Source: Synechococcales cyanobacterium bin59.metabat.ball.084 | Lineage (GTDB): Bacteria; Cyanobacteriota; Cyanobacteriia; Cyanobacteriales; Chamaesiphonaceae | Direction: 5' to 3' | Assembly: GCA_013297675.1 (NCBI GenBank) | Contig: JAAFHZ010000001.1 | Span: 1 to 64,000, forward strand | DNA length: 64,000 bases | Part shown: positions 1 to 64,000 of the stretch, in pieces | Position numbering within the stretch: the stretch's first letter is position 1 | Layout: each line of letters starts with the position of its first letter | The notes under the pieces: model-generated | The model's input: only the letters and a program-made list of their open reading frames with translations | The model's database searches: none | What the model was told of the DNA's origin: nothing | Translations under genes and position numbers: made by a program

Positions 1-126
1 GCTCACGAAAGACACATCATTGAAAAAAAGCATCCGATTGAAAAGATATCGTGCTGCAATGGATAACGACTATCTAAGTAGGGTCTTATCGTTGTAGAAG
101 TATCATAATTTGATGCGTTTGCCCTG
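1..126 (+). mobile_element. Right end of a probable ISAs1-family insertion sequence
   Basis: The first 97 bases encode the end of a basic protein resembling the C-terminus of ISAs1-type transposases. About 30 bases after its stop is TTGATGCGTTTGCCCTG (110-126), which resembles the terminal repeat I associate with this family. From about base 127 the reading frame of a caspase-like gene resumes, so 126 is the likely outer edge of the element. The other end and the target duplication lie outside the window, so the assignment is partly inferred. Confidence 0.6.
2..97 (+). CDS. Transposase, C-terminal end only (ISAs1-like)
   Basis: An open frame enters from the left edge and stops at TAG 95-97, giving about 31 residues. 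The stretch SIRLKRYRAAMDNDYL resembles the C-terminus of ISAs1-family transposases, where a basic run followed by (A/G)..DxDYLxxxL is usual. The DDE catalytic part would lie left of the window, so whether the enzyme is intact cannot be judged. The family call rests on this short tail and on the repeat-like end at 110-126. Confidence 0.5.
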   Translation, partial: LTKDTSLKKSIRLKRYRAAMDNDYLSRVLSL

Positions 127-128
127 CT

Positions 129-932
129 AAGACTATTGTGAGCGGTATAAAAACGGGTGATGCTGATATTAATAAAGATGGATATATTTCAGTCGATGAA
201 TTGTATGATTATGCTTACGAACAAGTAATCAAAGAAACTACACACCAGACTCCGCAAAAGTGGGAATCTAATATTAAAGGCAAAATTATTATCTCTGCTA
301 ATCTACGCTTTATAAAAGAGAAAGAATGGAAGGAGAAAGCTACAAAGCTTATTTCAGAATATGGTATAAAGAATGATATTGTATCAAGTGAATTCCTCGA
401 AGAAATAGATAAAATATTCAATGATGATTCTATTGTTTTAGAGGAAAAATGTTTCCAGCTTGGACGGCAATATCTTTGTTTAGGTGAAGCTCTGTTTGAG
501 AACTTGAGGTATGATGAGGGCTGCAATTCATTTGATTTAGCTGCTCAAATAGATGAAGTGAATTTCGATTATTACATATCTCAGAAAGGCAATGCTTTTG
601 TTTACTTGGGTAATCTTGATCAAGCTCATATTATTTATTTGGAAGCACTTGAAAAAAACCCTGATAATTGGCTAGCTATAATAGGTGAAAGTGAAATACT
701 TTTCCAAAATGGTAATATAGATAAGGCTCTTGATTTTGTGGAAAATGCTGTAGTGATAGCTCCAGAAAGTTTTGAAATATGGAATCAAAGAGGACGAATC
801 TTGTTAAAGAAAAATCTACTAAATGAAGCAATGTTGTCTTTTGAAAGAGCTCTGTCTTTGTCTCCTGATAACCCATTAATTTTGAATAATCTTGATTACT
901 CAAAACATCTAATTGAATTAAAAATGAGGTAA
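129..932 (+). pseudogene. Caspase-like/EF-hand/TPR protein, 5' part removed by an insertion element
   Basis: The frame is open from after a stop at 111-113; the first usable start is GTG at 138. The N-terminus matches the C-terminal end of bacterial caspase-like (peptidase C14) domains: GIKTGDAD, then a canonical EF-hand loop DINKDGYISVDE (residues 10-21 from the GTG), then an 'HQTPQ' motif. About three tetratricopeptide repeats follow (residues about 105-255). The catalytic His/Cys part is missing, and sequence upstream of about 127 belongs to an insertion sequence, so this looks like the 3' fragment of an interrupted gene. Family knowledge: caspase-TPR proteins act as inducible death effectors in bacterial conflict systems. 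The HSP90-like gene follows after 9 bases. The DNA is A+T-rich with no CGATCG, unlike most of the window. A residual EF/TPR protein may still be made. Confidence 0.7.
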
Positions 933-941
933 GTATTGCAT

Positions 942-3137
942 ATGAATAACGTTCAAAGTATGAATGATGAATATTCTGAAATTGGAATTGAACTTCCAGT
1001 AATAATCGAAGTATTAAGTGAAAAAATGTATTCATCTGATACTGTCTTTGTTAGAGAAAATGTTCAGAATGCAGTTGATGCAATTAGAATATTTCAAGGT
1101 AAGAATAGTTCCATTAAAGAAGATTTGCGAATTGAAGTAAGAATTAGTACAAACTATATAGAGATAGAAGATTGGGGAGTTGGAATGACTCGTGAAGATT
1201 TGCAAAACTATTATTGGACTGTTGGGAAAAGTTCTAAAAAAACAGAAGAGGCAAAAAAAGCAGGCTGTATAGGACAATTTGGTATAGGTGGATTTGCGAA
1301 TTTTGGTATTTGTAGTGAAATACATGTTCACACTTGTATTAGCAACAAATCTCAAGATGCTACTCATTCGTTTGTCAGGAAATCAGACTTAAATAAAAAC
1401 ATAAAAACAGTGAAATATAGTAAGTCGGATAAGCTAAGTCATCGTGGAACTCTAGTCCGCTGCATTCCCTTGAAAACCTTTGATGTTGATAGAGTCATAG
1501 CATACTTAGAAGCATATATTAAACATCTTCCTGAAAAAGTCTATATTAATGGAGCACTATTATCTGGCGTACCATTTCAAAATTCCACCAATAAACTTAT
1601 TCAAACGAAACAATATAACACTATTTTTGGATCTAATTCGATTGCAGGTGAGGTTTGTTTCTACTTAGATAAAATATCTTTTCACCCAACTTCAGCATGT
1701 ATTAATGGAGAGAATTTTTCATTAGATGGAGAGGTTGGAATATGTACAACTGGAAATAGCTCTAGGAAAATCGTGCGCGAATTAATAGGTTCTCTTCCAA
1801 ATTCTGAAGAATGTATACTTGTATATAAAAATAGTTTCCTAATTGCAGATTTCTCATATAGAAAGCTGTTATTGAATGGTAAATTAGATCTGCCATTTAT
1901 CATGCCAAATGCTACTAGGGAAGGATTTGACGACAAGACAAATTCACTGTTACGTGATACCCTGAATGTAATATCAGATATCTTAGTTAAGCATATTACT
2001 AAAGAATCCGAATTGCTAAATAGATACATTGATCTGATATCTCATTATATATTTAAATCTAGTGATATTGAGTCAATATCTGGTCTTAGAGTTGTATTAG
2101 TTGACTCTAATAAAATATCTCTGAGAGAATTAAGGGAAAAGTCTGAGATTCATAAATCAAGTATTTATTATACCGCTGATGGAGCGATTGATAATGCTAA
2201 AAGTCTTCAGAGAAAAGGTTGTTTCGTTGTTGTTACGCATCATTCTGAATCTAGCTTGAAGTCTATCATTGTAGATTTTTTAATAAAATATTGTGCAGCC
2301 CAAGAGGTACCTAATGTTGTCGTGGAAGAAATTATTATGGATAATAATATACCTCCAAATGCAAGATTTGTACTTCGTAAAATTCTTGGAAATTTGGAAA
2401 ATCAAAGATGTCAAGATGTTGCAGTAATAGGGTGTAGACTGACTCCTAATGAAACTGGCGTATGGTTGAATAGCTCAGAGAAGAGACTGTATGTAGATAT
2501 ATCTCATCAAGATTTTAAGACATTAATGCAATATACCGATAATCCTGCATTTGAATCTTTAATCACTACATTTATCCTGGAATATACTGAAGACTCTTTA
2601 GCTCAATATCGGACTAAGCTCTTCGGTAAAGGCAGTGGATTAGCTTTAGTAGTAAATAAAAACAAATATCAAATTATTATAGAAAAAATATATCAACTTT
2701 CATTAGTTAAAGCCATTAATGATACATGGAAGGGGCCAACTGACAACATAATTAAGGTGAAGGCAAAAGATTTTTTAAAAATGGAAGGATTATATTTAAA
2801 GCTGCCAGAAGATTTAGTAGAATCCTACCAAGAGTATATTTCGTCAGAACACCAAATTGAAGTTGTTGCTCTTGCCAAAACTATTCACTTAATTTTGTAT
2901 TCGGATATTGACAGATATTTAATATTGACTATAGAGTTAGATAGACCAGTATTTGACCCAGTAGATAATGATGGTAAGCATATATTTAGTAATTCGGATT
3001 TTACAAATCATATACTTTACTATCCCAAGGTGAATTCCACTTATGTCCCAATACCCGAAGAGTTTGAGGAATCTCTCGATCCAAAAGGAGGATTAGAACG
3101 GGTGATTTATATAGCAGGTAGAACTGAGGGAGTATAG
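942..3137 (+). CDS. HSP90-like GHKL ATPase, partner of the caspase-TPR gene
   Basis: A protein of about 731 residues starting at ATG 942; a TTG at 936 is in frame and would add two residues. The N-terminal third is a GHKL ATP-binding fold of HtpG/HSP90 type: an E-N-xx-NA-x-DA helix (VRENVQNAVDAI, residues about 37-48), the Mg/adenine motif DWGVGM (about 77-82) and the lid motif GQFGIGGF (about 111-118). A middle region with PNATREGF resembles the HSP90 middle domain; the last 300 residues are not recognised. It is co-directional with the caspase-TPR fragment 9 bases upstream, so it was probably co-transcribed. I infer a chaperone-like regulator that holds or releases the caspase effector. It looks intact; the composition is A+T-rich, suggesting horizontal acquisition. 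HtpG itself is less likely because of the C-terminal divergence and context. Confidence 0.75.
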   Translation: MNNVQSMNDEYSEIGIELPVIIEVLSEKMYSSDTVFVRENVQNAVDAIRIFQGKNSSIKEDLRIEVRISTNYIEIEDWGVGMTREDLQNYYWTVGKSSKKTEEAKKAGCIGQFGIGGFANFGICSEIHVHTCISNKSQDATHSFVRKSDLNKNIKTVKYSKSDKLSHRGTLVRCIPLKTFDVDRVIAYLEAYIKHLPEKVYINGALLSGVPFQNSTNKLIQTKQYNTIFGSNSIAGEVCFYLDKISFHPTSACINGENFSLDGEVGICTTGNSSRKIVRELIGSLPNSEECILVYKNSFLIADFSYRKLLLNGKLDLPFIMPNATREGFDDKTNSLLRDTLNVISDILVKHITKESELLNRYIDLISHYIFKSSDIESISGLRVVLVDSNKISLRELREKSEIHKSSIYYTADGAIDNAKSLQRKGCFVVVTHHSESSLKSIIVDFLIKYCAAQEVPNVVVEEIIMDNNIPPNARFVLRKILGNLENQRCQDVAVIGCRLTPNETGVWLNSSEKRLYVDISHQDFKTLMQYTDNPAFESLITTFILEYTEDSLAQYRTKLFGKGSGLALVVNKNKYQIIIEKIYQLSLVKAINDTWKGPTDNIIKVKAKDFLKMEGLYLKLPEDLVESYQEYISSEHQIEVVALAKTIHLILYSDIDRYLILTIELDRPVFDPVDNDGKHIFSNSDFTNHILYYPKVNSTYVPIPEEFEESLDPKGGLERVIYIAGRTEGV

Positions 3138-3146
3138 AACATTTTC

Positions 3147-3947
3147 CTATTCGATGACCAGTCCAGGTGGCTCAGTTCGATAGCTCAAATGTTCAAGATG
3201 ATACTCCACCGTATCGCGCAGATCCCGAACCGTAAAATCCATTTCTGAAAACGCCTCACATTGTCGTAAATCCACCGATCCAAAATCCTGGGTCTTTTTC
3301 AGCAACTTCGGAAACTCTTTCTTCAAGCCTGTCGCTAACTGCTCAGCCATATCGCAGTATTCATCTTGATCGGTCATATAAATAACACTCAGCCATAGTT
3401 CATAAGCTTCTTCCGGTGGCAGCTCATCCATTGGTTCATAAGAAAGCCTGAAAAACAACACCCCATCAGATTTTTTCTTCCCTTCTTTCTCGATGTACTT
3501 AAAAACTTCCCGTAATCGATCGACCAAACTATTCGGTAAAGCATGACGACGGTAACGTGCAGCTAGCCAGCTTTGCAGCACTTGATGAGAACTAATCATT
3601 TTATAGGTTTCATCTGGCTGAATATTTTCTAGAATGCTTTTCTCTACTGTAAACTTATCTGAGGCTAATACTTCCAAAAAAATATCATCTTTCTGACATT
3701 TGTAACTTAAATGTAAAATTCGGGGATTTTTCCCATTAGTGTAGTTACCATTTTGTTCTGCTATACTCCGAGCCATGATAAACTCCACAAATGGCTCCAC
3801 ATCCAGCCGGTCATTGGCAATATCACAATCATGGGATACAACCATCGCTAAAGGGTAAGGGCAGTAAGGAGGCAAGCCGATAGCCTGAAAGTTTTTAGAA
3901 GCTAATATGCTTCCCTGTTTCCATGAAGTATTTCGAGACCACGGCAT
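3147..3947 (-). CDS. Conserved protein with an N-terminal SHDCD motif, function unknown
   Basis: 266 residues and probably cytoplasmic: no signal peptide or membrane helix is visible. Near the N-terminus is VVSHDCDIAND (about residues 35-45), a cysteine/histidine/aspartate cluster of the S(H/Q)DCD type seen in uncharacterised accessory-genome proteins; it could bind metal, but I cannot assign an activity. The second half is acidic and probably helical. It is the last gene of a three-gene operon and starts 9 bases after the stop of the helix-turn-helix gene. It converges on the HSP90-like gene with a 9-base gap. Confidence 0.6.
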   Translation of the reverse strand: MPWSRNTSWKQGSILASKNFQAIGLPPYCPYPLAMVVSHDCDIANDRLDVEPFVEFIMARSIAEQNGNYTNGKNPRILHLSYKCQKDDIFLEVLASDKFTVEKSILENIQPDETYKMISSHQVLQSWLAARYRRHALPNSLVDRLREVFKYIEKEGKKKSDGVLFFRLSYEPMDELPPEEAYELWLSVIYMTDQDEYCDMAEQLATGLKKEFPKLLKKTQDFGSVDLRQCEAFSEMDFTVRDLRDTVEYHLEHLSYRTEPPGLVIE

Positions 3948-3956
3948 TCGTTTACC

Positions 3957-4595
3957 CTACCCTTGCAAATTGATCGAAACAGCAGATTCACCCAGCACTT
4001 CATTCATCGCTCTCAAGTTCTTTCCTGAACCTTTTGGCTGCTGACGAGTCTGAGCTTCTTTATCGCCAATTTCCTTAAGTAAAGGTAAAGCCACTAAAGG
4101 ATCTTCATTTGCTTTCAGCATATCTAACAAAGAACGTCCTGCTAAGATTGGTCGTTGCAGCAATCTATCTAGACGTTTGATATTAGCCTGACCAAATTCA
4201 TCAGCAAAGCTCGACAACCGCTGAATGTGCTTTACTGTTTCTGATCTTTTTGGTTCTTGTCCCTCCAGCCAAGTATAAACCGTAGGCCGAGTTGCTTTCA
4301 GCACCGCTGCAAGATCAGACATATTGATATCAAAAACATTGCGAATATTGGCAATATGTTCAGCAGTCGATCGGATATCGATTTTTTCGATTAGGGGATG
4401 AAACTCCTCGACGTGAATTATGGTTTTCACCCGGCAGTATTCAGACATCTTTACTGCGCTATCGACAGTCATTAGACCACCAGTGCCTGCCATCATAACT
4501 ATAAAGGGAGCCATAGAGGTAACTGCTTTATTTGATCCATAAGTGTTTGGGACTTGTGGATAAACTGATGGATGAAGTCTTGTTATTGTTGTCAT
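3957..4595 (-). CDS. Helix-turn-helix DNA-binding protein in the TIGR04255 operon
   Basis: 212 residues. A central segment (about 85-120) with 'DLAAVLKATRPTVYTWLEG' looks like a Cro/Xre-type helix-turn-helix, where the second helix follows the 'TRPTVY' turn. The first 50 residues have a hydrophobic stretch (MAPFIVMMAGTGGLM) that could be a membrane segment or buried; a later start is possible. It starts 4 bases after the TIGR04255 gene stop and ends 9 bases before the SHDCD gene, so the three are surely one transcript. It may autoregulate the operon, like the antitoxin or repressor of a small accessory module; this is inference. Confidence 0.6.
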   Translation of the reverse strand: MTTITRLHPSVYPQVPNTYGSNKAVTSMAPFIVMMAGTGGLMTVDSAVKMSEYCRVKTIIHVEEFHPLIEKIDIRSTAEHIANIRNVFDINMSDLAAVLKATRPTVYTWLEGQEPKRSETVKHIQRLSSFADEFGQANIKRLDRLLQRPILAGRSLLDMLKANEDPLVALPLLKEIGDKEAQTRQQPKGSGKNLRAMNEVLGESAVSINLQG

Positions 4596-4599
4596 TTTC

Positions 4600-5385
4600 T
4601 TAAGCCCACTTCTTTTTAGAGTACGCAGTCACTGAACTTTCGAAGGCATTAGTGAGAACCTCATGTGCCGCTAACAGTTGGTTGTTTACCTCTGTGATAT
4701 CAAACTTTTTGGTACGTTGTGCGACAAAAAAATCCGTGTCTAAAACAGCATGACGACCATTAATTTCTCTAAATCGTGGAGCTAACTCAAGTTGTAATGG
4801 AAATAAGTCGGGGGATAAAGATAGAACATTGTCAGTGATTACAGCTCTACTTACCAAAGTCCCACTTTGCATAGATACAACTGTTTCCGTAAAACTATGA
4901 ACTAATTGACCATCTATACTGTTAGATAAACCAAGTAAGGAAGGATTTAGATATTGTTGTAATGTATCATTATCCATTGGTACAACGGCATCAAGATATC
5001 GAAGACCAATGCGTTCCGTATAAGCAAGTTCAACAACATCATGCACTAACTCTAAACCTAAGATAGTTTTTTTTAGGAAATCTTGGAATGTCTCATAAAT
5101 AGTGGTGTGAAAAACCAGTGCATTAGGCAATAGTAAGTAGCCTTCAGTACGATCAGGATTAGTGAAACTCCACCGAATATGCTTTTGCTGTTGTACGTCC
5201 GTCTGCAACTCGTCTAACTGACGAATTGCCAGCTCAATTTGACTATCAGCCCGAAAATCAGGGAAGCCATTACGACGTAAGTGCTCCTGTAGACGGGAAA
5301 CATAGTCCGGCATTTGGGTGATCGGATTAAATTGTACTTGAGCCAAAGTATAAAATACAGGCGCGAGATTCATCTTAGGTATCAC
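4600..5385 (-). CDS. TIGR04255 family protein
   Basis: 261 residues. The start (MNLAPVFYTLAQVQFNPI) and overall layout match the TIGR04255 family: an N-terminal 'P(V/I)....v.F.Pi' strand, a middle with 'RIGLRYLDAV' (about residue 130), and a C-terminus on the order of 260 residues. The family has no established biochemical role; members often sit in accessory regions near DNA-binding or nuclease genes. Here it heads a tight operon with a helix-turn-helix and an SHDCD protein. No catalytic residues can be pointed out. Confidence 0.65.
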   Translation of the reverse strand: MIPKMNLAPVFYTLAQVQFNPITQMPDYVSRLQEHLRRNGFPDFRADSQIELAIRQLDELQTDVQQQKHIRWSFTNPDRTEGYLLLPNALVFHTTIYETFQDFLKKTILGLELVHDVVELAYTERIGLRYLDAVVPMDNDTLQQYLNPSLLGLSNSIDGQLVHSFTETVVSMQSGTLVSRAVITDNVLSLSPDLFPLQLELAPRFREINGRHAVLDTDFFVAQRTKKFDITEVNNQLLAAHEVLTNAFESSVTAYSKKKWA

Positions 5386-5485
5386 AAGTTTTAATTACTC
5401 ACAAAGTATGCCCAATAAGCCAACTTTACACTCTATTTTACACTTTCGTCAAGTTTTTGAATTCACAGGCTTAAAAAAACCGATG

Positions 5486-8400
5486 TTATTGCAGATCTAA
5501 TTGAGTACACTTGTTGACTGCCAGTAATCGTTGACCAGCAACTACTGTTTGCCCCGGCTGGCAATAAACTGCCGCCACTACCCCAGATGCTTCAGCAACC
5601 ACTGGTATTTCCATTTTCATTGCCTCCAAAATCAGCAACTGATCGCCAGCGGCAACCACCGTACCCGTTTCTACCAAGACCTGCCAAACATTCGCTGAAA
5701 TGTGTGATAAAACTGCTTCAGCACCGGTTGGGATAGGCTCTTCAGTCAATTCTGGCTGAAATATTATCTCATCTGGTTCAGTGAATTCGACCGCGATAGC
5801 TGCGCTTGCACCTTCGGTAATCGCCCATCTTGCTCGTTCTTCATTAAAAGCTTGCTGTTGCTTAGTTTTAAAGGTGGTGAGTTCAGCATCGATCGAACTC
5901 AAAAACTCTTGATACTCCTTCAAACTGAAAGTAGTCTCCTCAATTTGCAACTGAAACTTGCCCACCAAAAAATCTGCTCTGAGTTGCAGCAACTCTTCCT
6001 CCGAGACTGGATAGAAGCGAAGCTGATCAAAAAACCGCAGTAGCCAAGGATTAGAAAAATCAGCAGTGCGCTGAAAGCGATTCCACATTTGCACCGTGCG
6101 CCCCACAAACTGATAGCCACCAGGGCCTTCCATGCCATACACACAGAGATAAGCTCCGCCAATGCCCACCGCATTTTCCGGAGTCCAGGTTCGGGCTGGA
6201 TTATATTTAGTAGTGACCAATCGCTGACGCGGATCGATCGGGGTGGCCACCGGCGCACCCAAATAGACATCCCCTAATCCCAAAACTAAATAGCTGGCAT
6301 CAAACACTATGTCATAGACTTCTTGAATTGAATCTAGGCCATTGATGCGACGGATAAACTCAATATTACTGGGGCACCAAGGCGCATCTGGCCGCACTGA
6401 CTGCATGTATTTTTCGATCGCCAGCAAGGTTGCTGGATCTGCCCAAGATAGCGGTAAATGCACAATGCGACTGGGCACAGTAATCTCGGTAATAGCAGGC
6501 AGTTGAGATTCTGCGGTGATTAATGTAGCTAATAATTCCGCCTGAGAAATGAGGCGACTATCATAGTGAATTTGGATCGATCGAATGCCGGGAGTGAGAT
6601 CAATTACTCCCCGGGGCAAATTAGCCTGCAACCATTCCATCAATACATGAGCACGAAAGCGCAGATTCAAATCCAGCACCAAGTCCCCATATTCCACCAA
6701 CAAATACTTGTCCCCAGCTTGGCGATAGACTATCTTCGATGCCAGATCTTGATGCAAAATTGGTGAACAACGTTGACCAGCAATCGGCACTAGTGGCTGA
6801 GCTTGCAGACTAGCAATCAATTGATCTTGAGCCAGCTCCCGCGCTGCTGCCTCTGCCCAGCTCCACGATTGGAAGCGCACCTTGTCACCGGGTTTGAGCT
6901 GACCCACTTTCCATAGTTCAGCTTGGACAATGACCCCCGGACAGACAAACCCCCCTAAGCTCGGACCATCGGGACCTAAAATTACCGGCATATCGCCAGT
7001 GAAATCGATCGAGCCGATCGCGTAGGCGTTGTCATGAATATTAGAGGGATGCAGACCAGCTTCGCCCCCGTCGGTTCTGGCCCATTGGGGCTTGGGACCA
7101 ATTAGCCGAATGCCGGTACGGGTGGAATTGTAATGCACCTGCCAATCGGTGCTGAAAAACATGGCAATATCAGCTTCGGTGAAAAAATCTGGGGCAGCAT
7201 GAGGACCATCTAAAACTCCAATTTCCCAGTGCTGACTGTAGACGGGGATAGCTTTGGGGTCTATCTTTGTAGCTGGCTTTGTAGCTGGGAGATGACCAGC
7301 CGATCGCAGGAGTTTAATTACATCTCCCGATCGCAGTGCCCGTCCAGCATGACCACCAAATTTACCCAGGAGGAATGTGGATTTACTCCCCAAATAATCT
7401 GGCACATCTAGGCCGCCTTGGATTGCTAGATAGGTGCGATAGCCAGCTCCTTTGATATCTTTGATTTTTAGGGTGCTACCGGCTTTAATCTCGATCGCCT
7501 GCCAATAGGGAATAGCTATATTGTCGATAGTCGCGGTCATCTCCGCTCCGGCCAAGGCCATCACTGCATTTGTCCGAAAGCGAATTGTGGCACCGGTAAC
7601 GGTGAATTCAAAGGCCGCTGTACCTTCAAGATTACCCACTAAACTATTGGCCAAACGCAAAGCTAAATGATCCATTGGTCCAGAAGGTGGAACTCCCACA
7701 TCCCAATATCCCACCCGACCTGGATAATCTTGAATACTGCTGTAAGTGCCGGGTTCGATAATTTCGATCGATTGGGACTGATAAGAAAAATCAGCTAAAA
7801 ACTTAGTGCTCAGATCTGCTGCTATAAATTTATCGCTGGCTAAGATCTGCTGAAGATAATCTAGATTGGTTTCGATCCCATAGATCTTACTAGCTTGTAG
7901 GGCTTGCTGAAGTTGGTTAATTGCATCGGATCGATCAACTCCCCGTACAATCAATTTTGCTAGTAGTGGATCATAGTAAGGAGTGATTTCGGTGCCCGTA
8001 TTAATCCAGCGATCGCAGCGCACGTCTGGAAACTGGACTTGATGCAGAGTGCCAGCGCTGGGCTGAAAATTTTTGGCGGGGTCTTCGGCATAAATTCGTA
8101 CTTGAATGGCATGACCTTGAGGTTTTGCTGCTGGTAAAGATAACGATTCCCCCGCTGCTTGGCGCACCATCCATTCCACCAAATCAATGCCCCAAACTTC
8201 TTCGGTTACGCCATGCTCCACTTGCAGACGGGTATTGACTTCTAAGAAATAATATTGGTTGGTCGGCACATCATAAACAAACTCTACAGTGCCAGCCGAT
8301 CGGTAGTTTACAGATTGCCCCAGCCGAATGGCATGAGCTGCTAATTGCTGACGTAATTCATCGCTAATTCCCGGAGCCGGAGTTTCTTCAATCACCTTTT

Positions 8401-9103
8401 GGTTGCGGCGCTGCACCGAGCAATCTCGCTCTCCCAAAGCCAGAACTTGGCCTTGACCATCACCAAAAATTTGGACTTCGATATGCCGAGCCGTAGCGAT
8501 ATATTTTTCTAAATAAACTCCGCCTTGACTAAAATTGTGCTGGCTGAGGCGCTGCACTTTCTCGAAGGCACCTGCTAGTTCAGCCGCATTTAGGCAGACT
8601 TGTAAACCAATGCCACCGCCGCCAGCGGTGCTTTTGAGCATGATGGGATAGCCGATCGACTGCGCTGCTGTTTGGGCTGCTGATAAATTAGCTAATAGGG
8701 GAGTGCCCGGTGACAAGGGCAAGTTTTGAGCAGCCGCTAATTCTCGGGCAGTATGCTTGAGGCCAAATTGACGAAGCTGAGTTGGGGTGGGGCCAATAAA
8801 TACAATATTTGCTTGCTCACAGGCTTCGGCAAACTCGGCATTCTCACTCAAAAAACCATAGCCGGGATGAATTGCTTCTGCACCAGTTTGCTGAGCTACG
8901 GCTAGAATTCGATCGAACCGTAAATAGCTATCAGTCGCCGCCGCTGAGCCAATTTCGTGGGCTTCGGTGGCCAGCAGCACATGCTGAGCATGAACATCGG
9001 CGCTAGAATAAACTGCTACCGAAGCAATTTTTAACCGATCGAGAGTGCGAATAATTCGACAAGCAATTTCGCCCCGGTTGGCAATCAAGATTTTTTTAAA
9101 CAT
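5486..9103 (-). CDS. Biotin-dependent guanidine carboxylase (urea carboxylase family)
   Basis: A 1205-residue multidomain enzyme. Residues 1 to about 450 are a biotin carboxylase (start MFKKILIANRGEIACR, glycine-rich ATP loop KSTAGGGGIGL, EVNTRLQVEHGVTE). The middle, about 455-1080, is the KipA/KipI-like carboxyltransferase typical of urea carboxylases (SIQDYPGRVGYWDVGVPPSG). The C-terminus is a biotinyl domain with EAMKMEIP, the biotin-accepting Lys being near 1164. The family carboxylates urea or guanidine using ATP and bicarbonate. The guanidine-I riboswitch upstream and the two DUF1989 genes point to guanidine, giving carboxyguanidine. Last gene of the riboswitch operon, 106 bases after the preceding gene. 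A biotin ligase gene lies on the divergent arm. Substrate is inferred from context, not from a diagnostic residue. Confidence 0.88.
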   Translation of the reverse strand: MFKKILIANRGEIACRIIRTLDRLKIASVAVYSSADVHAQHVLLATEAHEIGSAAATDSYLRFDRILAVAQQTGAEAIHPGYGFLSENAEFAEACEQANIVFIGPTPTQLRQFGLKHTARELAAAQNLPLSPGTPLLANLSAAQTAAQSIGYPIMLKSTAGGGGIGLQVCLNAAELAGAFEKVQRLSQHNFSQGGVYLEKYIATARHIEVQIFGDGQGQVLALGERDCSVQRRNQKVIEETPAPGISDELRQQLAAHAIRLGQSVNYRSAGTVEFVYDVPTNQYYFLEVNTRLQVEHGVTEEVWGIDLVEWMVRQAAGESLSLPAAKPQGHAIQVRIYAEDPAKNFQPSAGTLHQVQFPDVRCDRWINTGTEITPYYDPLLAKLIVRGVDRSDAINQLQQALQASKIYGIETNLDYLQQILASDKFIAADLSTKFLADFSYQSQSIEIIEPGTYSSIQDYPGRVGYWDVGVPPSGPMDHLALRLANSLVGNLEGTAAFEFTVTGATIRFRTNAVMALAGAEMTATIDNIAIPYWQAIEIKAGSTLKIKDIKGAGYRTYLAIQGGLDVPDYLGSKSTFLLGKFGGHAGRALRSGDVIKLLRSAGHLPATKPATKIDPKAIPVYSQHWEIGVLDGPHAAPDFFTEADIAMFFSTDWQVHYNSTRTGIRLIGPKPQWARTDGGEAGLHPSNIHDNAYAIGSIDFTGDMPVILGPDGPSLGGFVCPGVIVQAELWKVGQLKPGDKVRFQSWSWAEAAARELAQDQLIASLQAQPLVPIAGQRCSPILHQDLASKIVYRQAGDKYLLVEYGDLVLDLNLRFRAHVLMEWLQANLPRGVIDLTPGIRSIQIHYDSRLISQAELLATLITAESQLPAITEITVPSRIVHLPLSWADPATLLAIEKYMQSVRPDAPWCPSNIEFIRRINGLDSIQEVYDIVFDASYLVLGLGDVYLGAPVATPIDPRQRLVTTKYNPARTWTPENAVGIGGAYLCVYGMEGPGGYQFVGRTVQMWNRFQRTADFSNPWLLRFFDQLRFYPVSEEELLQLRADFLVGKFQLQIEETTFSLKEYQEFLSSIDAELTTFKTKQQQAFNEERARWAITEGASAAIAVEFTEPDEIIFQPELTEEPIPTGAEAVLSHISANVWQVLVETGTVVAAGDQLLILEAMKMEIPVVAEASGVVAAVYCQPGQTVVAGQRLLAVNKCTQLDLQ

Positions 9104-9209
9104 GCTTTAACCTCACTAATTACCCATGCTGAACGGTGGCTGAGATTCTTGGAGGGCGGGCTAGTCGATAGCACTGCCCACCATCAATGATTCTCATGAT
9201 TTCTAGTAA

Positions 9210-9839
9210 CTACGCTGCATCCCAAATAATCAATTGAATTGGTGTCGGGTTGTAAGCATTACAAGGATTATTCATCTGGGGGCAGTTAGAAATAGCTACT
9301 AAAGCATTCATCTCTGCTCGTAACTCTACTACACTACCTGGATCGGAAATGCCATCGACGATTTCTAAGCGACCATCATCGGAAACTGGCACATTCATAA
9401 AAAAGTTAATGTTACTCACCAAATCTCTTTTGCCTAGGCCATGGGGAGCCAAGGCAGCCAAGAAATTCTCCACGCAGGCGTGCTGATATTTCTTATCCAA
9501 ACCAAACCGCACCGAGTTACTTTCGCAGCTACAGGCTCCGCCAGAGGTATCATGGCGACCGCAGCTATCGTGCAGCACGGTCATAATCGGGTTGCCCTCG
9601 TTGGAAAGCAGTTGGGTACCAGTAGTGACAAAAATATTTCCTTGGCGAACGATTGTGTCGGTAGCACTATAGCGCTCAGTCGGGTCATCGGCGTTATACA
9701 CCAAGAAATCTACCGCCTGATTGCCGCCTAAATCCACAATTCTTAAAGTTTGACCTTTGGTTAAAACATGTGACCAAGGAGCGCGGGCAGGTAGCACTTG
9801 GTTATAAATGGCTGTGTTAAGGTCAAGAGTGAGAGTCAT
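9210..9839 (-). CDS. Carboxyguanidine deiminase subunit (DUF1989, urea-carboxylase-associated protein 1)
   Basis: 209 residues of the DUF1989 family, long annotated as urea carboxylase-associated protein 1. Members of this pair are now known as carboxyguanidine deiminase (CgdA/CgdB), which turns carboxyguanidine into allophanate and ammonia. A Cys/His-rich segment DSCGRHDTSGGACSCES (about residues 91-107) looks like a metal site. The C-terminal 'AISNCPQMNNPCNAYNPTPIQL' region is shared, in modified form, with the next gene upstream, consistent with a paralogous heterodimer. It starts 14 bases after its partner's stop. Which of the two is CgdA and which CgdB I leave open. Confidence 0.82.
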   Translation of the reverse strand: MTLTLDLNTAIYNQVLPARAPWSHVLTKGQTLRIVDLGGNQAVDFLVYNADDPTERYSATDTIVRQGNIFVTTGTQLLSNEGNPIMTVLHDSCGRHDTSGGACSCESNSVRFGLDKKYQHACVENFLAALAPHGLGKRDLVSNINFFMNVPVSDDGRLEIVDGISDPGSVVELRAEMNALVAISNCPQMNNPCNAYNPTPIQLIIWDAA

Positions 9840-9853
9840 AGTTCAAAGTAAAA

Positions 9854-10558
9854 TTATTGGGCAAAAAGAGCATCAGTATTAATAAAGCCTCGGACAGCCT
9901 CAGGATTGGCGGTGCGACAGAGATCATCAGTGGCCGGGGTGGGAGATTTCCAAATTTGCAGTTGAATTGGCTGGGGTGCGTAAATAGAACTACTATGTAA
10001 AACGTGAGGACAGTTAGAGATCACGACCAAGACATTCATTTCTGCCCGGAAATCGATAAAGCTACCCGATTTTTCACAGCCTTCTACAAATTTTGTCTGA
10101 CCATCTGGCGCTACGGCAATGCGGGTAAACAAATTCAAGTTTGGCATAATATCAGCACGACCCAGACCCCAGCGAGTAAGAGCTTTACGGAAGTTGTCCC
10201 GAGAATTTTTCCAGTCTCCTTCACCATATTTGGCTTGATTGCTAGCAGCGTTACTACAGCCCGTCAATAAATCGTGATAACCGCTGGTATCTGCGGTAAT
10301 TGAACACAATACCCGACCCATATCGGAGTAGACTACTCGGCCTTTGGTCAAAAAGGCATTGAATTGAATCTTGGCAGTATCGGCAATATTTAGGCGCTCG
10401 ATCGGGTTATCGGCGTTGTAGCAGAGCATTGCGACTCCCTGAGAACCAGCCAAATCAGTAATCCGGAGAGTATTTCCACGCTTGATTACCCCAGACCAGT
10501 AGGCACCACCAGGAACATTCTCATTAACAGCAATTAGCTGTGGGTTAATTTCAGTCAT
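9854..10558 (-). CDS. Carboxyguanidine deiminase subunit (DUF1989, urea-carboxylase-associated protein 2)
   Basis: About 234 residues from ATG 10558 (MTEINPQLIAV), preceded by GGGAG about 12 bases upstream; a GTG at 10600 in the same frame would add 14 residues without a ribosome site. It is a DUF1989 paralogue of the following gene: LRITDLAGSQGVAMLCYNADNP matches LRIVDLGGNQAVDFLVYNADDP there, split here only to show the shared pattern. The Cys-rich loop of the partner is reduced, so the metal site probably lies on the other subunit. It is the first gene behind the guanidine-I riboswitch. Role inferred: hydrolysis of carboxyguanidine to allophanate. Confidence 0.82.
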   Translation of the reverse strand: MTEINPQLIAVNENVPGGAYWSGVIKRGNTLRITDLAGSQGVAMLCYNADNPIERLNIADTAKIQFNAFLTKGRVVYSDMGRVLCSITADTSGYHDLLTGCSNAASNQAKYGEGDWKNSRDNFRKALTRWGLGRADIMPNLNLFTRIAVAPDGQTKFVEGCEKSGSFIDFRAEMNVLVVISNCPHVLHSSSIYAPQPIQLQIWKSPTPATDDLCRTANPEAVRGFINTDALFAQ

Positions 10559-10621
10559 AGCAGTTATTTTCTCCCGATTTTTTAGGGTTAAATACTTCAC
10601 CAGATATTTTCTCAGCCAAGG

Positions 10622-10670
10622 AAAAAGCCCAGGAGAGCACTAGCACTGCTAGTACCTAGTTCTCCCGGGC
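10622..10670 (-). terminator. Intrinsic terminator forming the riboswitch expression platform
   Basis: On the minus strand GCCCGGGAGA (10670-10661) pairs with TCTCCTGGGC (10636-10627), one G-U pair, with an inner CTAG stem, followed by TTTTT (10626-10622). The 5' arm is the conserved 3' end of the aptamer, so terminator and ligand-bound aptamer exclude each other. This predicts read-through when guanidine is bound. Confidence 0.85.
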
Positions 10671-10790
10671 TTTTATCCCGCCGTGTAACCAATTGCTTGG
10701 CTGCTTCTCTCGGACCAGCGTCTGTATAACAGACCGGAACCCTAGAAGCTAAAATATCTGAATAAAAAGACGCTGCCTTTCCAGGAAGCT
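10661..10790 (-). promoter_or_regulatory. Guanidine-I (ykkC) riboswitch aptamer
   Basis: Read on the minus strand, the leader contains the conserved blocks of the guanidine-I class in order: CTAGGGTTCCGG (about 10745-10734), GGTCCGAGAG (10716-10707), ACACGG followed by CGGGATAAAAGCCCGGGAGA (10686-10661). A local helix GTCTG-TTATA-CAGAC sits between the first two. The RNA class binds free guanidinium and turns on downstream genes. It lies in the leader of the DUF1989/carboxylase operon, which fixes the pathway as guanidine rather than urea metabolism. The 5' limit is approximate. Confidence 0.92.
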
Positions 10791-10802
10791 AATTTTCTAT
10801 AC

Positions 10803-10831
10803 ATTATACCAGAAGACACCGTATTTGTCAG
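10803..10831 (-). promoter_or_regulatory. Sigma-70-type promoter of the guanidine operon
   Basis: On the minus strand CTGACA (10831-10826), 17 bases, then TATAAT (10808-10803), almost a perfect consensus. Transcription would start near 10796, just ahead of the riboswitch. The -35 box lies 5 bases from the start codon of the divergent allophanate hydrolase gene. Confidence 0.8.
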
Positions 10832-10835
10832 CTCT

Positions 10836-12176
10836 ATGCAAGTAAGTCAAGATTTAGCTATTAGTCATTTACGCCATCTATACCAAACTGGACAAAGTAA
10901 TCCAGCTCAAGTTCTTCAGTCTATTTACGCCCACATTGCGGCGTACAATGATCCGGCAGTGTGGATTTATTTGGCACCCTTGGCTGATTCTTTGGCATTA
11001 ATTAGCGATCGAGCAGATTTACCGCTGTGGGGCATTCCCTTTGCCATTAAAGATAACTTAGACTGGGCAGGGATTCCTACCACCGCTGGCTGTCCGGCCT
11101 TTGCCTACACTCCAGATCGATCGGCCACTGTGATCGAAAAGCTGATCGCCGCTGGAGCCATCCCAATTGGCAAAACCAACATGGATCAATTTGCCACCGG
11201 TTTGGTGGGCACTCGATCGCCCTATGGCATTTGTCGGAATCCCTACAGTGATCAATATATTCCCGGCGGCTCTAGCTCAGGTTCTGGGGTAGCGGTGGCG
11301 ACAGGAATGGTCAGTTTTGCTTTAGGCACCGATACTGCCGGTTCTGGTCGGGTGCCAGCGGCCTTCACCAATATTGTGGGTCTCAAACCTACCAAAGGTC
11401 ATATCAGCACCCAGGGTTTAGTGCCCGCCGTGCGCACATTGGACTGTGTTTCTATCTTCGCCTTGAACTGTCACGATGCAGCAGCGGTATTAGAAATAGC
11501 TGGGGGCTACGATGCTGCTGATCCTTTCTCGCGCCAGTCTGATCCAACTCCACCTAAATCCTTACAAAATTTGCGAGTTGGCATCCCCACCGCCCAACAC
11601 CTCAATTTTTTTGGCAATCAGGATGCTGAACGTCTTTATTACGCTGGCCTAGAGCGATTGACTAGCTTGGGGCATCACATAGTTTCGATCGATTTCCAAC
11701 CCTTCGCCGACACTGCCCAAATGCTCTACGGTGGCCCCTGGGTGGCCGAAAGATTAGCAATTTTGCGAGATTTTTTAGCAACCCACCCTCCAGACCAGTT
11801 TCCCGAAGTTGATCCGACGGTTTATGAAATTATTCAGGGTGGTGACAAATACGATGCCGTATCAGTGTTTCAGGCCATCTATCGCTTAGCTGATTTACAG
11901 CGGGAAACAGCACAACAATGGCAACAAATGGACATTTTAGCGGTGCCGACTACTGGGACTATTTATTCGATCGCTGAGGTACAAGCATCTCCACTACAAC
12001 TCAATAGCAATTTAGGGCTGTATACTAACTTTGTAAATCTGCTAGATCTATCGGCAATCTCTATTCCCAATGGCTTGCAGCAAAACGGTTTACCGGCAGG
12101 TCTGACCCTGATTACCTCAGCTTGGCAGGAATCATTACTTTGTCAGATCGGCGCGTTGATGCCAGTTGCTTTGTAA
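10836..12176 (+). CDS. atzF: Allophanate hydrolase, amidase-domain form
   Basis: 446 residues of the amidase signature family. The Ser-cisSer-Lys triad can be placed: Lys in IPFAIKDNLDW (about residue 74), the Gly/Ser-rich PGGSSSGSGVAVA (about 146-158) and GTDTAGSGRVPA (about 167-178). Allophanate hydrolase splits allophanate into ammonia and CO2, the last step after guanidine carboxylase and carboxyguanidine deiminase. At 446 residues it has only the amidase domain; AtzF proteins of about 600 residues carry an extra C-terminal domain. It diverges from the riboswitch operon, and the biotin ligase gene follows on the same strand. Another amidase specificity is possible from sequence alone, but context argues for allophanate. 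Confidence 0.8.
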   Translation: MQVSQDLAISHLRHLYQTGQSNPAQVLQSIYAHIAAYNDPAVWIYLAPLADSLALISDRADLPLWGIPFAIKDNLDWAGIPTTAGCPAFAYTPDRSATVIEKLIAAGAIPIGKTNMDQFATGLVGTRSPYGICRNPYSDQYIPGGSSSGSGVAVATGMVSFALGTDTAGSGRVPAAFTNIVGLKPTKGHISTQGLVPAVRTLDCVSIFALNCHDAAAVLEIAGGYDAADPFSRQSDPTPPKSLQNLRVGIPTAQHLNFFGNQDAERLYYAGLERLTSLGHHIVSIDFQPFADTAQMLYGGPWVAERLAILRDFLATHPPDQFPEVDPTVYEIIQGGDKYDAVSVFQAIYRLADLQRETAQQWQQMDILAVPTTGTIYSIAEVQASPLQLNSNLGLYTNFVNLLDLSAISIPNGLQQNGLPAGLTLITSAWQESLLCQIGALMPVAL

Positions 12177-12201
12177 TATTTACAAATCATTAAAATTTAT
12201 C

Positions 12202-12939
12202 ATGTCTTTTCCCTCTTGGCTCCATTGGCTAGAGCAAATACCCAGCACCAATAGCTGGTCGATCGAACACCTAGATCAACTGCAACATGGTGATGTAGTT
12301 TTTACCCCCCATCAAACCGCTGGCCGGGGCCAGTTCGATCGAGTGTGGCATTCACCACCAGGAGTTTTGACCGCCAGTTTTATTTTAAATGGCCTAGATC
12401 CGGCTCAACACAGCGGCCTGAGCTTAGCAGTGGGCTTGGCCGCAATTTACGCGATCGAAGACTTAGCTGCTTGTCCCAACTGCCTACAAATCAAATGGCC
12501 TAACGATATTTGGTACGATCAGCGTAAGCTGGCAGGCATTTTGTGCGAAATCAGTAAGGAGCGGCTAATTGTAGGCATTGGCTGCAACCTGCGCGTAGAT
12601 TTTGCCGCAGCGGGTCTGGGGGATCAAATAACTGGCAATCCGATCAGCCTCCATCAGATCTATGAGCCAGTAATTACCGAGTTAGCCCTGCTAGCAAGAC
12701 TCCGCCATTGTTTATTAGAAACTGCTGGAGTTTTGCAATACCAAGGGTTTGAATCACTGTTGCCTGCTCTCCGACAGCGTGATGCGCTTTTGGATCGATC
12801 GATTAGCTTAGAACTACCAACAAAAACAATTCACGGCACTGGAGCTGGAATTAATTCTTTAGGCCAACTCCAACTTAGAACGACCGATCATCAAATTCAA
12901 ACTTTTGTGACTGGTCGTGTCCAGATCTCTAATACCTAG
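12202..12939 (+). CDS. birA: Biotin-[acetyl-CoA-carboxylase] ligase
   Basis: About 245 residues from ATG 12202 (MSFPSWLHWLEQIPSTNS); a start at 12166 overlaps the previous gene and is less likely. Typical biotin protein ligase core: 'STNSW' near the N-terminus, the biotin/ATP loop TAGRGQFDRVW (about residues 51-61), IKWPNDIWYDQRKLAGILCE (about 100-119) with the substrate lysine-binding 'KLAGIL'. No N-terminal helix-turn-helix, so it is a ligase without repressor function. It attaches biotin to carboxylases; its place 25 bases after the allophanate hydrolase gene suggests a supply role for the guanidine carboxylase. Its stop overlaps the stop of the convergent Hsp70 gene. Confidence 0.9.
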   Translation: MSFPSWLHWLEQIPSTNSWSIEHLDQLQHGDVVFTPHQTAGRGQFDRVWHSPPGVLTASFILNGLDPAQHSGLSLAVGLAAIYAIEDLAACPNCLQIKWPNDIWYDQRKLAGILCEISKERLIVGIGCNLRVDFAAAGLGDQITGNPISLHQIYEPVITELALLARLRHCLLETAGVLQYQGFESLLPALRQRDALLDRSISLELPTKTIHGTGAGINSLGQLQLRTTDHQIQTFVTGRVQISNT

Positions 12940-14534
12940 ATTTCAGCATCTTTTTCTTCCTCAACATCCTCATCTAATTCCATATCCTGATCTTCATCAT
13001 CTTCGAGATCTCCATCTACTTCAAACAAAGAATCAATTTCGGCTCGGGATTGCTTTAAATCTTGACTAGATAATCGACTAGTAGCCGCATTTTCTACAAT
13101 CAGGCTGTTTTGTTGTCCCTGGCCTTGTTCAGTAGCTGTCACCGCCAAAATACCATTGTGATCGAAGTCAAAATGTACCTCAATTTTTAAATCACCTGCT
13201 GGCCGCTGCGGTAAATTTTCAATTAAGAAAGATCCTAAAGGGACATTCTCCCGAGCAATCGCATTTTCTCCTTGGTAGATATTGACTTCTACCGTATCCT
13301 GACCATCAAACGTAGTGGAATAAGCCTCCGAACGAGAAATTGGGATGACGCTATTACGGGGAATAATTACACTAAACATTCCTGGACGCGGGCCAAATAC
13401 CGTGTCAGCAACAGCCGAAATCCCCAGAGAATGGGGAATCACATCAACCAAAATGGCATCAATCGATTCACCAGATAACACTCCAGCCTGAATGGCGGCT
13501 CCTAAGGCCACACATAAATCTGGTTCGACACCAGCTACTGGAGCCTGCCCCAGATGTTCTGATACCATGCTTTGGACTAAAGGAATCCGAGTCGATCCCC
13601 CTACTAAAATTACCCGGTCAAGATCTTTGGCCTGCATGGAGGCATCGGCTAACGCTCGATCGATCGCCGATAGGGTTTCCATCAACAGCGGCTTCAGTAA
13701 AGTTTCGAGAGTCTCTCGCGACAGGTCGGCTTCTAAGTGCAGGGCTTTTTTCTTTTGGCTGACCAAAAAAGGCTCGCGCACAGCAGTAAAAGCATGTTGA
13801 CTGAGATCGATTTTGACTTGCTCTGCCGCCCGTAATAGTCGCGCTTGGATGGCGGCATCTTCGGGCACCGCCACCTGATGCTTTTGATAAAATAGTTCGA
13901 TTAAATGCAACTGCAAGCGCCGATCGAAGTCGTCACCACCGAGGCGATTGTTACCATGACTGGCCAATACTTCAGTTATATCGCCAGTGATTTCTACAAT
14001 CGAAACATCAAAAGTGCCGCCCCCTAAGTCATACACTAAGACTCTTTCGGTTTCTTCGTTGCGAAAATCGTAGGTTAAGGCAGCGGCAGTTGGTTCGTTG
14101 ATTACTTGCAAAACTTCAAACCCAGCAATTTCACCAGCCTCTTTGGTGGCCTGCCTCTGGGCATCGGTAAATAAAGCGGGTACCGTAATCACTGCTTGAG
14201 TGACTTCTTCGCCTAGGGCTTTTTCGGCACGCTGCTTTAAAGAACGCAAAATAATTGCTGATATCTCTTGGGGCAAATACTCTCGATCGCCTAAGTTAGT
14301 TTTGTGATTGGTGCCCATCTGGCGCTTGATCGATTTAATCGTTCTTTCTGGCGCGGCGGCATATTGCCGAATGCCTTCTTGCCCCACTAGCAATTTGCCA
14401 TCGGCTCCCAAACCCACACAAGAAGGCAAGATGGCTTCACCGTTGTCATCAGGAATCACCCAAGGCTGACCATCACTAATCGCTGCCACTACCGAATTAG
14501 TGGTACCTAAATCAATTCCTACTGCTTTTGCCAT
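12936..14534 (-). CDS. Hsp70-family chaperone with acidic tail and no helical lid
   Basis: About 532 residues from ATG 14534, preceded by GAGGAG. The nucleotide-binding domain is complete: VGIDLGTTNS, VITVPALFTDAQRQAT, YDLGGGTFDVS, VGGSTRIP. A beta-sandwich substrate domain follows (from about residue 375), but the chain stops soon after it; the alpha-helical lid of DnaK (normal length about 630-690) is replaced by a Glu/Asp-rich tail of about 30 residues. It is the last gene of a four-gene chaperone operon with TPR, J-domain and GrpE-like genes. It likely works with those dedicated partners rather than as the general DnaK. In a lidless Hsp70, substrate binding would be fast and weak; that is inference. 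Confidence 0.85.
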   Translation of the reverse strand: MAKAVGIDLGTTNSVVAAISDGQPWVIPDDNGEAILPSCVGLGADGKLLVGQEGIRQYAAAPERTIKSIKRQMGTNHKTNLGDREYLPQEISAIILRSLKQRAEKALGEEVTQAVITVPALFTDAQRQATKEAGEIAGFEVLQVINEPTAAALTYDFRNEETERVLVYDLGGGTFDVSIVEITGDITEVLASHGNNRLGGDDFDRRLQLHLIELFYQKHQVAVPEDAAIQARLLRAAEQVKIDLSQHAFTAVREPFLVSQKKKALHLEADLSRETLETLLKPLLMETLSAIDRALADASMQAKDLDRVILVGGSTRIPLVQSMVSEHLGQAPVAGVEPDLCVALGAAIQAGVLSGESIDAILVDVIPHSLGISAVADTVFGPRPGMFSVIIPRNSVIPISRSEAYSTTFDGQDTVEVNIYQGENAIARENVPLGSFLIENLPQRPAGDLKIEVHFDFDHNGILAVTATEQGQGQQNSLIVENAATSRLSSQDLKQSRAEIDSLFEVDGDLEDDEDQDMELDEDVEEEKDAEI

Positions 14535-14570
14535 AATATTGCTCCTCAATAAATTTTTGTTTATTCTAAT

Positions 14571-15152
14571 TTAATCAGTTGTTTCATCGATTGTTTCATT
14601 AGTGGCTGGCTGAACAGCCACCATTACCTGTGCTTCTCGCAATACGCGATTTTGCCACGAGTAGCCCCGGACTATTTCTTGTACCACAGTATTTTCTTCT
14701 GCATCGACACATTCTTGACGACCCATGGCGTACATTTGCGCCGGATCGAAGGTCTTGCCCAACACCTCTAGAGGCACCACTTGCTGCCTGCGCAACACAT
14801 CCAGCAGCGATCGCCGAATCATTTCTACGCCTTCACTGGCGCTAGCCACTACTTCTAAATCAGCAGCTACCTGTGGGACTACAGCTTCAACTACCGGTGG
14901 ACTGCCCACAAACCAATACCAAAGTCGTTGCCATAGTGATGGTGGTCTGGGTGATAGTGGTTGCTCGTTAGGCACAGTATCTTCGCCAGGAAACGAATCA
15001 ACCGGATTAGCATAGTCTTGCGCGGCTTGTTGCCAATGCTCACAAGCATTATCTAAATCATCCAAAATGCCTAGCAAATCTTGAATTAATTTTTCTTGGT
15101 CTTTTTGTAATTTAATGTTTTGAGAAGAAAGCTCTCGGGGTGATGAGATCAT
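14571..15152 (-). CDS. GrpE-like nucleotide exchange factor
   Basis: 193 residues. An N-terminal coiled coil (KLQKDQEKLIQDLLGILDDLD, about residues 14-34) and a C-terminal beta wing (FDPAQMYAMGRQE, about 134-146, then VVQEIVRGYSWQNRVLREAQVMV) fit GrpE. Between them sits a Pro-rich, tryptophan-rich insertion (PRPPSLWQRLWYWFVGSPP, about 68-86) not usual in GrpE, possibly a membrane- or protein-binding patch. GrpE swaps ADP for ATP on Hsp70, and the Hsp70 gene follows after 36 bases. It appears to be a dedicated partner of that Hsp70. Confidence 0.75.
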   Translation of the reverse strand: MISSPRELSSQNIKLQKDQEKLIQDLLGILDDLDNACEHWQQAAQDYANPVDSFPGEDTVPNEQPLSPRPPSLWQRLWYWFVGSPPVVEAVVPQVAADLEVVASASEGVEMIRRSLLDVLRRQQVVPLEVLGKTFDPAQMYAMGRQECVDAEENTVVQEIVRGYSWQNRVLREAQVMVAVQPATNETIDETTD

Positions 15153-15199
15153 AATAGCTATAAAATTTTCAAACTGCTAAATTTCAAGGATAGGTAAAT

Positions 15200-15496
15200 T
15201 CAAAATGTGAGACAAATGAGTTCTTCTAAGCTTACTGCAAGTTTGCTGGCAACTCTATCGCGTAAACCTTGTAAAGCCTGCTGATCTAGCTTAACTGTGG
15301 CAGGACTAATCTCAAAGAAATCTTCATTGGTTTGCTGAGAATCTTTCTGGAGAGTCTCATAAGCCGATCGAATAGCCTTAAATTCTTGGGGGTATTTATG
15401 AGCCGGAAATTCTTTTAGTTTGGCATGATAGGCCGCTTTAATTTCTGCGGGATTTGCACTGGGCGTGATCCCTAACAAAGCATGATTTTCGGACAT
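15200..15496 (-). CDS. Short J-domain protein
   Basis: 98 residues. The first 60 look like a reduced J domain: NHALLGITPSANPAEIKAAYH resembles helix I-II, and 'IRSAYETLQKD' resembles helix IV. Between the helices, 'KLKEFPAHKYPQEFK' stands where the HPD tripeptide is expected; HPD itself is not present (HKYP is there instead), so it may not stimulate Hsp70 ATPase in the usual way. The C-terminal 40 residues are not recognised. It lies between the TPR protein and GrpE-like genes, which supports a co-chaperone role. Confidence 0.65.
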   Translation of the reverse strand: MSENHALLGITPSANPAEIKAAYHAKLKEFPAHKYPQEFKAIRSAYETLQKDSQQTNEDFFEISPATVKLDQQALQGLRDRVASKLAVSLEELICLTF

Positions 15497-15530
15497 GGGC
15501 TAATTCTCCCTAAAATTCACTATATTAGTT

Positions 15531-18017
15531 CTATCTACGACCTTTTTTGTTTTTTGGGGAGGGGCGCTTTCCACCAAGAAGCAGTTGAGGAAGAGAAAAA
15601 TCTTCGTCCTCATCATCCTCATCAAAGTCGTCATCGTCTTCATACATATCATCTTCCATCATTTGTAGGAGCTTGGGCATAATTTCAGCTAATTTCTCAG
15701 GGGGCAGATTATCACCAAACATTTTGCGCACAATCTGTTTCACAAAACTAACTTGATCAAAATTTCCACCACTCCTGGCACCTGTAAATAACATGGCCGA
15801 TACCTGCTTTGATTGAAACCGTTCTTCTGCTCGATACGCTTGCAGAGCGCTCGTATCTTGTAACCGGCGAGCCAGATCAAAACCCTGGGTTTTCAGCTCA
15901 TGGTAATCGTTACTTTCGCTTTCATAAGTAGTAGCTTTTGCTAACAAAAGCTGTGGGTTTTGAGCATCTTGACGTAAAAATTCATCAATTAGCGATCGCA
16001 GACTTTCGCTGGTAGCAAAACGCCGTACCCGAAACTGGAGCTGTGTTAAAGCTAATTCAGGTAGGGGTGATAACCTCAAATAATTGCGGCAAGCAGTTTG
16101 CAGGGCAGGTAATCGATCGCCTTTAACAGCCCATAGCATTAAATGGGTCGATAGAGTTTCTGGGTGATCTATTGCAAGCAATTGCTGGAGATAATCACTT
16201 TGTAAAGCAGCAACACCTTTTTGGCGCTTAGTAAAAAGCTGAATTGCCAAAAAAATAGTCTGAATAGCTAAAATCTTTTCTGAATCGGCCAGCTTTTGTA
16301 GTAGCTCTTGCCATTTTTTAGCTGCCCATTCTTGCCGAAAACCAACTTTACCGGCAGCGCTGGGTTCACCTTCTACTGCTGCCACAAAAATTCGACCGGC
16401 TGCAATAGCCGCATTTTCTTCGTCAGGGTCTTCAATATAACTCTCAAAAATTTGATATTTCTGAGGAATAAATGCCTCAATCCATTCTGGAGTTTCTTCT
16501 TGATCCAACTCCTCGGCTGCTTCGTCCCCAAGAGCCAGACCAAAGCGACGCTGAATATCTTTAACTGCATCTCGATCGCCTTGCTTGTCTAACTCCATTA
16601 ATAGTCGATCATAAACTTCTTTTGATTTACAGCCGTTTTCTAAAGATTTAGTCAGCAGGGCAATAGCTTTTGTGGTATCTCCCTGTAAATAGGCTTTCAA
16701 TCCTTGTCGCCCAATTACTTCCGGCGATTCGGGACAGAGATCGATCGCTGTCTGTAAGGCGTTATAACCATGCTGGGTGGAACCCCGTGACATACACACA
16801 TCTGCCAGCCAGCAATGAATTTGTGCCAAAGCAGAGTTGAGGCGTGCAACAGGCCAGTTATGAGGCTGGTCTTGAGCCAATTTTTGCACTTCGGCTAAAA
16901 AGTAGCTATATAATCTCTTAAAGTGTTGCAGCGGATATTCTTCGCCCTCGTACATACAGCGCAGTTTGAGCACAAGCTGCACATCAAAAGGTGGCTCATA
17001 CACCACTGCTTCTAAGAAGGGCACAATACATTCTACTTCTAGGTCTTCCATGGCCTCATCGGCAGCTAAAATCATCACCGATCGATATAATTCATCTAGT
17101 TCGGGAAATTCTAGGCAGGGACGAGGCAGTTTTTGCAGAATATGAGCAGCATCATGATGATTAGATTTGTCTATTAGCTGCAAAAATCTGATTACTGCAC
17201 TGATAATTCGCAGCTTACCTTCTTGTCGATCGAGTACTTTGATCGCTGTTGGTGATGCCTGGGGCGCAGCAGCTTGTACTAAGGACAACCGGCTCAGAGC
17301 TGGATGTGTGGGCAGCAAAGAACTTAATGACCGCACCCGCTCGATCGATTTTGGTAAATTCAAGCTATCTTCTGCCTGAGACCAATTACCAAGCTGTTGC
17401 TGAACATAAGCAATCCAGGCTGCCGGAGAGTCGCCAGGGGTGGCGTTGCTCTCCATTTTTTTTAAATGCTCCAGCGCCTCTGGTAATTTTCCGGCTTTTA
17501 AAGATAAAATCCCCTTAGCCCAGTGAATTTGCGCCGCACTAAACCTTGTGGTTTGAGTTTTGAGTAAGTCGGCAACTTGTGCGGTATCTGCTTGTAGCAG
17601 CAGTAGTTTTAGGTAACAACCCGCATAGTCTGGGGTCAAAATTTGACTATCAAAAGCGTCCCGCATTGTTGCTAGGGCGGTAGCTGAGTCTTCGCTAACC
17701 AGCAAACTTTTGGCTAGCCAGTAGTAAGATTCTTCTGTCGTACCAAGCTCTATGGCTTGACGCAGTGAGGCTTGAGCTTGGCGATGTTGCCCTAGGTGAT
17801 ATTCTTGCTGTCCTTGTAAAGCCCAAACTTCCGCTTCTGATGGCCTGATTACAGCTTCGGGGTGCATTTTGCCAATCTGCTTGATTTTTTCGATCGCCTG
17901 ACGAAAATTCTTTTTTTGAATTAGCTTCTGCACCTGCTCTTGCAGCCGATCGAGGTTAGCTGGTCGCTCGGCTGAAGCGGCTTGTTGTTGCTTGCGCAAT
18001 GCTTTGCGGTTGGGCAT
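15531..18017 (-). CDS. Large TPR protein heading the Hsp70 operon
   Basis: 828 residues. A basic, Gln/Ala-rich N-terminus (MPNRKALRKQQQAA) is followed by tetratricopeptide-like helical repeats, clearest at about 30-230 and 400-480. The C-terminus has a run of Asp/Glu (about 785-808) and ends in a Lys/Arg-rich tail (GGKRPSPKNKKGRR). It is soluble by appearance, with no signal peptide. As first gene of the operon with J, GrpE and Hsp70 genes, it is likely the adaptor that brings clients or binds the acidic Hsp70 tail; the shared acidic tails are suggestive. No enzymatic domain is seen. Confidence 0.7.
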   Translation of the reverse strand: MPNRKALRKQQQAASAERPANLDRLQEQVQKLIQKKNFRQAIEKIKQIGKMHPEAVIRPSEAEVWALQGQQEYHLGQHRQAQASLRQAIELGTTEESYYWLAKSLLVSEDSATALATMRDAFDSQILTPDYAGCYLKLLLLQADTAQVADLLKTQTTRFSAAQIHWAKGILSLKAGKLPEALEHLKKMESNATPGDSPAAWIAYVQQQLGNWSQAEDSLNLPKSIERVRSLSSLLPTHPALSRLSLVQAAAPQASPTAIKVLDRQEGKLRIISAVIRFLQLIDKSNHHDAAHILQKLPRPCLEFPELDELYRSVMILAADEAMEDLEVECIVPFLEAVVYEPPFDVQLVLKLRCMYEGEEYPLQHFKRLYSYFLAEVQKLAQDQPHNWPVARLNSALAQIHCWLADVCMSRGSTQHGYNALQTAIDLCPESPEVIGRQGLKAYLQGDTTKAIALLTKSLENGCKSKEVYDRLLMELDKQGDRDAVKDIQRRFGLALGDEAAEELDQEETPEWIEAFIPQKYQIFESYIEDPDEENAAIAAGRIFVAAVEGEPSAAGKVGFRQEWAAKKWQELLQKLADSEKILAIQTIFLAIQLFTKRQKGVAALQSDYLQQLLAIDHPETLSTHLMLWAVKGDRLPALQTACRNYLRLSPLPELALTQLQFRVRRFATSESLRSLIDEFLRQDAQNPQLLLAKATTYESESNDYHELKTQGFDLARRLQDTSALQAYRAEERFQSKQVSAMLFTGARSGGNFDQVSFVKQIVRKMFGDNLPPEKLAEIMPKLLQMMEDDMYEDDDDFDEDDEDEDFSLPQLLLGGKRPSPKNKKGRR

Positions 18018-18144
18018 CTGAGATAACTTCTGAGAGAATTACAGTATCGAGAGACATCGCAACACTCTAGCAAGATTTTTTTGCTTTTGCTGTTTTTTGT
18101 TAACCAATGTGACATTACCGCCACCACCGGCTGATCATCTGCAG

Positions 18145-18675
18145 CTATCTTTTGAGTACAAAAATCTGGGTGAAGTAATAAGAACCACCGCGCTCTACCA
18201 CTCCCACACCGGTTAAATTAAAGTTCCCAACCATGTTTCGTTGATGACTAGGACTTTTAATCCAACCTTGAACTGCTGTGTTATCGGGGTTTTCATAGCC
18301 CTTATTAGAGGCCACATTTTCGGCCACGCTGCTGTAGGCAATGGTTTTTCCGATGATCGCCACCCGACCGTCAAAACCATTGTGGCTAATGCGGCCAGAG
18401 TTAGCCATGGCTGCACTATGCACTCTGGCTTGCTCGGTGATCGTTTGGTCAAATGCTAAAGGTGGCAAATTTTGTGACTGACGATATTGGTTGATTTGGC
18501 TATGTACCGATTGTTCTATAGAGCTTGCTGCAATCAAATTTTTGGGAACCTCATTTGGCAAACTGGTGGATTTTGCAATGTAAGATTTAGGGCTAACCAT
18601 AGCTTGGGCAATCACAGAAATTCCGGCAACGGCAGCAAGAATACTCAAAATGCCTGGGATGAGGGAAAGCTTCAT
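18145..18675 (-). CDS. Secreted CAP-domain (SCP/PR1) protein
   Basis: 176 residues. An N-terminal hydrophobic signal (SLIPGILSILAAVAGISVIAQA) is followed from about residue 55 by a CAP domain: INQYRQSQNLPPLAFD, HSAAMANSGRISHNGF, SSVAENVA, and GWIKSPSHQRNMVGNFNLTG. The His-Glu-Glu-His cavity residues expected in CAP proteins can be placed in these motifs. Bacterial members are extracellular, with no agreed activity. It is monocistronic, between the TPR operon and menF. Confidence 0.85.
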   Translation of the reverse strand: MKLSLIPGILSILAAVAGISVIAQAMVSPKSYIAKSTSLPNEVPKNLIAASSIEQSVHSQINQYRQSQNLPPLAFDQTITEQARVHSAAMANSGRISHNGFDGRVAIIGKTIAYSSVAENVASNKGYENPDNTAVQGWIKSPSHQRNMVGNFNLTGVGVVERGGSYYFTQIFVLKR

Positions 18676-18750
18676 AATTTATTGGATTCTGAGGAAGTCT
18701 ATTCTATTTTACCACCACAGATCGGAGCTTGTTCTACAACAAAATCATGA

Positions 18751-20127
18751 CTAAATACTCAGCGATTGATACAGCGGCTGTAACTTAAGCTGAATCTCCG
18801 CTACCTCGCGAGACACCTGAGAACCCGCTACAATTCCGGCACCTCCATAGAGCCGCACCCGATCTCCAGTTACCAAAGCCGATCGAATACCCACCACAAA
18901 CTCGCAGTTACCATCTATATCAATCCAGCCTAGGGGAGCGGCATATAGAGATCGATCGACCTGTTCATATTTCCGAATCTTGGCACAGGCCAAATCGCGC
19001 GGCAAACCAGCCACCGCTGGAGTAGGATGCAAAGCTCCCACTACCGCCAAAGGCGAAACCGAGCTGGGCAAAACAGTGCGAATCGGAGTCCAAAGATGCT
19101 GAATATTAGCCAATTGCAACAGCCGAGGAGCCGCTGACCACTGAGGATGCAGACCTAAATCCACCAAGGAATTGGCGATAAAATCTCGCACCAAGCGATG
19201 CTCGTGCTGCTCTTTCGGATCGGCCAATAATTCTTCACCTAACTGCCGATCGAGCAGCGGCGATTGGCCACGGGGCGCAGAACCAGCTAAAGCATCCGCA
19301 ATCAACAAACCATCTCGCACTGTCACCAGCCGCTCTGGGCTGGCACCCAAAAAACAGTTCCCCAAACCATCACTAGTAGCAAAGGTATAACAGTGGGGAT
19401 GCCGATCGCGCAGGTTCGCTAAGGAGCTTGGAATTGATAACTTGGAGGCAGTCACTTCAGCGGTGTGTGCCAAAACAACTTTTTGCACCTGTTTTTGAGC
19501 AATATCTTGGAGCGCCAGCTCGATCGATTGTTCCAGGCTATTTTGCCCGGTAATTCTAATTTTACTGGTTGATCTTTGAGGATTGGGAGACAAACTCTGT
19601 CCCGATAACCTTTCTAATCGATCGATCACCACGGCAATTTCTTGACCTGCTACTTCCAGCGAACGAGCTGTTGGTACATTCGCAATCAAGGCACAGCGAC
19701 CATTTTGACGTTCAATTTGCCACTGGGGCAAACAAAGGTGGCTGGTGGCAAAGGGAACAGCCGCAGTCGGAGCATCAAAAAACGGGAATCGACAGTAGAT
19801 GGCGGGTTTAAAGTTACGGGTGCGACTGGCAACCGAGTCCATGATTTCTTGGAGATACTCTTGAGCCGCAGCAAACCGATTGCTACCTGTGAAACTCCGG
19901 GTAGCTGCATTGCCAATCAGGGCAATCGATCGCTCTCCCTGTTCCCAATAAAAATAAGGCTGGGACTTAGAACATAAAACTTGCAGAGCCAGCAATGGGT
20001 CTATCTCTGGCAAGGCAAACTCCAGACTGATAATTTGGCGGGCAGATCGCCCACGTTGAGTTTTCAGCAAAGCAGTAATTGCCTTGCTGTCATCAGATAA
20101 AAGATACCGGTGAGGAGTAACTGTCAT
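18751..20127 (-). CDS. menF: Isochorismate synthase
   Basis: 458 residues of the chorismate-utilising family. The C-terminal catalytic half has KVVLAHTAEVTA (about residue 235), GASPERLVTVRDG (about 286), ADALAGSAPRG (about 301), LHPTPAVAGLP (about 378), and EQVDRSLYAAPLGWIDIDG. The enzyme converts chorismate to isochorismate, the first committed step of phylloquinone (vitamin K1) synthesis for photosystem I. It diverges from menA, another gene of the same pathway, with a gap of about 190 bases that must hold both promoters. Chorismate synthase is encoded 7 kb away. Confidence 0.92.
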   Translation of the reverse strand: MTVTPHRYLLSDDSKAITALLKTQRGRSARQIISLEFALPEIDPLLALQVLCSKSQPYFYWEQGERSIALIGNAATRSFTGSNRFAAAQEYLQEIMDSVASRTRNFKPAIYCRFPFFDAPTAAVPFATSHLCLPQWQIERQNGRCALIANVPTARSLEVAGQEIAVVIDRLERLSGQSLSPNPQRSTSKIRITGQNSLEQSIELALQDIAQKQVQKVVLAHTAEVTASKLSIPSSLANLRDRHPHCYTFATSDGLGNCFLGASPERLVTVRDGLLIADALAGSAPRGQSPLLDRQLGEELLADPKEQHEHRLVRDFIANSLVDLGLHPQWSAAPRLLQLANIQHLWTPIRTVLPSSVSPLAVVGALHPTPAVAGLPRDLACAKIRKYEQVDRSLYAAPLGWIDIDGNCEFVVGIRSALVTGDRVRLYGGAGIVAGSQVSREVAEIQLKLQPLYQSLSI

Positions 20128-20314
20128 GCCAGCGAAATAAAGTTTTTTTAAGGTTTTGCAACGCTCGCCCAGGCCAAATGAGGAATTGTGCTATAGCTAG
20201 TTAGTGGCCCAATCACTGAGAACATTGCAGGCTGCGATTTCGCGCTTATATTGTACTCTGGGAACCTCGGGCAAAACATAAACAACTGTGAACAAAGCTT
20301 CCCAGCCCCCTTTT

Positions 20315-21226
20315 ATGACCACCGCCGAACTTCTTAAAACCCCCTCTCGCTCAAAGCTGTGGCTGGCTGCCATCAAGCCTCCGATGTATACTGTGGCCGT
20401 GGTGCCGATCGGGTTAGGGACAGCGATCGCCGTGGCCGAGAGCGGCAAATTTCAGAGCGGTTTCTTCACCACTTTCTTGCTCTCGGCCATTGCAATCATT
20501 GCCTGGATTAATATCAGCAATGACGTGTTTGATGCCGATACCGGCATCGACAAAAACAAAGCCGAGTCGGTGGTAAACCTGACCGGCAACCGCAATTTAA
20601 TGTTCTGGCTCAGCAATCTGCTGTTAGTTGGGGGCATCAGCGGAGTCGCCAGCATCTGCTGGGCACAGCAGGACTGGACGGTGGTAGCAATTGTGGCGCT
20701 CTGCTGTTTTTTGGGCTACACCTACCAAGGCCCGCCCTTTCGGTTGGGATATTTAGGTTTGGGCGAAATCATTTGCTTTATTTGCTTTGGGCCATTGGCC
20801 TTAACGGCAGCCTATTACAGTCAAACCCAGAGCTTCTCACCGGTAAATCTGGCCGCCAGCGTAATTGTGGGGATTTTGACCAGTCTAATTTTGTTTTGCT
20901 CGCATTTTCATCAGGTGGCCGATGACATCGCCGCAGGCAAAAAGTCGCCGATCGTCCGACTGGGCACCCAGTTAGGATCTAAAGTCCTCACGGTTGCTAC
21001 GATACTAAGCTATCTGCTGTTAGTCGGGTTAGTAGCAACTGGTGTGTTTCCCCTAACCACTCTCTGGGCATTATTAGGCAGCCCGATCGCCTGGCAGCTC
21101 TGCCGTTTTGTTGCCCAAAATCACGATCGACCAGAAATTGTGAGAACCTGCAAATACCTGGCAGTTCGCTTACACTTTGTCAGTGGAGTATTATTAGGCA
21201 TTGGGTTTATCTTGAGTCACAGATGA
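20315..21226 (+). CDS. menA: 1,4-dihydroxy-2-naphthoate phytyltransferase
   Basis: About 303 residues from ATG 20315; GTG 20288 would add nine residues. UbiA-type prenyltransferase with about eight membrane helices. The first Asp-rich motif NISNDVFDADTGID (about residue 66) and the second with FHQVADDIAAGKKSP (about 205) bind the Mg-diphosphate. The N-terminal KLWLAAIKPPMYTVAVVPIG strongly matches cyanobacterial MenA. It attaches the phytyl chain to dihydroxynaphthoate in phylloquinone synthesis. Its stop overlaps the start of the bestrophin-like gene (ATGA). Confidence 0.93.
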   Translation: MTTAELLKTPSRSKLWLAAIKPPMYTVAVVPIGLGTAIAVAESGKFQSGFFTTFLLSAIAIIAWINISNDVFDADTGIDKNKAESVVNLTGNRNLMFWLSNLLLVGGISGVASICWAQQDWTVVAIVALCCFLGYTYQGPPFRLGYLGLGEIICFICFGPLALTAAYYSQTQSFSPVNLAASVIVGILTSLILFCSHFHQVADDIAAGKKSPIVRLGTQLGSKVLTVATILSYLLLVGLVATGVFPLTTLWALLGSPIAWQLCRFVAQNHDRPEIVRTCKYLAVRLHFVSGVLLGIGFILSHR

Positions 21227-22137
21227 AGTGGGAAAAAAGTAATTGGCTAAGCATGGCCTTCACGACCAGGGGATCGGTAATTCCTTCGATCAGGAGACGA
21301 GTATTGCTCTGTGTAATGTTTGGATTGCTGATTTCACTGCTACATACCTATAAGTATCCGGTTTTTCAAAAGTCCTTGGCAGATACAGTTCCGGCAGTAG
21401 TACTGGGTTTGCTGTTGGTTTTTCGGACTAATACCGCCTACGATCGATTTTGGGAAGGCCGCAAAGCCTGGGGCAATATGAATAACAATATTCGCAATTT
21501 GGTGCGTATTGTGTGGCTAGGCATTGATGAACGAATACCAGAAGATCGAGAGCGTAAAATTGCGGCTTTAGAAATGCTGCCTGCTTTTGCGATCGCCACC
21601 AAACTTTACCTGCGAGGACAGCCATTAGAACCAGAATTGTCTAAGGTGTTTTCATCGGCACAGTTGCAACAGCTCAATGCGGTACAAAATCCGGCGCTAC
21701 AAATTGCTTTTTGGCTGGGTGATTACTTACAAAGCGAGCATCGCCGGGGCAATATTGGCATTTATCAAATGAATGAGCTACAGCGAATTATTAATAGCAT
21801 GGTGGATTGTGTGGGTACCTGCGAAAGAATTTTGCGCACGCCGATGCCTTTAGCTTATGCCATTCACCTGAAGCAGTTACTACTGATTTATTGTTTGCTG
21901 TTGCCGTTTAAAATGGTTGGGGATTTAGGCTGGGGAACAGCGCCGGTAGTAGGGTTAGTGAGCTTTACCTTGTTTGGGATTGAGGCGATCGGGGTAGAAA
22001 TTGAAAACCCTTTTGGTAATGATCCCAACGATTTGCCTTTGGACAATATTTGTAAGAATATTCAACGGACGATCGAAGACACCGTAAACTATGGCCACCC
22101 ACCTGAGTCACTAGATTTGGACTTAGATGTAAATTAG
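21223..22137 (+). CDS. Bestrophin-like (UPF0187) membrane channel protein
   Basis: 304 residues. Membrane segments near residues 25-42, 50-65 and two around 215-250, with the family signature FRTNTAYDRFWEGRKAWG (about 67-84) and near the C-terminus IENPFGNDPNDLPLDNIC (about 260-277). Bacterial bestrophins form pentameric ion channels, mostly for cations in the characterised bacterial cases and anions in plants and animals. In chloroplasts the relatives sit in thylakoids. Coupled to menA by a 4-base overlap, so expressed together; a functional link is not obvious. Confidence 0.88.
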   Translation: MKWEKSNWLSMAFTTRGSVIPSIRRRVLLCVMFGLLISLLHTYKYPVFQKSLADTVPAVVLGLLLVFRTNTAYDRFWEGRKAWGNMNNNIRNLVRIVWLGIDERIPEDRERKIAALEMLPAFAIATKLYLRGQPLEPELSKVFSSAQLQQLNAVQNPALQIAFWLGDYLQSEHRRGNIGIYQMNELQRIINSMVDCVGTCERILRTPMPLAYAIHLKQLLLIYCLLLPFKMVGDLGWGTAPVVGLVSFTLFGIEAIGVEIENPFGNDPNDLPLDNICKNIQRTIEDTVNYGHPPESLDLDLDVN

Positions 22138-22151
22138 TAAATTGATGTTCA

Positions 22152-22634
22152 TTATTCTGATTCTTTCATATCAATATGTAAATTCATTTCAATCCGAATA
22201 TCTTTCACTAGCTTATGCTGTATATCTGTAAAGTTTAGTTGATTAATATTCTTTTTTCTAACTTTTTTACCTACATCATAGCCTTCATCAAATACGATTA
22301 ATGTTTTCAAATTAATTCGATATGCAGATGGATACAAAGTAGAAGCTGCAATTTTGAAAATTAATAAATGAATCCAACTTGTATTTGGATCATTGCCCAT
22401 CATGAAGCCTAGAATATAAGCTTCATCAGTTGCACTAAAACCTTTTTTTAGTAACAAATGAATACAGTCATGACCAAATAAATCAATATTTCCTGGTAGA
22501 GCAAAAAGGCTAGCTGGGTTTTCTAGTAGCCAAACTATCCACGGTATATCTTTGGGCTGAAAACCTCCTAAGGTTTGATGTGCAGCAGCTAACGTTAGAT
22601 GATCTAACGCTTCTGGATAGGTATTCCATAGCAT
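22152..22634 (-). CDS. Conserved cyanobacterial protein, function unknown
   Basis: 160 residues from ATG 22634 (TTG 22640 is also in frame). A central segment, FGHDCIHLLLKKGFSATDEAY, followed by ILGFMMGNDPNT (together about residues 50-82), gives the strongest impression of conservation, with His, Asp and Cys that might bind a metal. No signal peptide or clear membrane helix. It converges on the bestrophin-like gene with a 14-base gap. The gene is A+T-rich and lacks CGATCG, so it may be acquired. Confidence 0.6.
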   Translation of the reverse strand: MLWNTYPEALDHLTLAAAHQTLGGFQPKDIPWIVWLLENPASLFALPGNIDLFGHDCIHLLLKKGFSATDEAYILGFMMGNDPNTSWIHLLIFKIAASTLYPSAYRINLKTLIVFDEGYDVGKKVRKKNINQLNFTDIQHKLVKDIRIEMNLHIDMKESE

Positions 22635-22640
22635 GTTCAA

Positions 22641-23154
22641 TATAGGCTATTCAATAATATATAGCCCCCCTCACTTAATAATATTAGTGCGAATAGCTCA
22701 GATAATCTAATTCATTAGAGCGAATTATTATTATTCAGAGACTATATTTAAATACTATAAACTTTCACTATTTCTATAGCCTCAGGAAAAACGCTGGTTT
22801 GTCAGAGAATAAAGTTTTTAAAATCTGTTGCTTGACAGATATACTGATAGTGTTATCAACTAATTAATAATTGTTATCAGCACATTATCTATACCATTAT
22901 CTAGATTAAAAAAAATCTGTAATTAGCTCAGTAGCTAGATTCTAGCCAATTAATTTTGGGATTTAAATCTGATTAAGTGTTGTAATTTATATCATTATTA
23001 ACACCTAAGTATTTTTACTCAGAAGCAAATAGATGAATTCATTTAGTATCAAGATGGTGATTGCGGAGAAATAATCCCGGCAGTAAACCTTGGGCATCAA
23101 CACAGCCAAATAAAAGAATTAGTCAAAATTTACAACTTTTTACATCGGGTACAG
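22641..23154. other. A+T-rich gene-free stretch of about 510 bases
   Basis: No convincing gene on either strand. A possible promoter on the plus strand is TTGACA, 16 bases, TATCAA (about 22833-22860), but nothing recognisable lies downstream of it on that strand. Short direct copies of GTTATCA occur nearby. The composition is clearly more A+T-rich than its surroundings. Confidence 0.5.
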
Positions 23155-24198
23155 TTATTGCAACAAGGCATTTAAAATAGGCTCTGCCCCAAAGCGAATA
23201 GCGTCAGTACAGGGCAAACCGGTTTCGACTTTGACTGTTTGGATGTAGCTGCGCAGCTCGGCTTCATCGCTCAAATTTGCGCCATTGATGGCGATCGCCA
23301 CTACTTTAGCAGGTGCAAAAGCCCCACCCGCCGCCGCAATTTGTTCGTAGAGCTGAATCACCGCAGGTAAAGGCGGAATAGTCACCTGAGGGCAATTGCG
23401 CACCGTAGTTTGCCCTGCCTTGTGTACTAACACCAAATGAGTCGGCTGGCTACCTCGCAGTAGGGGCAATGTCGCCGTCGAACCTGGATGCAAGATAGAT
23501 CCCTGGCCTTCAATAATCAATAAATCCTGACCAGGAGCATGGTTAATTACCGCTTGCTCGATCGAACCCGCTGCATGGTCTACTTTAATCGCATCCAAAG
23601 CCACGCCGCTGCCCACAATCATCAAGCCCGCCTGACCCGTAGCCACAAATTTGGATTTAATCCCTCGATCGACGCAGGCTTTTTGTAACTCTAGCCCCGC
23701 TGACATCTTGCCGATCGCCATATCTGTCCCCACCATCAGCACCCGCTTGCCGGGTAACTCTGCCGCCAAACCTTTGCCGATCGGCGGATTTTCTTTGGGG
23801 GGTTGACGCACATCCCAGATCCATTGACCGGGCTGGAGGGCGGGCAAATTGGGATGGCCATCCAGCCGCGTGTGCAAACCATTGACGATCGACATCCCCG
23901 CTGCCACTGCGGCTTGTAGTTCTGGCCACCAGTCATCAGGAATCACGCCTCCAGAAGGTGCGGTGCCAATTAACAAAGCATCGGGCTTGTAGGCCAGCGC
24001 CGCCTGAATATCGGCTACTACTGGGGCATCTCGCTTAATACCGGTGCATTCTAATACCGATGCGCCAGCGGCCTCTCGATCGATCACCACCGCCACCGGG
24101 TTGGGACTGTAACGCAGTATGGTCAGACCAGTTTTGCCATTTTGGCCTTTGATGCCACCGTGTAAAAGAACGGCTAAGCGATGATGAGATAGAAGCAT
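23155..24198 (-). CDS. DUF1611 family P-loop protein
   Basis: About 347 residues from ATG 24198 (MLLSHHRLAVLLHGG); TTG 24216 is an upstream alternative. Matches the DUF1611 family: an N-terminal Rossmann-like half (VVIDREAAG, LLIGTAPSGG) and a C-terminal half with a Walker-A-like loop GTDMAIGKMSAGLEL (about residue 157) and LLIIEGQGSILHPG (about 225-238). Some relatives (DgcN) work with a dipeptide epimerase or D-glutamate metabolism; no epimerase gene is adjacent here, so the reaction stays open. It follows the small membrane protein gene after 70 bases containing a perfect inverted repeat. Confidence 0.75.
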   Translation of the reverse strand: MLLSHHRLAVLLHGGIKGQNGKTGLTILRYSPNPVAVVIDREAAGASVLECTGIKRDAPVVADIQAALAYKPDALLIGTAPSGGVIPDDWWPELQAAVAAGMSIVNGLHTRLDGHPNLPALQPGQWIWDVRQPPKENPPIGKGLAAELPGKRVLMVGTDMAIGKMSAGLELQKACVDRGIKSKFVATGQAGLMIVGSGVALDAIKVDHAAGSIEQAVINHAPGQDLLIIEGQGSILHPGSTATLPLLRGSQPTHLVLVHKAGQTTVRNCPQVTIPPLPAVIQLYEQIAAAGGAFAPAKVVAIAINGANLSDEAELRSYIQTVKVETGLPCTDAIRFGAEPILNALLQ

Positions 24199-24232
24199 AT
24201 GCGGCGAAACGATCAATAATTTTGCCCTAAGC

Positions 24233-24259
24233 GTACCAGCTATTCGGTCTAGCTGGTAC
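24233..24259. repeat. Inverted repeat between the YeaQ-like and DUF1611 genes
   Basis: GTACCAGCT, nine bases, AGCTGGTAC: a perfect 9-base stem. It lies in the 70-base gap between two minus-strand genes. There is no T-run on either side, so it is not a classical terminator; it may be an operator or an mRNA processing/stabilising hairpin. Confidence 0.6.
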
Positions 24260-24268
24260 CAAAAATTC

Positions 24269-24559
24269 CTAGTTTTCAGCTCTGCCCATAACTAATCCCC
24301 AAACAAAGATCGCAATGATCGAACCAACCACTGCTAACCCAATGCTGCCCATGCTAAACAGGTGCTTAGGAGCAGTTGTAGCCAAAGACTTGTACTTGAT
24401 GAGATTGTGCGCAGCGCCACCAATAAAAGAGCCAGTAATCCCTAAAGCTGCTGTTTGCCAAAATCCGCCGCCCTGACGACCGGGCATAATCATCTTGGCA
24501 ATCGCGCCAGCAACAACGCCGAGGATGATCCAAGATACAACTGCAATTATTAAATTCAT
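24269..24559 (-). CDS. GlsB/YeaQ/YmgE-type small stress membrane protein
   Basis: 96 residues from ATG 24559, chosen because GGAG lies 10 bases upstream; an earlier start at 24583 has no such site. Three hydrophobic segments with the family's glycine pattern: WIILGVVAGAIAKMIMPGRQGGG (start about residue 9), then GITGSFIGGAA and VGSIIAIFVWGLV. The family is often called 'transglycosylase-associated', but no enzymatic activity is shown; members are induced by stress. It is longer than the E. coli forms (about 82 residues). Confidence 0.82.
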   Translation of the reverse strand: MNLIIAVVSWIILGVVAGAIAKMIMPGRQGGGFWQTAALGITGSFIGGAAHNLIKYKSLATTAPKHLFSMGSIGLAVVGSIIAIFVWGLVMGRAEN

Positions 24560-24656
24560 CAGATTTTCTCCACGATTTTTCAAAAACTTTGTCTTTATTT
24601 AGGATAGCGATCGATCCCAAGCCTGACGAATTTTCGCAAAGAAAGATCACAAAAGC

Positions 24657-25616
24657 TCAGACCAAACAGCGATCGAACCCAGCTTGCAAAGACGCTTGAT
24701 CTAAGCCCCGCCCAATAAATACCAACTGATTCACCCGTGATTCGGTGGCTGACCATAGCCGATCTTGGCGACCATCAAAAATCATATGAACTCCCTGAAA
24801 CACAAAGCGATGATCTCGACCAGCTAAGTTTAAAATTCCCTTCATCCGAAAAATGTTTTCGCCCTGAGTACGCACCAACTCCGACATCCAATCATTGAGC
24901 TTTTCACCATCCAAAGCACCCTCTTGGATAATGGCGATCGAACCCACCGTTTCATCATGTTCGTGAGCTTCTTCACCCAAAAAATCTGGATCGATCGCTA
25001 AAGCCCGCTCCAAGTTAAAGGCATCTAGTCCTAAGACCTGCTCGATCGCCAGCGTCGCATCCTGAGTCCGATAAATTTTGGCGATTGCATTCATCGCCCT
25101 AATTTTTTGCTCCAAAGCATCCAAATCAGCCCCGCTTACCAGATCAACTTTATTCAGCGCAATCACATCGGCAAAAGCAATCTGCTCCTGTACTTCCTTC
25201 GCCTCCCAATGCTGCAAAATATGCTTGGCATCGACCATGGTTACGACCGCATCCAAATGAGTCTGTGCCTGTACATCGTCGTCTACAAAGAAGGTTTGAA
25301 TTACCGGAGCCGGGTCTGCCAGACCAGTGGTTTCAATTACTAATCGATCGAACTTGTCCCGCCGCTGCATCAAGTTACCAATAATCCGAATTAAGTCGCC
25401 GCGCACGGTGCAGCAAATACAGCCATTATTCATTTCAAAAATTTCTTCATCGGCATCAATAATAAGCTGATGGTCAATGCCTACTTCTCCAAATTCATTC
25501 ACAATTACGGCGATCTTTTGGCCGTGCTGTTCAGTAAGAATTCGGTTTAGCAAAGTGGTTTTGCCAGAGCCAAGGTAGCCAGTGAGTAAGGTAACAGGGA
25601 CGGTAGATGCAGCCAT
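24657..25616 (-). CDS. CobW/COG0523-type metal-chaperone GTPase
   Basis: 319 residues. Walker A GYLGSGKTTLLNR (about 12-24), the family's metal-binding CxCC in NNGCICCTVRGDL (about 63-75), Walker B region ETTGLADPAP, and NKVD (about 154-157) for guanine recognition. A short His/Glu-rich loop EEAHEHDE (about 211-218) separates the C-terminal CobW_C domain. These GTPases deliver metals, often zinc, to target enzymes. No Zur box or zinc gene is seen nearby, so the metal cannot be named. Confidence 0.88.
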   Translation of the reverse strand: MAASTVPVTLLTGYLGSGKTTLLNRILTEQHGQKIAVIVNEFGEVGIDHQLIIDADEEIFEMNNGCICCTVRGDLIRIIGNLMQRRDKFDRLVIETTGLADPAPVIQTFFVDDDVQAQTHLDAVVTMVDAKHILQHWEAKEVQEQIAFADVIALNKVDLVSGADLDALEQKIRAMNAIAKIYRTQDATLAIEQVLGLDAFNLERALAIDPDFLGEEAHEHDETVGSIAIIQEGALDGEKLNDWMSELVRTQGENIFRMKGILNLAGRDHRFVFQGVHMIFDGRQDRLWSATESRVNQLVFIGRGLDQASLQAGFDRCLV

Positions 25617-25853
25617 GGGTTAAGCCTGAAAATAGATTGGTTTCAGCATAGCCCAGATTCGGTCGATCGACTTTGTACCTATTGCGGTGGAGACAATTGA
25701 TCAAGGATAGAGTCAAGCTGGCTATTGTTCGAATTAAGCAAACACGATCGGCTCATTCTCTGAAGCCGCAGCGAATTTGTACATACTGTATTATCGAAGA
25801 TGTTTAAATAATAAGATTGAGCTATTCGTGTATCATAGCGAGGATTCTGAAAC

Positions 25854-26636
25854 ATGTCTTTTTATCAAGGTCAGACAGCCCTCATTACCGGCGCTTCTGG
25901 AGGACTCGGTGCCACCTTTGCTCAAGAACTAGCAGCCAGAGGCACAAATACCATTTTGGTAGCCCGATCGGCTGACAAACTCCAGGCTCTCGCCGCCGAA
26001 TTGACCGCTAAGTATCAGCAGCGCAACGATATTATTGCCCTAGATTTAGTCCCTTCGGGGGCAGCATCCAACCTAGCCAGTAAAGTAGCTGACTTAGGAT
26101 TACAAGTAGATATATTGATCAACAACGCCGGATTTGCCACCTATGGCAACTTTGAAACCACCGAACCCCAGCGCGATCGAGATCAAGTACTACTAAACAT
26201 TGCCACCTTGGTAGACCTCTGTCATATTTTTATTCCCCAAATGCTAGAACGCAAATCTGGCAGCATTATTAACCTAGCTTCGGTAGTGGGATTTCAGCCA
26301 GTGCCATACATGACGGTTTACGCCGCCAGCAAAGCTTTTGTCCTGTCTTTTAGTGAAGGTCTGTGGGCAGAATATAGCGATCGAGGAATTCGGGTGTTAG
26401 CGCTTTGTCCTGGTGCCACTGCTACCTCTTTTCATGAAGTAGCCGGTCAACCAGTACCCGATCGAATTTCCACTCCCGCAGAAGTAGTCAAAACCGGTCT
26501 AAAAGCCTTAGAACGCCAACAGAGCTACGTCATTCCAGGCTGGATGAACTTCTTTTTATCTGGAATTGTGCCCCGCTTACTGCCCCGGAAAATGACCACT
26601 TTGGTAGCTAAGGGGATGATGAAGCCCAAGAGTTAA
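25854..26636 (+). CDS. Short-chain dehydrogenase/reductase
   Basis: 260 residues. Classical SDR: cofactor loop TGASGGLGATFA (about residues 12-23), NNAG (about 91-94), catalytic Ser in NLASVVGF (about 143), and YAASK (about 158-162) with the Tyr and Lys. The Arg at the end of the second strand (VARS) suggests NADPH preference. A hydrophobic C-terminal segment (FLSGIVPRLLP) might touch a membrane, as in fatty-acid or DltE-like members. Monocistronic; GAGGA about 8 bases before the ATG. Substrate unknown. Confidence 0.85.
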   Translation: MSFYQGQTALITGASGGLGATFAQELAARGTNTILVARSADKLQALAAELTAKYQQRNDIIALDLVPSGAASNLASKVADLGLQVDILINNAGFATYGNFETTEPQRDRDQVLLNIATLVDLCHIFIPQMLERKSGSIINLASVVGFQPVPYMTVYAASKAFVLSFSEGLWAEYSDRGIRVLALCPGATATSFHEVAGQPVPDRISTPAEVVKTGLKALERQQSYVIPGWMNFFLSGIVPRLLPRKMTTLVAKGMMKPKS

Positions 26637-26651
26637 TCTTGAGCTAAACTT

Positions 26652-26978
26652 TTAACGCTGGTATTCTAATTCTCGGACTGGCCTATCCTCTACAACCGTT
26701 GCCCCCAGAGGCGGCTCGGGTAGGCTTTCAATTTCTAAGCGAATGCAGGGAATGCGATCGGCCATCACCGCACTGGCCATAAAGCCAGTATGTATTTCTA
26801 AATAGGCATTCATTGGAGCTTCAAAAACCAAATGTTGTCCGGGGAAAGCAACTCGCTCAAAATACCAATTATCTACATTAGTGATTCTGGCAATTTGTAC
26901 TTTACTACTAATATTGGTGTAGCAACAGCAGATAGGGTCTGATCGATCGGTGGGTACAGGATCTAGTATTTGTGACAT
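26652..26978 (-). CDS. DUF1830 family protein
   Basis: About 108 residues from ATG 26978 (MSQILDP); GTG 27005 is an unlikely upstream start. The segment DPICCCYTNISSKVQIARI (about 14-32), then NWYFERVAFPGQHLVFEAP, fits the DUF1830 family, which is nearly restricted to cyanobacteria. No function is known. The CCCY cluster could be redox-active or metal-binding. It converges on the SDR gene with a 15-base gap. Confidence 0.75.
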   Translation of the reverse strand: MSQILDPVPTDRSDPICCCYTNISSKVQIARITNVDNWYFERVAFPGQHLVFEAPMNAYLEIHTGFMASAVMADRIPCIRLEIESLPEPPLGATVVEDRPVRELEYQR

Positions 26979-27335
26979 AAAAAATATTGAGGTGGAAGGC
27001 AACACCCAACGCGAGAGTCAACACAGATAAAGTAACACCCACCGATCCCCGTTAGCTGTAGCTTCTAATACGTTCGATAAATTGTCTTTGCTCATCAAAA
27101 AAACGCTTAATCGATGAAGCTCTTTGCCAGAAAAGAGTTTTGGCGATTTCTTCTGATTGCCAAAATATTAAAAAATGCTTAAGTTCTTAAAAAAATATCT
27201 GGAGCTTTTGCCAATCAGCTAATTACTACAGAAAATAACTAGATATGTTTCAAAAAAGACATAATTTCCTAAGATTCCCCTCTCCCTGGATGGTTTGCGG
27301 TATCATACAAACTCGGTAATAATCGGCAATCACGT
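26979..27335. other. Intergenic stretch between the DUF1830 gene and aroC
   Basis: About 350 bases without a supported gene. It must contain the divergent promoters of the DUF1830 gene and aroC; a TATCAT (27301-27306) could be a -10 box for aroC but no good -35 is seen. Confidence 0.4.
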
Positions 27336-28430
27336 ATGGGCAACAGTTTCGGCAAGCTATTCAAAATCTCCACCTTTGGCGAATCCCACGGCGGCGGTGT
27401 GGGTGTAACGATCGACGGTTGCCCACCGCTCTTAGAGATCAGCGCCGAGGAAATTCAGTTTGAGCTAGATCGCCGTCGCCCTGGTCAAAGTAAAATTGTC
27501 ACCCCCCGCAAAGAAAGCGACACCTGCGAAATTCTTTCCGGTATCTTTGAGGGCAAAACCACCGGGACTCCGATCGGCATCTTAGTACGCAACAAAGATG
27601 CCCGTTCCCAAGATTATGACGAGATGGCTGGCAAATATCGTCCATCTCATGCCGATGCTACCTATGATGCCAAGTATGGAATTCGGAACTGGCAAGGGGG
27701 TGGCCGGTCTTCGGCACGGGAAACTATTGGTCGGGTGGCGGCTGGAGCGATCGCCAAAAAAATTCTCAAGCAGTCGGCAGGAGTAGAAATTATTGGCTAT
27801 GTAAAACGCATTCAAGACTTGGAAGCAATGATCGATACTGCCACCGTGACCATGGAACAAGTAGAGAGCAATATTGTGCGCTGCCCTGATCCTGCTTGGG
27901 CAGATAAAATGATTGCCCGGATTGAGGAAATCGGGCGGGCTGGGGATTCGATCGGTGGGGTAGTGGAATGTGTGGTGCGCGGTATGCCCAAGGGTCTGGG
28001 AGAGCCGGTATTCGATCGATTAGAAGCCGATATTGCCAAAGGGGTCATGTCATTACCTGCCACCAAAGGCTTCGAGATCGGCTCGGGATTTGCTGGCACA
28101 TTGATGACTGGCAGTCAGCACAATGATGAGTTTTGCTTAGATGAGCAGGGTAATTTAAGAACTGTAACCAATCGATCGGGCGGTACCCAAGGAGGCATTA
28201 GTAATGGTGAACATATTATTATTCGGGTAGCCTTTAAACCCACTGCTACTATCCGTAAAGAGCAGCGTACTGTAAGTGCTGCTGGTGAAGAAACCACTTT
28301 AGCGGGCAAAGGTCGCCATGATCCCTGCGTGTTGCCCCGCGCAGTGCCGATGGTAGAAGCCATGGTGGCACTAGTACTCTGTGACCATTTGATGCGTCAA
28401 AACGCTCAATGCAATTTGCCAAATATTTAA
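27336..28430 (+). CDS. aroC: Chorismate synthase
   Basis: 364 residues, normal for the family. Conserved N-terminus [19 protein letters not shown] with [10 protein letters not shown], the FMN-site [18 protein letters not shown] (about residues 120-137), and GTQGGISNG (about 286-294). It makes chorismate from 5-enolpyruvylshikimate 3-phosphate using reduced FMN, the end of the shikimate pathway that feeds aromatic amino acids, folate and phylloquinone (menF is in this window). Monocistronic. Confidence 0.97.
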
Positions 28431-28440
28431 AGGTCTAGCA

Positions 28441-28460
28441 AAAGGCGAACAGCCTTTATT
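28441..28460 (+). terminator. Weak terminator-like hairpin after aroC
   Basis: AAAGGC, loop GAACA, GCCTTT then ATT, 11 bases after the aroC stop. The stem is six base pairs and the T-run short, so it is a modest candidate. Confidence 0.4.
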
Positions 28461-28512
28461 ACCCCAGAATTAAAAGCGTGAATTACTAGCGAGAATGCGG
28501 TATGGCATTGTT

Positions 28513-29760
28513 CTATCGATCGATCTCCGCCAATTCCCAGCGCTCCTGTGCTTTTGCTAAAGCCTGCTGCGGCGTTTCTTTGCCCATTAGCACCGCTTCG
28601 ATCGATCTTCCCAACAGCTCAGACATTTCTGGATACCCAGTAGATATTGGCCGCGATTTACCCACAGCGGCTTGATCTAAAAACACCTGCAATCCCGGTG
28701 TCTTGGCCACATATTCTTGATATTCTGGGCTTTGTCGCGCCTTTAAATTTACCGGCAAATAGCCAGTACCCAGCGCCCATTGAGTTTGAAACTCAGGGCT
28801 TAAGGCGTATTCCATAAACTCCCAGGCCGCCTGAGATCGATCTGGCGTGGTCTTCATCATAAACAAATGCTCACCACCCACCACCGTATGAGATGTCACC
28901 CCCGCCGGAATCGGCATGACCCCATAGGGAGACTTAGTAGATCCGAGCTGTCCCAACGTCCAAGGCCCAGTGACCTGCATGGCCACCTTACCAGCCAAAA
29001 ACTTATCTAGCTCATAGCCCCGCTCTGGAGTCGAAAGCACCGCCGAGCCATCTTCTAACAGACTACGCCAAAACTGGAGAGCAGCGATCGAGCCGCTGTT
29101 ATTCAATTTCACCCTTGATCCATCCAAGCTACCTCCACCGCTCCACATAAACGGCAACCAGCTAAACACCGTCCATTCTCCCTTGCCCAAGGGCAATACT
29201 ATTCCTTGCAGATCTTTGCTGGTCAACTGCTTGGCCACCTGGCGCAGCTCTGGCCAAGTCTTAGGCAACTCAGTAACGCCAGCAGTCTTAAATAAATCTG
29301 GCCGGTAAAAAATTCCCATATTATTAGTACCAAAAGGCACCGACCACAAATGGTCTTGATAGCGCATCGCCTCCAACAAAGCCGGATCAATATCTTTGGC
29401 CACCGCAGACTTTTGCCAGAAAGCTTCAATCGGCCTAATTGCCCCCAAATCCACCAATTGCCCGGTTAACATTGGCCCATACCACAGCAAATCTGGCGAA
29501 GCATCCCCGATCGCCGCCGCCAAAATCTTGGGTAACTGCTGGTCTGACTGCCCCACATATAAAGATTCCACCTGAATCTGCGGATGCTGTTGATTAAATT
29601 TATCTACCAGCTTTTGCAACACCGCCCGATTCGGCGGCGGGTTTACCCCTTGCCAAAGCGTCAGATGTATTACCCCATCATCGATGGGTGCGCTGCAAGC
29701 GTTCAAGGCAAATAGAACTAGGCTGAGCACAATACAGACACAGCGTTTTAATAAAAGCAT
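28513..29760 (-). CDS. ABC-type sugar-binding lipoprotein
   Basis: 415 residues. A lipoprotein signal with lipobox LNAC (Cys about residue 22) is followed by a family 1 extracellular solute-binding domain: FNQQHPQIQVESLYVG, YQDHLWSVPFGTNNMGIFY (about 132-150), LSPEFQTQWALGTGYLPV (about 330). These proteins bring sugars or glycerol phosphates to an ABC importer. No permease or ATPase gene is adjacent, so the transporter is encoded elsewhere. It converges on aroC. Confidence 0.88.
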   Translation of the reverse strand: MLLLKRCVCIVLSLVLFALNACSAPIDDGVIHLTLWQGVNPPPNRAVLQKLVDKFNQQHPQIQVESLYVGQSDQQLPKILAAAIGDASPDLLWYGPMLTGQLVDLGAIRPIEAFWQKSAVAKDIDPALLEAMRYQDHLWSVPFGTNNMGIFYRPDLFKTAGVTELPKTWPELRQVAKQLTSKDLQGIVLPLGKGEWTVFSWLPFMWSGGGSLDGSRVKLNNSGSIAALQFWRSLLEDGSAVLSTPERGYELDKFLAGKVAMQVTGPWTLGQLGSTKSPYGVMPIPAGVTSHTVVGGEHLFMMKTTPDRSQAAWEFMEYALSPEFQTQWALGTGYLPVNLKARQSPEYQEYVAKTPGLQVFLDQAAVGKSRPISTGYPEMSELLGRSIEAVLMGKETPQQALAKAQERWELAEIDR

Positions 29761-29895
29761 GTAAATCCAGACTTCCGTAATCTCTCAAATTGTACGTTAG
29801 TGTGCTGACCGCAAAAAGTTTGCCATTGCTGTTGACATTCCAAGCAATCTGGGTGACAATGGAATTCGCCTCGAAGTTTAGAACTTCTAGAGCTT

Positions 29896-29969
29896 GGGAC
29901 TGTAGTTCAATCGGTTAGAGCACCGCCCTGTCACGGCGGAAGTTGCGGGTTCGAATCCCGTCAGTCCCG
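29896..29969 (+). tRNA. tRNA-Asp (anticodon GTC)
   Basis: Acceptor GGGACTG pairs with CAGTCCC; D arm TTCAATCGGTTAGA; anticodon stem CCGCC-CTGTCAC-GGCGG with GTC; T arm GCGGGTTCGAATCCCGT. Discriminator base G as expected for Asp; CCA is not encoded. No intron. Confidence 0.97.
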
Positions 29970-29989
29970 TAAATTATCATCATCTTGAA

Positions 29990-30013
29990 GGCGCTCCCAC
30001 CAGCGTCTTTTTT
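29990..30013 (+). terminator. Terminator of tRNA-Asp
   Basis: GGCGCT, loop CCCACC, AGCGTC (one G-U) followed by TTTTTT, 20 bases after the tRNA end. It shows that an upstream in-frame start at 29985 for the next gene is not real. Confidence 0.7.
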
Positions 30014-30023
30014 ATTGGAATTT

Positions 30024-31118
30024 ATGAGAGAGGTTGTATGTACCGGCATCGCTCTAGAGTCTGCCCTGGGTAATTTAGAAACCACTTGGGTACAGCTATT
30101 GGCCGGTGCAACTGGCATTAGTAAGCGCCAAGTCTTTCCAGACCTACCAGCCTTTCCGGTGGCCATGATCGGAGCACAGCCGGGATCACTCGATCGATTA
30201 ATCCCCAACTTAACCACCACACTTTTGGCTGACGCGGGCTGGCAAACTCCCCTCCCAAATTGTCCGGTGATCATTGGTTCCAGCCGCGCTTACCAACCTC
30301 AGTGGGAAGAGATGGCTAAAAGTGGCAACACCTCATCTGTCCTAGATTATTTACCCCACATGCCCGCGATCGGCGTAGCGCGGTTAATTGGCAGCACCAG
30401 CGCCGTCTTAGCTCCCATGGCCGCCTGTGCTACTGGCATTTGGGCGATCGAACGAGGCTATCAAATGATTTTACACGGAGCCGATCAAGTCATTGTAGGA
30501 GCAGTAGAAGCACCGATTAGTCCCTTAACCGTGGTGGGATTCCAAAAAATGGGAGCGATGGCCACTGACGGCTGTTATCCATTTGACAAAAATCGCCAGG
30601 GTTTAGTTTTGGGCGAAGGCGGAGCTTTTTTTACTCTAGAAGAAAGATCGATCGCCGCAGCCAGAGGTGCCAAAATTTATGGTCAAATCTTGGGCTGTGG
30701 CCTAACTAACGATGCCAGCCATGCCTGGGGTGTGGGTGGAGGAGCCGGTGCAACTGCGGTGCAGCAATGCTTAGAGCGCAGTAGCCTAAACTCTGTGGAT
30801 CAGATTATTTTGCATGGTACCAGTACTCAGTTAAACGATCGGTACGAAGCCAGCTTGATAAAACAGTTTTTTCCAGATGTACCGGTAACAGGTCATAAGG
30901 GTTCTATCGGTCATACCTTAGGTGCGGCAGCAGCAATTAGCGTGGCTTTGGCCTTTCGATCGCTACATTGTCAGATCATGCCACCCACCGTCGGCTGCAC
31001 CGATTTAGAGTTTGACCTAAATTTAATTCGCCAGCCGGTTACGACTAAGCTGCAAAACCTCATGTGTTGGAGCTTTGGTTTTGGAGGCCAAAATGCCGTG
31101 GTAGCCATCAGCATTTAA
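30024..31118 (+). CDS. Beta-ketoacyl-ACP synthase (FabF-like)
   Basis: 364 residues from ATG 30024; this start lies just after the tRNA terminator. Cys-His-His ketosynthase triad is present: Cys in MAACATGIWAIE (about residue 137), His in ILHGTSTQLND (about 269), and His with its Lys in GHKGSIGHTLGAAAA (about 290-304). The family condenses malonyl-ACP with acyl-ACP in fatty acid or related synthesis. It is shorter than FabF (about 410-415), mainly at the N-terminus, and has no ACP or acyltransferase neighbour, so it may be an accessory ketosynthase rather than the housekeeping enzyme. Confidence 0.85.
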   Translation: MREVVCTGIALESALGNLETTWVQLLAGATGISKRQVFPDLPAFPVAMIGAQPGSLDRLIPNLTTTLLADAGWQTPLPNCPVIIGSSRAYQPQWEEMAKSGNTSSVLDYLPHMPAIGVARLIGSTSAVLAPMAACATGIWAIERGYQMILHGADQVIVGAVEAPISPLTVVGFQKMGAMATDGCYPFDKNRQGLVLGEGGAFFTLEERSIAAARGAKIYGQILGCGLTNDASHAWGVGGGAGATAVQQCLERSSLNSVDQIILHGTSTQLNDRYEASLIKQFFPDVPVTGHKGSIGHTLGAAAAISVALAFRSLHCQIMPPTVGCTDLEFDLNLIRQPVTTKLQNLMCWSFGFGGQNAVVAISI

Positions 31119-31211
31119 AAATTAATTGAAGAAAAACAAATCAAGTAGAATCTTACAATCAGATCTGCTTATTAACAATTTGTAGACCGCCAAAACATCA
31201 GGGAAATACCA

Positions 31212-32102
31212 ATGAAAGCCTTGTTACGCTCTAGCTTACTCTGTTTCATGCTGTCAGTTCCGGCACTGGCTGAATCAGCACCAACCACAACTCTTAGCCA
31301 AAATCAGTATTCACTAACCGGCACTTGGTCATGGAAAATTCTGAACCTGCCAATTATTTTTATTTTTGATAAAAATGGAGTAATAAATGTTCTGGGTGAA
31401 AGAACTTATGGTGACTACAAATACTACGAGCTTCCAGGTGCAGATTATAGTAAATTAATGAGTCGCGTTAGCGGTGAATCTTCGGCAGCAGAACCATTAC
31501 TGAAATACAAGCAGCTCGGAAATATTATAGAAGTAACTAATCCAGATGGCAAAATCGAGAAAAATAGTCTGAAATTTACCAATAATGGTCGAACGGTAAC
31601 TTTGAGTAAAGAAGATGGGTCAGAGGTGCTGGTCTCTTTTGATAAAGTAAGTGATAGTGTAGATCTACCAAAAAACACTGAGTCACTAGCCACAGTAGAA
31701 GGTCACTTTCATGGATTAAATAAGTTGGTAACACTACAGGTAGCTCAATCTGATTATTGGCTCCAAAAAAGAAGTTTTGCCAAACAACTTCAGAATTTAA
31801 AGATTAAGTCATTGCCAGACAGCGATCGATCATACCGCTACGAACTAGTCAAACAGAATCCACGCCAAAGCATCATTGCGGCCATCCCGACCCAGCCCAA
31901 CCTGCGCAGCTTTGTGTTGCAGCTCGATCGGGTGGGTCGTCGTCAGCAGCCTTTTAAAGGTATTCTTTGTGCGACCGATCGACCCAGCGAACAGCCAGCG
32001 CTCTTACCCCAATTGAAAAAAAAGGAGCTTACTTGTCCGGCCACGACGCACAAAATAGATTTTAATTTTTCCATCCAGCAATCTTTGCTAAAGATGAAGT
32101 AA
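31212..32102 (+). CDS. Secreted protein, function unknown
   Basis: 296 residues. A signal peptide with probable cleavage after ALA (about residue 20). The first half has strands with LTGTWSWKIL and lipocalin-like or DUF-like character; the second half (about 175-285), with RYELVKQNPRQSI and LRSFVLQLDRV then a CATDRPS-like segment, weakly recalls the globular part of cyanobacterial type IV pilin-like G/H proteins. I cannot assign a function. It is followed by a small membrane protein gene. Confidence 0.6.
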   Translation: MKALLRSSLLCFMLSVPALAESAPTTTLSQNQYSLTGTWSWKILNLPIIFIFDKNGVINVLGERTYGDYKYYELPGADYSKLMSRVSGESSAAEPLLKYKQLGNIIEVTNPDGKIEKNSLKFTNNGRTVTLSKEDGSEVLVSFDKVSDSVDLPKNTESLATVEGHFHGLNKLVTLQVAQSDYWLQKRSFAKQLQNLKIKSLPDSDRSYRYELVKQNPRQSIIAAIPTQPNLRSFVLQLDRVGRRQQPFKGILCATDRPSEQPALLPQLKKKELTCPATTHKIDFNFSIQQSLLKMK

Positions 32103-32185
32103 CCATTGCGATTCATTGCAAATTGCTGCGCAGGAGCGGCAATTGCAATATTTCTCGTTAGAATCAAAAAAAACTTGAGTCGCTT

Positions 32186-32590
32186 ATGCTGGATTTTGTA
32201 TCAAATTTTTCCTTAGATCTGCCTACAATTAATCATCTATCACGCTGTCACTGCGTGGCTATCTGCGCCTTTTTGGTGCCCACTAACCTGTTGCTATCTA
32301 CCGCTGTTATTTTGTTGACTGGGTTAGATCGATCGCCGCAAGCCCGCCGCAACCTGAGCATGGGGGGGACTTTGGCGGCGCTGTTGCTCATCGCCCACGT
32401 GGCTAGCTGGTGGACGGTAGGCGTGGTAGCACCGGCTACGTTTATTTTGCCTGCTCTTGGCTTGCTCTGTACCACGATTAACTGGAGCTGTGTAAGATAT
32501 TCGGCGATCGCTGGTTATTACATCGAAGCTTGGGTCTTAGCCCGGTTTCGTCGTGGTCAGAATTTAGACGGCTCACTGCCCACTGCCTAA
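32186..32590 (+). CDS. Small membrane protein, function unknown
   Basis: 134 residues with three hydrophobic segments (about 30-50, 67-85, 86-105) and a short cytoplasmic tail. An N-terminal CHC (HLSRCHCVAI) is notable. No family recognised. Its stop overlaps the stop of the convergent methyltransferase gene by four bases. Confidence 0.55.
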   Translation: MLDFVSNFSLDLPTINHLSRCHCVAICAFLVPTNLLLSTAVILLTGLDRSPQARRNLSMGGTLAALLLIAHVASWWTVGVVAPATFILPALGLLCTTINWSCVRYSAIAGYYIEAWVLARFRRGQNLDGSLPTA

Positions 32591-33321
32591 CATTTTTTCC
32601 CTTCTAAAGTCAGAGTTTCCATCTTCAGAAATCCTGGAGGTAATCTGTTTTCGTTTTCCAAATTGCGGAAAGCTGCTTCAGTACTTTGGTTCAGATCACA
32701 TTTAGTAATATTGGTAAATCCAGCTTTCTCCATCGATGATCGCAGAGTTTTTTCGTCATAAATAAATGTATGGCCCCAAGCCCGCACAAAATTATTAATC
32801 ACAAAAACATCATCATAGTCAGTATCTGGCACAAAATTATCTGTAGCCCATTTGATATATTCGATTTGCTGTGGCGATTTATCTTGCCGATACAGGTCGA
32901 TCAAGAAGGGTAAGTCTGGAGTTGATACTCGAATTGTGCCACCTTTGCGGAGCACTCGAAAAGATTCTTTCAGCATGGATGCTCCCCCGGCATAATCCAG
33001 GTGCTCAATCATGTGTTCGCTGAAAATATAATCGAACTGGTTGTCTTCGATCGGGAAAGTTTGGGTGGCATCTAAACGGAGGGTATCTGTGGGGTAAGGC
33101 TGGTAATCGGAGTTCAGCCACCCATCGATCATGTTAAAGCCACAGCCAATATGCAGTTTACGTACTTGGTTTTGGTGGAGATAGTTGGTTAGAATTTGTC
33201 GATCGACAGCCCCAAACCTGCGATGAACTTGGTATCTTAATATTTTTCCTAGATCTATAGTGTCTTTTACCAAAGGAAGAAGATGAGAATCTTGTAAGAA
33301 TTTTTTGATTGCTGTTTTCAT
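32587..33321 (-). CDS. Class I SAM-dependent methyltransferase
   Basis: 244 residues. SAM motif I is LHIGCGFNMIDGWLNSD (about residues 56-72), then FPIEDNQFDYIFSEHMIEHL (about 88-107) and VLRKGGTIRVSTPDL (about 121-135), the methyltransferase 11 pattern with predicted 'SEHMIEHL' motif of sugar- or lipid-modifying enzymes. The substrate is not deducible. It lies 15 bases after xisI on the same strand and could be co-transcribed with xisHI. Confidence 0.85.
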   Translation of the reverse strand: MKTAIKKFLQDSHLLPLVKDTIDLGKILRYQVHRRFGAVDRQILTNYLHQNQVRKLHIGCGFNMIDGWLNSDYQPYPTDTLRLDATQTFPIEDNQFDYIFSEHMIEHLDYAGGASMLKESFRVLRKGGTIRVSTPDLPFLIDLYRQDKSPQQIEYIKWATDNFVPDTDYDDVFVINNFVRAWGHTFIYDEKTLRSSMEKAGFTNITKCDLNQSTEAAFRNLENENRLPPGFLKMETLTLEGKKC

Positions 33322-33336
33322 AATTAGTTAGTCAAT

Positions 33337-33672
33337 TCAAGTGACAGCGTAACCGCTAAATTGGCGCTTAAAAGGAGAATGAAATCCCAACACAATATCA
33401 GAAGCAGAGACTCCTTTTTCTTTTAAAACTTGAGCGATTGCTGTTTCAGTTCCATTATATTGAACCCATACTTTGCCATCTTTAATATCGAAGTGTAAAA
33501 CCAAACTAAAAACTCTTTGTTGATCATGCCAGCCAATATAAGCTAGTTGATAATGATCATTTTCAACATCACAAATAATTTCAGTGTCTACATTATCTGA
33601 ATGATTATATGGGTGAGCTTGTTCGTTCAAAATCTGTCTAATTATTTGTCGGTATTCTTGAATTTTATCCAT
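33337..33672 (-). CDS. xisI: XisI-type protein
   Basis: 111 residues, matching the XisI family of cyanobacteria (start MDKIQEYRQIIRQIL; YIGWHDQQRVFSLVLH; KVWVQYNGTE; ASDIVLGFHSPFKRQFSGYAV near the C-terminus, split here by motif). XisH and XisI were found as factors needed for excision of the fdxN element in Anabaena; most cyanobacteria carry many pairs with no such element. It overlaps xisH by 31 bases, implying coupled translation and probably a complex. Confidence 0.92.
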   Translation of the reverse strand: MDKIQEYRQIIRQILNEQAHPYNHSDNVDTEIICDVENDHYQLAYIGWHDQQRVFSLVLHFDIKDGKVWVQYNGTETAIAQVLKEKGVSASDIVLGFHSPFKRQFSGYAVT

Positions 33673-34076
33673 TGTTGGATTTCCTCTCGTATTGGATTAT
33701 AAGTAATAATATTTACCCCGTGACGTTTGATGGATTTTTGTAGAAAAGGGAGTTGAAAAAAATCGTTGTAAGTTTCATCAGGAACAGCAAGATATAATAC
33801 TCTGTCTGGCTCTTGTTCTTCTAATCCTTGGGCATAATTTAAATATTGTCCTAAAGCCCGATGAAATTCACTGATATCTGAGTCTGAAGTAAAGCTTTTA
33901 ATTTCTATTGCTATCTTCTCCAAATCCCGCTGAGCTGCAATGGTATTTTCAGCCCCCAAATCAATCTGTAGTTTTACAGCCTCGCTGATTTGAACATCAT
34001 AAGGATCATGCGTAATCAACCAATTATCTTTGATCAACGCAGCTTTAACTTGATTATGAAAAAGATCTCTAGCCAT
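33642..34076 (-). CDS. xisH: XisH-type protein with PD-(D/E)xK nuclease-like residues
   Basis: 144 residues of the XisH family. Asp39 in QIDLGAE and Glu58/Lys60 in IAIEIKSF form a D-ExK arrangement as in PD-(D/E)xK nucleases, and the fold is consistent. Known role: fdxN-element excision control together with XisI. No heterocyst element border is seen here. The pair is A+T-rich and lacks CGATCG, so it may be mobile. The XisI gene starts inside its 3' end. Confidence 0.92.
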   Translation of the reverse strand: MARDLFHNQVKAALIKDNWLITHDPYDVQISEAVKLQIDLGAENTIAAQRDLEKIAIEIKSFTSDSDISEFHRALGQYLNYAQGLEEQEPDRVLYLAVPDETYNDFFQLPFLQKSIKRHGVNIITYNPIREEIQQWIKFKNTDK

Positions 34077-34186
34077 TACCGAGCAAAAATAGCAAACTTG
34101 CCTTCAGTATAGCTTGCAATGCCAAATTGATCAAAAAAAACTGTATCAAAGACACAGACTTTCAAGTATTGTTTCTTTCCCCAACT

Positions 34187-34218
34187 AAAAAGCCAGTGTC
34201 AAACAACACTGGCTTTTT
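34187..34218 (-). terminator. Terminator of groESL
   Basis: AAAAAGCCAGTG, loop, CACTGGCTTTTT: a symmetrical hairpin about 14 bases past the groL stop with T-runs on both strands. It ends groL and may also work for the opposite strand. Confidence 0.9.
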
Positions 34219-34231
34219 AACTTCTTAGAGC

Positions 34232-35923
<1,692 letters not shown>

Positions 35924-36021
35924 CTAATCTTGCTCTCTCTCCCAAGTACAAGAAGAGAGATTGACAGTTCCCTAAGCAGATCTTAGGGTGCAAGTCGCGG
36001 GGTGAGGGGATTCCCTGATTC

Positions 36022-36333
36022 TTAGCCGACTACCGCGAGGATGTCTTTCTCAGAAAGCAATACATATTCTTCACTACCCAGCTTGATGTCGGTGCCAGCA
36101 TACTTAGAGTAAAGAACCTTATCGCCGACTTTTACTTCACATTCTTGACGAACGCCATCGTCGTTGCGTTTACCAGGCCCAATCTGAGCAACTTCGCCGA
36201 TTTGGGGCTTTTCTTTAGCTGTATCTGGTAACAAGATGCCGCCCGCAGTCTTCTCTTCAGAAGCACTTACTTTAATAAATACGCGATCGCCTAGGGGCTT
36301 AACTGTAGAAACGCTGAGAGAAATTGCAGCCAT
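36022..36333 (-). CDS. groS: Co-chaperonin GroES
   Basis: 103 residues with [25 protein letters not shown] at the N-terminus (given in part: [10 protein letters not shown] about 14-23) and the mobile loop [28 protein letters not shown] follows. It forms the lid of the GroEL chamber. It is first in the operon; CIRCE lies only 9 bases before the ATG, and no clear Shine-Dalgarno is seen. Confidence 0.97.
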
Positions 36334-36342
36334 AAAAAATAT

Positions 36343-36369
36343 TTAGCACTCGTGACTTATGAGTGCTAA
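36343..36369. promoter_or_regulatory. CIRCE operator (HrcA site) of groESL
   Basis: TTAGCACTC, nine bases, GAGTGCTAA: exact CIRCE consensus on both arms. It is the binding site of the HrcA repressor and lies in the 5' leader of groES. Confidence 0.97.
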
Positions 36370-36408
36370 TTTACCGGAGGTTGCGTAACCGCAGCAAGGA
36401 AGGCTTAA

Positions 36409-36424
36409 GTACGGGTTTCCGAAC
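36409..36424 (-). promoter_or_regulatory. K-box-like element upstream of groESL
   Basis: On the minus strand GTTCGG-AAAC-CCGTAC agrees with the K-box (GTTCGG-NNAN-CCNNAC) reported upstream of cyanobacterial groESL operons and linked to light/heat response. It lies 40 bases upstream of CIRCE. The consensus is from memory. Confidence 0.6.
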
Positions 36425-36566
36425 TAACGAATGATTGGTGCTGCTGCTGCGCTGGCAAATGCCAAAACTTTTGTTGCGCTGGCTAGCGCCAAAAAAGCTG
36501 CAATGCCAGAGCGCATTACAGCCGTTTTGATTTGTTTTTTAGTTGGGAAAAATATTTTTACATTTT

Positions 36567-36812
36567 CTACGTGATCGTCCGGCTAGTAACTTGGGCAGCA
36601 GGCGGAGGAGTAGAAGGAGAAGAAAAGGCGATCGCTGTTACCGGTAGGGTCAGGGTAATTAAAGCAATCATAGTGCCTAAAAATTCTTCCCATTTACGGG
36701 TGGGAGCGGGCAGAGGTTTACCAGACGTAGCAGGGTCCATGTAGGATCTTTCAGAATTCAACATTGACGACAAACCAACGATTTGTACATCACTATCACC
36801 TATTGTACCCAT
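36567..36812 (-). CDS. Small single-span membrane protein
   Basis: 81 residues from ATG 36812; an in-frame ATG at 36764 gives a 65-residue form. A soluble N-terminus with KPLPAPTRKWEEFLG is followed by one membrane helix (TMIALITLTLPVTAIAF, about residues 47-63) and a short Pro/Ser tail. The 'RKWEEFLGTxIALxTLTLP' pattern resembles short cyanobacterial membrane proteins I have seen without function. It lies 36 bases after folC on the same strand. A plus-strand frame over the same bases is less protein-like. Confidence 0.55.
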   Translation of the reverse strand: MGTIGDSDVQIVGLSSMLNSERSYMDPATSGKPLPAPTRKWEEFLGTMIALITLTLPVTAIAFSSPSTPPPAAQVTSRTIT

Positions 36813-36848
36813 TAATTCTGTGGATATTGATACATTCGCTGTAAATTC

Positions 36849-38096
36849 TTAAGATTTAGACGATTTTTGTTGCAATCGATAGAAGTCGCCAAGTAAGTAC
36901 AAAGACCCAGACATCACTACTGGTGAGGAATATTCGTAGGCAGCAGCTAAGCCGCTCGGCCAATCGTCGTAGGTTTGGGCAGTCATATCTGGGTAGATCG
37001 ATCGCACCACATTCATTAATTCGGCAGGGGTCGCGGTGATTTCTTCTGGCACCGGCACTAAATGCACCTGATCATCTGGCCGCAGCAGCGCCTGCAAAAT
37101 CGGCAAATGCTCTTTGGTATTCAACATCCCAATTACCCAAGTCACCGGCTGCTGCCAGCGATCAACGTAATTACGCAGGGCAATTGCCGATTCGGGGTTG
37201 TGGGCACCGTCCACCAAGAGCTGTTGTCCTTGCCATGTGGTCTGATGCATTCGCCCTAGCCACTGGGTGTTAGCAATACCTGCTTGGATCTGCGTTGGAC
37301 TAATTTGCCAGCCTTGGGTTTGTAACTGTTTGATGACTTCGATCGCCAGGGCAGAATTATGGAGTTGAATGTCTCCCAATAATGGCAGCGCATATCTTAA
37401 GTCACCCACCTGTGCTTGACCGGGCGCTTGACCAGGGCTGATTTCGACGGCTGGGATAATTTGGCTGCAAGCAGCTTGGAGTTCTTTAGCTCGCTGCATA
37501 ATTACTTGGGTGGCCTCGATCGGCAGTTGGCCAATCACTACCGGGCAACCCTGCTTAATAATGCCCGCTTTCTCGCCCGCAATTTCTGGGATAGTCTCAC
37601 CCAACTGCTGCCAATGTTCGCGGCTAATGCTGGTAATGACGCTCACCAATGGTTTTTTGACGGTATTAGTAGCATCTAGCCTACCCCCCAAGCCTACTTC
37701 GACAATGGCAATATCGACTTTTTCACTGGCAAAGTACGACCAGGCAGCGGCGGTGATTAGCTCAAACTTGGTTAACGGTTCTGGCGATGTGGCCTGCACC
37801 TGCTGTAAAACCGTGGTTAAGCGATCGGTGGCGATCGGTTGGCTGTTGAGGCAAATTCGCTCGTTCCAATCTACCAAATGAGGCGAAGTATAGCGCCCCA
37901 CTCGATAACCGGCAGTGGTCAAAATAGTCGATAAGTAGGCACAGACCGAACCTTTGCCATTGCTGCCCGCCACATGAACCACCGGAATTTTGTCTTGAGG
38001 ATTGCCCAAGATGTTCATTAGTGTCTGAATTCGTTCTAGTCCCAAACTCATTCCGGCTCGTTGCCAGGGAGTCAAAATTGTATCTAAATCCACCAT
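36849..38096 (-). CDS. folC: Bifunctional folylpolyglutamate synthase/dihydrofolate synthase
   Basis: 415 residues of the Mur-ligase superfamily. P-loop VAGSNGKGSVCAYL (about 42-55), the folate loop region 'GRYTSPHLVDWNERI' (about 68-82), EVGLGGRLDATN (about 137-148) and DGAHNPESAIALR (about 298-310). It adds glutamate to dihydropteroate and folates. Length is normal. Followed by the small membrane protein gene. Confidence 0.95.
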   Translation of the reverse strand: MVDLDTILTPWQRAGMSLGLERIQTLMNILGNPQDKIPVVHVAGSNGKGSVCAYLSTILTTAGYRVGRYTSPHLVDWNERICLNSQPIATDRLTTVLQQVQATSPEPLTKFELITAAAWSYFASEKVDIAIVEVGLGGRLDATNTVKKPLVSVITSISREHWQQLGETIPEIAGEKAGIIKQGCPVVIGQLPIEATQVIMQRAKELQAACSQIIPAVEISPGQAPGQAQVGDLRYALPLLGDIQLHNSALAIEVIKQLQTQGWQISPTQIQAGIANTQWLGRMHQTTWQGQQLLVDGAHNPESAIALRNYVDRWQQPVTWVIGMLNTKEHLPILQALLRPDDQVHLVPVPEEITATPAELMNVVRSIYPDMTAQTYDDWPSGLAAAYEYSSPVVMSGSLYLLGDFYRLQQKSSKS

Positions 38097-38257
38097 ATTA
38101 TTTTGGGTGCGGAGCTTGTCCTAAGGATGAGCAACTATCTACTTTGTAAACATTTAAGTCCAAAAATCTGGAAATACTAAACTTTTGTTGCAGTCCGTTA
38201 CCAAACAACGCAAAAACATTATTTACTATACACAACGAAAAACAGGAGTAAGTAATT

Positions 38258-38428
38258 ATGCCTTATGTTAACGATGGCGGTGGCAAGCTCGATAATTTCC
38301 CCAAAGAGCCAGAAATGTATCAGTCAGAGCCTTTGTCTGCCAGCCAAAAACAAAATTTTGTGATCGTTGGAGTAGTTGGCTTGTTGTTAGTTGCTGGCAT
38401 GATCGCCGTATCGATCACTCTCTCCTAA
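38258..38428 (+). CDS. psb34: Photosystem II assembly protein Psb34
   Basis: A 56-residue protein starting at ATG 38258, with AGGAG nine bases upstream. Soluble N-terminus MPYVNDGGGKLDNFPKEPEM, then one membrane helix (NFVIVGVVGLLLVAGMIAVS, about 33-52). It matches the ssl1498 (light-regulated, HLIP-like) family, later named Psb34, which binds the CP47 side of PSII assembly intermediates. It has no chlorophyll-binding ExxNxR motif. Monocistronic, with a hairpin after the stop. Confidence 0.88.
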   Translation: MPYVNDGGGKLDNFPKEPEMYQSEPLSASQKQNFVIVGVVGLLLVAGMIAVSITLS

Positions 38429-38443
38429 GCGGCAAAATTCAGC

Positions 38444-38480
38444 GGGGAAAGTCTCAGCCATCTGGCTAGACTTTTCCCCC
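38444..38480 (+). terminator. Hairpin between psb34 and the convergent SRPBCC-like gene
   Basis: GGGGAAAGTC-T-CAGCC, loop, GGCTA-GACTTTTCCCC: a long stem with small mismatches, 15 bases after the psb34 stop and six before the stop of the convergent gene. The T-run is poor, but position favours termination. Confidence 0.6.
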
Positions 38481-38485
38481 AAATC

Positions 38486-38875
38486 TTACTTACCAGAGTT
38501 TTGAGTCAGCGCCCAGCGCAATCGGGTGAGGTTAGCAGTTTGCAATAATCCCAAAGGCAGCAGCGAAATCCCTTCTAGTCTAGATTGCAACCAGCCATCA
38601 CCCCAATACCATTCTTGATAGCCATCGATGCCCGCCGAAAGAATTAGTCGTAAACTGTCGATCGAAGCAACGCTCACCAATTGATTTACCTTGATTGGGC
38701 CAAGTTCAACTGCAAAATTACTTTGCACTCTCAGCAAATCGTCGTTTTCTAAAGATAGCTTTGCCGGAGCTAGCCATTGGCGTAAACAGACTGGAGACAA
38801 GAGCTGCTGGCGGATTGCCGTTGCACTGGCTGCCACTTCGATCCGGATCTGGCTTTGCTGAAAATTTCCTAGCAT
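38486..38875 (-). CDS. SRPBCC/START-like protein, function unknown
   Basis: 129 residues. The start SQIRIEVAASATAIRQQLLSP followed by LRQWLAPAK suggests a strand-helix opening of SRPBCC lipid-binding folds, and GYQEWYWGDGWLQSRLEGISLLPLG near residue 85 to 110 gives the later strands (motif WGDGWLQSRLEG). No catalytic residues are seen. It may be a small cyanobacterial START-like protein; certainty is moderate. Monocistronic, converging on psb34. Confidence 0.6.
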   Translation of the reverse strand: MLGNFQQSQIRIEVAASATAIRQQLLSPVCLRQWLAPAKLSLENDDLLRVQSNFAVELGPIKVNQLVSVASIDSLRLILSAGIDGYQEWYWGDGWLQSRLEGISLLPLGLLQTANLTRLRWALTQNSGK

Positions 38876-39011
38876 GTTTTATTTTTGCGGCTATACTGCT
38901 AATCTTGGATTGTCAAATATTCTATCGCGCCCAGATTAGAATTTCAGATTTTAGCTAGTACATCATCATCTGCGAAAAGCAGCCTGCTAAGTAAGCTTTC
39001 CTGCAAACACC

Positions 39012-40937
39012 ATGCCTCTCTATCCCGCCGTTTCTGACGACTTGAGTCAACTGCTGATTGATACTGCTGAGCAGCTTGCTCACAAACTGCCAAATCTAAC
39101 GGCAGGCTTGGTATCTGGTTCTGGCTTTTGCGCCTTTATTCCTGCCGATCTAAAGGCCGATAAGCACTGCGCTGAAATTATCGATCGATATCAAGCTGAA
39201 GATAGCCAAAAAAATCTAGAAGAGCTACACCGAGACATTCTCAACTGTCTGAGTGAGTGGCAGTCAGACAAAATTGAGCAGCAGTCTTTCGATACCCGTG
39301 ATGCCTTTGAAAATCGGGATTTTGGGTCTGTCTACAACCGCGCCGAAACCAACAGCATTCTGCAATCTGCTCAGAAGAAACACGATTTAGCGGTGTTGGC
39401 GGCTCCCCCCAAAGTTAGCGCGAGTTGCGCCCCTTCTCTCAAACACGATTTGGAGTTAGATCTGCCCGAGGAAATGCGAGATTTTCTAGAGCGGCACTAT
39501 GCCAATAAAAGTGATATCCCCATTAAATTTTATGGGGATTTTTTCCAGCGTCCAGTAGGTGAAGCTGATTTACATCAGTTGCACACAGTGCTTTCCCCTG
39601 TGCCAACTGTGGGTATCTATGGCACTATTAGCGATCAGCGGGTCTACATCCATGCTGGTATCTGGCACTTACAGAGCACCGAAGTATTTAAAATCAGCGT
39701 CACAGCCTGGGATTGGGAGACGATCGCCGAAAAGCTCAAAGCTACTAACCACAACGAAATCCAGGCTGTGCGGGCAATCCGCGCCGGGATTATTGCTCTG
39801 TACCAGCTAGTGGCGGCTTTTTCGATCGATCTCTACTATTTACATCTTTATCCTACCTACAATCTCAAGCTGCCCCAGCTCGAACCATACTTTATTGGCT
39901 TGGGGTTCAGCTCTACCGCAGTGCATAGCTACACCACGCTGTTGACGGACATTCAAAAAGAGCTGCGTCAGGCTCATCATCAGGAGTTGAAGGCATTGGC
40001 TCCACAGCCCACGGTTTTGACTCCCAAGCCAGTTGAAGTAATTCCTCGCTGGGAATTTAGTGACACTCTATTGGGTCACGAAGAAAGCGTTTATTCCATC
40101 AGCTTTAGTCCCGATGGCAAAGTACTAGCCAGTGCCAGCCACGACCAAACCATTAAACTCTGGCACCTATCCTCCCGCAAAGAATTTAGAACCCTCAGCG
40201 GTGACTTGTTTGTGTTTGATGTAGCCTTTAGTCAAGATGGCCAGTTGTTGGCCAGCGGCAATGGCGACCACACGGTCAAACTCTGGGAAGTGCACACCTG
40301 CACCGAACTTCGCACCCTTGCAGCCCACTCTGGCAACGTCGCCGCAGTGGTGTTTGTCCCCAATACTCAAATGCTAATCAGCGGTAGCTGGGATTACACC
40401 ATTAAGATTTGGAACACCAAAACAGGCAACCGGATTCGGACTTTAAATGGCCATACCAGCTTAGTGAACTGTCTGGCGATCAGTTCTAATGGCCACGCTC
40501 TAGCGAGTGGCAGCCATGACAAAACCATTAAGCTGTGGAGCCTAAAGACTGGCCAAGAAATGCTCTCGCTCAACGGTCATGAAAGCTCGGTGAATACGAT
40601 CGCCTTTAGTCCTAGTGGTGAGCTGTTGGCCAGTGCTAGCGACGATCGCACTATCAAAATGTGGAATTTAAAGACTGGTCAGATCATTCACAGTTTTGAT
40701 GGTTTTTTGAGTGCTATTAACTCGGTCTGTTTTAGCCCGGATGGTCAGTATTTGGCCAGTGCAGGCGATGATAAAACTATTAAAATATGGAGCATGGAGA
40801 GCGGCAAAACTGTTCAAACCCTCATGGGTCACGAAGATAGCGTTTACCATATTGCTTTTAGCCCGGATGGAACGCTGTTAGCTAGCAGCAGCAGTGACCA
40901 TACCATTAAACTTTGGCAGCAGTCTCCGGCTAAATAG
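39012..40937 (+). CDS. WD40-repeat protein with an unrecognised N-terminal half
   Basis: 641 residues. Residues about 348-641 form seven WD40 repeats, each ending in a (T/V)(I/V)K(L/I/M)W pattern (QTIKLWHL, HTVKLWEV, YTIKIWNT, KTIKLWSL, RTIKMWNL, KTIKIWSM, HTIKLWQQ), enough for one closed propeller. The first 340 residues are not a known domain to me; they contain IKFYGDFFQRPVGEADLHQL (about 177) and are probably soluble. WD40 propellers scaffold protein complexes. Monocistronic. Confidence 0.88.
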   Translation: MPLYPAVSDDLSQLLIDTAEQLAHKLPNLTAGLVSGSGFCAFIPADLKADKHCAEIIDRYQAEDSQKNLEELHRDILNCLSEWQSDKIEQQSFDTRDAFENRDFGSVYNRAETNSILQSAQKKHDLAVLAAPPKVSASCAPSLKHDLELDLPEEMRDFLERHYANKSDIPIKFYGDFFQRPVGEADLHQLHTVLSPVPTVGIYGTISDQRVYIHAGIWHLQSTEVFKISVTAWDWETIAEKLKATNHNEIQAVRAIRAGIIALYQLVAAFSIDLYYLHLYPTYNLKLPQLEPYFIGLGFSSTAVHSYTTLLTDIQKELRQAHHQELKALAPQPTVLTPKPVEVIPRWEFSDTLLGHEESVYSISFSPDGKVLASASHDQTIKLWHLSSRKEFRTLSGDLFVFDVAFSQDGQLLASGNGDHTVKLWEVHTCTELRTLAAHSGNVAAVVFVPNTQMLISGSWDYTIKIWNTKTGNRIRTLNGHTSLVNCLAISSNGHALASGSHDKTIKLWSLKTGQEMLSLNGHESSVNTIAFSPSGELLASASDDRTIKMWNLKTGQIIHSFDGFLSAINSVCFSPDGQYLASAGDDKTIKIWSMESGKTVQTLMGHEDSVYHIAFSPDGTLLASSSSDHTIKLWQQSPAK

Positions 40938-41116
40938 CAGCTAATATCCAGAGAATGTGGTTATCAGTTCCAATTAGGCAGAATTTCTCATGTCAGTGCC
41001 ATGTTTGTTGAATTGCAACAGCATATTCCCAAGGCAATCTAGCTTAACTAACGAGCAAATAGAGGCGTTTTTCGCTATAAATGTAAAGAATCTGTTTACA
41101 AAAGTTCCACACATCC

Positions 41117-41713
41117 ATGCTTGGTAAGTTCTTCCAGAAACCCAGCCCTCCCGAGAGTGACCGCGTACCCCCTGGTCAGTATCTCACTAACGGCTTTCCG
41201 ATCATGACCTATGGCCAAGCCCCACCACACCTCAGCCGTAAAGAATGGAAACTCAAAGTTTGGGGCTTAGTACCTCAACCCCTGATGTTCACCTGGGACG
41301 ACGTAATGACCTTGCCCCAGCAAGAATTCACCGCCGACTTTCACTGCGTAACTCGCTGGTCAAAGCTCGATGTAACCTGGAAAGGCTTTCGGGTAGTAGA
41401 TTTAATGAAGCTGGTCGATCTTGACCCTAGCGCCGTGCACGTCATGGAGCACTGCTTAGGGGGCTACACCACCAATTTGCCCTTAGCAGATTTTCTGCGG
41501 CCAGAAAACTTTTTTGCCTACGAATTAAACGGTGAACCATTGCCGCTAGAGCATGGTGGCCCAGTCCGAACAGTAGTACCGCATTTGTATGCTTGGAAAA
41601 GTGCCAAATGGATCAACGGCATTGAATTTTTGCCCAAAGAACAATCGGGCTTTTGGGAGCGCAACGGCTACCATGGTCGGGGTGAACCTTGGACAGAGGA
41701 GCGCTACAGCTAA
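41117..41713 (+). CDS. Sulfite-oxidase-type molybdopterin oxidoreductase
   Basis: 198 residues, the oxidoreductase molybdopterin-binding domain alone. The molybdenum-ligand Cys is in ADFHCVTRWSKLDVTWKGF (about residue 79), and HGGPVRTVVPHLYAWKSAKWI (about 151-171; motif GGPVRTVVPHLYAWKSAKW) closes the cofactor pocket. No signal peptide and no haem domain, so it resembles cytoplasmic YuiH-like or MsrP-like short forms rather than full sulfite oxidases. Substrate unknown. The next gene starts within its stop codon (TAATG). Confidence 0.85.
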   Translation: MLGKFFQKPSPPESDRVPPGQYLTNGFPIMTYGQAPPHLSRKEWKLKVWGLVPQPLMFTWDDVMTLPQQEFTADFHCVTRWSKLDVTWKGFRVVDLMKLVDLDPSAVHVMEHCLGGYTTNLPLADFLRPENFFAYELNGEPLPLEHGGPVRTVVPHLYAWKSAKWINGIEFLPKEQSGFWERNGYHGRGEPWTEERYS

Positions 41714-41967
41714 TGTTTAGAGTAGTTTTTAAAGACTTTGACCAGAGCTTCGATCGATGGACAGATGCTCTAGATGCTGGCAATCGGCTTAAGCCTCAGT
41801 GTCGCAGCCTGCTTCACGATATCCGCATTAGCGAAAATGGCAAGGTGATTTGGGTATACAGCCGATCACATGTGCATCCAATGTATATGGGTCCTGGGAC
41901 TTATGATCGGCTAGTGAAGCTCTTTGTTAAAGAAAACACCGCATCAGAATCTGATGAGATAGTCTGA
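41713..41967 (+). CDS. Small conserved protein coupled to the molybdoenzyme gene
   Basis: 84 residues from ATG 41713, which shares its A with the TAA of the molybdoenzyme gene; an upstream in-frame start at 41689 lies inside that gene and is not needed. The sequence MFRVVFKDFDQSFDRW, then ENGKVIWVYSRSHVHPMYMG (in two motifs), has no signal or membrane helix. His residues in SHVHPMYMG could bind metal. Function unknown; tight coupling suggests a partner role. Confidence 0.65.
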   Translation: MFRVVFKDFDQSFDRWTDALDAGNRLKPQCRSLLHDIRISENGKVIWVYSRSHVHPMYMGPGTYDRLVKLFVKENTASESDEIV

Positions 41968-42112
41968 GGGGCAATATTCCTGGCGGGTCTTAAAACACCT
42001 GTTGAGGTTTCCTCCGCGTGACGCTGCCCTACAATACTTTTAGGGTGAAATGTTGAGATTCATTCAGTCCCAGCCGCTTACTCACCACAAATTAACGCAA
42101 GACTCGAAAGCA

Positions 42113-42502
42113 ATGGAACAAGTAATCCCCGAAATGAAATATGGCGAACGGGAAATCGAAGATGGTCAGCTTACCACTTTCCCAAATCCTCGCCCTGGTC
42201 GCAAGTACGACATCAACATCACGCTGCCCGAATTTACCTGTAAATGCCCTTTCTCGGGCTACCCAGACTTTGGCACCATTCATGTGACCTATTCGCCAGA
42301 TCAGAAGGTGGTAGAGCTGAAGGCGCTGAAGCTGTATATCAATAGCTACCGCGATCGATATATTTCTCATGAAGAGTCTGCCAACCAAATTCTTGATGAT
42401 TTAGTAGCAGCCATGAATCCCTTGTCGATTACCGTAAAAGCCGATTACACTCCCCGTGGCAATGTCCATACCGTCGTCGAAGTTTCTCATCAGCAAGCTT
42501 AG
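42113..42502 (+). CDS. queF: NADPH-dependent 7-cyano-7-deazaguanine reductase (preQ1 synthase)
   Basis: About 129 residues from ATG 42113 (MEQVIPEMKYGERE); an upstream ATG at 42050 would add 21 residues not usual for the family. Catalytic Cys in FTCKCPFSGYPDFG (about 39-52), and the QueF motif ELKALKLYINSYRD with HEE (about 69-86). It reduces preQ0 to preQ1 in queuosine synthesis, the only nitrile reductase known. Single-domain type (type I). No preQ1 riboswitch was recognised upstream. Confidence 0.95.
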   Translation: MEQVIPEMKYGEREIEDGQLTTFPNPRPGRKYDINITLPEFTCKCPFSGYPDFGTIHVTYSPDQKVVELKALKLYINSYRDRYISHEESANQILDDLVAAMNPLSITVKADYTPRGNVHTVVEVSHQQA

Positions 42503-42531
42503 AGTTTATTGATCCCTCAACTTCAAAAACA

Positions 42532-42554
42532 AAACCCGCATTTAATGCGGGTTT
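42532..42554. terminator. Bidirectional terminator between queF and the DUF4912 gene
   Basis: AAACCCGCA, loop TTTAA, TGCGGGTTT then CGTTT; 30 bases after the queF stop and 25 before the stop of the convergent gene, with A- and T-rich flanks on both sides. Confidence 0.85.
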
Positions 42555-42578
42555 CGTTTAGAGATTAAGATTAAAAAT

Positions 42579-45209
42579 CTAACCGTTAGAGCGAATCATT
42601 ACGGGCGTAGAACGAGCTAGCATCAACCAGGCATTCTCTTCCGAGACATAGCCAATTTCTACTAGGTACTTGCGATCGGCGCGGGGCACTGGTAAGTGCA
42701 GATCCCAAGCCAGCTCATCGCACTCAAACTCTTGAAAATTGCTGGGTAAGTGAGTAGTGATATCAGTATCAGTCACGTCATACATGCGTACCGCCAACTT
42801 GCGGCCACCTTGCTGACGTAGCTGGCGCTTCAGCTTCACCGGTACATCCCAATGCACATAGGCTTGGGCTGGGTTTGGTGAAACTAAAGTAATTTGACCT
42901 TCTTGTTGCAACAAACCGCTTGGTTCGTTCTGGTCTTCACCAGTGACAAAAGATTTGGCAGCGGCAGCACCGCCTGCAACCACACCAGCCGCAGCGGCAG
43001 CACCGCCCACAACTGCTGCTCCGCCGCTTTGGGCAGCGTCTACAGCCTTGTCTTTCAATTCACCGATCGCATCAAAAGGATTGAATCCACCCGATCTCTC
43101 TGGAACTTCTGGGATGTTTGGCAAAGCCATCGGCTCTGACAACATGGAGTCATCAAAAGGATCTGGAGTCGGCAAGTTCAAATCACCGGGTTTTCTGTTC
43201 AATGCCGAGATTTCGGTTTCGTAGCTAGAGTCTTCTAGGCTTAGCTCACCAGAATGATCGTCATTGTTACCCCATAAAGACTGAGCGCCAGTACCAACAG
43301 CAGCGGCTGTACCGCCTACTACTGCTGCTCCCCCAGCGATAGCTGCACCGCCCAAGTCTTGACCGCCTTGAACCACATCACCGACTTTGTTTTTGATGCC
43401 TTGACCAAGATCGCCCAAGTTAAAACCAGTGCTCTCATCGGCTTTTAAATCTGCGGATTTTTCGCCATCTTTATTGCCAAATAGGCCACCAGCCATGGCT
43501 GCGCCGCCAGCTACTGCTGCGCCACCGGCTACAGCGGCACCTTTGAGCAAGTCACCAGCTTTATCACCCAAGCCACTTAAGGGGTTGCCAACATCGGGAA
43601 CTAAGCCTTCGATAGCTTTGCTTGCACCTCCGGTGATCGAGCCACCCAAATCACCAGCTTTATCTTTCAATCCTTCAATAGGGTTGCTCAAATTCAAATC
43701 TGGAGTCAGGTCACTAGCTTTTTGCTTGAGACCTTCTAGGGGGTTGCCAATGTCGATTTTAGGTAATTCACCGCTTAAATCACCACTGAGGCTAGCCGAT
43801 TTGTCTACAGCACCTTTGCCGAGTCCACCAGCTAAGGCTGCGCCGCCTGCTAGAGCTGCGCCACCAGCTAATGCTGCACCTTTCAAGAGGTCGCCAGCTT
43901 GGTCTTTGGCTGCAACTGCTGCACCACCAATCGCTGTGCCAGTCTTTTCTACTACATTGGTAGGTAGTCTCAAGTCACCAGATAGAGGGATGCCACTATC
44001 TTGACCATCTCTGTTGTTGGTAAAACCAGTTGTACCGGTGGCAAAGCCAGTTGTACCAGTAGGTTTCACATCATTTTCTGTGTACAAGGGGTTTAAGCGT
44101 TTAGGCTCTTGGGTAGCTTCTTCTTTTTTCTTGCCACCGGCTAAAGCCCACCAGCCCAAACCAGCCGCACCCAAACCAAGAGGAATTAACCACCAAGGTA
44201 GGCCGCCGCCTTTATCCGCACCGCCAGTCGCTGAGGAACTCGCTGCGCCGGTTTCGGTTGAGCCGCCAGCGGCACCTTCCGGCTTGGGAGCGCTACTACT
44301 AGCTGCCTCTGGCTTATTCTCAGCCGGAGCTGGTGCTGCGCCCGTAGCCCCTGCCACCGTAATACCAGGTACAGCAGCGATCGCTGCTGTACCTTCTGGT
44401 GAATCTACAAAACCTAATAAAGCCTTTGCTCCTTCGCTGGGCTTGTCTTTAGGGTACACATAGGACATCGGCTGAGAGAAAGCATAGCGCTTATCATCAG
44501 GTTGTACGGTGTTCAAGGATAAAACCTTGATTCCAGATAAGCCTTGGACTTCACTAACCGGAACATAGCCGACACCGTTTGTTCCTAGCTTAGACGCTAC
44601 GGATTTAGCACTATCGTCAGTGAGCTTAATAACATTAGAACCTGTTTTGAGACCACTTTTGAACACCGGGTAGCGCCCAAACGACTGTCTGGTTTCACTG
44701 TTATCACTTTGGTCGATTATTTTAATCGCTCCTTTGGTGCCCCCAACCTTAGACCAGTCTTGAATTTTGCCCTGGAACATTGCGGCAAATTGATCAAAGC
44801 TGATGTTTCCCTTCGGAATAAAGGTGTTTTTATCGCTGACGATAATGGCTATTTTCTTGAAACCTAGATCTTTCGATGCAAAGCCCTTAGCCTTTTCTTC
44901 TGGTGTCAAAGGGCGACCGGCACCAATTATATCGGCTTCACCTTTGGCCAAGGCTTCCAGTCCCTTGCTGGTACTGTTATAGGTCGGAACGACTTTAGAA
45001 TCAGCAAATTTCTTGGTAAATGCTTCTTGAAGACCTTTATTGACAGCATCTAAGCTTTGAGAGCCGCCAAGTTTGACTTTTGTGTCTTTGGGCAAAGAAT
45101 TGGGGAGGGGAAACTTAGTTGCTTCCGCTTGTGCTAAAACTTTCGGTGTTGCTGCCACAAGCCCTGCAAGGAGGGATAGTGTTACTACCGAACTCGTTTG
45201 TATTTTCAT
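42579..45209 (-). CDS. PstS-like binding domain fused to a membrane segment, Gly/Ala repeats and DUF4912
   Basis: 876 residues. A signal peptide (to about residue 26) leads into a type 2 periplasmic binding domain of PstS kind (about 45-285): LGGSQSLDAVNKGL, GEADIIGAGRPL, and IIDQSDNSETRQSFGRYP. A Pro/Ala/Ser-rich linker, then one membrane helix (LPWWLIPLGLGAAGLGWWALAGG, about 333-355), followed by KKK. About 430-680 is low-complexity with repeated NPLxGLxDKAGDL and AGGAA modules. The last 110 residues are DUF4912 (QITLVSPNPAQAYVHWDVP). The layout suggests an external ligand sensor with a cytoplasmic domain; no pst transport genes are near. The gene is large and monocistronic. Confidence 0.8.
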   Translation of the reverse strand: MKIQTSSVVTLSLLAGLVAATPKVLAQAEATKFPLPNSLPKDTKVKLGGSQSLDAVNKGLQEAFTKKFADSKVVPTYNSTSKGLEALAKGEADIIGAGRPLTPEEKAKGFASKDLGFKKIAIIVSDKNTFIPKGNISFDQFAAMFQGKIQDWSKVGGTKGAIKIIDQSDNSETRQSFGRYPVFKSGLKTGSNVIKLTDDSAKSVASKLGTNGVGYVPVSEVQGLSGIKVLSLNTVQPDDKRYAFSQPMSYVYPKDKPSEGAKALLGFVDSPEGTAAIAAVPGITVAGATGAAPAPAENKPEAASSSAPKPEGAAGGSTETGAASSSATGGADKGGGLPWWLIPLGLGAAGLGWWALAGGKKKEEATQEPKRLNPLYTENDVKPTGTTGFATGTTGFTNNRDGQDSGIPLSGDLRLPTNVVEKTGTAIGGAAVAAKDQAGDLLKGAALAGGAALAGGAALAGGLGKGAVDKSASLSGDLSGELPKIDIGNPLEGLKQKASDLTPDLNLSNPIEGLKDKAGDLGGSITGGASKAIEGLVPDVGNPLSGLGDKAGDLLKGAAVAGGAAVAGGAAMAGGLFGNKDGEKSADLKADESTGFNLGDLGQGIKNKVGDVVQGGQDLGGAAIAGGAAVVGGTAAAVGTGAQSLWGNNDDHSGELSLEDSSYETEISALNRKPGDLNLPTPDPFDDSMLSEPMALPNIPEVPERSGGFNPFDAIGELKDKAVDAAQSGGAAVVGGAAAAAGVVAGGAAAAKSFVTGEDQNEPSGLLQQEGQITLVSPNPAQAYVHWDVPVKLKRQLRQQGGRKLAVRMYDVTDTDITTHLPSNFQEFECDELAWDLHLPVPRADRKYLVEIGYVSEENAWLMLARSTPVMIRSNG

Positions 45210-45483
45210 TGTAGTAAAAGTAGTAATAACAAGGTCATTTGGATATTGTCATCAATTAAATTTTTCATAATCTATATGACTAACCAATTATTTCTCAACC
45301 GAGAATAAACATAGAGCATAACCCTGCTGGTTTGCAATAGCTTGGCAGCCTACCTTGATTCTAGATAGGCTTATACCTACTGCCAGACATTGTAAACGCA
45401 GATCTGAAAATTTTTGTCCCCAGCGCAACATATTTTAGAATTTTTACTGATTTTGGACATAAATCATTGACAGTTTGGCAGAT

Positions 45484-46440
45484 TCAATCCTCCATTCTGT
45501 AACCCAACTCTGCTAAGCGCAGCCGGGACTGTCGCCACTTGGGCTGCACTTTTACAAATAGCTCTAGGTAAACCTTCCCGGCAATTAACTTCTGCATTTC
45601 TGCTCTGGCTCCGCTGCCGATCGACTTCAACATGGCTCCGGCTTTGCCAATCAAAATTCCTTTTTGAGAATCGCGCTCTACGTAGATGGTCGCCAGCACC
45701 CGAGTAATTTTGGCATCTTCTTGCACTCGATCGATCGTCACCGCCACTGAATGGGGCACTTCTTCTTTGGTCGAAAGCAAAATTTGCTCCCGAATCAGCT
45801 CGCCCATAATGAAGCGCTCTGGCCGATCGGTGACTAAATCTGGTGGGTAGTAAAATGGCCCAACCTCCAGTTGGTCTATCAGCATATCTTGCAGTTCAGC
45901 TACTCCAGTACCCACCAGCGCCGAGAATCCACAAATTGACCAAGCCTGCTCACCAACTAGCTCTCGGTAACTTTCTTCGATGGTTTGGCGGCGATCTTCG
46001 GGGGCATTGTCAATTTTATTTAAGCCTAAGATAATTGGCGTAGGCGAATTGGCTAATAAATCTGCAATAAACCGATCGCCACCACCAGCTTTTTCACTCC
46101 CATCCACCACAAATAAAACCACATCTACAGCATCGATTGCCGCTTGAGCGTTGTGAACTAATACTTCCCCTAACCGATGGTGCGGTTTATGAATACCAGG
46201 AGTATCTACTAAAATAATCTGTGCTCGATCGGTGGTCAAAATTCCCTGTAACCGATTTCGGGTAGTCTGAGCCACTGGCGAAGTGATCGCCACCTTTTGA
46301 CCAATGAGCTGATTCATCAGGGTAGATTTGCCCACATTCGGACGACCAACAATGCCCACAAAGCCCGATCGAAAGTCTGGCGGTGCCACTGGCAACAGCT
46401 CAATACTTGCTAAATCTGCGAGAGGAGTGGATTCTGACAT
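45484..46440 (-). CDS. era: GTPase Era
   Basis: About 318 residues from ATG 46440 (MSESTPLADL). G1 is GRPNVGKSTLMN (about 31-42), G3 DTPGIHKPHH (about 78), G4 NKID (about 140-143), and a C-terminal KH domain with the GKAGAMLKSIG loop (about 262-272). It binds 16S rRNA in 30S assembly. frr and pyrH are upstream on the same strand. Confidence 0.96.
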   Translation of the reverse strand: MSESTPLADLASIELLPVAPPDFRSGFVGIVGRPNVGKSTLMNQLIGQKVAITSPVAQTTRNRLQGILTTDRAQIILVDTPGIHKPHHRLGEVLVHNAQAAIDAVDVVLFVVDGSEKAGGGDRFIADLLANSPTPIILGLNKIDNAPEDRRQTIEESYRELVGEQAWSICGFSALVGTGVAELQDMLIDQLEVGPFYYPPDLVTDRPERFIMGELIREQILLSTKEEVPHSVAVTIDRVQEDAKITRVLATIYVERDSQKGILIGKAGAMLKSIGSGARAEMQKLIAGKVYLELFVKVQPKWRQSRLRLAELGYRMED

Positions 46441-46598
46441 CGGGCGAACACCAATAGGGCTGTGTCGCTTAGCATAAGCTGTGATTTGACAGTTGACAAT
46501 GGGCAAATCGGAAGCTGTTGCTAATTTGTTTGTTTAGCAAAAAGTGGATGACTGTTGCTCACATCATTTAGTCAACCAGTTGTCCACTTTTCACTGAA

Positions 46599-47147
46599 TT
46601 AGACCGTCATAATGTCTTTTTGCTTATCAGCTAAGACTTTCTCAATATTGGCAACGTACTTGTCAGTGAGCTTTTGGATTTTATCCTGTAGACTTTTAGA
46701 CTCGTCCTCCGAAATTTCACTGTTTTTCTCCTGCTTTTTCACATCATCAATGCCATCACGGCGAATGTTGCGAACTGAAACCTTGCCTTCTTCAGAATAC
46801 TTTGCAGCCTGTTTAACTAGCTCCTTGCGGCGCTCGGTAGTCAAAGGCGGAATATTCAGCCGAATGGCAACTCCGTCATTGCTAGGAGTCAGGCCAATAT
46901 CTGACAGGGAAATCGCTTTCTCGATCGCCCCTAGACTGCTCCGGTCAAAGGGCTGAATCATAATGGTGCTAGCATCGGGCGTATTTAGATTGGCTAGCGA
47001 CTTGAGGGGAGTAGGGCTGCCGTAATAATCGATCGAGATCCGATCGAGCAAGCTGGTGCTAGCTCTGCCGGTGCGAATAGTATTAAAAGATTTTTGAGTG
47101 GCCTCTACAGCCTTCTGCATGTGGCCTTCTATATCAGCGAACTTCAC
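46599..47147 (-). CDS. frr: Ribosome recycling factor
   Basis: 182 residues from GTG 47147 (GTGAAGTTCGCTGATAT), chosen because GGAGG lies five bases before it and because family members begin at this point (xKFADIExxM). Motif [16 protein letters not shown] (about 25-40) and [15 protein letters not shown] (about 74-88). It splits the post-termination ribosome with EF-G. It overlaps the end of pyrH by 14 bases, its ribosome site being inside pyrH. Confidence 0.95.
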
Positions 47148-47856
47148 AGGAACCTCCAACAATAGTACCAATTTTCTCTCCAGCGATCACTCGCTGGATG
47201 TTTCCTTGTTCAGACAAATCGAACACAATAATAGGAATATCATTTTCTCGACACATCGCGATCGCTGTACTGTCCATTACTCGCAAATCTTCAGTAAGTA
47301 CATGGGTATAGGTAAGGCTTTCATAACGCTTAGCATTGGGGTTTTTCTTAGGGTCTGAGTCATAAACCCCATCTACCTTGGTGGCCTTAAAGATCACCTC
47401 AGCATCGATCTCGGCAGCTCTCAGGGCAGCAGCGGTATCGGTGGTAAAAAATGGATTTCCTGAACCAGCCCCAAAAATTACTACCCGGCCTTTTTCTAAG
47501 TGCCGAATAGCCCGTCGCCGAATGTAGGGTTCCGCGACTTCTTGCATGGCGATCGCGGTTTGGACTCTAGTAGGGACATTCTTTTGCTCTAAAGCGTCTT
47601 GCAACGTGATGGCATTCATCACCGTGGCAATCATGCCCACATAGTCGGCAGTGGCTCTTTCCATGCCTTTGGCCGAAGCCTGCACACCGCGAAAAATGTT
47701 GCCGCCACCGACCACAATTGCCACTTGTACTCCGCTTGCTACCACTTCAGCGACTTCTTGGGCAATATTTTGGACAATGATCGGATCGATGCCATAGCCC
47801 AAGTCGCCCATTAGCGCTTCACCACTCAACTTCAGTAATACTCTTTGGTAGGCCAT
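47134..47856 (-). CDS. pyrH: UMP kinase
   Basis: 240 residues from ATG 47856 ([17 protein letters not shown]), the usual family start; an upstream start at 47880 is unlikely. [19 protein letters not shown] (about 53-62), [16 protein letters not shown] (about 133-148) and [17 protein letters not shown] (about 159-175) are typical. It phosphorylates UMP in pyrimidine synthesis. The frr gene starts inside its 3' end, the widespread pyrH-frr pair. Confidence 0.96.
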
Positions 47857-48034
47857 CGCTCTCTCCAGATAAGTTCCCAACCAAAGATATCAGAGATTGG
47901 AGCATTTACGTAGACGAGCAATCGAAACACGCATCATGCAATGAGAACTCCAAAGATAAAATTTGTTGGTAATTTATTGTGAAATATGAAATCTCTTGTG
48001 TAACATGAAAGTAGAGCTTTTGGGTAGAGATAGT

Positions 48035-49600
48035 ATGCTGAAATATCGTGGTTTAAGAATTGTAAAAATCGGAACGTTAACTGTTTTATTCTGGCCGATG
48101 TTGACAGTTTTTAGTCCGCGCTCGGTTACTTCTACAGATCCAGTGAGTATTTCTAAATCGGTGAAGCCTTTAACTGTGCTAATCGAAGCCGATGACGAAA
48201 ATGGTTCGGGGGTATTGATTGCCCAAAGAAATGGACGATACAAGGTTTTGACTGCCGCCCATGTATTAGCTGATCGGCAAAAAAACTATCGCATTGTAAC
48301 AGCTAAAGATGGTCAGCAACATCAGCCAATTTCTAGCTCCATTCAATCTTTTTCAGACAATGTTGATTTGGCCACGGTAGAGTTTGCCAGCAATAATAGC
48401 TACAATATCGCCAAATTAGGTAATTCAGATAACGCTGCTGAAGGCAGTCCGGCTTTTGTTTCTGGCTTTCCCCGCACCACCTTAGCGATTACTTCTTCAG
48501 TTTATAATTTTAGAGAAGGTCGGGTGGTTGCCAATAGTCCTACTCCGATGGCCGGTGGTTATGCCATTATTTATAGTGCCAGAACTCTGCCAGGAATGAG
48601 TGGTGGCGGAGTATTTAATGCTGACGCTGAACTGATTGCTATTCATGGTCGTGGTGATATTGATGCCACATCTCAAGCTGATGAAGTTAATCCTAATGTG
48701 CGGTTTAAAACTGGCAACGATTTAGGAATTCCAATCAACACTTTTATAAAAATGGTTCAGAAATTACCTAGTTCTGAAACTATAGTCTTGGCTGCTCAAC
48801 CACCTGCCACGCGCCAATTGAGTGAATCTAGCAGTATGTTCGTTCAGGGCGTGGGTCGTGCCCTAAAACTAGATCATACGGGGGCGATTAAAAACTTTAC
48901 TCAGGCAATTTTTAACAACAAAAGGTTTGCTGCTGCTTATCTCAATCGAGGGATTTCTAAATCTGAGATCGGAGATGAACAGGGTAGCTTAGCAGATCAG
49001 GCGAGTTCTTTAGCCATTGATCCAAATCAGTCGATCGCGCTGCTGAATCGGGGAGTGGTGCGCTATCGCCAGGGTGATAAAGCTGGTGCGCTGCAAGACT
49101 ATACGGCGGCAATTAAGCTACAGCCCGATGACCCCGTGGCTTACTATAATCGAGCTATTGTTCATGCTGAGTTACAGCAGTCAGCAGCAGCCCTGGCTGA
49201 CTATGATAAGGTGATTGAGTATCAGCCCCGTTTTGTTGCAGCCTATTACAATCGCGGTCTTTTGCATATGCTGCTGAACAAAACAGCCGAAGCTTTTACC
49301 GATTTCGATCGAGCTATTGAGCTGAAGCCCAATAATCCTCAAGCTTTGTTGAATCGGGGCAATCTACAATTTCAGTTGGGTAGTGGCAGTCGGGCGATCA
49401 GTGACTATTCTCGAGCGATCGCTCTCAAGCCAGATTACGCTTTGGCCTATGTGAACCGGGCTAGCGCTTATTTAAAAACTCGCAATACTGCTGCGGCTTT
49501 GGCAGATTTGCAAAAAGCAGCTCAGCTCTACCAAGAACAAGGTAATTCGGCTAAGTATCAGGAAGTGATCGATCGCTATCGCAAACTTAGCGGCAATTGA
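48035..49600 (+). CDS. Trypsin-like serine protease with TPR repeats
   Basis: About 521 residues from ATG 48035 (MLKYRGLRIVKIG); an upstream start at 47996 is also open. A signal or anchor (IGTLTVLFWPMLTV) is followed by an S1-type protease: His in LTAAHVLAD (about residue 74), Asp in NVDLATVEF (about 110), Ser in GMSGGGVFN (about 190). From about 265 to the end are seven tetratricopeptide repeats (AYLNRGISKSEIG, ALLNRGVVRYRQG and so on). The arrangement is common in cyanobacteria and Bacteroidota; substrate and target are unknown. Export is likely. Confidence 0.85.
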   Translation: MLKYRGLRIVKIGTLTVLFWPMLTVFSPRSVTSTDPVSISKSVKPLTVLIEADDENGSGVLIAQRNGRYKVLTAAHVLADRQKNYRIVTAKDGQQHQPISSSIQSFSDNVDLATVEFASNNSYNIAKLGNSDNAAEGSPAFVSGFPRTTLAITSSVYNFREGRVVANSPTPMAGGYAIIYSARTLPGMSGGGVFNADAELIAIHGRGDIDATSQADEVNPNVRFKTGNDLGIPINTFIKMVQKLPSSETIVLAAQPPATRQLSESSSMFVQGVGRALKLDHTGAIKNFTQAIFNNKRFAAAYLNRGISKSEIGDEQGSLADQASSLAIDPNQSIALLNRGVVRYRQGDKAGALQDYTAAIKLQPDDPVAYYNRAIVHAELQQSAAALADYDKVIEYQPRFVAAYYNRGLLHMLLNKTAEAFTDFDRAIELKPNNPQALLNRGNLQFQLGSGSRAISDYSRAIALKPDYALAYVNRASAYLKTRNTAAALADLQKAAQLYQEQGNSAKYQEVIDRYRKLSGN

Positions 49601-49740
49601 TTTCGCTAAATATCTGTTATCTTGCTTATTCTTCACCCTTTAATAGCTTCGCCACTTGCGCGACAAATGTCTAAGAAAATCAGGCAGAACTTTTGTAGCT
49701 CCGCTTATGCCCATTTTAACAAGAACCATAATCTCTAAAC
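49601..49740. other. Non-coding spacer before the small RNA promoter
   Basis: About 140 bases with no gene. Together with the candidate small RNA downstream it fills the 338-base gap between the protease-TPR gene and the oxidoreductase gene. Confidence 0.4.
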
Positions 49741-49746
49741 TCGTAC

Positions 49747-49776
49747 TTGACACAATCTAAAGCGCTGGACTACCAT
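49747..49776 (+). promoter_or_regulatory. Promoter of the candidate small RNA
   Basis: TTGACA (49747-49752), 18 bases, TACCAT (49771-49776). It predicts a transcript start around 49783, and there is no open frame behind it. Confidence 0.55.
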
Positions 49777-49782
49777 AGAACT

Positions 49783-49905
49783 GGATGCAGCAGACATGCT
49801 TTATGCATGACATCCCGTTACCAGTAATGGTCGAGGAAATCCGGTAAAGGCGTTCTGAATACCAAAAAAGACTTTTTTGGCGAAGGCTCCTCTAGGAGCC
49901 TTTGT
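49783..49905 (+). ncRNA. Candidate small RNA of about 120 nucleotides
   Basis: Bounded by the promoter above and by the terminator at its end. The 5' part can fold: GGATG...CATCC enclosing CATGC...GCATG. A second hairpin CCAAAAAAG-AC-TTTTTTGG lies at 49862-49880. There is no open reading frame with a ribosome site. I do not recognise a known cyanobacterial family (it does not fit Yfr1 or Yfr2 as I know them). Existence as an RNA is inferred. Confidence 0.5.
49883..49905 (+). terminator. Terminator of the candidate small RNA
   Basis: AAGGCTCC, loop TCTA, GGAGCCTTT, then GTT. A perfect stem of eight bases with a short T-run on the plus strand; it sits 280 bases after the upstream gene, hence more likely the end of the small RNA. 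Confidence 0.8.
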
Positions 49906-49937
49906 TATGTCTAGGCTTTGGTAGTTTCTTACTAAAC

Positions 49938-50942
49938 CTAATTCTGCTCCGGCAGCATCACCACTGCGCCATTGAAGGCCGCTAACCGACAGGCATCGGC
50001 GACCCAGAGGCTATCTAGGCTGGCTCCGGGTTTCACATAGTTAGGCTCATTATCAAAGAAATGTGCTAAGGCAATATTGAGATCTTGAATAAACATGCCT
50101 TTGCGAGAACCTAGCTCGATCGAAGTCTGCTCTTTGCCCACAATCAAAGTCCCTTGATCGCCATCAAACACCATCGCTCCTAAATCACCCTGAACTTCAA
50201 ACCGCCGGGATGGTGCCCAGATCTGTTGACCTTTGCCGTAGGCTACTTCCGCAAATAGACCATTGGCAAACTTGAGCTGAGCAGTGCAAAGCAGCGTGTG
50301 GAAATAGTCTTGGTCATCTAAGCCCCAATATTTTTCTTGACAGCTTACTCGATCGACCTTGCCAAACAGATCAGTAAACCGATGTAACCGCGATAGAGCT
50401 GCCGTTAAAGGAAAACCAAACTGCTGTTGTTGATAGCTCCATTTGCGGGGCACCGGGTTCTGGGGCGTGAGGGTGCTATAGCGGGCGTAGTAGGGTTGGC
50501 CAATTTTGGGCAGCCACTCGGTCATGGCTTGGTGCAAAGAACCCAACAACTCAATATGTTCTACATGGAGAAATAGCTGCCGATCGGCGGCCAAAATAAT
50601 GATTTCTTCGGCATCTTGGGGTTCTAGAGCCAAGGGATATTCCACAATTACGTGGCGCAGGGCTTCGATCGCGGCTTTGGCGATCGGGCCATGGAGATCA
50701 TTGGTAGAGCAAATCACCACCATATCGACGTTGGGCATGGCCACTAGTTCTTGCCAACTGGCGGCGGCGGTGCAGTTAAACTCAGTGGCAAATTCTTGGG
50801 CGCGATCGGGCGCAGAACTAGCGACGGCGACTAATTCGGTGCGGCTATCGGCGACGATCGACTGGGCGCGAATTTTGGCAGCGAAGCCGGTGCCCACTAA
50901 GCCGACCTTTAGGGGATTACGAACGTATCGATAAAGACTCAA
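49938..50942 (-). CDS. Gfo/Idh/MocA-family oxidoreductase
   Basis: 334 residues. Rossmann NAD(P) loop VGLVGTGFAAKIRAQS (about 14-29), and the family's EYPLALEPQDAEEII (about 95-109), where the usual 'EKP' is 'EYP'. The C-terminal half is the beta-sheet substrate domain. Such enzymes act on sugars, inositol, biliverdin or amino-sugar derivatives; cyanobacterial biliverdin reductases also belong to this superfamily, which makes bilin chemistry one possibility. No neighbour supports a choice. Monocistronic. Confidence 0.82.
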   Translation of the reverse strand: MSLYRYVRNPLKVGLVGTGFAAKIRAQSIVADSRTELVAVASSAPDRAQEFATEFNCTAAASWQELVAMPNVDMVVICSTNDLHGPIAKAAIEALRHVIVEYPLALEPQDAEEIIILAADRQLFLHVEHIELLGSLHQAMTEWLPKIGQPYYARYSTLTPQNPVPRKWSYQQQQFGFPLTAALSRLHRFTDLFGKVDRVSCQEKYWGLDDQDYFHTLLCTAQLKFANGLFAEVAYGKGQQIWAPSRRFEVQGDLGAMVFDGDQGTLIVGKEQTSIELGSRKGMFIQDLNIALAHFFDNEPNYVKPGASLDSLWVADACRLAAFNGAVVMLPEQN

Positions 50943-51008
50943 AATACAGACCTAGCTCAAACTTGTGCCTTTATTATCGGCCAAAAGTCCCCTCTCTGGT
51001 CAGGATTT

Positions 51009-51341
51009 TTATTGAGGCAGCTTCAGGCGTACTGCGATGGTTTCCCAGCGAGTTTTACCGCAGGGTTCGGCGCTTTGGCAGTCGCTGACCTTCGCTCGAT
51101 CATAAGTGATTTGGACGCGGCGGTTTAAAAATTTTTGAGGCTGATTACACAGCTCAAAATCGGCTCCTATGGTATGTTTTCTGCCTGCTACATCCCGTAG
51201 CTCGATGTAGCACAAAATATCGCCGTTGGTCATTTTCAAAACTGTGCCGTTGCGGGGCAATTTGGTAGCCGCGTCAATATTTACAGCAGTCAAGGCCATA
51301 GCCAAAAACCCCAATGAGCCGACGATTAATTTTGTGAACAT
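51009..51341 (-). CDS. Small secreted protein, function unknown
   Basis: 110 residues. A signal peptide (KLIVGSLGFLAMALTAVNIDA, cleavage about residue 25). The mature part has four cysteines (ILCYIEL, FELCNQP, DCQSAEPCG), likely forming two disulfides in the periplasm. No family recognised. It lies downstream of putA on the same strand with an 80-base gap. Confidence 0.6.
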   Translation of the reverse strand: MFTKLIVGSLGFLAMALTAVNIDAATKLPRNGTVLKMTNGDILCYIELRDVAGRKHTIGADFELCNQPQKFLNRRVQITYDRAKVSDCQSAEPCGKTRWETIAVRLKLPQ

Positions 51342-51424
51342 GATATTTTCCTAGAAGTCTGCTGCTAATTTTCGATAGCGTTATATTATCTAATGATTCT
51401 GAGACTTAGGACATTGTTCCGAAA

Positions 51425-54412
51425 TTAATCTATTCCTTGGATGGGAGCAAATCCCTGGCGTTGAATGTTTTCTGTCACCGTGCGCGGATCGAGAAATTGC
51501 AGCAAATAATCGGGTCCACCAGCTTTGGAGCCGACCCCAGATAGCTGGTAGCCACCAAAAGGCTGACGGGCGACGATCGCCCCGGTGATGCTGCGGTTGA
51601 TATAGAGATTTCCTACCTCGAATTCTCGCTTTGCTCGATCGATGTGGGAGGGGGTGCGGGAGTAGAGTCCACCGGTTAGGGCATAGTTAGTACCATTAAA
51701 AATCTCCACTGCCTCATCAAAATTCGGTGCTTTGATGACCGCTAACACCGGGCCAAAAATCTCTTCTTGGGCGATCGGGTCTTGGGGATCTACATCGGTG
51801 AAAATCACTGGACCAACAAAATAGCCCGGTGCTGGGGAGGGTAACTCTAAAGCTAGGGTAGATGTTTGTTGGCCTTGGGCAATGATCGATCGAATGCGCT
51901 GCTGTGCAGCAGCATCAATTACTGGACCAACCTTGGTGCTGGGTTCCGCTGCGTTGCCGACATTTAATGACTTAGTGGCATCTATTAATCTGGCAATAAA
52001 GGCATCATAAATGGGGGCGAGGACGATTACCCGAGAACAGGCCGAGCATTTTTGACCACTATAGCCAAAGGCGGAGTAAACCACGCCTTGCACCGCCTGG
52101 TCTAGATCAGCACTTTCATCGATCACGATCGCATTTTTGCCGCCCATTTCTGCGACCACTCGTTTGAGATGCTTTTGTCCCGGTTGGAGGATTGCGGCAT
52201 TGGCGTAAATTTCACAGCCGACGGCCTGGGAACCAGTAAAGACAATCATTTGCACTGCCGGGTGTTTTACTAAGTGCGATCCTACGGTGGAGCCACTCCC
52301 TGGCACGTATTGGAATACTCCGGGTGGAATACCGGCTGCTACTAAGATTTCACTGAGTTTGGCAGCAATTACAGCGGTGGCGGCGGCGGGCTTTAGGAGC
52401 ACGCAGTTCCCTGTAACCAAAGCGGCTACGGTCATGCCGGTGGGAATAGCCAAGGGGAAGTTCCAAGGAGAAATTACTAATACAATGCCTTTGGCAGCAT
52501 AGTGGTAGCGATTGGTTTCTCCGGCCACGTCATAGACTGTCTCGGGTGCTAGGCGCTCCATTTCTGCGGCATAGTAGCGACAAAAATCCACAGCCTCGGA
52601 GACTTCGCCATCGGCTTGTCTTAGGGGCTTGCCAGCTTCCAAGACCATCCAGGCAGCTAGTTCGTGACGACGGGCTGCTAGTAAATCTGCGGCACGACGG
52701 AGGATGGCGGTGCGTTCTGCTACGGGGGTTTTGCGCCAGGTTTGAAAGGCTTTTTGGGCGGCGATGATCGCTTGATCGGCCTGTGCGATGTTAATTTGAC
52801 CGATCGAACCCACTACTTCTGTAGGGTTGGAGGGATTGACTGAGGGGATCGTGGTAGTGGTGGGGAACCATTGACCGTCTAATAATGGCCAGTAGGTTTG
52901 ACCGAGCTGCTGCTGAACTTTTGCTAGAGCTGCTGTGGCCTGGCTGCGTAATTTGTCGATCGCGTAATCTGTATCGGGGGCTGAATTAATGTGGGTAATT
53001 GTTGTTGATTTTGTGGGAGTGGGTGATACAACATCGCTATCGAGATCTCCGGTGCCCCAAGTGGGTAATGCTAATAGTGATTCTACCGGTGCATCGGCCA
53101 AGCTTTGCTTAAGAAAAGAACTATTGGCAGTGTTTTCTAACAAGCGGCGAGTGAGATAGGCCATGCCGGGAATGAGGTTGCCATAGGGGCAATAGACTCG
53201 CACTCGTTGTTCTTGCTGCGCCAGGGTGGCGGCAAATTGGTCGGCCATGCCATAGAGAACTTGAAACTCCAGGTGTGCGGGGGGGATTTTTAGGGTTTGG
53301 GCGATCGCCATGGCTCGGGCTTGGGAGCGAATATTGTGGCTGCCGATCGCCCCATGGAGATATTCGTGGTTTTCTAGCAACAATTGGGTCATCCGCTCGA
53401 AGTTAGCATCAGTGGAGGATTTGTGATTATAAACCGGGGTTGGCCAATGGTTTTGGCGGGCGATGATGGTTTCTTGATCCCAATAGGCTCCTTTAACTAG
53501 GCGGAGGGTGAGGGGATGGCCGCGTTCTTTGACCCAGATAATCAGATCTTGGAGGTCTTGGTAGCTGTCCCGCAGGTAGGCTTGGAGGGTGAGTCCGATG
53601 TTGGTGCGATCGCGGAATTCGGGTTCTAGTAATAGGCTTTTCAGGATTTGGAGGGTGGCATTTTTGTAGCGATATTGTTCCATATCGAAATGCACTGCGG
53701 CACCGAGTTGTTGTGCTCTGCGCAGGAGGATGCGGAGGCGATCGCTCACTTTAGCCTGGGAGCCAACTACATCTAATGGATCAAATTGAGAATAGAAGGC
53801 GGTGAGCTTGACCGATACTTGTACGTCGGCTGCACTGGCGGCAGCAAGCTGTTCGATGAGCTGCAAGTATTGGTCTAAGTATTCTTGGGCTTCGGTTTCG
53901 GTAACTACAGCTTCGCCGAGTAAGTCCATCGTGAAGGTCATGGATTGTTGGTGAAGCTGTTGAATGGTTTGGAGGGCTTGGGAGAGAGTTTCTCCGGCGA
54001 TGTATTTGCGGGCGAGGGTTTCGACGGCGGTAGTGAGGGTGGTGGCCGCTACTTGGGCGGGGAGGGAGTCATGAGCGGTGAAATTGAGGAGGCTTTTGAG
54101 AGCGGTGGGCAGTTCTACCTCGGGGGTGTGGAGGTATTCTTGGAGGTGGCGGGCGATTGCGGTTTTGGTGCTGAGGGCGGGGAGACAGTCGATGAGGCGG
54201 AAGAGTTGGACGCGGAGTGCCGGGTTATCCATTGTCCAATTCAGTAGTTTTTCGTCCCAGCGGAATTGGTCACGGAATTTGCTGAGAATCGATCGATGAG
54301 CGGCGGGGAGCAGTTGCTGGGCAATTTTTAGGGTTTGGTTTTCGATTACCTCTGGTGCCAGCAAAGTAATCGAAAACGATGATGAGATTGAGCTGTTTGG
54401 ATTTGAGTTCAT
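51425..54412 (-). CDS. putA: Bifunctional proline dehydrogenase/L-glutamate gamma-semialdehyde dehydrogenase
   Basis: 995 residues, the short PutA form without an N-terminal DNA-binding ribbon-helix-helix. The FAD-dependent proline dehydrogenase barrel (about 75-470) has VHFDMEQYRYKN and LRLVKGAYWDQE. The aldehyde dehydrogenase (about 520-985) has VISPWNFPLAIP, EMGGKNAIVID and catalytic Cys in GYSGQKCSACSRV (about residue 785). It oxidises proline to glutamate in two steps. It is the last gene of the agrE-cphB-cphA-putA row, 44 bases after cphA, and completes the path from arginine to glutamate. Confidence 0.95.
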   Translation of the reverse strand: MNSNPNSSISSSFSITLLAPEVIENQTLKIAQQLLPAAHRSILSKFRDQFRWDEKLLNWTMDNPALRVQLFRLIDCLPALSTKTAIARHLQEYLHTPEVELPTALKSLLNFTAHDSLPAQVAATTLTTAVETLARKYIAGETLSQALQTIQQLHQQSMTFTMDLLGEAVVTETEAQEYLDQYLQLIEQLAAASAADVQVSVKLTAFYSQFDPLDVVGSQAKVSDRLRILLRRAQQLGAAVHFDMEQYRYKNATLQILKSLLLEPEFRDRTNIGLTLQAYLRDSYQDLQDLIIWVKERGHPLTLRLVKGAYWDQETIIARQNHWPTPVYNHKSSTDANFERMTQLLLENHEYLHGAIGSHNIRSQARAMAIAQTLKIPPAHLEFQVLYGMADQFAATLAQQEQRVRVYCPYGNLIPGMAYLTRRLLENTANSSFLKQSLADAPVESLLALPTWGTGDLDSDVVSPTPTKSTTITHINSAPDTDYAIDKLRSQATAALAKVQQQLGQTYWPLLDGQWFPTTTTIPSVNPSNPTEVVGSIGQINIAQADQAIIAAQKAFQTWRKTPVAERTAILRRAADLLAARRHELAAWMVLEAGKPLRQADGEVSEAVDFCRYYAAEMERLAPETVYDVAGETNRYHYAAKGIVLVISPWNFPLAIPTGMTVAALVTGNCVLLKPAAATAVIAAKLSEILVAAGIPPGVFQYVPGSGSTVGSHLVKHPAVQMIVFTGSQAVGCEIYANAAILQPGQKHLKRVVAEMGGKNAIVIDESADLDQAVQGVVYSAFGYSGQKCSACSRVIVLAPIYDAFIARLIDATKSLNVGNAAEPSTKVGPVIDAAAQQRIRSIIAQGQQTSTLALELPSPAPGYFVGPVIFTDVDPQDPIAQEEIFGPVLAVIKAPNFDEAVEIFNGTNYALTGGLYSRTPSHIDRAKREFEVGNLYINRSITGAIVARQPFGGYQLSGVGSKAGGPDYLLQFLDPRTVTENIQRQGFAPIQGID

Positions 54413-54456
54413 AACTTTGCTCTTATCTAGTCACTACAATCTGACTCCTTACGCTT

Positions 54457-57159
54457 TTAGCTGATAGCTAGTTTAGTATTTAAAGCTTTTTCTAATAGCG
54501 GAATATTATCCTGGAGAGATTTCTTAGATTCTAACACTAGATCAACAGGGACAGGGTTGCGAGACATAATTAGCGCGATTGCGCGGCTGACATTATCTGG
54601 GAAGATCACTACTAGGGTATTTTTAGTATGGTGATCCAATGCCCATTCGATCGCCTCAGATTCGTTCAGTAAAATTGAGTAGGAGGCTGCTGGATCGGTG
54701 GCCTGGATGCCTTGAACTATTAACTCAGCGGTATCTCCCCAATCGCGACCTCGGCTATCGTCGTCTTCTTTTACTACTATGTGATCAAAGAACTGGGCTG
54801 ACAGTGCCCCTAGCTCGATTAAATCTTCATCTCGGCGATCGCCAGGGCCACCTACTACCCCAACAGTCGGACCAGGCCAATTTTTCACGAAGCTGCCCAC
54901 TGCTTTATAGCCTGCGGGGTTGTGGGCATAGTCAACTAAGGCATGGTAGTTGCCCAGATCGAATAAATTCATTCTGCCCGGTGTTTGGGCTACTGAAGCA
55001 TGGAAGCTCTGGAGAGCGGCGCGAATATATTCTACTTTTACTCCTTGGACAAAGGCTGCTAAACATGCTGCCAGGGCATTGGCGATCATAAAGGGGGCGC
55101 GGCCACCCAAGGTTAGGGGCACCCGATCGACCTGCTCAATGCGATGCACCCAGTCTTGTTGCAAAATCACCAAATATTCTTCTTCATAAATAGCCGCAAT
55201 GCCCCCCCGATTAACGTGGGAGCGCACTAATGGATTGTCTGGGTTCATGGAGAAGTAGGCTACTTTGCCTCTGACTAGATCCGCCATATCAGCGACTCGT
55301 TGATCGTCGGCATTGAGTACGGCGTAGCCATCAACATGGACAGTTTCGGCCACGATCGCTTTTACTTTGGCCAGTTGATCGATCGTCTCAATATCGCCCA
55401 AGCCCAAATGATCGGCGGCGACGTTTAAAATCACCCCTACATCACAGTTCTGGAAAGCCAGCCCCGATCGCAACATGCCACCTCGGGCTGTTTCTAGCAC
55501 CGCAATATCTACGGTGGGATCTTGCAGAATTAGCTGGGCGCTCTGCGGCCCAGTGGTGTCACCCTTGGCCACGAGGTGATCGCCGATGTAAATACCATCA
55601 GTAGTGGTATAGCCCACGGAGTTGTAAATCTGACTAAAGATATGGGCAATTAGTCTAGTTGTCGTGGTTTTGCCGTTGGTGCCAGTCACGGCCACGATCG
55701 GAATCCGGGTTGGGACATGGGGCGGAAACAGCATACTGATAATGGGAGCGGCTACGTTGCGACCAACCCCTACGCTGGGCGCAATATGCATCCGCAGTCC
55801 CGGTGCAGCATTGACTTCGACAATTACTCCATCGGCCTCGGCTAAGGTTTTAGAAATATCGGTGGTGACAACATCGATGCCGGTGACATCTAGGTCGATA
55901 ATTTTGGAGACTCTCTCGGCTAGCCAGACGGTTTCGGGGTGAATTTCGTCGGTGCGATCGATCGCAATGCCGCCGGTACTTAAATTCGCGGTGGCTCGCA
56001 GGTAGCAAATTTGGTCTGGGGGCAAAATAGTATTTAGGGTGTAACCCTGATTACTCAATATTTCATCGGTAGAATCATCCAGTTTAATGAGGGTCAACAC
56101 ATTATCGTGCCCTTCGCCCCGGCGGGGATCTTGGTTTGCTTGGTCGATTAGAGTCGCAACAGTATCCTGACCATTTCCAACTACATGGGCAGGCACTCGC
56201 TCGGCTACAGCTACTACTTGATGGTTAACTACCAAAATCCGATGGTCGCGCCCTTGGTAGAAATGCTCAACAATTACCCCTTTAGAAACTGCTTTGGCGC
56301 GATCATAGGCGATTTCGGCGTGCTCCCAAGATTTAATATCGATCGTGATTCCTCGACCGTGATTGCCGTTGAGGGGTTTGATGACGATCGGGAAACCGCC
56401 TAAGCGAGGAATAGCATCTTCTAATTCGCTAAAGGAATAAATCACCGTACCTTGGGGCACTCTTGCGCCCATGCTGGCTAGGATATTTTTGGTTTTTTCT
56501 TTATTGCAGGCTAGTTCTACGGCCAAAATATTACTGTGGGCAGTTAGTGATGCCTGGATGCGCTTTTGATGTTTGCCATAGCCTAACTGGATTAAATCGC
56601 AGGTTTCTAAAGCCATCCAAGGAATACCTCGGGCTTCAGCCTCCCGTACCAACGATTCGGTGGTGGCTCCCAGGGATGCCTGATTTTTCAGCTCTTGCAT
56701 ATCAGCAATGTCTTTGGCCAATTCGGAGGCAGGATAGCTGCCGGTTTCGATAATGCTGGTACAGAGCCTGAGGGCGGCTCTGGCCGCGTAACGCCCGACT
56801 TCTTCAATTTGGTACTCAAAGACCACTTGGTATACGCCAGGAGTGGCTGTTTCGCGGGTACGACCAAATCCAACTTTGATGCCTACTAGGTTTTGCAGCT
56901 CTAGTGCCACATGCTCCAAAATATGCCCGAGCATGGTACCTTCTTTGACCCGCTGCAGAAAGCCTCCCCGACAGCCCGGTGAACAGAAGTGCTCTTCTAG
57001 ACTAGGCAGCACTGCTACCAGGCTGGCATAGAATTTGGGGATGGTGTGGGATGGTCGATCGGCTAATTCCTCCAAATCTAGTCGTACCACAATTAGCTTC
57101 GATCGACGAATGCTCCAGTAGTTTGGTCCGCGCAGTGTTTGAGTTTGGAGGATTTTCAT
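54457..57159 (-). CDS. cphA: Cyanophycin synthetase
   Basis: 900 residues, usual length. An N-terminal domain with SPGCRGGFLQRVKEGT (about 59-74), an ATP-grasp domain (about 215-475; GGFPIVIKPLNGNHGRGI, about 254-271), and a Mur-ligase-like domain with P-loop VTGTNGKTTTTRLIAH (about 495-510), then VDYAHNPAGYKAVG (about 729). It polymerises aspartate and arginine, one ATP each, into cyanophycin granules. It stands between cphB and putA in the same direction; a 255-base A+T-rich gap upstream could hold its own promoter. Confidence 0.97.
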   Translation of the reverse strand: MKILQTQTLRGPNYWSIRRSKLIVVRLDLEELADRPSHTIPKFYASLVAVLPSLEEHFCSPGCRGGFLQRVKEGTMLGHILEHVALELQNLVGIKVGFGRTRETATPGVYQVVFEYQIEEVGRYAARAALRLCTSIIETGSYPASELAKDIADMQELKNQASLGATTESLVREAEARGIPWMALETCDLIQLGYGKHQKRIQASLTAHSNILAVELACNKEKTKNILASMGARVPQGTVIYSFSELEDAIPRLGGFPIVIKPLNGNHGRGITIDIKSWEHAEIAYDRAKAVSKGVIVEHFYQGRDHRILVVNHQVVAVAERVPAHVVGNGQDTVATLIDQANQDPRRGEGHDNVLTLIKLDDSTDEILSNQGYTLNTILPPDQICYLRATANLSTGGIAIDRTDEIHPETVWLAERVSKIIDLDVTGIDVVTTDISKTLAEADGVIVEVNAAPGLRMHIAPSVGVGRNVAAPIISMLFPPHVPTRIPIVAVTGTNGKTTTTRLIAHIFSQIYNSVGYTTTDGIYIGDHLVAKGDTTGPQSAQLILQDPTVDIAVLETARGGMLRSGLAFQNCDVGVILNVAADHLGLGDIETIDQLAKVKAIVAETVHVDGYAVLNADDQRVADMADLVRGKVAYFSMNPDNPLVRSHVNRGGIAAIYEEEYLVILQQDWVHRIEQVDRVPLTLGGRAPFMIANALAACLAAFVQGVKVEYIRAALQSFHASVAQTPGRMNLFDLGNYHALVDYAHNPAGYKAVGSFVKNWPGPTVGVVGGPGDRRDEDLIELGALSAQFFDHIVVKEDDDSRGRDWGDTAELIVQGIQATDPAASYSILLNESEAIEWALDHHTKNTLVVIFPDNVSRAIALIMSRNPVPVDLVLESKKSLQDNIPLLEKALNTKLAIS

Positions 57160-57414
57160 AAATATTGGGGGAAAGGATAGCTAAGAGCAGATCTACCAAA
57201 ATAGTGTTAATCACATTAAATATTTGGTTTTATTAACAGATAGGCTGAAATCAAAAAAATGGGTAGATTGATAATGTGATCTGGAAATTTTTCTGAAACC
57301 TAACTATTACTAATAAGTCCAAAACATTATTGATGTAACACTATTAATAATATTTCTGTGCTTTTAGCTACAAAAAATATTATTTTCTCAAAACATAACA
57401 TTTAATAAATCTAA
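57160..57414. other. A+T-rich spacer upstream of cphA
   Basis: 255 bases with no gene. It may contain a cphA promoter. I looked for a GTA-N8-TAC NtcA site and did not find a good one, so nitrogen control through NtcA is not supported by this stretch. Confidence 0.4.
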
Positions 57415-58278
57415 TTAATTGGCCAGAATGCAGCGCTGCCGGTAGTTGTATCGATCTCCCTGGCTTAAGACGTGAACAGTAAGTTTGTGCAGACTTAGTG
57501 GAGATTGATCATCGCTTTCTAAATAATTAGTGTGCAGCATCTCACCCGGATCGATCACCGTGATAGTGCCTTTGCCTAAAACTTTAAATGTAAAATTATT
57601 TTCAAAAGCTGCGCAGGTATCTTCATCGATCCCGATCCCCAGCTTGTCGGGATGGGCGGCGATCGCGCTCATTAACCGCGCCATCCGATTACGGTTATGA
57701 AAATGTTGATCTACTAATAATTCTGGAATTAAGCTTAAGCCATTAGTTAAATCCACTAGAGAACGATTAGGAGATTCGCCGCTGCTGCCAGCGGCGATCA
57801 TTTTTTCACCCATAATTGCGGCACCAGCACTAGTGCCAGCCAACATCAATTCACCTAAATGTAGTCTTTCTTTCAGAGATTCGACAAATTTGCTGCCGCC
57901 GATTAAATCACAGAGACGCTGCTGATCACCGCCAGTAATAAAGACTCCAGTACAGTCGTTTAGAGCATTTAGCCAAAAACTCTGGTCGCATTCTTGAGGA
58001 GCACGAATATCCAGGATTTGGATTTGCTGAGCACCCATGTCTCGGAATATTTGGTAGTAGCGATCGCCCACAACGCTTGGTTCTTGGGAGGCACAAGGAA
58101 TAATAGCAATTTTAGCTTTCTTTCCACCAGCACTTTCAAAAAAGGCGGTCAAAATGCTGCGCCCATTGACTTTATCCTCTGCTCCACCAATAACCATGAT
58201 TGGATAGTGGGTTGGAGTGGTCATAATTGTTTGAACGATAACAGGCCGGGTTTCAAGAAGAGAACTTGAATGCTTCAT
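57415..58278 (-). CDS. cphB: Cyanophycinase
   Basis: 287 residues from ATG 58278, preceded by AAGG nine bases upstream; a later ATG at about 58224 has no such site. Serine peptidase of the S51 kind: catalytic Ser in LAGTSAGAAIMGE (about residue 152), IGGAEDKVNGRSIL near the start, FITGGDQQRL (about 118), and QHFHNRNRMARL (about 192). It cuts cyanophycin to beta-aspartyl-arginine dipeptides. It lies next to cphA, which makes the polymer; the dipeptidase needed next is not in the window. Confidence 0.96.
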   Translation of the reverse strand: MKHSSSLLETRPVIVQTIMTTPTHYPIMVIGGAEDKVNGRSILTAFFESAGGKKAKIAIIPCASQEPSVVGDRYYQIFRDMGAQQIQILDIRAPQECDQSFWLNALNDCTGVFITGGDQQRLCDLIGGSKFVESLKERLHLGELMLAGTSAGAAIMGEKMIAAGSSGESPNRSLVDLTNGLSLIPELLVDQHFHNRNRMARLMSAIAAHPDKLGIGIDEDTCAAFENNFTFKVLGKGTITVIDPGEMLHTNYLESDDQSPLSLHKLTVHVLSQGDRYNYRQRCILAN

Positions 58279-58321
58279 TGTATATTACCTTGTTAAAAAA
58301 AATTAAATTTATATATTAGTT

Positions 58322-60454
58322 TTAGCGCTGGTATTGTCCGGTTAGCTTATTGAGCTGCTGGACTAACAGGCTCAGGAACAGTCCCACATCGGTAACAACT
58401 CCGATCGATTCAATGGAGCCTCGATCACTCAACTTAGTAACAACGGCTGGATTGATATCAATGCAGACCATCTTTACTCCAGCCGGAGTCATATTACCCA
58501 CCCCGATCGAGTGCAGCATACTAGACAGCATCAAAATCAGATCGGCACCTGCAATCAAGCGGGCATAATCTGCCTGGGCTGCAATCAAGTCCATCTTGGT
58601 ATCGGGCAATGGTCCATCATCGCGAATCGAGCCAGCCAAAGAAAAAGGCACATGGTTTTTAACGCACTCATACATCACCCCGCTGGTTAACACCCCTTGC
58701 TCCACCGCTTGGGCAATGCTGCCGCAGCGGCGAATAGTATTGATTGCTTTTAGGTGATGGCGGTGTCCACCATGTACCGATACACCCCGCTGCATATCGA
58801 CACCTAAAGAGGTGCCCATCAGAGATTGTTCGATATCATGAACGGCGATCGCATTACCACCCAACAGCGCCTGTACATAGCCCTCCCGAATGAGCTGGTT
58901 CAGATGTTTACTGCCGCCAGTGTGGATCACTACCGGGCCAGCGGTGACAACTACCTTGCCACCCCGATCGCGAATTTGGCGCAGATCCCAGGCGATTTTC
59001 TCCACCACTAATTCCACCCGCCGCTCACTAGAAACTCCGGCTCCCATGAAGCTAAATTCTTCGGTGTTCTTTTTGAGGGTAGGAATCTTGCGCTTAGTGC
59101 GAATGCCCTCGCTGCCAGTTACTACCGATTCCCCAATTTGCAAATCTCGCAGCAGCTTACAACGAGCGATGATTCCTGCCGAGGTTTGGGTAACGGCGAT
59201 CGCCCCATCCATGCGCTGATCTTGTACCTTGACCCACTGATTACCCACCAAAACTTCTGTGGGGTAAATAGTAGTGGCATAGAAATCATCAGCGGCCACC
59301 CCGGTCTGAGTTACCGGGGCTAAACTAGCAGGCACTGTTTCCGCCGCATCGATCGCGCCCAAATCGATCAACTGCGCCATAATCTCGGCCATGACCGCAG
59401 CATCGGGAGCAGAAACTTTCACTTCGGCCAGAGAGGTATCTTGGCGCTGATTGCCTAAATTAAAGCTCACTACTTGAAAGCTGCCACCGCCAGTGACAAT
59501 GGTATCTAGCACCCGATTTACCAATCCAGAGTCCAGCAGATGACCTTCTAGGTGAATAATTTTGGTTTGAATGGTGGATAGCTGCGGTGACTCTCGATGT
59601 GGCTCGATCACCTTAAGAGTCAAACACTTAGCCGCACCACCGGCTTTGAGGAATTCCGTCAGGGGTGTTTCGACTACCGTAAAACCCCGATCGGCCAATA
59701 CTTGATTTAGCCCCTCACTAACTTTATTCATTACTACGATGCGATCAATGTTTACCGTATTACAGGCAAAATTCACTGCATCGGCTTCACTGATGGCAAT
59801 CCGTTTTTCTGGTGGCACTCGCAGCTCAATTAAACGATTGGAATAGGTGTCAAAAGCGGGTGGATAATACAGCAAATAGCCATCAGTCAGCGGACAAAAG
59901 CAGGTATCTAAATGATAAAATCGCCGATCGACTAACCGCAAAGACAATACTTCCACGTCTAACCATTCGGCTAAGTAAGGATGGGAGTCAAGCTCCGATC
60001 GAAAGCCATAACCAGCCCACAGCCAGCCACCAGCTCGATCCATCAAGGCATCACCAGCACCTTCAAAAGGCAAACTGTTTGGTAAAAGATGCACCGTATA
60101 ACCCTGATCGGCAAACCACTTGTGAAAATACTGCTCTTCCCCCCGGCGCTCGGGATGAAAGAAGCGGCTGAGCACCACGGTATCTCCCAAAATCAAACCA
60201 GCATTGGCCGTAAATACCATGTCTGGCCAACCGGGCTGTGGTTCCACCAAGTCCACCTGGGCATATTTTTGCAAGACTTGGTAAAGCTGAGTCCACTGTT
60301 CCAAAGCCCGATCGCGTGACGATCGATGGATATTACCTTCCATCCAAGGGTTGATCACGTAATCGACTTCGTAATGGTGCGGGGCACACATCAGGATGCG
60401 CATTGGAGCGGCTTTTAGTTGATCGATCGTTGAGGTATGTACGGTTGAAGACAT
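58322..60454 (-). CDS. agrE: Bifunctional arginine dihydrolase/ornithine cyclodeaminase (AgrE/ArgZ type)
   Basis: 710 residues. The N-terminal half (about 1-285) is a guanidine-modifying domain: DMVFTANAGLILGD (about 78-91), YHLDTCFCPLTDGYLLYYP (about 180-198), catalytic Cys in GGAAKCLTLK (about residue 275). A linker domain precedes the C-terminal NAD-binding half (about 390-705), which matches the ornithine cyclodeaminase-like domain of this family (VTAGPVVIHTGGSKHLNQL, VDMQRGVSVHGGHRHH). It converts arginine to ornithine with release of two ammonia and CO2, then ornithine to proline. It is first in the row before cphB, cphA and putA, giving cyanophycin turnover to glutamate. ArgZ of unicellular species is often described mainly as dihydrolase. 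Confidence 0.92.
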   Translation of the reverse strand: MSSTVHTSTIDQLKAAPMRILMCAPHHYEVDYVINPWMEGNIHRSSRDRALEQWTQLYQVLQKYAQVDLVEPQPGWPDMVFTANAGLILGDTVVLSRFFHPERRGEEQYFHKWFADQGYTVHLLPNSLPFEGAGDALMDRAGGWLWAGYGFRSELDSHPYLAEWLDVEVLSLRLVDRRFYHLDTCFCPLTDGYLLYYPPAFDTYSNRLIELRVPPEKRIAISEADAVNFACNTVNIDRIVVMNKVSEGLNQVLADRGFTVVETPLTEFLKAGGAAKCLTLKVIEPHRESPQLSTIQTKIIHLEGHLLDSGLVNRVLDTIVTGGGSFQVVSFNLGNQRQDTSLAEVKVSAPDAAVMAEIMAQLIDLGAIDAAETVPASLAPVTQTGVAADDFYATTIYPTEVLVGNQWVKVQDQRMDGAIAVTQTSAGIIARCKLLRDLQIGESVVTGSEGIRTKRKIPTLKKNTEEFSFMGAGVSSERRVELVVEKIAWDLRQIRDRGGKVVVTAGPVVIHTGGSKHLNQLIREGYVQALLGGNAIAVHDIEQSLMGTSLGVDMQRGVSVHGGHRHHLKAINTIRRCGSIAQAVEQGVLTSGVMYECVKNHVPFSLAGSIRDDGPLPDTKMDLIAAQADYARLIAGADLILMLSSMLHSIGVGNMTPAGVKMVCIDINPAVVTKLSDRGSIESIGVVTDVGLFLSLLVQQLNKLTGQYQR

Positions 60455-60493
60455 TGGTAGATTTTGGGAGAAGACAACAAGAGCTGAAAATAT

Positions 60494-60721
60494 CTAATCT
60501 TTTGGTTGGGGTTTATCTACATTCGCTTTGCCCACCATGTAAACAATGGCATAGGGATTTGCTACTTTTGTAGATGCTTTGCGGATCTCTAACCCAATCA
60601 AGTCATCATCTTTATCATAATCGAGCACCAATTCTGGCGTGATTTTTGTGGTTTCTTCGACGGTTTTTTCACCAAAAGAAATTTGTAAAATATCTTTGTC
60701 TGGGTCATAAATAACTTTCAT
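60494..60721 (-). CDS. DUF2283 family protein
   Basis: 75 residues. The pattern MKVIYDPDKDILQISFGE (1-18), then ELVLDYDKDDDLIGLEIRKAS, is typical of DUF2283, small proteins of unknown function common in cyanobacteria, often near toxin-antitoxin or DUF4258 genes. No partner is seen here. It lies 39 bases upstream of agrE on the same strand. Confidence 0.8.
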   Translation of the reverse strand: MKVIYDPDKDILQISFGEKTVEETTKITPELVLDYDKDDDLIGLEIRKASTKVANPYAIVYMVGKANVDKPQPKD

Positions 60722-60922
60722 TACGATTTTTTAAGAACTCCACTAACTCAATCGTAGTCATAGACAAGGCCACTTGAATGTATCGTAAGCGACAAAAGAA
60801 TGTAGCATTGTCCGTCAAAGTATCAAGGCCACAGCAGAAAATCTCAAATAGTCAGACAAGTCTGCAATTCAAATGTAACTTGACCGGTTTGTAGTTGTTA
60901 AAATCTTTTGAACGGTGGTTTT

Positions 60923-62599
60923 ATGCCAAATTCTGATTGTGCCTTTCCGGGCGTTTCCTTACAGCATTCCACCATCCGCCCGATCGGAGTCTATGCCCTG
61001 TCTGGGTTGGCGGCTGATCGCACTGGATTGCTGGCAGTCGATGCCATCAGAGGCTACCTGCTAGCGGTTAATCCGCTCACCAACAACACCATTATTCTGA
61101 ACCCTCACCATGTCTCGGGCTGGATTGGAGTCCATGGACTTACCCTCTGGCAAGAAGTCTTGTGGTATGCCAAAGGACAGGAGGTGATCTATTGCGATCG
61201 ACACAACCTTATCCCCACCGTATTTACCCGCCTTCCTTATCCAGTAACCGGAGTAGCAGTCTGGGAAACCACCGTATACGTAAGCTGCCAAAAATCTGGC
61301 TATATTCATCTCTTCGATTGCCACAGTGGCGAATTAATAGAACGCATCCCCCAACCCGGTATTGGCACCGAGACCCTTACTATATTTCAAGATCAGCTCT
61401 GGGTCTGCGATCGAGCAGAGCAAACTGTTTATTGTCTCGATCGCACCAGCGGAGCCGCTCAGTTTAGCGCCCTCACCCCTTTCACCTCTCCTACCGGCAT
61501 TGCTTTTTATCAACCTGCACCAGACCAAGAGCCGATTTGCTATATCTCCTACGCCGATGAAGAACCCTATATTCGCGACAACCCCAACGCCGATTTTCCC
61601 TATCAACTAACCTTCCGCGATCGAACCTTTATTCATCCTCTATATTTCCATCACAATGCCACTGAGCATTACACCCTCTCTAATGGCTATTTAGTCGAAC
61701 TCTCCTATGTAGAAGAACTGCTGCCATTAGAAGCCGTCACCCTCAACCAAGTAGAGTGGCGGATTGCCCTACCTGCTAATACCCTGCGCCAGCGCATCCG
61801 CCATATAGAACCAATTGGTCATGAGTTTACGATCGAAGAGCAGGACGGCCAAAAGGTGGCGGTCTTTAAATTTGATCAGATTTTGCCTCATCAAGGCGGA
61901 CTGATCGGCTGGCGGGCGATCATCGAAATGTATAGCCTGAAATATTCTCTGGCTCCTGCTGATATACCAGCGGGAGAAGCCTTGCCCACTGAGTTACAGC
62001 CCTATTTGATTGATGATGATGACTTGGCGATGGAGACAGAAACAATCCGCCAAGCAGCCAAGGATGCGATCGGCACGGAAACTAACGTGCTGCGCCAAAT
62101 GCTCAAAATTCGTAATTATGTCTACGATCGACTTTCCTATGGCATTCGCCCCAGAATCGACACTCCTGATGTAGCCTTGGCCAGAGGCATTGGTTCCTGT
62201 GGCGAATATGTGGGGGTCTTACTCGCTCTCGCTCGTCTCAATGGCATCGCCTGCCGCACTATTGGCCGCTACAAATGCCCACCTCATCCAGAAAGTCACT
62301 ATCTGCCCTTAGAGCCAGATTTTAACCATGTGTGGCTAGAATTTTATGTGCCCGGTATCGGCTGGCTGCCGATGGAATCTAATGTGGATGATATTGTCGA
62401 TCGCGGCCCTTATCCCCAAAGATTTTTTATGGGTTTAGCTTGGTATCACACCGAAATTGGCAAGGGGATTTCTTTTGAAAAAATGAGAGCTGCCGATAAG
62501 CCCGCCCATATTTCCATGGGAGATTTAGCGATCAACCATATTCGCTTTAGGATTCTAGAAGAATTAATTCCACAGGAATCCATTGAGGTCAAAGACTAA
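60923..62599 (+). CDS. Transglutaminase-like protein with an N-terminal propeller-like region
   Basis: About 558 residues from ATG 60923; a TTG at 60908 is also in frame. Residues about 20-220 have repeated short blades (TGLLAVDAIRGYLLAVNP, TVYVSCQKSGYIHLFDCHSG, QLWVCDRAEQTVYCLDR) like SMP-30/NHL propellers. The C-terminal part has a transglutaminase/protease triad: Cys in GIGSCGEYVGVLLALARL (about 425), His in FNHVWLEFY (about 468), Asp in NVDD (about 487). No signal peptide, so it is probably cytoplasmic. Such enzymes cleave or crosslink peptides; target unknown. Confidence 0.78.
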   Translation: MPNSDCAFPGVSLQHSTIRPIGVYALSGLAADRTGLLAVDAIRGYLLAVNPLTNNTIILNPHHVSGWIGVHGLTLWQEVLWYAKGQEVIYCDRHNLIPTVFTRLPYPVTGVAVWETTVYVSCQKSGYIHLFDCHSGELIERIPQPGIGTETLTIFQDQLWVCDRAEQTVYCLDRTSGAAQFSALTPFTSPTGIAFYQPAPDQEPICYISYADEEPYIRDNPNADFPYQLTFRDRTFIHPLYFHHNATEHYTLSNGYLVELSYVEELLPLEAVTLNQVEWRIALPANTLRQRIRHIEPIGHEFTIEEQDGQKVAVFKFDQILPHQGGLIGWRAIIEMYSLKYSLAPADIPAGEALPTELQPYLIDDDDLAMETETIRQAAKDAIGTETNVLRQMLKIRNYVYDRLSYGIRPRIDTPDVALARGIGSCGEYVGVLLALARLNGIACRTIGRYKCPPHPESHYLPLEPDFNHVWLEFYVPGIGWLPMESNVDDIVDRGPYPQRFFMGLAWYHTEIGKGISFEKMRAADKPAHISMGDLAINHIRFRILEELIPQESIEVKD

Positions 62600-62646
62600 T
62601 AGAATAGTAGAAATCTGTAGGTTCAGGATTTTTTCTCAGGAACAGG

Positions 62647-62674
62647 ATCGCTATGCAACTATTGGGATAGCGAT
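62647..62674. repeat. Inverted repeat upstream of dps
   Basis: ATCGCTAT, 12 bases, ATAGCGAT: a perfect 8-base palindromic pair about 85 bases before the dps start and 48 after the previous stop. There is no T-run. It may be an operator for dps or a weak hairpin end of the transglutaminase gene. Confidence 0.45.
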
Positions 62675-62756
62675 AGCTGAAAGGAAGTTAATGCCTGTCC
62701 AGATTAAGCTCTAAAATAGACTTCAGTATGCAAAACCCCAAAACAGGAGCGACTTT

Positions 62757-63227
62757 ATGAATATTGATATCGGCATGGAAACCAGCGATCGCAAGGCAAT
62801 TGCCGATGGACTGTGCAAATTATTGGCAGATACCTACACCCTGTATCTCAAAACCCATTACTTTCATTGGAATGTTACCGGGCCAATGTTTCAGACTCTG
62901 CACCTCATGTTTGAAACCCAGTACACCGAACTAGCCCTCGCCGTAGACCTGATTGCCGAACGAATTAGAGCCTTAGGCCACACCGCTCCTGGCAGCTACA
63001 GCGCCTACGCTCAACTCAGCTCTATTCCAGAAACTACCGAAGTGCCCAAAGCTACCGAGATGATCCAGCTCTTAGTCGAAGCCCAAGAAGCCGTCTGTCG
63101 CACTGCTCGATCGATCTACCCCCTAGTAGCCAAAGCCAGCGACGAACCTACCGCCGATCTATTGACCCAAAGGCTACAACTTCACGAAAAAACCGCATGG
63201 ATGCTGCGCAGTTTATTGGATAATTAA
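62757..63227 (+). CDS. dps: Dps-family DNA-protection/ferritin-like protein
   Basis: 156 residues, with AGGAG eight bases before the ATG. The ferroxidase signature [20 protein letters not shown] (His and downstream Glu, about residues 36-55) and [11 protein letters not shown] (about 66-76) define Dps. Twelve such subunits store iron and remove hydrogen peroxide. Monocistronic with a terminator. Confidence 0.94.
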
Positions 63228-63246
63228 ATTTCCTTTAGTAATCGAC

Positions 63247-63276
63247 GGGGTGTCTAAGTTAGGCACTCCTTTTTTT
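63247..63276 (+). terminator. Terminator of dps
   Basis: GGGGTGTCTAA, G, TTAGGCACTCC (two G-U pairs) followed by TTTTTTT; begins 20 bases after the dps stop. Confidence 0.88.
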
Positions 63277-63292
63277 ATCTCTTGGTTGTTTT

Positions 63293-64000
63293 TTATCTGG
63301 CGTTTTTTAACATCTCTTGAAAAAAGCTTTCCAGAGAAACTCCCGTAGCTTTCATCATTGCCGATAGCACGCTAGATTTAGCAAAAGCACAGTACAGTCC
63401 GGCCTCCAAGAACCAGGGTTCACCCTGTGGATCTATCCGAAAATCGAACAGGCTATAGTGGCGGCAGCCCAGCGCCACATGGCATTTTTTGGCCATTTCC
63501 CAAACTTTTTCAGTAATGGGATCTTGAGGATCAACAATCCAAGACTCGGCATTATTTTTGGCCGCGAAGTCTAAATTGCCGTCCGCATTTTGCTTCAACT
63601 TATCGCGATAGCTGCGGATTGGTCGCAGATCTGGATCTAAAGCGTATTCCTCCAACGGTAAGCAAATCAATTGACCGTCTCGTACCACAATTCCACAGCG
63701 CACCTCTCGACCCAGTTCAATGAATTTTTCTACTAAGATTTCGCTGCTGTAAGCCCGAGCTGTTTGTAAGGCTAGATCTAAATCTGTAACATCTTTTACC
63801 AGAGCAACTCCCAGCGAATTATCGGTATTCAAAGGCTTAACGACGATCGGCAACTCTAGAGTAGGTCTTTTAAAATCGATCGATGATAAAACTTCTCCGG
63901 CAGGTATTGGCACCCCAGCCGCCGCCACGATCGATCGAGTCTTGGCTTTATCGGCCACTAAAGCCATCAGCTCAGCCGAATTACCCACATAGGGAATTTG
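63293..64000 (-). CDS. D-alanine-D-alanine ligase-like ATP-grasp protein, 5' end outside the window
   Basis: 236 residues are visible; the frame is open to the edge (QIPYVGNSAELMALV), so the N-terminal domain is missing. The ATP-grasp core has KAKTRSIVAAAGVPIPAGEV, LPIVVKPLNTDNSLGVALVKD (about 50-70 of the visible part), EKFIELGREVRCGIV, and a metal-binding end FDFRIDPQGEPWFLEAGL in place of the usual 'D.r.d..g....E.N'. In that last motif the usual 'NxxP' is 'AGLY', so the reaction may differ from true Ddl; an amino-acid ligase is possible. Confidence 0.75.
   Translation of the reverse strand, partial: QIPYVGNSAELMALVADKAKTRSIVAAAGVPIPAGEVLSSIDFKRPTLELPIVVKPLNTDNSLGVALVKDVTDLDLALQTARAYSSEILVEKFIELGREVRCGIVVRDGQLICLPLEEYALDPDLRPIRSYRDKLKQNADGNLDFAAKNNAESWIVDPQDPITEKVWEMAKKCHVALGCRHYSLFDFRIDPQGEPWFLEAGLYCAFAKSSVLSAMMKATGVSLESFFQEMLKNAR

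Follow-up and report, generated by a model that had tools for sequence, protein, structure and literature searches.

A solo SroH-like RNA in a cyanobacterium, probably one half of an RNA-and-protein pair with YjaZ

The antitoxin RNA of type III toxin-antitoxin systems consists of repeated units, as set out in the available portion of PMC5086642. In AbiF-RCd22, the nearest precedent for the RNA described here, a structured RNA adjoins a mobile gene and neutralises the toxic protein by direct contact; RCd22 has two abiF motifs, and AbiF falls in the Abi_2/AbiD/F family that is linked to Cas13 (PMC12373285, from the part of the article available). SroH, to which our RNA proved homologous, has a contact with kbl mRNA that is reported as confirmed in vitro (PMC6172242); it is among the ncRNAs with low ribosomal coverage in EHEC (PMC5331693), is the least conserved of 34 expressed sRNAs common to E. 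coli and K. pneumoniae (PMC3415461), has a table entry of 112 ± 16% (PMC4606813), is marked as containing a REP sequence (PMC12306157) and is also named in PMC5575007 and PMC9764084. The portions of this literature covered here give no settled function for SroH, and those of the first five articles draw no link between SroH and YjaZ. Our wider search, outside which most subscription journals lay, found nothing that joins sroH with yjaZ or htrC.

The window analyzed here comprises the first 64,000 nucleotides of contig JAAFHZ010000001.1 of Synechococcales cyanobacterium bin59.metabat.ball.084. A sequence-only reading had placed a candidate small RNA with promoter, hairpins and terminator at 49747–49905 and considered that it matched no RNA family familiar to that reader. 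An RNA gene is indeed there, with hairpins that are kept with covariation in relatives, but its extent is better set at about 49783–49908 (+ strand) and it does not represent a new family. A permissive Rfam scan of the window yielded sroH (RF00372) at 49754–49904 with 66.4 bits and an E value of 5.5e-15; the scan at gathering score was silent at this RNA, and because 66.4 bits lies below the RF00372 cut-off of 80 bits we call the RNA sroH-like rather than a formal member. The same RNA on a contig of Chamaesiphon sp. 336R, a genome of the same family (G005), reaches 84.7 bits. Covariance model R2, built from 28 sequences of which none is from a known cyanobacterium, scores the window RNA at 111.7 bits (E of 8.1e-26 for the 64 kb searched), and 17 chosen cyanobacterial-type copies, this one included, give 95.4–117.5 bits with the same model. 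On this comparison of sequence and structure with proteobacterial RNAs, the window RNA, a type 1 copy, is homologous to SroH. The homology with E. coli SroH extends over the whole 126 bases, with the same fold and terminator; the two differ in that the E. coli gene lies tail-to-tail with yjaZ, whereas the window copy is cyanobacterial, lacks yjaZ and falls below the Rfam cut-off. Annotated E. coli SroH also has about 30 extra 5' bases, whereas the window RNA is expected to begin at its first helix, P1. The next-best R2 match within the window (42526–42637, 16.7 bits, E of 0.015) is apparently a mere terminator behind an 876-codon open reading frame.

The RNA lies in a gap of 338 bases, as originally described, between the stop codon (49600) of a gene for a trypsin-like plus TPR protein (47996–49600, + strand) and a Gfo/Idh/MocA oxidoreductase gene (49938–50942, − strand). 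The promoter TTGACA-18-TACCAT is present where it had been proposed (49747–49776, + strand, with hexamers at 49747–49752 and 49771–49776 and an 18-base spacer) but taken singly is no better than chance in this region, which holds one such promoter against 1.2 ± 1.2 in shuffles. The best match to TATAAT just 5' of the RNA averages 4.5 of 6 over 74 related loci, versus 3.8 when shuffled, a modest excess. From the promoter position the RNA would be expected to start at about 49783. Just 3' of it, at 49914–49930 on the − strand, lies a 17-base stretch that agrees base for base with the corresponding part of the 3' end of yjaZ in an intact RNA-yjaZ pair (L050); it resembles the KKLPKP C terminus and scores 34, a value reached by 0 of 200 single-base shuffles (all ≤25). 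The whole genome of the window gave no YjaZ match, and the RNA is therefore a solo copy, with this 3' remnant in place of an adjoining yjaZ. Homology to a genome of the same genus (G001) extends on the left as far as 49607 and on the right begins again at 49943, the two sides matching different G001 contigs, so that the window RNA sits at a point of rearrangement; the block 49608–49942 was found at neither flank in G001, in which the Rfam family search found no sroH match. At the position next to the Gfo/Idh gene that the RNA occupies in the window, G001 has what appears by eye to be a MazF-like gene with a small upstream open reading frame (L173, 2232–2880). Elsewhere the window also carries a Guanidine-I riboswitch (10660–10756, − strand, 80.7 bits).

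The fold consists of six counted helices, five of them with compensatory changes, where Rfam's RF00372 model has the terminator alone paired in its structure line. The percentages and counts of changed pairs that follow refer to 52 aligned sequences, the window RNA among them. A 5' hairpin domain (49783–49815, + strand) contains P1 (49783–49787 with 49811–49815) and P2 (49795–49799 with 49805–49809), which are joined by the conserved linker CAGCAGA on one side and A on the other; P1 is paired in 99.6% and P2 in 93.5% of cells, with 3 and 4 pairs, respectively, changed on both sides. It is followed by a three-way junction (49816–49852, + strand) whose closing helix pairs 49816–49819 with 49848 and 49850–49852, is paired in 100% of cells and has 3 of its 4 pairs changed on both sides; in the window RNA one closing pair is a U-G wobble. 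Within the junction lie P3 (49820–49823 with 49828–49831; 94.7% paired), a short P3b (49835–49836 with 49841–49842; 77.8% paired, no covariation) and the conserved CCGGTAA. Next comes the P4 hairpin CCAAAAAA-GAC-TTTTTTGG (49862–49880, + strand), preceded by a conserved TTCTGAATA. Its proposed stem is present, and its inner pairs change together by eye in 63 distinct sequences that we parsed; P4 stands outside the formal covariation counts since the alignment of its arms is off by one base from group to group. The RNA ends in an intrinsic terminator (49883–49908, + strand) with the stem AAGGCTCC (49883–49890 with 49895–49902), the loop TCTA and then TTTGTTAT, its U-rich tail running to a conserved GTTAT. 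A simple scan missed this terminator, which the sequence-only reading had rated as good, but in its stem 99.3% of cells are paired and 5 of the 8 pairs are changed on both sides. The other stems first pointed out, GGATG/CATCC and CATGC/GCATG, exist as well and form part of helices with compensatory changes in relatives. Conservation of the hairpins in relatives, which had been suggested as a check, is thus borne out, with covariation. The conserved unpaired stretches are CAGCAGA, CCGGTAA and TTCTGAAT.

On the alignment of these 52 sequences (A3), RNAalifold returned P1, P2, P3, three closing pairs, two P3b pairs and an extended terminator, with a change on both sides in 15 of 32 pairs. By hand we added a fourth closing pair (49819/49848) and a third P3b pair and cut the terminator to its upper eight pairs. 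The added closing pair reads UA in 32 sequences and AU in the other 20; the added P3b pair fails in 28 of 31 cells. For the edited structure, standard pairs fill 95.8% of 1485 cells against 81.8% in shuffled alignments (0 of 500 shuffles as high), and 194 cells are changed on both sides against 56.0 in shuffles and at most 32 in slid versions of the structure. There is little excess in the number of pairs with a both-side change (16 versus 13.9 shuffled) or in further pair types (36 versus 34.2, with 101 of 500 shuffles as high). With the third P3b pair left out, the 28 sequences without known cyanobacteria are paired in 98.3% of cells and have 147 both-side cells against 53.8 shuffled; further pair types did not rise above shuffles in that set.

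Relatives of the RNA were sought in several ways. A similarity search with 211 bases (E up to 10) matched 3713 of 5426 E. coli genomes, 36 plasmid records and one phage record, from Vibrio. The degenerate pattern CCGGTAAWGRNGYTN{0,1}CYGAATMC found 9 viral and 86 genome stretches, and 62 of these 95 loci match covariance model R1, 41 of them by construction because they served to build it. Each of the 62 has a single match, so that the RNA is single-unit, and their sources, wherever known and leaving L122–L127 aside, are cyanobacteria or gammaproteobacteria. Among the 33 pattern loci without an R1 match, which we set aside, 26 share by eye one coding-looking stretch, mostly from Clostridia, which we take to be ribosomal protein L16 from its resemblance. 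Short 5' patterns in viral contigs occurred in at least 120 and in 78 stretches; of 194 places screened, 22 passed a loose filter and one new RNA was accepted by eye. This is a solo type 1 RNA with an altered P4 on a phage-like viral contig (L220, about 6380–6550, − strand), with no yjaZ adjacent by eye. In the Rfam family search, 24 of 60 related genomes matched sroH at E ≤ 1, mostly with 13–23 bits; we take most of these for chance, given that 4 of 14 control genomes match too, and accept as real the 32.9-bit match in G046, which is an intact RNA-yjaZ pair. In two loci (L051 and L097) an open reading frame right after the conserved GTTAT resembles by eye a DNA cytosine methyltransferase.

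Many of these loci have yjaZ as a neighbor. In E. coli K-12 sroH lies tail-to-tail with yjaZ, plasmid copies lie tail-to-tail with a gene for a YjaZ homologue (NF007263), and in marine gammaproteobacteria yjaZ follows 3' of the RNA on the same strand. Among 80 RNA loci, which form 67 groups of near-identical RNAs, 48 have an intact YjaZ reading frame in the first 1.5 kb beyond the 3' end of the RNA, 33 of them tail-to-tail and 15 on the same strand, the latter always in the order RNA, terminator, yjaZ. Of the remaining 32, nine have a fragment or a broken yjaZ (in two of these, L122 and L099, the contig ends at yjaZ), three lie at a contig edge and 20 have nothing by profile. Seven of those 20 (the window, L057, L087, L119, L132, L025 and L070) retain a yjaZ remnant at the DNA level that scores above all 200 single-base shuffles, and L079 and L037 have weaker remnants (3 and 5 of 200 shuffles as good); no remnant was seen in the other 11, and no intact yjaZ was apparent by eye in L132 and L134. 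Distances among the RNAs agree with those among the YjaZ proteins (r of 0.82 over 25 loci, 0 of 5000 permutations as high). Together with the spread on plasmids and phages, this co-divergence fits a partnership of RNA and YjaZ, and we regard their pairing as well supported. A 2462-base plasmid has yjaZ as its sole larger annotated gene. On E. coli plasmid pEc-JB2-4 (L027, 3193–3727) the RNA is followed by RelE-RelB beside a tyrosine recombinase; on a related plasmid (L028) yjaZ holds the place that RelBE has there.

A small RNA that acts in trans on mRNAs and lies beside yjaZ by chance or for regulatory reasons would account for the solo copies and for the kbl contact (PMC6172242, as reported in the portion available). 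We consider this improbable, because the linkage to yjaZ spans two phyla, plasmids, phages and two orientations while the other neighbors differ among the loci opened, and because the most conserved bases are scattered along the RNA and are not gathered in one seed. The comparative evidence points to a tie with YjaZ rather than to a role with mRNA targets. Antisense control of yjaZ mRNA, in the manner of type I systems, is very improbable: genes lying tail-to-tail can, from their sequence, share a terminator hairpin, but the same-strand loci have no overlap. Target prediction, the proposed further check, was confined to the yjaZ 5' region (−40 to +60) and gave no clear preference of 24 RNAs for their own yjaZ (mean relative rank 0.39; −38.3 versus −36.5 ± 7.9 kcal/mol).

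Looking from the protein side, we asked what lies beside YjaZ genes. Of 291 cyanobacterial genomes, 10 carry the RNA and 8 give a YjaZ match. Five of the 8 have full-length YjaZ-like reading frames: four (G334, G290, G142 and G130) are each adjoined by an R1-matching, type 1 RNA, and G288 has a divergent RNA (24.5 bits with filters off). In G075 yjaZ is broken in two beside a good RNA, and G189 and G152 contain short YjaZ fragments and no R1 match. Conversely, 6 of the 10 RNA-bearing genomes (G000, G291, G093, G174, G296 and G075) lack an intact yjaZ. Among 274 gammaproteobacterial genomes, YjaZ matches occur in six, one of which (G336, the centre) has a type 1 RNA found by R1; in the other five a divergent RNA faces yjaZ from the opposite strand, close to the end of that gene, with scores of 17.3, 14.7, 14.0, 13.4 and 7.5 bits (E of 0.01 to 2) that rest on position and a reading of the fold by eye, 7.5 bits being chance level. 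The YjaZ matches of L159 and L160 are partial; the L160 frame stops 118 bases short of the RNA, and that of L159 runs into it. Of 5426 E. coli genomes, 3711 have a match to sroH and 3709 one to yjaZ, compared as totals and not genome by genome. In the chromosomes of E. coli O157:H7 ATCC 35150 and TT12A the yjaZ match falls in two pieces with 89% covered, and from this sequence the gene may be broken there.

Plasmids carry a YjaZ-like protein in 559 of 72,556 records, 504 of them at <60% identity and 372 from Klebsiella. Of four distant plasmid loci that we opened, one, from Vibrio, has an upstream type 1 RNA (64.2 bits); in the other three, yjaZ lies tail-to-tail with an RNA of a further type (16.2, 11.5 and 6.6 bits; same plan by eye). 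A third RNA type, with a GGTTACAGG linker, GGTAACAG and GGCTGAGG, not all in every copy, is seen in L383, L384, L385, L143 and L186 and is convergent with distant YjaZ genes on Klebsiella and Pseudomonas plasmids and elsewhere. In viral contigs a strong RNA (82–131 bits) accompanies 9 of 12 YjaZ loci. The RNA itself had led to six of the 12 contigs; among the six others, three carry a strong RNA (L181–L183). L186 has by eye a type-3-like RNA, L187 a 16.8-bit partial match only, and beside the L188 match no RNA was seen. Of the 12 divergent YjaZ loci opened, 10 are adjoined by an RNA built on a similar plan, in several cases judged from a weak score and by eye (L143, L156–L160, L186 and L383–L385 with the RNA, L187 and L188 without).

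For YjaZ itself we found no credible relative in Pfam (33 members searched plus 5 proteins), or in PADLOC (3 proteins) and PDB sequences, which gave weak chance-level rows only; matches to PHROGs (3 proteins) were likewise at chance level. AlphaFold2 models of a cyanobacterial and an E. coli YjaZ had mean pLDDT values of 88.0 and 90.4. Foldseek returned nothing with E ≤ 0.001 for either, or among viral models. In a structural realignment confined to Foldseek's own top chains, almost all of the first 20 rows per model were toxins of the RelE, YoeB, ParE, HigB or BrnT type, with Z scores of 4.5–3.5 and 4.7–3.4, mostly over 70–89 residues with an r.m.s.d. of 2.7–5; the best rows had Z of 4.5 (85 residues, r.m.s.d. 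4.5) and 4.7 (75 residues, r.m.s.d. 3.1). Unrelated folds enter the E. coli list from Z 3.4, and by the tool's own warning Z < 8 can reflect a common arrangement. Type II toxins (RelE, YoeB, HigB and BrnT) are thus the best structural matches of both models, and YjaZ differs from them in the weak Z scores, an extra N-terminal part and a constant neighbor that is an RNA and not a protein antitoxin. We treat a RelE-like fold, predicted from these models, as a lead based on a weak match. Arg-141 and His-143 (E. coli numbering) are invariant and Ser-146 and Tyr-148 nearly so, all on the last long strand.

HtrC, as YjaZ is also called, has been reported necessary for E. coli at high temperature. 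This is unlike a plain toxin and counts against a toxin reading. The records of YjaZ name it a stationary phase growth adaptation or heat-shock protein, which would suit a working ribonucleoprotein in which the RNA activates or guides YjaZ or is processed by it, in stress or phage defense and with no antitoxin role. The same linkage and co-divergence would be expected of such a particle, and the conserved unpaired stretches would suit protein binding. The RNA often occurs without an intact yjaZ, where it would be needless if it served YjaZ only; some of those copies are worn, so this does not decide the matter, and we judge a ribonucleoprotein of this kind unlikely.

The state of the solo copies bears on whether the window RNA is a dead relic that no longer has a function, left behind when a mobile module was lost. 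Its yjaZ is gone and the surrounding block was not found in the sister genome; in G005 of the same family, too, all that is left of yjaZ beside the RNA is a 3' remnant, longer than that in the window; and several solo RNAs elsewhere show wear (L111 and L099/G291 lack a terminator, the RNA in G291 lying 341 bases from a contig end, and G174 scores 59.8 bits). The window RNA, by contrast, is undamaged, its helices intact and its score inside the range of the 17 copies. In the congeners G093 and G075 the RNA lies behind the same gene and is largely unchanged, with matched changes in P2, while yjaZ is nearly erased in the former and broken in the latter, though G093 is altered in the otherwise invariant GAAT. 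The sequences suggest that the RNA has been retained for its own sake, with recent loss of yjaZ as the alternative, and we think a dead relic rather unlikely. Vibrio phage 1.262.O has the RNA upstream of a terminase gene, with a remnant of the yjaZ 5' end only (L025, 3869–4100).

The reading that we favor, with slightly better than even confidence, is that the window holds a solo sroH-like RNA whose usual partner is YjaZ, and that it is antitoxin-like and was left after the protein was lost. The homology, the covarying fold of about 126 bases, the linkage to yjaZ elsewhere, the failure to find yjaZ here and the unharmed state of the RNA are observations. The RNA is probably one half of an RNA-and-protein pair, and perhaps the antidote of a toxin. 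The mechanism would run as follows: YjaZ would be a RelE-like ribonuclease toxin or a growth regulator; the RNA would be transcribed from a promoter of its own up to its own terminator and would fold; and the folded RNA would bind YjaZ and hold it inactive, by analogy with AbiF-RCd22 or type III systems. On this view, solo copies such as those of the window and the Vibrio phage would be antitoxins that remained, or were retained, once the toxin was gone, and they could give protection from a YjaZ brought in by a plasmid or phage. That yjaZ is lost while the RNA stays, and that full-length YjaZ lies beside an RNA in nearly all of the loci above, fits a toxin-antitoxin pair better than the reverse, and RelBE in the place of yjaZ (L027) together with the MazF-like gene in G001 hints at toxin-antitoxin company. 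On the other side stand the weakness of the fold match and the wear of some solo RNAs; the two weak viral YjaZ matches without a clear RNA (L187 and L188) count against the antitoxin reading, and co-divergence can arise by plain co-inheritance. The likeness to ToxIN and CptIN is that of a structured RNA tied to a candidate small endoribonuclease, on plasmids and phages too. Type III systems have one operon and promoter with a terminator between RNA and toxin, whereas 33 of our 48 intact pairs lie tail-to-tail, and SroH-YjaZ has a single RNA unit without tandem repeats (62 of 62 loci) and a candidate RelE-like protein. YjaZ is likewise set apart from AbiF, having no Pfam match and other best fold matches. 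It is conceivable, though we hold it with less than even confidence, that SroH-YjaZ makes up an unrecognized class of RNA-protein toxin-antitoxin system, in which a RelE-like ribonuclease is kept in check by a single-unit, three-way-junction RNA with which it co-diverges. Its carriers would be plasmids and phages as well as chromosomes, over a range from E. coli to cyanobacteria, and the solo RNAs of bacteria and phages would serve as anti-toxin or anti-addiction devices.

This comparative evidence ties SroH to one protein, adds a fold that is missing from Rfam's model and widens the range of SroH to cyanobacteria, phages and plasmids, and with it the function of SroH becomes testable in K-12. 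If a toxin and an RNA antidote are indeed what is paired here, hundreds of plasmids may carry an unnoticed stability or defense module.
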